From a virus, in the IMG/VR virus record IMGVR_UViG_3300035698_002212, positions 1 to 20,104 of that record: DNA of 20,104 nt. One strand, 5' to 3'. The position numbers and the translations under genes are program-made. The notes under the pieces were generated by a model, which was not told the origin of the DNA, made no database searches, and saw nothing but the letters and a program-made list of their open reading frames with translations. Positions 1 through 20,104 of the stretch are shown here, one piece after another; the stretch's first letter is position 1, and each line of letters opens with the position of its first letter.

Positions 1-1672
1 CGTCAGTTAAATTTCCTCTCTTATCAATCATTCCTTTAGACAAATCTTTGAGTTGACCGATCTGTGTTCCGAATTCTTTGTCTAGTTCAGCAAGTCCTTT
101 TAATTGTGATCTATAATCTTTATTAAATTTATTCCTTGTTAATTTAGCAACGCTCTCTACTGGCTTGCTCTTACCAACCTGTCTTTCAAATTTAGAAAGG
201 TTAGTCAAATCAGTTCTGAAATTTAAAAATTCGTTAGGCGTTATCTTGCCCTTTTCAAATACTGGTTTCCATAAATCATATAAATGCTGAACAGCACGAA
301 CATCGGCAGAGTCACGCAATAGTGACGAACCTTTTGCTTGAAATTTACCTCTAGCGTAATTTATATCATCTATTCCATATTTAAGATCAAGCTTAGTAGC
401 ATTTTCAATAGTAGATTCCAACCAACTTTTTGAGACCTTAATCGGTACAGCGCTCTTTCTGATCGGCGCATAAGCGGCACCAGTTTCGGCCAACGATTCT
501 GCTCTCTTAGTCAAAGACGACTGTACTTCTTTACCAAGTGAAGCTCTGTCTATTTTCGCCCTTGATGCTTTAGTAAACGCTTCAGGGGTTTTTGTTATCT
601 GGCCTATAGTCTCTGGGCTTAATCCAGTAGCTTGCCCGACAGCGAATTTAGTTGCTCCGCCAGCAGACCCTTTAGCCTTACCAATTAATGTAGAAACTGG
701 CTTAGTTACTACTTGAGCGGTCTTACTGATCGCAGCATCAAATTTTGGCCCTATACCAGCTTTTTCGGCTCCATACTTACCAGCCATCAAATATGGTGCT
801 ATCTGGCCTACAGGGTCGCTTACAATCGCTCTATGGGCCTGTTGAAGTCCAGTGTCTATCTGTTCTTCATCGCCTTTTATATATCCTCCGACAGCCTTTA
901 CAGCTCCTCTTGTTGATTCTGGCACTAATTCATAAGCGGCACCGGGAATTGCGCTAGTGAAAGCTTTAGCTGCTTCACCATATCCACCAGCTTCACCAGC
1001 CAGTCCCTTAAATCCGCCTATTACCTCTTTTATATTTTTGTATGTACTTATTGGATTTACAAGATCAATCGCACCTTTAACAAAATTCCACGCAGACTTC
1101 GGAACGTTCGCAACTGTTTTCGCTCCCTCAGCCGCTAAACTAGGATTAACTGTATTCGGAGCAAAGGTTGGATTGTATCTTTCAGTCGCTGCAATATCTT
1201 CTTGTTGTCTAGTAGACATAACAGGTTCTTGCGGAGCTTGTGGCGCTTGAAGTGCTTGAGTCTTTTGTTGATAAATTGCTGAAACGTCTTGAACGTATTT
1301 TGGAGTGTCATAAGCAACGCCATATTTATTTACACCCTTATGATTATTTTTATATGCGTTTTCGTTTCCACTATTCCACTTTGATGCAATCTGTGCCGGA
1401 TTAAGGCCTTTGTCTTTCCATTCTTTAATCTGGCCATAAGCCACTCTGTTTTGATTTTCTACTGACATTTCTGCATTAGAATTACCTAAATGTTTACCAG
1501 CCCAAGATTTCCAAGTTGCTGGCAAAAATTGATAACCACCACTTTCACCTGATTCACCTGAAGCTTTATAATTTCCATTACTCTCTTTTTGTAGGATAGC
1601 AGAAGCAAGCGCCTTAATCTTTGGATCAAGAGCTTGGTTTTGATTGTTGTTTACTCCTAGAGTTGAAGGCAT
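1..1672 (-). CDS. Virion-associated lytic transglycosylase / probable ejected internal protein (partial, C-terminus beyond left edge)
   Basis: The frame is open from an ATG at 1672 to the window edge, giving 557 visible residues. Residues about 20-110 look like a lysozyme-fold transglycosylase: a Glu in LQKESNGNY (E30) is the likely catalytic acid, followed by ESGGYQFLPATW (43-54) and IASKWNSGN (95-103), as in soluble lytic transglycosylases and phage virion muramidases. Such enzymes cut the glycan backbone of peptidoglycan. The rest is Ala/Gly/Lys-rich and largely helical, without clear catalytic motifs, as in ejected internal virion proteins (the T7 gp16 arrangement of N-terminal transglycosylase plus long helical body). 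It starts 4 bases after the stop of the LysM gene, so the two are probably cotranscribed and coupled. The role as a wall-opening ejection protein is inferred from domain and position; the transglycosylase call is strong, the exact family is not settled. Confidence 0.85.
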   Translation of the reverse strand, partial: MPSTLGVNNNQNQALDPKIKALASAILQKESNGNYKASGESGESGGYQFLPATWKSWAGKHLGNSNAEMSVENQNRVAYGQIKEWKDKGLNPAQIASKWNSGNENAYKNNHKGVNKYGVAYDTPKYVQDVSAIYQQKTQALQAPQAPQEPVMSTRQQEDIAATERYNPTFAPNTVNPSLAAEGAKTVANVPKSAWNFVKGAIDLVNPISTYKNIKEVIGGFKGLAGEAGGYGEAAKAFTSAIPGAAYELVPESTRGAVKAVGGYIKGDEEQIDTGLQQAHRAIVSDPVGQIAPYLMAGKYGAEKAGIGPKFDAAISKTAQVVTKPVSTLIGKAKGSAGGATKFAVGQATGLSPETIGQITKTPEAFTKASRAKIDRASLGKEVQSSLTKRAESLAETGAAYAPIRKSAVPIKVSKSWLESTIENATKLDLKYGIDDINYARGKFQAKGSSLLRDSADVRAVQHLYDLWKPVFEKGKITPNEFLNFRTDLTNLSKFERQVGKSKPVESVAKLTRNKFNKDYRSQLKGLAELDKEFGTQIGQLKDLSKGMIDKRGNLTD

Positions 1673-1676
1673 GTAT

Positions 1677-3284
1677 TTACCATTCTTCGGCGTAACCTCC
1701 ACCACCTGATGCGTTAGCACCTTCTGGTAGAGCTTCTTGATTTAAAATATCTATAAGATTATTAAAGTGTAGCTTAATTTCTTCTAGATTTTTATTCAAC
1801 TGTTCTTTACTTTGGCCTTGATCTAGAGAACCAAGAGTTGCCTGTAAGAGTCTATTTTCCATTTCAGATACTTGACCTAATGCGCCACCAGTAGGTGAAG
1901 CGTTACGCATAGCTTGTAATGCGGAAAAACCTACATTAGCTTTTACTGTATCAATTAATCTACCTAAATCATAAGCATCTGTTCCCGGTACCTTAGACAT
2001 TGCCATTCCTGATATTCCTGTAGTTAAACCATTAACCATTGGTGATATTCTATCTATATATTCCATAACTACACCAGCTTGACTTATAGCGTCTTGTGAT
2101 CCTTTCTTTAATCCACCCAATTTTGCCATTTGCTTAACTACATCAGTTCTAATGTCAGACGGTACTTCAGAAAGTTTTGCTCCGCCAGATTTAATTAATC
2201 CTGACCAATAGGAAGCATCGTTGCTAGCTTGTTCTGACTTACCTCCTGCGCCGTTAGCTGCAATTAGATTTCCACTAGCATCATATCTAGCTTGATCTTT
2301 TCCTAATGTAAAAGGTTCTTCTGTACCTTTAGCTTGAGCTGTTTTAAATTCACCAGTAGTCGGATCATAGAATGATGAACCAGATATTGGTTTTTTAGAT
2401 TCACGTTCAGCGGTTAATTTATCAGCTTCTAGTCCTAGTTTAAATTTACTAGCATCTAGTGATGCGATACGTTTTGCCTGTAATAAAGCTGCCTTAGCAG
2501 ACAATGGTTGCTGTAAAGCTAAACCTCGTCTTTCAATAGATGCTTGTCTTCCAGTAATAAAATCTAGAGGTATAGGCCGATCGGCTTCCCCTGTTATTCC
2601 AGCGGTCATTGATGCATTTAAGGCATTTATTTTTTCTTGATTCGCTATTTCCTCTGGTGATAATTGTAAATTTTGTTCTACACTACTAGCGGCTGATTCA
2701 TATTCTGGGCTAGTAAAACCGCTAACATCAGGAACTGCTGCTGGTGCTGGTGGTGGAACGGTTGCTGCGGTTACTGCTGGCGGTGTAGGAGAGGTCATTC
2801 CGCCAGTTGCTGGATTAATTGTTGGAGCTGCCGGAGCTACTGGCGCAGCTGGTGATATCAGTGCAGTCGGAGCTACAGGTGACGGTGCTTGAGGAGCAGT
2901 CGATGTTCCTCCTCCTAAACTAACCATTTCTCCCGGTTTTATTAAATTAGGATTAGCTCTATATTGAGGATTTAAATCAATTAGTTGTTGTAATGAAATG
3001 TTATTTTTTGATGCTATAGCTGAAAGAGTATCGCCACTTGCAACAGTATGACTACCACCACCGCCACTAGGAGCAGCTAATGGAGCGATACTAGGTGTGG
3101 CTGGACTTGAAGCATTTGAAAAACTAGGAGATTGCTGATTCGGAGCAGCCATTGATTGGTTTGGTGCGTTTGTCTGGGGTACTGCTGGCGTATTGGACCC
3201 AAACAACCTACCAATTGATTGTATTGGATGTCTGATAGTACTGAATAAATTAGAATAATAATTTTGAGTTTCTTGTAATCCCAT
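1677..3284 (-). CDS. LysM-domain internal/ejection virion protein
   Basis: The protein has 535 residues. Residues 79-123 form a LysM domain: SHTVASGDTLSAIASKNNIS, then LQQLIDLNP and a closing IKPGEMVSL. LysM binds N-acetylglucosamine-containing glycans such as peptidoglycan. It is preceded by a Pro/Gln/Ser-rich region and followed by a Pro/Ala-rich linker (about 128-190), then a roughly 340-residue, mostly helical C-terminal part that I do not recognise. There is no signal peptide or membrane segment. It lies between the adaptor gene (4-base gap) and the transglycosylase gene (4-base gap). The pairing suggests that LysM positions the ejected complex on the cell wall while the partner cuts it; this is inference from order. 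A role as an internal core protein is more likely than a free endolysin, because no hydrolase motif is visible here. Confidence 0.8.
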   Translation of the reverse strand: MGLQETQNYYSNLFSTIRHPIQSIGRLFGSNTPAVPQTNAPNQSMAAPNQQSPSFSNASSPATPSIAPLAAPSGGGGSHTVASGDTLSAIASKNNISLQQLIDLNPQYRANPNLIKPGEMVSLGGGTSTAPQAPSPVAPTALISPAAPVAPAAPTINPATGGMTSPTPPAVTAATVPPPAPAAVPDVSGFTSPEYESAASSVEQNLQLSPEEIANQEKINALNASMTAGITGEADRPIPLDFITGRQASIERRGLALQQPLSAKAALLQAKRIASLDASKFKLGLEADKLTAERESKKPISGSSFYDPTTGEFKTAQAKGTEEPFTLGKDQARYDASGNLIAANGAGGKSEQASNDASYWSGLIKSGGAKLSEVPSDIRTDVVKQMAKLGGLKKGSQDAISQAGVVMEYIDRISPMVNGLTTGISGMAMSKVPGTDAYDLGRLIDTVKANVGFSALQAMRNASPTGGALGQVSEMENRLLQATLGSLDQGQSKEQLNKNLEEIKLHFNNLIDILNQEALPEGANASGGGGYAEEW

Positions 3285-3288
3285 ATTT

Positions 3289-4215
3289 TTAAAGCATTAC
3301 TGTTAAGTTTGGATTTATAATTTTATTACCTAGGCCGTCATCTAAAACCATGCTTGTGTTAGGTGATGACCAATTTTTAACAAGATCAGCTATTCTTCCA
3401 GTCGGTAGCCCTCCGCCTTCACCAAAATTTCCATGATTAGCTAAAAATGTTACTCCACGAGCATCAGCTTCTTTTTCCCAATATCTACCAGTGGATTCTA
3501 TCCAAGGTAAATTATGATAAGCTTCTGGTAATAACGGCATTTGACCAATGTTATATGCTGCTGTCGCAGTAGCTATTGAAGTTCCTCCGTATGCTCTGAC
3601 AAGTGTTAAATGAGTAGTATCTGCAACCTCTGATATTTCGTACCATAAACCATCACCAGTCTTAGCGGTGTCACTATAAGTAATTCTAATCCAACGACCA
3701 ACCATTTGTGAAGTCCATGAAGTACCGGTACCAACTACCGCAGTTGAACCTTTAGTAGCAGTTGTTATTGTTCCAGTAGTATAATCGGCTACGCTTAAAT
3801 CAATTACTCTTGTTTTTTGTGTTACGTTTATAGTATTTCCAGCACTCGCAGGAATTGGCCATAAATATAACTGGCCACTAAATACGAAATACCACTCTGG
3901 TATGTCTGATGTATATGAACTTGAATTTAAAAAATCCCAATGCGCACGATCTGGTGACATTTTAGGAACGCATGTTTGATCATCTATTTCTACTGATATT
4001 TCTCTAACCTGATCACAGTCATAAGGTAATGGATAATTTTGAGTTGATGCAATAGTTGTGAGCGTTCTAAGTCGCTCTAAAAAAGGCCAATCCTTAACTG
4101 CACAAATAGACCTATAGTCGTCATTTGCTATTTGATCACCTAATAAAAGGTTAGCCGCTGATGTATTTTTTGATAGTACTCCGTAAAGATTACGGCCGAT
4201 TGTATAGCTTTTCAT
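3289..4215 (-). CDS. Putative head-tail adaptor (short-tail connector) protein
   Basis: The protein has 308 residues. The N-terminal part (DDYRSICAVKDWPFLERL, then TTIASTQNYPLPYDCDQV) matches the style of connector proteins of podoviruses such as the SU10/P22-like adaptors: a short helical start, an Arg/Trp-rich turn, then a beta region with QNYPLP. A central beta insert has KGSTAVVGTGTSWTSQMVGR followed by WIRI, a motif common in phage connector and tail proteins where it forms an Ig-like or beta-barrel domain. The C-terminus is helical (MPLLPEAYHNLPWIESTGRY). Such adaptors form a ring under the portal to which the tail nozzle attaches. Its position beside the nozzle and ejection genes fits. 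The start at 4215 is the first ATG after an A-rich leader with no SD. The adaptor call is by motif and synteny only. Confidence 0.6.
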   Translation of the reverse strand: MKSYTIGRNLYGVLSKNTSAANLLLGDQIANDDYRSICAVKDWPFLERLRTLTTIASTQNYPLPYDCDQVREISVEIDDQTCVPKMSPDRAHWDFLNSSSYTSDIPEWYFVFSGQLYLWPIPASAGNTINVTQKTRVIDLSVADYTTGTITTATKGSTAVVGTGTSWTSQMVGRWIRITYSDTAKTGDGLWYEISEVADTTHLTLVRAYGGTSIATATAAYNIGQMPLLPEAYHNLPWIESTGRYWEKEADARGVTFLANHGNFGEGGGLPTGRIADLVKNWSSPNTSMVLDDGLGNKIINPNLTVML

Positions 4216-4232
4216 AGTTTTATTTTATCACA

Positions 4233-4790
4233 TTAACCTATTCTAAACAAAGATAAGTTGGCATGTTCTACTAATATATCAGTAGCTAGAGTGTAATTTT
4301 TAACAGCTAAACTTATTTCATCTTTAGCTGTCAAATTAAGTATAGCACATCCAGCTATGTTTATAGACTTATCTACTGCTACTGTGGTTCCATTTTCATG
4401 CGGATTTTCAAGTACTATTCCTCCTTTAGCTATAGTTAATCCAAGAACTTGATCAGCAGTACCAGTCTGTAACGATGAGCTAAAAATTATTTGATAGACA
4501 CCTGTTTGAGCTACCATTATATTATGACTTCCAACAAATAAAGCGCCAAAGATTAATTCATTAGAAAAATTACTGTCAATTTCATACCAAGTATCTGCTG
4601 TTCCAACTGTTATTGTAGTGTCAGTATTGTTATAAATATAACTATAAGCATTCAAGTCAAGATCATTAATATCAACTTTAGTCGAATCAATACCATTATG
4701 TTGATGATCTTGTAGTTGAGGTTGCTGTTCAGACTTTTCTAGTCTATCGTTAAGACTATTTATTTGTAATTGTAAATCTTGCTCGATCAT
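4233..4790 (-). CDS. C1q-like beta-sandwich virion protein with HxHNG motif
   Basis: The protein has 185 residues. Residues 1-25 (QDLQLQINSLNDRLEKSEQQ) have heptad character and may trimerise. Then comes HQHNGIDSTKV (29-39), a short phage structural-protein motif. The remainder reads as a jelly-roll of the C1q/TNF type: a start like ITVGTADTWYEID, a GVYQIIFSSSLQTG strand pair, LGLTIAKGGIV, and ISLAVKNYTLATDILVEHAN near the end, finishing with LSLFRIG. Such folds occur in phage receptor-binding or appendage tips. Its ATG overlaps the stop of the nozzle gene (ATGA at 4787-4790), so translation is probably coupled and the protein probably sits on or near the nozzle. Whether it binds a receptor is unknown. 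Confidence 0.6.
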   Translation of the reverse strand: MIEQDLQLQINSLNDRLEKSEQQPQLQDHQHNGIDSTKVDINDLDLNAYSYIYNNTDTTITVGTADTWYEIDSNFSNELIFGALFVGSHNIMVAQTGVYQIIFSSSLQTGTADQVLGLTIAKGGIVLENPHENGTTVAVDKSINIAGCAILNLTAKDEISLAVKNYTLATDILVEHANLSLFRIG

Positions 4791-6538
4791 GGGAATAATC
4801 TTATTTCTACTAGCTCCATATCTATAGAGCCTATATTGCTGTCATTCATTTCAACTTGGATTTGAATATCATCTAAATTTATTAATCCTATTTCTTCGCT
4901 ATTAAATATATAAGTTGCTCCGTCAGCAGTAAAAGAGTCTATAGTCGTAAATCCATCAGAAAGTCCTGATCTGTATCCTACACGTAAATTACCACCGGCT
5001 GCTGGTCTAGCCATAACTACTTCCATTCTAGAATATGAAGCTTTGCCTAGCTTAGTAGCTACTTTATATAATGGTGAATTTATCACCGTTTCAAAGCTAG
5101 TGTAAAGTAATGCGCCATATAAACTGGAATTAAAGCTGTCCATTCCACCGTCATATCCCATGTAATAAAATTCATTTTTAGCCCAGAGTCCTATTACATT
5201 GTCACTACCAGACGAAGGTATACCGTCTATTGTCATCGCACCAGATTCGCTGATCTTCCATACGCCAGAGTTACCAGTAGTCAACACTTCAACTCCAATT
5301 AATAATGATCCATTAACTGCATCTATTCCACCCCATTTTATAGGATTAGACTGAATAGCACTTGCGCTATTAGTTAAATAATTAGGAAGCTTCTTAAAAA
5401 ATTTAACATAAGTTCCCTGAGTAGTATAGATGTTTCCCCACGTTCCAGCTAAAATATAAACTACTCCACCGACATTTTTCATCCTTTTTATACTATATTC
5501 AGGAACCATTAACGGAAGATTAAATGAATCGCTTACTCTGTCCCAAGGGTAAATTTTATTAAAAGTATTACCACCAATTAATAAATTAATTCCCTTCTCT
5601 TCTAAACATTGAGCCTGTTCATTTGGTGGTAGATCAAGAGCCTGATTAGTATAAGTATAGGTAGCAGCATTAGCTGGATCAAATGTTTGACCTACCTTTT
5701 CTATAATACTACCAACATATCGTTTATCACAAAAATAGATCGCTTCGTCTTGAGCGTTTATAGCAGCATGAGTAGAGGCATCACCAACACCAGCGTTCAT
5801 TGATTGCCATGCGTTTGACCATGCAAGAGCTTCAATGGCGGTACCTCCGTATATATCTATTACGTCAATTACATTATTTCTAAATGCTAATAAGTATGTG
5901 CTAGCTGTGCTTGAAAATGGACTGATAGCTATTCCGTTACCGCCAGCGTTAGTTACAGAAGCAGCGCCAGTGTCTATAGCTGAATTATGAAGTAAATAAG
6001 CCTTAGTTCCATCTAAAAACCAAACACGACCGTTCGATCCTTGCATAAAGACTTTACTTGTTCGTGGCTCTTCTATTATCCAATTAATAGTTCCAATAGC
6101 TACTTGATGCATTGTGTGAACACCAGTGCCAGCATCAGTTATATCTATAATAGTACCGGCTGCTGTTCCTATAGAATTTTTATAACTTGTTGTAACATTA
6201 AAAGTTTTATCGCTGATTTTATAAAGATAGTAAATAGTGTTTATTGCAAGGCCAGCCGGTAGAGTGTTTGTAGTAGTAAAATAAACAGCTGCTCCTGAAA
6301 AGTTTTGATCATTAGATTCAACATCAGCAACACAAGTACATAGGTCTGTTGCAGCAGCAGCGGTAAACACTTGCTCTACTATACTATGAAAAGATGGGCC
6401 GGGCTTCTTGTTAACACAAACTGCTCCGGGAAAACTATCTAAATCGGCATTGCGAAACAAACCAAATCCCTTGTGAGGCGAATCAGCCACACCTTGATCC
6501 CAGTCTTTGATTATTAATGGTTCTTGTTGACTACTCAT
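4787..6538 (-). CDS. Putative tail nozzle (tail tubular B-like) protein
   Basis: The protein has 583 residues. The start has IIKDWDQGVADSPHKGFGLF and FPGAVCVNKKPGP (37-49), as in nozzle/hub proteins of short-tailed phages, which begin with a strand followed by a PG-rich turn. Residues about 57-147 form an inserted small beta domain (AAVYFTTTNTLPAGLAINTI then YYLYKISDKTFNV). The body is rich in repeated strands with Gly/Trp/Tyr turns, such as RVWFLDGTKAYLLHN and GGVVYILAGTWGNIYTT, which read as propeller blades; T7 gp12-type nozzles are beta-propellers. The protein would form the distal DNA channel of a short tail. Its ATG overlaps the previous stop at 6535-6538 (ATGA), and its stop overlaps the next start. 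The length fits nozzles, but the propeller is inferred by eye. Confidence 0.6.
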   Translation of the reverse strand: MSSQQEPLIIKDWDQGVADSPHKGFGLFRNADLDSFPGAVCVNKKPGPSFHSIVEQVFTAAAATDLCTCVADVESNDQNFSGAAVYFTTTNTLPAGLAINTIYYLYKISDKTFNVTTSYKNSIGTAAGTIIDITDAGTGVHTMHQVAIGTINWIIEEPRTSKVFMQGSNGRVWFLDGTKAYLLHNSAIDTGAASVTNAGGNGIAISPFSSTASTYLLAFRNNVIDVIDIYGGTAIEALAWSNAWQSMNAGVGDASTHAAINAQDEAIYFCDKRYVGSIIEKVGQTFDPANAATYTYTNQALDLPPNEQAQCLEEKGINLLIGGNTFNKIYPWDRVSDSFNLPLMVPEYSIKRMKNVGGVVYILAGTWGNIYTTQGTYVKFFKKLPNYLTNSASAIQSNPIKWGGIDAVNGSLLIGVEVLTTGNSGVWKISESGAMTIDGIPSSGSDNVIGLWAKNEFYYMGYDGGMDSFNSSLYGALLYTSFETVINSPLYKVATKLGKASYSRMEVVMARPAAGGNLRVGYRSGLSDGFTTIDSFTADGATYIFNSEEIGLINLDDIQIQVEMNDSNIGSIDMELVEIRLFP

Positions 6539-6843
6539 TGTTTTTTATTAAGTAAATTTAACATTTTAGTATTAACTTCATTTGCCATTTTCATTTCACC
6601 CTCTAGTCCAGTAATAGCGACTAAATGTTTACCTTGCATTTCCCTATCAAGTGTCCTTTGATGATTAATAGTATCTACAAAACTAACAGTATTTTTTTGG
6701 TTCTGTTCTACAAGTCTTTCAAGATAACAAGATTTTTCATTTGCTGATTTTATAAAATAGGTAATAACTTGTTTTAGTAACCATCCCAATAACCCAGTCA
6801 CAGTGACTAAAATCGCAATAAATTGTATTGTTTGTTCGTTCAT
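6535..6843 (-). CDS. One-TM small protein with coiled-coil tail (holin-like or virion membrane protein)
   Basis: I place the start at the ATG at 6843, giving 102 residues (MNEQTIQFIAILVTV...). A longer reading from 6945 is possible but would overlap the preceding gene by 68 bases. Residues 6-30 are one hydrophobic segment (IQFIAILVTVTGLLGWLLKQ); the remaining 70 residues are charged and helical (LERLVEQNQKNTVSFVDTIN), likely a coiled coil. This one-span layout is seen in some holins and in small phage membrane proteins of unknown role. The neighbouring genes are all structural, so a structural or ejection role is also possible. Its stop overlaps the start of the nozzle gene by four bases. I cannot choose between holin and other roles. 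Confidence 0.65.
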   Translation of the reverse strand: MNEQTIQFIAILVTVTGLLGWLLKQVITYFIKSANEKSCYLERLVEQNQKNTVSFVDTINHQRTLDREMQGKHLVAITGLEGEMKMANEVNTKMLNLLNKKQ

Positions 6844-6877
6844 TTTGCTAGTTTTATTTTTGTCTTGATAAAAATTT

Positions 6878-7069
6878 TTATGTTCTATTTTCAATTTTAC
6901 TACCAACCCCGACTCTAAGATATAATAAACCAGATAAATCGTCATTAATTGTTAAAGTCATTTTATCAGCATTTTCTGCTTTAAGTATTACTTCTTCATT
7001 AAATTGAACATTTACTGCCAACCAAGTTGTAGGTTCATTTCCGCCAGTTCCACCTTGTTCTGCTCCCAT
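6878..7069 (-). CDS. Small beta-rich protein of unknown function
   Basis: The protein has 63 residues. A Gly-rich start (GAEQGGTGGNEPTTW) leads into alternating hydrophobic strands (LAVNVQFNEEVILKAEN, MTLTINDD, GLLYLRVGVGS). No cysteines, membrane segment or known motif is seen. The stop of the coiled-coil gene upstream is one base before this ATG (TAATATG at 7067-7073), which argues that it is truly translated by coupling. It is probably a small virion component or chaperone of the fibre cassette, but this rests only on position. I do not recognise the family. Confidence 0.55.
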   Translation of the reverse strand: MGAEQGGTGGNEPTTWLAVNVQFNEEVILKAENADKMTLTINDDLSGLLYLRVGVGSKIENRT

Positions 7070-7070
7070 A

Positions 7071-7553
7071 TTATATCTTTTCTAAAACTTCTTTTAATAA
7101 ATTTTCTTTAATTTTTATTGATTCTTCTAGTTTATTTAATCGCTGTTCTTTCTTTACTACAATACCTTCCCTAACGTTTAATCCTGACTCTAATTCCTTT
7201 ATATCTCTTTTATGTTCGTCTAATTCTAAAGTTCTCTTTTTATTAATTTCTACTAATTCAGCGGTTTCTTTGACGACTGCCTCTAGCCTGATATTTTTAT
7301 CTTTCAATAAAATACTGCTGGATTTATAATCTTCGTCAATTTTATCAAGCTTATATTGGTATTCTTCAATTTCAACTCCCAATTCTTCTTTTTGTTTTAT
7401 AAGAGAGCGAATTTCATCCTGTTCTTTTGCTTTAGCTTCTTTTAAAACCAAAGTTTCTTGCTCTGTTATAGCAAGTCTTTGTTCTGCTTTTGTAATTTTA
7501 TTCTGTAATTCTTCAGGAAGTTTTACATCTTCCATTGGTTGATTATTTCCCAT
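7071..7553 (-). CDS. Charged coiled-coil protein, fibre cassette (copy B)
   Basis: The protein has 160 residues. From about residue 12 to the end it is almost wholly heptad-like with Lys/Glu/Leu/Ile (ITKAEQRLAITEQETLVLKE, LIKQKEELGVEIEEYQYKLD), with no Pro after about residue 13, so one long coiled coil is predicted. The C-terminal part (LNVREGIVVKKEQRLNKLEE) resembles the LNTREEGIKKQEGAVKV segment of the larger coiled-coil protein at 9808-10527, suggesting related or analogous proteins at both ends of the fibre cassette. Its start is 4 bases after the stop of the previous gene. It may be a fibre shaft, chaperone or linker. The function is unknown. Confidence 0.65.
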   Translation of the reverse strand: MGNNQPMEDVKLPEELQNKITKAEQRLAITEQETLVLKEAKAKEQDEIRSLIKQKEELGVEIEEYQYKLDKIDEDYKSSSILLKDKNIRLEAVVKETAELVEINKKRTLELDEHKRDIKELESGLNVREGIVVKKEQRLNKLEESIKIKENLLKEVLEKI

Positions 7554-7557
7554 ATTT

Positions 7558-7860
7558 TTATACTATTTCGGTTACAACTACTTTTGGAGTTGTACCATCC
7601 ATTGATATTATCCCTTGATAAACTACTCCACCCTCTCCTTGATAAAATGAACCGCCTAATCCGTCACTATCTCCGGTTCCTTTCTTCAATACAAAATGAA
7701 ATACTGTGCTTGAAGCGCCGGTACCCATTTTAATAAATACTGGATTTGTACCAACATTTTGGATCATCCAATACCTTCTTTCTTTGGCAGTTAAAACATC
7801 TCCGGCTGTTGTTACTATCGCCGGTGTATTGACGTTATCTGCTGCTATTACTCTTGGCAT
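7558..7860 (-). CDS. Small beta-rich virion protein
   Basis: The protein has 100 residues, all-beta by eye. Residues 28-46 (RRYWMIQNVGTNPVFIKMG) followed by STVFHFVLKKGTGDSDGLGG and GGVVYQGIISMDGTTPKVVV form a pattern of aromatic strands and Gly turns that recurs in small phage structural proteins. It has no signal peptide or membrane span. It follows the fibre gene by 15 bases and precedes the coiled-coil gene by 4 bases, so it is probably a virion accessory, such as a decoration or fibre-attachment part. That role is inferred; the family is not certain. Confidence 0.6.
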   Translation of the reverse strand: MPRVIAADNVNTPAIVTTAGDVLTAKERRYWMIQNVGTNPVFIKMGTGASSTVFHFVLKKGTGDSDGLGGSFYQGEGGVVYQGIISMDGTTPKVVVTEIV

Positions 7861-7875
7861 AAATTTATTTTTTAA

Positions 7876-9528
7876 TTATATTCTATTATTATAAAGTGCT
7901 AAAGACTCAGCAGTTGTTAATTTCCTATTATACATTCTAACACTAGAAATCCAACCATCAACTGTGAAATTGTTACCACTTCCATTACCAATATATAGAT
8001 TAGCAGCAACATCAGTATCTCTAGTGCCAGTCGGAGTTGAATTTGTATTTACAGCATATATTACTCCGTTAACACGAATAGTTGGATCATTACCAACTGC
8101 ATCTGCATCATACGATACCTCAACTAAAGCTGCCTCACCTAAAGTAACTGCTAAAGCAGTAGTATCCCATTCACCATCAGTACCACTAAAGGCTACATTG
8201 AACCTTAACTTAACCTGACCACTAGCTTCAGATATAGTATTTAAACGCCAGAAATTCTGTTTATTGAATAAGTATGAACTATTATTTTCACCATCACTAT
8301 CAATGTTAATCCACATAGCAATTGCTCCACCAGTATCCCAAATGTCAGTAATAGCAGCATCAGCAGTAACCAATCCCCAACCACCGCCTGAACCATTTAA
8401 AATTATAGCGTTTCCAACTTGCCCTTGACCCCATGTGGCAGTTGTTAGCACTAAATCATTCTTATTAAATGTGCTATCAGCAGCAGTTCCAGTTCCTTCA
8501 TTTAATTTCCAGTGAGCTACTAAATCTTCATCAGATGGTAATTCGGATATATCAGAACTACCATATAGAGTATCAAAATATGTTTTAAGAAATGCTTTAG
8601 AATTTGTCCAAGTTATTTTTTTAAGCACACCAGCGGCAGTTAATGAAGTGGCTATGAAGTCTGAATCGTTTGGAGTTGCATCATCAGCACCACCGATTAA
8701 AGCTCCTATTTTAACAGCAGTTTCATCACCAGTGTTAGCTCCTGCGACTGAAGAAGCGCCAGCTCCTAAAGTTAATACAGAGCTATTTGCGCCAGCTCCT
8801 TTAAGACCAACGCTACCAGTATCTACTACTAACGCAGTCGTAAGAGTGGCATTAGTTACTGTGTCTGCGTTACCTGCGGTGGCTGCTTTACCTGAAGTGT
8901 CTTGATTACCAGCAGCGTTTACACCAGGAAGATTTATATTAGCACTACCATCAAATGATACACCACCTATAGTCCTCGCTGTTTTTAAAGTCTCAGCAGT
9001 AGTTGCTTCACCAGAAGTACAGACTGTGTTATCGCCAGTATTATTACCAGAATGAGACCCACCACCTAATGTTGTGCTTTCGGTGACTGTTATTGTTTTT
9101 CCGGCTGTTATTATTAAACCATGTACTCCTGTGATTACCGCAGCATGAGTAGCTATCGATCCGGCTACTTCGTAAGCTGCAGATAAATCAGGAACATCAG
9201 CAGCTAAAATAGCTGCCCATGCTGGTACAGCTGAAATAGCTCCATCGCCAGTTTGTGTTAAAAATTTCTTTGCAGTTGTTGCGTTTCCAGCTAGTCTGGC
9301 CCATTTAGGAGTTGCGTTACCATGAACTATATCGCCAAGCACTGGACTTGCTGCAGTAGTGTCTGTATGAGTTGCTGATAAAAAATCATGCGCAGTTGAA
9401 GCATCAGAAACCAATACTCGATGAGTAGTTGGATCAACATAGATAGTTACCGGAGTAACACCATCAGCGTTTGATACTCCAATTAATGTTGGAACTCGAT
9501 TATCGTCTCTTTTTGCGTTATCTGTCAT
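7876..9528 (-). CDS. Tail fibre with N-terminal module and C-terminal LamG-like domain
   Basis: The protein has 550 residues. Residues 4-41 carry the cassette module (KRDDNRVPTLIGVSNADGVT then PVTIYVDPTTHRVLVS). Residues 45-135 hold a segment typical of environmental tail fibres (FLSATHTDTTAASPVLGDIV, KWARLAGNATTAKKFL). Residues 183-215 have TARTIGGVSFDGSANINLPG, then NQDTSGKAATA, a motif of T4-type long-fibre repeats. Residues about 336-550 form a concanavalin/LamG-like sandwich (LVAHWKLNEGTGTAADST ... AIAMWINIDSDGENNSS ... DGWISSVRMYNRKLT), a fold that often binds sugars. This layout is anchor, shaft, receptor-binding head, so it probably meets the host surface. It starts 7 bases after the stop of the 91-residue gene. 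A role as fibre is likely; the ligand is unknown. Confidence 0.8.
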   Translation of the reverse strand: MTDNAKRDDNRVPTLIGVSNADGVTPVTIYVDPTTHRVLVSDASTAHDFLSATHTDTTAASPVLGDIVHGNATPKWARLAGNATTAKKFLTQTGDGAISAVPAWAAILAADVPDLSAAYEVAGSIATHAAVITGVHGLIITAGKTITVTESTTLGGGSHSGNNTGDNTVCTSGEATTAETLKTARTIGGVSFDGSANINLPGVNAAGNQDTSGKAATAGNADTVTNATLTTALVVDTGSVGLKGAGANSSVLTLGAGASSVAGANTGDETAVKIGALIGGADDATPNDSDFIATSLTAAGVLKKITWTNSKAFLKTYFDTLYGSSDISELPSDEDLVAHWKLNEGTGTAADSTFNKNDLVLTTATWGQGQVGNAIILNGSGGGWGLVTADAAITDIWDTGGAIAMWINIDSDGENNSSYLFNKQNFWRLNTISEASGQVKLRFNVAFSGTDGEWDTTALAVTLGEAALVEVSYDADAVGNDPTIRVNGVIYAVNTNSTPTGTRDTDVAANLYIGNGSGNNFTVDGWISSVRMYNRKLTTAESLALYNNRI

Positions 9529-9535
9529 ATTGTTA

Positions 9536-9811
9536 TTATGTTGTTTTTATCAAAAGTTTATTACTAACTGAGTCTATATAAATAGCTACAGGAGTTAATC
9601 CATCTGCACTAGAAACGCCAAGCAGTGTAGTCACTCTGTTATTATCTCTAGTTGCGTTATCACCAGATTTATCACTACCAGTCACTCCATCATCAGTATC
9701 TATAGCATGAGTAGTCGGGTCCAACCTAACGTTTAATGGAGTCTCACCATCAGCGTTTGATGTTCCTAGCATTGTTGAGACACGATTGCTGTCTTTTCTT
9801 GCATCCGTCAT
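9536..9811 (-). CDS. Tandem-module protein, likely fibre base or adaptor
   Basis: The protein has 91 residues and is built almost wholly of two copies of the module at the N-terminus of the next gene. Copy 1 spans 4-38 (ARKDSNRVSTMLGTSNADGE then TPLNVRLDPTTHAID). Copy 2 spans 53-90 (ATRDNNRVTTLLGVSSADGL then TPVAIYIDSVSNKLLIK). A Gly/Asp-rich hinge separates them. Its ATG overlaps the stop of the coiled-coil gene (ATGA at 9808-9811), and it ends with two stop codons in a row before the fibre gene. The shared module suggests a common attachment site or hetero-oligomer with the fibre. I do not know the module's fold. Confidence 0.7.
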   Translation of the reverse strand: MTDARKDSNRVSTMLGTSNADGETPLNVRLDPTTHAIDTDDGVTGSDKSGDNATRDNNRVTTLLGVSSADGLTPVAIYIDSVSNKLLIKTT

Positions 9812-10527
9812 AATTCAATACCTAAATGTTTTTTAGCTTTTTCTAGCGCTTCGTAATTACTAATTAACCTACGCTCCCTAATATACAAATCTTCTTCCCT
9901 TTTATTTTGTGACACTCGACGGCCAGCAATAGCTTCCTCAGTAACTCGTACTGTTTCAATGTCCTTGTCAATTTTATTTCTTCTATCATCGAGCAGAATT
10001 ACTGCCTTGTAGTATTCAGTCCATTTAGTCAAAATTGATTGCGATGAAACCTTAACAGCTCCTTCCTGTTTTTTTATGCCTTCTTCTCTTGTATTTAACT
10101 TTTCATCACATTCATTTAAATACTGCTCCCGATCTTTGTTATCCTCAGCATTTTCTTGATTTTGTTCGCTTATAGCGTCAACTGTTTCTTTGTACTTATC
10201 GACTTCTTCGGCCCGATCGTTAGAGCTTTTTAAAATACCTTCTGCATTTTCTAAAATTTTATCTATAGGTTTAAGTAAATCCATTTTTTCATTCCTTAAA
10301 GCTTCAACCTCTTGAGATACCTTCGCTTTTTCTTTTTTCTTTTCTTGTTTGTAAATAACCAAATCAGCATCAATTTTATTGATTTCTTCTTTAGCATCAT
10401 CCCTAGCTTTGTTTATTTCCCTAGCTAGTCTGTTTTCTTCGCTGGCAAGTTTTTGTGTACGAACGTGAGCTTGCTCTTCATTCACTGATGATTGACTTTT
10501 TATTTCATCTGGGTTTAATAATTCCAT
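9808..10527 (-). CDS. Long charged coiled-coil protein, fibre cassette (copy A)
   Basis: The protein has 239 residues. Nearly the whole length is Lys/Glu/Asp-rich heptads (NRLAREINKARDDAKEEINK, IDADLVIYKQEKKKEKAKVS, LNTREEGIKKQEGAVKV), with one less regular stretch around SILTKWTEYYKAVILLDDRR. No membrane segment or catalytic motif is seen. It is the first gene after the terminator-like hairpin and so opens the fibre cassette. It resembles the 160-residue coiled coil at the other end of the cassette in composition and in the LNxREg-KKxE pattern. It may be a fibre shaft, an assembly scaffold or a chaperone. The function is unknown. Confidence 0.7.
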   Translation of the reverse strand: MELLNPDEIKSQSSVNEEQAHVRTQKLASEENRLAREINKARDDAKEEINKIDADLVIYKQEKKKEKAKVSQEVEALRNEKMDLLKPIDKILENAEGILKSSNDRAEEVDKYKETVDAISEQNQENAEDNKDREQYLNECDEKLNTREEGIKKQEGAVKVSSQSILTKWTEYYKAVILLDDRRNKIDKDIETVRVTEEAIAGRRVSQNKREEDLYIRERRLISNYEALEKAKKHLGIEL

Positions 10528-10546
10528 AAAGTATATAAATATAACA

Positions 10547-10590
10547 AAAAGACTACTGCCGCAATTAAATGCTACTACAAGTAGTCTTTT
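10547..10590 (-). terminator. Terminator-like stem-loop between head and fibre blocks
   Basis: The sequence AAAAGACTACT (10547-10557) pairs perfectly with AGTAGTCTTTT (10580-10590), an 11-bp stem with a 22-base loop, flanked on both sides by A/T tracts so that transcripts of either strand end in U-rich sequence. On the minus strand it lies after the stop of the 178-residue gene. A second shorter pairing (ACTAC with GTAGT, 10572-10583 region) competes for the same arm. The stem is AT-rich, so termination may be partial. Confidence 0.55.
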
Positions 10591-10630
10591 CGCAATTTCT
10601 TATTAGATTCATTACTTCAGGTTAAGCTTA

Positions 10631-11167
10631 TTAGGCCTCACCATCCTTACTTTTAACTTCTTCAGTTTTTGCTGGGTCCTCGTAACCGGCATCATCATCT
10701 GATGATTCGCCATCTTCTACCTTACCAATGACCTGTGGTTTTCCACCCGGTCCAGTTTGTGGGGTAGCGTTAGCGTCGAATTGATCGATTGGCTGTCTAG
10801 GAATAGGTTTGACGTTCATTGATGGTTCGTCATTACTATATTCATCACCTTCTCTTATTTCCAAATTATCTTCTACTGCTATTTCCTCTACTATAAACGC
10901 CTTGTGAAAGATGTCCATAAATACAGGAACTTGATCTGGTTTTTTGGGAGAAGTGTACTCTTCCTTTTTACTATCAGTCAATACTTGGTTAGTTAGATGT
11001 TTAGCAAAATGCCTAGCAATTAAATGCGGATAAGCTTGTTTTGCTCCAGACTTGAATGTGTAAGGCTTGCCATCCCAGTAACCTGTAAATGGCGCTTCGG
11101 TGAAGTTGTGAAAGACATATCTTAGGGACACTCTCTCACCGTTTTCGTTTGTGACTTCGTTGTTCAT
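10631..11167 (-). CDS. Head-block protein of unknown function with acidic tail
   Basis: The protein has 178 residues. The N-terminal half is compact, with NFTEAPFTGYWDGKPYTFKS (21-40) and HLIARHFAKHLTNQVL (48-63), a pattern that recurs in phage proteins encoded near capsid genes. The C-terminal third is low-complexity, Pro/Gly then Asp/Glu-rich (GKVEDGESSDDDAGYEDPAK), and probably disordered. No membrane span or catalytic motif is seen. It is the last gene of the head block, followed by the terminator-like hairpin. It may be a minor capsid or head-completion protein; this is from position only. Confidence 0.65.
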   Translation of the reverse strand: MNNEVTNENGERVSLRYVFHNFTEAPFTGYWDGKPYTFKSGAKQAYPHLIARHFAKHLTNQVLTDSKKEEYTSPKKPDQVPVFMDIFHKAFIVEEIAVEDNLEIREGDEYSNDEPSMNVKPIPRQPIDQFDANATPQTGPGGKPQVIGKVEDGESSDDDAGYEDPAKTEEVKSKDGEA

Positions 11168-11241
11168 AGTTTTTAATATACATATATTGGCGAGGTGATT
11201 CCAATAATTTTTATAAGCACCGTCTTTTTATTGATCCCACC

Positions 11242-11261
11242 TCCGCCCAGAATAGGGCGGA
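11242..11261 (-). other. GC-rich stem-loop in a 112-base spacer
   Basis: The bases TCCGCCC (11242-11248) pair with GGGCGGA (11255-11261), a 7-bp stem with loop AGAATA, strikingly GC-rich in an AT-rich spacer (11168-11279). It lies 18 bases after the stop of the decoration-like gene on the minus strand. No U-tract follows on that strand, so a simple intrinsic terminator is unlikely; an RNA-processing or 3'-end-protecting hairpin is possible. Nothing else is seen in this spacer. Confidence 0.5.
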
Positions 11262-11279
11262 AATGAGAGCAAAACTTGT

Positions 11280-12023
11280 CTACATAATAGCTAAATCGAT
11301 CAGAGCGTATTCTCCGGTGATTCCTGTTGCCATGTGGTAACCAAGGATATTAGTTGCAGCGATTGCAGGCGCACAAGAGCCAGAAGTTCCGCCTTGTAGC
11401 GAACCAACTGCTTCACTAGCAACACCACTTCCAGTAAATAATACTGAAGCTGGGCCTCTGGTTTGAATCCAACCGTAATAATCAGCGGTTAGAACTCTAT
11501 GTGGGACACCTACTACAGCGCCAGTTGGAGTACCGGGTTCAATCACAATTCCACTGTACTTATGAGGAGTCACAATAAAATTGGATGCTGTAGTTATAGC
11601 TACCTGCAAAGGATCATCTAAGGTAATTACGGCACCAACGGCTGCGGTAACAGCAGTATTGCCTTTAATTTTATATAGATAACCTTGTCCGGGAGTCACA
11701 ACAATTGACATGTATCCACCAGCTAACTGATTAGCAGTTAGAGTGATAGAATCAGCTACAGTAATTTCAGTACCACCGATTGCTACACCAGCAGAAGGGG
11801 TCAAGCCTCCTGATGGTTGAAGGTTGGTAGCATCCAAAGCAGAGCTTTGATATACCTTACCAGCCACTGTTGCTGTACCGCCACACTTTGCGTAACGGAA
11901 TCCACGCCCATCAGCGGTTTCAACGTATGATCCAAGATCATGTTGAGACACGCTATTTTCTTCCCAGATTCCTTGAGCGACAATCTGAGGAAAACCTGTT
12001 AGGTTTGTTTCATTTGATGTCAT
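11280..12023 (-). CDS. Probable head decoration / minor capsid protein
   Basis: The protein has 247 residues and is beta-rich. Near the start is VSQHDLGSYVETADGRGFRY (25-44), then AKCGGTATVAGKVYQS, a style shared by phage proteins encoded just after capsid genes. The middle has ITVADSITLTANQLAGGYMS and IVVTPGQGYLYKIKGNTAV, a strand-turn pattern suggesting a jelly-roll or barrel. The C-terminus has YYGWIQTRGPASVLFTGSG, a pattern seen in capsid-associated beta proteins. No signal or membrane segment is seen. It follows the beta-helix gene by 60 bases and closes with the GC-rich hairpin. A decoration role is inferred from position and fold. Confidence 0.55.
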   Translation of the reverse strand: MTSNETNLTGFPQIVAQGIWEENSVSQHDLGSYVETADGRGFRYAKCGGTATVAGKVYQSSALDATNLQPSGGLTPSAGVAIGGTEITVADSITLTANQLAGGYMSIVVTPGQGYLYKIKGNTAVTAAVGAVITLDDPLQVAITTASNFIVTPHKYSGIVIEPGTPTGAVVGVPHRVLTADYYGWIQTRGPASVLFTGSGVASEAVGSLQGGTSGSCAPAIAATNILGYHMATGITGEYALIDLAIM

Positions 12024-12083
12024 GATGGTTTATGGTTAATTTTTTTATTATATTTTTCGACCTTAAGTCTTATCTAGTTCTTA

Positions 12084-13049
12084 CTAAGCACCTGATGCTA
12101 CAACTACTGTTCCTTCTCCGCCCCAACAATTAGCAACACCCACTTCGTCATTGGCTGCTGGAATTTCAATCTTAGCAGTAGAGTTAGCCAATACAGCATT
12201 TGGTCCATCATTGAAGTTAGAGTTAGAAATTAGACCAGTACATCCATCCACCACTGTGATGAACTTAGTAGCTAGGTCAAAGTTACAGTGATCAACGTTC
12301 ACGTCTTTTGAATTTTCCAAAGACAAATGTAATGCAACTGCTGCACCATTATTTGATTTGAAGTTACAATACTCAATAGTGTGTCCGTTGTTCGGTAGCG
12401 TATTACAATCAAGATTGATCGCAAGAGAATCAGTACCTAAAGCGTTAGTACAGCGACTTATTAATGAAGAATAACCTCCATATACGCTAATACCGCCGTA
12501 AGTAGCTGATGCGTTCTTAAAGTAACAATCCTGAATTACTGCTCCAACTGATCCAGCTAAAGTAGCATATCCGGCAACACCCTGTAGGCGTACACCGTAA
12601 GTACCACTATTTCTAGTACAGTTGAATTGTAAGCCCTTTAATTGAACATACGGAGCATTCACCGTCATTAGTGCTACTGCTGTAGCGTTCTTAATCTTAG
12701 GACCGCCGAATGGTTGAAGTAGCCCTGTGCCACTCATACCAATAATTTTTAATCCGTACTTAGCATAGATGACAGTTAAATCTTCTTCGTAAGTACCGGG
12801 TTCTGAAGCGTCTGCGTCAGGAGCGACTGCTCTTACATAAAGCTCGTCTCTTGCTGCTGAAGCATCGATTCCAGCTTGAATAGTAGCAAATGCCAAATTC
12901 GGAGTAGTTCCGTTATTGTTATCGCTTCCGTTATCTTTATCTACATACCTAACGCTTGCGAAATCATCGCAACCGCCAAGTACTTCACTAGAAAGAACTT
13001 TCAAGCCACCGCTTTTCATCTCTGGGATGTATTCGTTTAATAGTCTCAT
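12084..13049 (-). CDS. Right-handed beta-helix protein in the head block
   Basis: The protein has 321 residues. Residues 34-58 (RYVDKDNGSDNNNGTTPNLA then FATIQ) are the usual entry to a parallel beta-helix of the pectate-lyase-like type. Repeating rungs follow: YVQLKGLQFNCTRNSGTYGV, AVIQDCYFKNASATYGGISV, SSLISRCTNALGTDSLAINL, HTIEYCNFKSNNGAAVALHL, DVNVDHCNFDLATKFITVVD, LISNSNFN. Each rung has an N-x-F/C pattern. No clear catalytic Asp/Glu cluster is visible, so a structural or binding role is more likely than an enzyme. It sits directly after the major capsid gene rather than with tail spikes. Its ATG lies inside an 11-bp inverted repeat. It may be a capsid-surface fibre or decoration. Confidence 0.75.
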   Translation of the reverse strand: MRLLNEYIPEMKSGGLKVLSSEVLGGCDDFASVRYVDKDNGSDNNNGTTPNLAFATIQAGIDASAARDELYVRAVAPDADASEPGTYEEDLTVIYAKYGLKIIGMSGTGLLQPFGGPKIKNATAVALMTVNAPYVQLKGLQFNCTRNSGTYGVRLQGVAGYATLAGSVGAVIQDCYFKNASATYGGISVYGGYSSLISRCTNALGTDSLAINLDCNTLPNNGHTIEYCNFKSNNGAAVALHLSLENSKDVNVDHCNFDLATKFITVVDGCTGLISNSNFNDGPNAVLANSTAKIEIPAANDEVGVANCWGGEGTVVVASGA

Positions 13050-13098
13050 AATGGTTGTTTTTTATAGGATTCATCCTTTTACAGATAAACCATTATGA
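13046..13098 (-). promoter_or_regulatory. Inverted repeat covering the beta-helix gene start codon
   Basis: The bases TCATAATGGTT (13046-13056) are perfectly complementary to AACCATTATGA (13088-13098). On the minus strand the first arm met is just after the capsid stop, and the second arm contains the ATG of the beta-helix gene (13047-13049). A nested hairpin AGGA-TTCA-TCCT (13066-13077) lies inside the loop. If it folds in mRNA it would bury the start codon and lower translation relative to the capsid gene. The inverted repeat is directly seen; the function is inferred. Confidence 0.5.
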
Positions 13099-13099
13099 A

Positions 13100-14119
13100 T
13101 TAAACACCTGTAATAGCTGTTAATTTACCATGTCGTTTCGGATTCTTTGTAACGAACTGTCCACCGAAGTAAACGTGTCCAACTACAGCGCCAGCATTTG
13201 CTGGAATAATCCAATCGCTCCATGAGAAACCTAATCCCATTGGTGCTGGGTAGTCATTCCCTTCGACTTGAGACTTGTAAGCTACCGGTTTGGCAAATTT
13301 ATAAGGTAATGCGTACCAATCAAGGTCCTCTTCTCTAACAGCGATCAATGCACCAGAAGTACATTTTTCATCCATTAGAATTGGTTTACCGTTATAAGAT
13401 AGAGCGGTGAAACCAGTGCCAGCAGATAGTCCTTTCATTAAAGAAGCATCCTTAGTAATTCGCTCTTGAGGGCGAAGTAACTGACCGTAGTAATTAAAGA
13501 TAGCCTCAGTGGTATAAAATGCACTAGGCTTTTGAGCGCCTGTTGCAGTATTAATCCAAAGAGTGTCAACTTTAGCAAGAGTAAGAGTACCGCCAGAAGC
13601 AGTAACTGTACCTTGTAGAGTTGAATAGGTTGCTCGGCTTAAACCACCGATGTTTGCAACGGATGTACCGTCGTCGACTAGAGCGCCTAGTCCTAGTGGG
13701 TCTTTGTTTACGTTTCCTGTTCCATCTCCATAGAAAATAGTACCGAGGTCGTCGGCCATATCCTCTGTGTCAGATTGAATGGTAAGCTTCATCAGATCCA
13801 AAATTTTTGCATCTGTGTCTGCTACTGAAAGCTCATCACCGGGTAATGCGCAAGTAATTTGATAGAATGATGGAGTAAACTCCATGTACTGGCGGTTGTC
13901 TGTAGCTGCGACAGAAAATGTGTCAAAGCCACGAAACGATTTACCAGTTGTGTTCTTTGAGATTTTTACGGGTACTCTCAAAGTACGACCACTCCAAGAT
14001 TTTGCTGCACGCACAACACGTTGGAAAAGAACATTTGACCCAAGGATAGTATCAACCACATAAGGCAAGTATTCTTGCGCAATAGTGGTTTGCACCCTTT
14101 GTCCATATAGTTCAGTCAT
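13100..14119 (-). CDS. Major capsid protein, HK97-like fold
   Basis: The protein has 339 residues. The start has TTIAQEYLPYVVDTILGSNV, an N-arm helix common in short-tailed phage capsid proteins, followed by RTLRVPVKIS and a strand-rich E-loop-like region (SFRGFDTFSVAATDNRQYME). The spine-helix region is LDLMKLTIQSDTEDMADDLG, then TIFYGDGTGN. The C-terminal part has ALSYNGKPILMDEKCTSG, then LDWYALPYKFAKPVAY and DWIIPANAGAVVGHVYFGG, with the usual closing strands of HK97-type shells. Its length and position directly after the scaffold-like gene and 50 bases before the beta-helix gene fit the usual order. No prohead protease was recognised between portal and capsid. The shell assembles around the scaffold and matures on DNA packaging. 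Confidence 0.85.
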   Translation of the reverse strand: MTELYGQRVQTTIAQEYLPYVVDTILGSNVLFQRVVRAAKSWSGRTLRVPVKISKNTTGKSFRGFDTFSVAATDNRQYMEFTPSFYQITCALPGDELSVADTDAKILDLMKLTIQSDTEDMADDLGTIFYGDGTGNVNKDPLGLGALVDDGTSVANIGGLSRATYSTLQGTVTASGGTLTLAKVDTLWINTATGAQKPSAFYTTEAIFNYYGQLLRPQERITKDASLMKGLSAGTGFTALSYNGKPILMDEKCTSGALIAVREEDLDWYALPYKFAKPVAYKSQVEGNDYPAPMGLGFSWSDWIIPANAGAVVGHVYFGGQFVTKNPKRHGKLTAITGV

Positions 14120-14123
14120 TATC

Positions 14124-14167
14124 GTAGAGGTTAGTTTTTTAAAAAATTAATTAATTAAAACCTCCAC
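14124..14167 (-). promoter_or_regulatory. Stem-loop in the capsid gene leader
   Basis: On the minus strand GTGGAGGTT (14159-14167) pairs with AACCTCTAC (14124-14132), nine pairs with one G-U, ending 4 bases before the capsid ATG at 14119. The loop is an A/T palindrome (TTAATTAATTAA and TTTTTTAAAAAA). The G-U pair would be A-C on the other strand, which fits a minus-strand RNA. It may control stability or translation of the capsid message. The only SD-like GGAGG in the area lies in this stem, about 40 bases upstream of the start, too far for normal pairing. Confidence 0.45.
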
Positions 14168-14179
14168 CTTTAAATCAAC

Positions 14180-14977
14180 TTACCATGGTCGATTTTGTTC
14201 AAAATCTTTTGATGTTTTATAGGCTTTGGTTTTTCCTTCGCCTTTCGATTCAGAGGTAGTAGCTGCTGCAACTTTCTTACGATCGTTAACATCATCGGCT
14301 GACTTCTTACCAGTGCCTTTAGAGATCATCCTCCAACCGGCTTTGTAATTCCATCTACCTTGTGAGTCTACTAAATCGTTGTCAATCACAGTTTTTAATA
14401 GCTTGTTAGGATCAATTTTAGCTCCATCGGGATTGAGTTTTGTATCACTCTCAATAGATGCTATTTCGGTCCTCATGTAAGTGGTAGCATCCTCGACCGC
14501 CTTGCTTTCGGCTGTTTTAGCTTCAGTCATACGATTAATCGTACGTTCTTCGGCCTCCTTAATCTTAGCATCTTGGTCTTTTTGGTAAGCTGACCACTGT
14601 TTTTCGGTTCCTCCAAACCAATCTGGTATTTCGCTCTGATCTGCATTGTCCTCTCTGGCTTTTGCAAAATCTTCACGAATTGACTTGATGTCATCCTGAT
14701 GGCGAGATTCTTGAGTGTTAAAACGAGTTTCCCACTCTTCCTCTCTTTGCTTCCATCTTGGATGTTCATGGAACGGTTTATTATCATCTGCGGTAGTTGA
14801 CGCATCATCTGCATCATCTGTTCCGTCATCTGAATGAGAATTTTCCCCCTCATCCGGCTGGGTGTCATCCGTTTTGTTTTCTTCGGCTGGCGAGTCCGCA
14901 GAGGTTGCATCCCCTGTTCCCTCTCCGAAAGGATTAGCACCTTCCTGAGGAACATCTGCCATAGCGTTATCTGTCAT
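14180..14977 (-). CDS. Putative capsid scaffolding protein
   Basis: The protein has 265 residues. Residues 1-67 are very acidic and disordered (ENKTDDTQPDEGENSHSDDG). Residues 69-84 (FHEHPRWKQREEEWET) form a motif frequent at the start of the helical part of phage scaffold proteins. Residues about 72-170 are charged helices (SIREDFAKAREDNAD, KIKEAEERTINRMTEAKTAE). The C-terminus is Lys/Ser-rich (KGEGKTKAYKTSKDFEQNRP), as in scaffolds whose basic tail binds the capsid protein. It lies between portal and capsid genes, the usual place. A possible sigma70-type promoter lies just upstream. It would guide shell assembly and then leave. The call is from composition and position. Confidence 0.75.
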   Translation of the reverse strand: MTDNAMADVPQEGANPFGEGTGDATSADSPAEENKTDDTQPDEGENSHSDDGTDDADDASTTADDNKPFHEHPRWKQREEEWETRFNTQESRHQDDIKSIREDFAKAREDNADQSEIPDWFGGTEKQWSAYQKDQDAKIKEAEERTINRMTEAKTAESKAVEDATTYMRTEIASIESDTKLNPDGAKIDPNKLLKTVIDNDLVDSQGRWNYKAGWRMISKGTGKKSADDVNDRKKVAAATTSESKGEGKTKAYKTSKDFEQNRPW

Positions 14978-15038
14978 AAAATTACGATCTACTATTTGTC
15001 AACGCCGTAGAACGAGAGCGCACTTATTAATTAATTTA

Positions 15039-15068
15039 ATTGTAGCATATTATGTTCTAGTATATCAA
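15039..15068 (-). promoter_or_regulatory. Possible sigma70-type promoter for scaffold and capsid genes
   Basis: On the minus strand TTGATA (15063-15068) and TACAAT (15039-15044) are separated by 18 bases, near the consensus for a -35/-10 pair. It overlaps the stop codon of the 52-residue gene and lies 61 bases before the scaffold ATG. In AT-rich DNA such matches arise by chance, so this is only a candidate. Confidence 0.35.
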
Positions 15069-15223
15069 ACCTTTTTCGGCATTACAGGTCTTTTATCCTT
15101 CTCTTTCTTTTCAGTATGTTCAGGTAGTTTGGAAATACTTATAGTTTTTTTTGCAAACTCTTTAGCTAAACTTGGCTTAATAGCCATCATAAACTTAGCT
15201 TGAGCTTTTGATAAAAATGTCAT
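15065..15223 (-). CDS. 52-residue basic phage protein (SKAQAKFM type)
   Basis: The frame runs from ATG at 15223 to TGA at 15065, encoding 52 residues. The start LSKAQAKFMMAIKPSLAKEF followed by ISKLPEHTEK matches a small-protein pattern found in many tailed phages (K-AQ--FM----P--AKEFA then LPEH). The C-terminus is Lys-rich (KKEKDKRPVMPKK). It starts 3 bases after the portal stop codon and is the only gene in the 250-base gap between portal and scaffold. It is below common length cut-offs, so it is easily missed. The role is unknown; a small DNA- or capsid-associated protein would fit the charge and position. Confidence 0.75.
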   Translation of the reverse strand: MTFLSKAQAKFMMAIKPSLAKEFAKKTISISKLPEHTEKKEKDKRPVMPKKV

Positions 15224-15226
15224 AAA

Positions 15227-17212
15227 TTAGCTGTTAGGTTGTTGATTTTCATTAAGCGCAGCTTTTCCAGCTTCTTCAGCAACATTTCTAGCTACTTCTT
15301 CTTTTACCTTACTATCGTTATAAGCAGCGATTGCCTCTGGGTGAAGCTCTAGACCAGCCTGTTTAGCTAACTGGGCCTGTCCCTCTGGTGGTAAATCTTT
15401 AAAGCTAATTGATTTTGACGGTTCATTTCCACCGCTTTGAGCTTCTTGTCTTGATTTGATTACTTGCTGAACACGCTCATCACCGGTAAATAATACTTCT
15501 GGTGCGTTAGCTTCAAGCCAAACGTTAGCGGCTGTTTCTTCCGGGTTAGGATAATCAAGCGCCTTATATAAATCTATTAAAGCCATTCTATTACCACCAG
15601 CCAATTCAATAGCTTGATTAGCTAGGGTTGTGCTGTCTTTAGGTAATAATGATCCTTCCTTAACGCTGACTCTTACTTTAGGCTTGCCCGGTTTTAAATA
15701 TCTTTCATCATAAACGTAATACATCTGAACGAACCAATTATAAACTCCGTCAGCCATCTGTTCTAAGTATTCGCTAAAACCACCGCCAATTCTGTCGGTG
15801 TCTAATACTCTATTCTGTAGTTTACCTCGAACTGTCTTTTCACTTGATAGCCCGGCCGAAGATGATCCACTAACGCCAAAAACGTCTCTCATTCGCACTC
15901 TAGTGTCTATTAGCTGGTTATATATCTCCGCAGGTAGTGACGGTGCGCTCATACGGCCCACAGCGTCTTGTACTGAACCAGTAGGAACGGTTACTACCCC
16001 ACCTCTTCGTAATGCTTCGGTAACTTGACTCGCTTGCTGTTGAGTAAGGCCTGATCGCTCTAATGAGACAACCATTCCGTTATTCATACTATCAGCGTTC
16101 TTGTCTATCTGGTTGACTCGTTTATTTACTAAATCTTGACTAGATAAATTCTGACCGATCAATGAAGTTTCATCTACTGGCTGCTTACCTAGATTAAATA
16201 CTGATAATAATACAAAAGGGATTCCCGGTACTGCTATGTGGTTAACTCCCTCTTGTTTATCCATCAAAGGCGTACCATCCTCATTTAGTTGTTGTTCGCC
16301 TTGATCAGTATATTGAGCTTCTACTTCTTTATCGTAATTCCAATGCGGATTCTTTCTTTTTAAAAGTACCTGTTTACTTGCTAGTGTCCAGCATAAATAC
16401 TCGGCGGTCCACCATTCAATAAACTGGATGTCTGTGCCTAATGCCTTTTTGTTATCATTATCTAAAACCATTTTTTTAATCAGTTCAACAGCTCCGGATT
16501 CTCCACCAGTTACTTCAATAGCGTTAATAATCTCATCAGCGGAAAGCTTACGATATTCACCTATGAATTTACCATGATAGCCATCCTCATCAACAGTAGA
16601 GTCTGGATCAAGTATAAGCTTCTTAGGTCTGATAACTTTAGCTGTAGGTATGTCTTTATCTAAATTCCAACCTATCTTCATAGCGCCTAATAGATAAATA
16701 GCCCAGTGTCTGGCCGCTTTTTTCATCTTAAGGCGTAAAACTATCTCATCAGCTACTTCAGCTAATTCTTTCTGTAGGTTAGTAGCGAATAATAAATTTT
16801 CAGGAGTTTGTTTTTCAGCCCTAGATAACATTACCATCGGATCAGGATTTCGTCTGGTTACCTGTGGAAGATAAGTTTCTAGAGATTCAAAAATAACATT
16901 GTCCATCAATTGGCGTGTTCCTTTTGCGCCAGTGGAAAATGTCCTATTAGCTCTAGGTTGATTAAATTGTTCTCCTTTCCAATAGTTCTCGTTCTCTTCG
17001 CATTGTTCTATCCATGTACTATAAACTTCCGATTCTTTCCAGTTTTTCTCCCATTTTTCTGTAAGTTTAAGTAATTCATCATTATCCATGCTTAACTTAA
17101 GCTCTGGGAATTTATCAGAAACTACACCTTCTTCTGTTTCCTCGTCGGCTCCACGCCCACCAGTCTTATTGGTTTTATTACCTAGAGAATAAAATGCATC
17201 GAGTATACCCAT
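15227..17212 (-). CDS. Portal protein
   Basis: I place the start at the ATG at 17212 (MGILDAFYSLGNKTN), giving 661 residues; an earlier ATG at 17308 would add 32 residues and overlap the terminase gene. An N-terminal acidic/helical region is followed by WIEQCEENENYWKGEQFNQP, typical of portal clip/wing starts, then AARHWAIYLLGAMKIGWNLD and PKKLILDPDSTVDEDGYHGK. Near 480-540 the motif RDVFGVSGSSSAGLSSEKTV leads into the long helix EYLEQMADGVYNWFVQMYYV, as in portal stems and crowns of P22/SU10-like phages. The dodecameric portal occupies one capsid vertex, docks the terminase and later the adaptor. It follows the terminase gene, the common order. The C-terminus is Gln/Ala/Glu-rich and probably helical. 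Confidence 0.85.
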   Translation of the reverse strand: MGILDAFYSLGNKTNKTGGRGADEETEEGVVSDKFPELKLSMDNDELLKLTEKWEKNWKESEVYSTWIEQCEENENYWKGEQFNQPRANRTFSTGAKGTRQLMDNVIFESLETYLPQVTRRNPDPMVMLSRAEKQTPENLLFATNLQKELAEVADEIVLRLKMKKAARHWAIYLLGAMKIGWNLDKDIPTAKVIRPKKLILDPDSTVDEDGYHGKFIGEYRKLSADEIINAIEVTGGESGAVELIKKMVLDNDNKKALGTDIQFIEWWTAEYLCWTLASKQVLLKRKNPHWNYDKEVEAQYTDQGEQQLNEDGTPLMDKQEGVNHIAVPGIPFVLLSVFNLGKQPVDETSLIGQNLSSQDLVNKRVNQIDKNADSMNNGMVVSLERSGLTQQQASQVTEALRRGGVVTVPTGSVQDAVGRMSAPSLPAEIYNQLIDTRVRMRDVFGVSGSSSAGLSSEKTVRGKLQNRVLDTDRIGGGFSEYLEQMADGVYNWFVQMYYVYDERYLKPGKPKVRVSVKEGSLLPKDSTTLANQAIELAGGNRMALIDLYKALDYPNPEETAANVWLEANAPEVLFTGDERVQQVIKSRQEAQSGGNEPSKSISFKDLPPEGQAQLAKQAGLELHPEAIAAYNDSKVKEEVARNVAEEAGKAALNENQQPNS

Positions 17213-17261
17213 AGATTTATTATAACACTTTTTTAATAAAGTAAATAGTATTTTGTTAATA

Positions 17262-18998
17262 CTAACGGTTGCGCCAATCTCCGTCATCTTCGTAAGCCCA
17301 CCATTCATCTTCTACCGGGCCTTTATTTCCAAACATTTGATCAGGGTTCATATCAACTGTCAGATCAGGATTAAGAACATAACTATTTGGTTCAGCTTCA
17401 TCGTTTAATCCAACTATACCACCAACTCCACCAAACCTAGTTATACCAACACGCCAGTAAACTGTAGCATGTACCCAGTCATCACGATCGTTTCTAAGCC
17501 ACCTATACTCAGGTACTCCAAGGGTATTTTCCTCTGTCACCCTATAAATATGGCTCCAATGCATCCAGTATTCATGCCATTGCTCCCTAGTTCCCCTAAA
17601 TAGCTTCATTCGCTTATCCCTGTATTCATCGACAACTAGCTGGATCATTCGGTTGCGATCAACTATGACATTTCCGTTTTCATCCTTTTCACCCCATCGA
17701 ATAAGGCTCATTGTCTTACGATCCCTAGCGTAATGGCAGAGAAAGACCCGACCGGGGTATGCCTTCCTTAATTTTCTGGCCCCAATAATATCACCACCCT
17801 GATCTATAATCATTATACTATTTGGGAACTCTTTTAGGAAATACTCAAGCGTCTGGTTCAGAGCCAGCTTGTTTACTTCGTCTGGCATGTAGTCAGTCAC
17901 TTCGCCATAGCCTAGCAATCCTTGCTTATTGCCATAAACGTACCGCAATTTTATACCCGTATCAACGCCAATAATCATCCTACCTTTATGCAAATTCTGT
18001 TCTGTAGTAACCGATCCTTTAATCATTTCTTCAGTAACGGTGCTATCACCACCGGCGTAAGCTAATCCGAGGACCTTATTATAGAAATAGTCCATTGTCT
18101 GCTTGCCGTCTAATATCTCGAGATATTTATCAATAATATCAGCAGCGCTCACCCAAGGGGCCATCAATAAGCTAATATGGTAGCCACTCCACTTTGCTCC
18201 CTCAGTTCCTTTTTTGGCACGCCATTCACCAATGCGTCTGTCTGAATTGCTTAACTCGCCACGACATATTTTACAAATGAACTTCCTTTTCTCCATGTCA
18301 ATACTCATTTTCTTTTCATCTTCTATATTCCAAGTCAGTATTTGTTTTTTGCTACAATGCGGACAAGTAATAAACCACTCTTTTTGATCGCTCAACTTCC
18401 ATTCAATATCAACACCTCTATTCGGTATGCTCGGATGACTAAAAACGTGAGTCTGTTTAAACTTAGAATGTTGCAAACGAGCCTGATAATCAGCTACAAC
18501 GTCTTGCTTTGATGAGTCCTTTTCATCATGAACCAACCTATCGGCGGTAACCATGATCGCAGCTTTCTTGCTCCAAGTACCTCGAAAGTAGATCATACTT
18601 AGGCCAACTTGCTTTTGTTCTATTCTATCCTTGTCAGTACAAAGGTTTTCTATATGGGGATTATTAGCTATCAACCTGTTAACCTTACCGCCAACAAAAA
18701 TAGAGACGTCTGCGTCAGTAGGCAAGGTATAAATAATATCCATGCACTGAGTTTCAGCGTCTCTTATATTTTTCAAAATCTCTAGGGTACTAAGGCCAAT
18801 TTGAGCGGCTTTAGTAACAACTAAGTTATCACTCTGGTCATTGTAAATGTCCATTAAAAATTGGTGACTAAGCCATTCAATAGGCTCACCTTTTTCGTTC
18901 TTTATTTGATGGTAGTCTACCCAAGCCACTGCGTCTTGATAAGCTAACGTTTTCAGCTCTAAACTTCCATCAGTCTTTGGTATTGCCGGTTTGTTCAT
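17262..18998 (-). CDS. Terminase large subunit, GpA-like
   Basis: The protein has 578 residues. The ATPase half has a deviant Walker A, KAAQIGLST (63-71), and a Walker B-like IMVTADRLVHDE (148-159), as in lambda GpA-type terminases. A zinc-binding pair CPHC (212-215) and CKIC (242-245) lies between, also typical of this group. The nuclease half has IIGVDTG with D346, IIDQGGD with D399/D403, and NDRDDWVHA with D504-D507, the acidic residues expected of an RNase H-like headful or cos nuclease. It cuts concatemers and drives DNA into the prohead through the portal. It overlaps the previous small gene by 29 bases. No small terminase subunit is certain in the window. Confidence 0.9.
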   Translation of the reverse strand: MNKPAIPKTDGSLELKTLAYQDAVAWVDYHQIKNEKGEPIEWLSHQFLMDIYNDQSDNLVVTKAAQIGLSTLEILKNIRDAETQCMDIIYTLPTDADVSIFVGGKVNRLIANNPHIENLCTDKDRIEQKQVGLSMIYFRGTWSKKAAIMVTADRLVHDEKDSSKQDVVADYQARLQHSKFKQTHVFSHPSIPNRGVDIEWKLSDQKEWFITCPHCSKKQILTWNIEDEKKMSIDMEKRKFICKICRGELSNSDRRIGEWRAKKGTEGAKWSGYHISLLMAPWVSAADIIDKYLEILDGKQTMDYFYNKVLGLAYAGGDSTVTEEMIKGSVTTEQNLHKGRMIIGVDTGIKLRYVYGNKQGLLGYGEVTDYMPDEVNKLALNQTLEYFLKEFPNSIMIIDQGGDIIGARKLRKAYPGRVFLCHYARDRKTMSLIRWGEKDENGNVIVDRNRMIQLVVDEYRDKRMKLFRGTREQWHEYWMHWSHIYRVTEENTLGVPEYRWLRNDRDDWVHATVYWRVGITRFGGVGGIVGLNDEAEPNSYVLNPDLTVDMNPDQMFGNKGPVEDEWWAYEDDGDWRNR

Positions 18999-19164
18999 GT
19001 AATTTTTGATCGCCTAATACTTCCTTTATAATCTCACCGTCAGACCAGATTGTCCTTATCTGACCACAGATAGGGCAACCAACTCTAGCTCCAAACTCAT
19101 CTCTAAAAGAACCTCTACCCCTGTTAACTTGCTCTATCAAAACGAACTGACATTGTATAGTCAT
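18970..19164 (-). CDS. Small Cys-containing protein upstream of terminase
   Basis: The protein has 64 residues with C5 and a CPIC knuckle at C30/C33 (ARVGCPICGQIRTIWSDGEI), which reads as half of a zinc ribbon; the second pair would need C5 or a partner chain. The start MTIQCQFVLIEQVNRGRG is basic and hydrophobic. It overlaps the terminase start by 29 bases and starts 4 bases after the preceding stop, so translation is likely coupled. A DNA-binding or packaging accessory role, or a diverged small terminase, is possible but unsupported by motif. Confidence 0.55.
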   Translation of the reverse strand: MTIQCQFVLIEQVNRGRGSFRDEFGARVGCPICGQIRTIWSDGEIIKEVLGDQKLHEQTGNTKD

Positions 19165-19168
19165 AAAT

Positions 19169-19627
19169 TTATCTTAATGTTTTAGAAAACTTACGAAGTA
19201 GGTGCATCGCTACTGTATAGCTAGTCATATTGCCGTAGAGCGGACTGGACAGGCTCATAGCGTATATGTGCATATACCTGTGCCTTTGGTTGCGGTCTTT
19301 CACTCTTTCGCATACAACGTCGTATTGTACAGCATAAGCCCTAGCCTCTTGATCGAGCCTAAATTCTGGGTCTCTCAAAAACTTACCCCACCACAGCGCA
19401 GCTCCCTTTTTGTTATGATGCTGCTGCTCCATGTGTAGCTTTTCATGTTCAATCATTTCTTCAGGGATGTCTATACCGGTTGGATTGTAAATAGTATCGC
19501 CGAAAGTAAAGCAAGCATTAGGGTCTTTGATCCCGAACGTATTGCAAACTGATTTGTAAATCGGTGGCTTTTTTATTAAAATCTTAACTCCCTCTAGATA
19601 GCTTAGGTCTGGTTCGTTTTTAGACAT
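19169..19627 (-). CDS. Putative HExxH zinc metallopeptidase-like protein
   Basis: I choose the ATG at 19627 (MSKNEPDLSY), giving 152 residues; an earlier ATG at 19669 would overlap the preceding gene by 17 bases. Residues 61-65 are HEKLH, a perfect HExxH zinc site on a predicted helix (PEEMIEHEKLHMEQQH). About 29 residues later comes RLDQEARAYAVQYD, where E94 could be the third ligand, as in small phage and bacterial metallopeptidase families. The strands before it (CFTFGDTIYNPTGID) fit the usual beta-hairpin that precedes the helix. No signal peptide is seen. It is encoded just before the packaging genes. A protease acting in head maturation or on a host protein is possible; catalysis is unproven. 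Confidence 0.6.
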   Translation of the reverse strand: MSKNEPDLSYLEGVKILIKKPPIYKSVCNTFGIKDPNACFTFGDTIYNPTGIDIPEEMIEHEKLHMEQQHHNKKGAALWWGKFLRDPEFRLDQEARAYAVQYDVVCERVKDRNQRHRYMHIYAMSLSSPLYGNMTSYTVAMHLLRKFSKTLR

Positions 19628-19652
19628 AAAATTACAGAATTTAATTAATAAA

Positions 19653-19880
19653 CTATTTGTCGTTCTCATTTAAAACCATCAATCTTCTACTGTGATACAA
19701 ACCCGCTATAAATCCACTTTTATAGTCCTTACTTAAATTACTATCATCATCAAGAAGTTTTTTATGATTCTCAATTTCTTGCTGAAAAATATAAGCTATC
19801 TCTTCCTGTTTTTGATTAAGACTCATCTTTGGCTTAATTATTACTCTATCTCCACTTGGTCTTTCTAATCCACTACCCAT
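19653..19880 (-). CDS. Small helical protein of unknown function
   Basis: The protein has 75 residues: a short basic start (MGSGLERPSGDRVIIKPK), then charged helices (QKQEEIAYIFQQEIENHKKL, SKDYKSGFIAGLYHSRRLMV). No cysteines, membrane span or known motif is seen. It starts 26 bases after the structured intergenic element and is the first complete gene of the block before terminase. The start context CAAATCTATGGG resembles that of the portal gene (ATAAATCTATGGG). The function is unknown; a small terminase subunit would often sit near here, but I see no helix-turn-helix to support that. Confidence 0.6.
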   Translation of the reverse strand: MGSGLERPSGDRVIIKPKMSLNQKQEEIAYIFQQEIENHKKLLDDDSNLSKDYKSGFIAGLYHSRRLMVLNENDK

Positions 19881-19906
19881 AGATTTGTTATTAGTAATTA
19901 ATTACC

Positions 19907-20006
19907 TCTACTCTTAACGGGATCAGGTACGGGCCTAATTGTATCCAATCCGTTAAAAGCGGAACCATGCTTATGATTACGTTCTCAGCTTTACGCTAAG
20001 AGTAGA
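19907..20006 (-). ncRNA. Possible structured RNA element upstream of the packaging block
   Basis: The arms 19907-19919 and 19994-20006 form a 13-bp stem with one G-U on the minus strand (A-C on the other). Between them are candidate hairpins at 19963-19978 (AATCAT-AAGC-ATGGTT), 19938-19949 (ATTG-GATA-CAAT) and 19925-19936, giving a cloverleaf-like four-way junction. A competing hairpin at 19984-20000 would open the long stem. The G-U pairs point to a minus-strand RNA. It could be a leader riboregulator, a stand-alone RNA, or a packaging signal. It is not a tRNA: no T-loop consensus is present. Confidence 0.35.
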
Positions 20007-20011
20007 AATAA

Positions 20012-20104
20012 CTAATCTAATTTTTTACTCTCTTCCTCTATTCTCTTTTTTCTAGCTGCATTGAATATAGCAAGCCCGGCTTTTTCATCCTCACTAATAT
20101 CTTC
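20012..20104 (-). CDS. C-terminal fragment of an unknown protein (5' end beyond right edge)
   Basis: The minus-strand frame is open from the right edge to TAG at 20012, with 30 residues visible (EDISEDEKAGLAIFNAARKK then RIEEESKKLD). This is a charged helical C-terminus. It ends 5 bases before the structured element. Too little is visible to name a family; its position before packaging genes would allow a small terminase or regulator. Confidence 0.5.
   Translation of the reverse strand, partial: EDISEDEKAGLAIFNAARKKRIEEESKKLD

Follow-up and report, generated by a model that had tools for sequence, protein, structure and literature searches.

A long mRNA-strand stem at the small terminase stop codon of a phage contig, a candidate RNase III-type processing or mRNA-protecting element

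Stems near packaging genes in described systems and in the window

In phage T7, the 94-nt gap between gene 18, which encodes the small terminase (TerS), and gene 18.5 contains a long irregular stem overlapping the gene 18 stop codon. The stem scores z 4.2 on the sense strand and 0.6 on the antisense strand, and we take it to be the RNase III site R18.5 of Dunn and Studier. The T7 record used carries no annotation of R18.5 at this stem, and a literature search for R18.5 by name or for published elements of a similar type returned nothing directly relevant. RNase III cuts such stems in T7 mRNA, and its action depends on structure without a strong sequence consensus (PMC8708148). The window analysed here, a viral contig of 20,104 bases, carries an element at the same junction. 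Both sites overlap the TerS stop codon with a long stem and have a stronger signal on the sense strand. The loop of the T7 site is small and its stem contains more mismatches, whereas the stem in the window consists of 28 almost continuous pairs around a branched interior of 74 nt. The two share no sequence similarity, and RNase III cleavage of the window element is putative. Given the T7 parallel and the structure-dependent action of RNase III, we read the element, with about even confidence, as a stem for RNase III-type processing or for protection of the mRNA.

Other described systems resemble the element in part. In the RNase III processing stems of rRNA precursors, flanking sequences also form a long stem around an interior RNA. 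The interior in the window, however, is no known RNA and its stability is at chance. The pRNA of phage phi29, likewise found close to packaging genes, is branched and closed by a long helix. The packaging motor here is different, though, as the contig encodes TerS and a gpA-like large terminase (TerL) rather than a phi29-type ATPase without a small terminase. Rfam gives no hit for the element at the gathering threshold, and none to pRNA even at E <= 10; the element is also missing from some relatives and exchanged in others. The tRNA genes of related phages occupy the same terS-terL interval, and the tRNA-like cores of two relatives lie inside very long stems, but neither ARAGORN nor Rfam finds tRNA or tmRNA features in the window element. 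Lax ARAGORN thresholds produced noise only. The element was also considered as a tRNA or tmRNA itself, and this was rejected since neither ARAGORN nor Rfam gave a cloverleaf with a T arm and an anticodon or tag.

Closing stem, interior and genomic setting

All genes of the window lie on the minus strand, in the order terS 3' end, element, ORF75, g166 (166 aa), a 64-aa gene, TerL, and portal and capsid genes. The contig end cuts terS, of which positions 20012-20104 are present with a TAG stop at 20012-20014. Its C-terminal 29 residues are 46-58% identical to TerS of relatives, whose full-length proteins have about 165 aa and are of HTH type as called by inspection. The next reading frame downstream of the element, ORF75 (19653-19880), had no detectable relatives and is perhaps not a gene. 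The interval between terS and terL also holds the conserved g166 (19169-19669), followed further downstream by the gpA-like TerL (17262-18998; PHROG 675). An earlier note on this sequence had placed the element directly ahead of the packaging genes, and a location among them holds, between terS on one side and ORF75, g166 and TerL on the other. As a separate observation, g166 carries an invariant HExxH-type motif, EHEKLHMEQQ, which suggests a metallopeptidase; Pfam and PHROG matches to g166 were looked for and none were found.

The 13-bp closing stem of the earlier note (19907-19919 with 19994-20006, minus strand, 12 Watson-Crick pairs and one G-U pair) is present and continues on its outer side to a total of 28 pairs. 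As minus-strand RNA, the full stem comprises 24 Watson-Crick pairs, four G-U pairs and no A-C pairing, with two single-base bulges. The 5' arm (19994-20021) starts in the last terS codons and takes in the TAG stop, with a mean unpaired probability of 0.06, and the 3' arm (19890-19919) ends 9 nt short of the ORF75 start codon. On the mRNA strand the stem thus forms a duplex about two helical turns long, as in T7-type RNase III sites, and it lies between same-strand genes that are predicted from the gene layout to be polycistronic, as T7 intercistronic sites do. An AGAGG stretch in the 3' arm is buried in the stem, more than 20 nt from the ORF75 start. An intrinsic terminator, meaning a G+C-rich hairpin followed by a T run, was looked for at the element and not found.

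A 140-nt fold at this site was the strongest among about 670 windows tested on both strands (z -6.6 with 30 shuffles; z -5.4 with 200 shuffles). Within its own gap, the stem reaches z 8.1 as minus-strand RNA versus 3.0 on the plus strand (2000 random sequences). This strand preference agrees with the minus-strand RNA structure proposed in the earlier note, and so does its argument from G-U pairs, given that the full stem has only G-U and no A-C positions and that one pair of relatives folds on the sense strand only. When the best long-loop stem per 20-kb window was compared with random windows, the RNA-specific score was matched in 4 of 200, the strand-neutral score in 31 of 200 and a strict Watson-Crick score in 113 of 200. 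By themselves, the sequence statistics of the stem carry moderate weight because the strand-neutral and Watson-Crick scores are often matched at random; the placement of the stem adds weight. Stem score alone was not taken as evidence, since coding-region hits score similarly in a strand-neutral scan. Some candidate stems were picked with a score favouring G-U, which inflates their strand bias, and across all non-coding hits of the strand-neutral scan G-U exceeds A-C only mildly (98 versus 75).

Junctions away from the packaging genes carry similar stems as well, two of them in the window on the minus strand. A second intercistronic stem in the same late gene cluster spans 10528-10630 (z 4.7 sense, 1.0 antisense), and a third intercistronic gap, at 11168-11279, contains a short-loop hairpin (z 4.7 sense, 0.4 antisense).

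The term cloverleaf, used in the earlier note, over-describes the 74-nt branched interior (19920-19993, minus strand) because shuffled sequences fold as well as the interior on its own (z -0.35). In the minimum free energy fold, only two arms join the closing stem. A hairpin reading GGAUUGG...CCUGAUCC (19920-19951, minus strand) abuts the 3' arm of the closing stem and appears in both the minimum free energy and centroid folds. The 6-bp hairpin AAUCAU-AAGC-AUGGUU with its AAGC tetraloop (19963-19978, minus strand), which had been noted before, is recovered at a pair probability of 0.43-0.55. Tetraloop hairpins of 5 or more bp are somewhat commoner than in shuffles (3 versus 0.4, P 0.012). A competing hairpin that could open the closing stem had also been proposed, and it stands. 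This hairpin (19911-19959, minus strand) pairs 19950-19959 with 19911-19920 in the inner 3' arm through 10 pairs, prolonging the hairpin at 19920-19951 and excluding the inner closing stem. It is above chance when compared with shuffled loops (P 0.004), which hints at more than a plain stem. The fold containing it reaches -23.5 kcal/mol versus -43.2 kcal/mol with the full stem, and is hence weaker at equilibrium by about 20 kcal/mol.

Presence, exchange and compensatory change among relatives

Relatives were gathered as about forty contigs via TerL, and more via TerS and g166, with mechanical gene calls. Searches by blastn against phage records, the contig's own record and all loci found no homologue of the exact window element, and there is consequently no covariation for it from the collections searched. 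A gapped stem pattern run over all viral contigs gave a single hit (L136), which sits inside a portal gene and was rejected as a chance stem. The elements of different relatives have no common core motif, and their interiors are without mutual sequence similarity.

Stems of similar build nevertheless recur at junctions near terS and terL despite this lack of shared sequence. Those at L026 1516-1607 and L023 3652-3852 begin at the terS stop, as in the window, and similar long sense-strand stems near terS or terL are found in L002, L007, L015, L020, L004 and L005. Some relatives have their stems before terS or before g166. Among terS-terL gaps, 6 of 17 contain a stem with z >3 on the sense strand versus 2 of 17 on the antisense strand, and sense-strand stems at this level occur in 8 of 68 downstream gaps. 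In four relatives (L018, L020, L021 and L036), the next gene lies close behind terS, and the element is lacking between them. Three extra relatives, retrieved by their g166 genes, contribute no further element at this position.

A further comparison is offered by L004 and L005. Their flanks are about 92-97% identical, and the intergenic sequences after the same upstream gene are unrelated. Each of these (L004 2830-2955 and L005 2960-3126) forms a long closing stem despite the unrelated sequences, with the L004 stem favouring the opposite strand. Whole elements thus seem to be exchanged between phages, and pairing seems to matter more than sequence. Such a swap of stems suggests that selection acts on pairing and not on sequence, and elements of this kind would be invisible to sequence-based families. 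Separately, the terS-terL interval of L005 contains a DNA cytosine methyltransferase-like frame that is absent in L004.

The earlier note had proposed compensatory changes as a check. Position and outer sequence identify two homologous pairs of elements, and both contain such changes, while the window element has no alignable homologue. In L002 4179-4290 and L007 4093-4199, 92% of 25 pairs are kept with three double changes, compared to 36-54% in slid controls. A letter-shuffle control, which is weak with two sequences, reached the paired percentage in 49 of 500 cases and the double changes in 157 of 500. In L020 1575-1646 and L026 3200-3301, all 14 of 14 pairs form in both with five double changes, compared to 39-54% in slid controls and 17 of 500 in the shuffle control. 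The sense-strand folds of L002 and L007 reach z -2.3 and -4.1, and the antisense folds are at chance (-0.2 and -0.9). Judged from these two homologous pairs, pairing in the elements of relatives therefore seems to be kept while sequence changes.

Further RNA features lie in this region of the relatives. Upstream of terL, L020 957-1073 and L030 322-440 hold tRNA-like cores with good D and T arms and a 7-bp acceptor, and their acceptor stems run on into near-perfect stems of 30 or more pairs. A tmRNA (Rfam RF00023) lies directly before terL in L043 (4700-5001), and tRNA genes lie between terS and terL in L006 (4253-4326) and L023 (3961-4033).

Readings of the element, and further features of the relatives

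We suggest that the element is a cis-acting intercistronic stem of the late polycistronic mRNA, serving RNase III-type processing or mRNA protection, a reading to which we give about an even chance. The genes from terS to terL would be transcribed as a single mRNA that folds back at the terS stop codon into a stem of about 28 bp. Host RNase III would cut this stem, or the stem would block exonucleases. The terS message would thereby be split from the downstream packaging and structural message, leaving structured and stable ends. The 74-nt interior would be mainly loop, and the competing hairpin may delay stem closure until the whole element has been transcribed. Since pairing is apparently kept while sequence is free to vary, a cis-acting mRNA element is favoured over a packaging RNA built on a conserved core. 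Such a conserved-core machine would not be expected to be missing or exchanged between close relatives, whereas a processing or protecting stem can be. If true, stems at TerS junctions in phages unrelated to T7 would be a recurring solution for late-mRNA processing at this place.

The main rival is a released small RNA, because L020 and L030 hold tRNA-like cores inside very long stems. A processing stem would then free the interior of about 75-100 nt as a trans-acting RNA, such as a regulator, decoy or anti-defence RNA, and the unit would be swapped like a gene cassette. Whole-element replacement between L004 and L005 would fit, as would the 6-nt anticodon loops of the tRNA-like cores, the tRNA and tmRNA genes in the same region and the competing hairpin in the window. 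We regard this as possible but doubtful, since the window interior folds no better than shuffles and has no Rfam match, and the interiors of different elements share no sequence. The broader notion that environmental phages keep exchangeable RNA cassettes near their terminase genes, each with an RNase III-ready stem and a varied, sometimes tRNA-like interior released as a functional small RNA, is rather doubtful.

The mutually exclusive hairpins and the AGAGG buried in the 3' arm could also belong to a translational or transcriptional regulatory leader, in which a change of pairing partners would control access to the downstream gene or produce a terminator. Such a leader is unlikely, as the element lacks an intrinsic terminator, and the AGAGG lies more than 20 nt from the start of ORF75, which is itself without relatives. 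Of the alternatives named in the earlier note, a leader-type cis-acting element nonetheless comes closest to the processing or protecting stem that we favour. A DNA site of the cos/pac kind, or an inverted-repeat mobile element (MITE), would account for the location at terS and for a pattern of presence, absence and replacement resembling cassette mobility. This is quite unlikely because on the transcribed strand the imperfections of the stem are G-U without exception, with no A-C, and homologous elements fold only at chance level on their antisense strands; the window holds no further copies of the element, and termini are not common to most phages. A packaging RNA working like phi29 pRNA, an association raised in the earlier note, would fit the position beside terS and terL and the branched RNA with a long closing stem. 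It is highly improbable given a conventional TerS with gpA-like TerL, an interior at chance without Rfam match, similar stems outside the packaging genes, several relatives without an element between terS and the next gene, and unrelated sequences in L004 and L005.

Beyond the element, some relatives have interrupted TerL genes. In-frame insertions are found in TerL of L036 (about 1467-2430), L037 (two, about 122-1890), L038 (about 150-1110) and L153 (about 4000-4950). With Cys at the start and HN or GN at the end before Ser or Thr, these look like inteins. One relative with 72% TerL identity (L009/L135, LCPQ01000028.1) is a contig of a Parcubacteria MAG, which hints at Patescibacteria as possible hosts of these phages.
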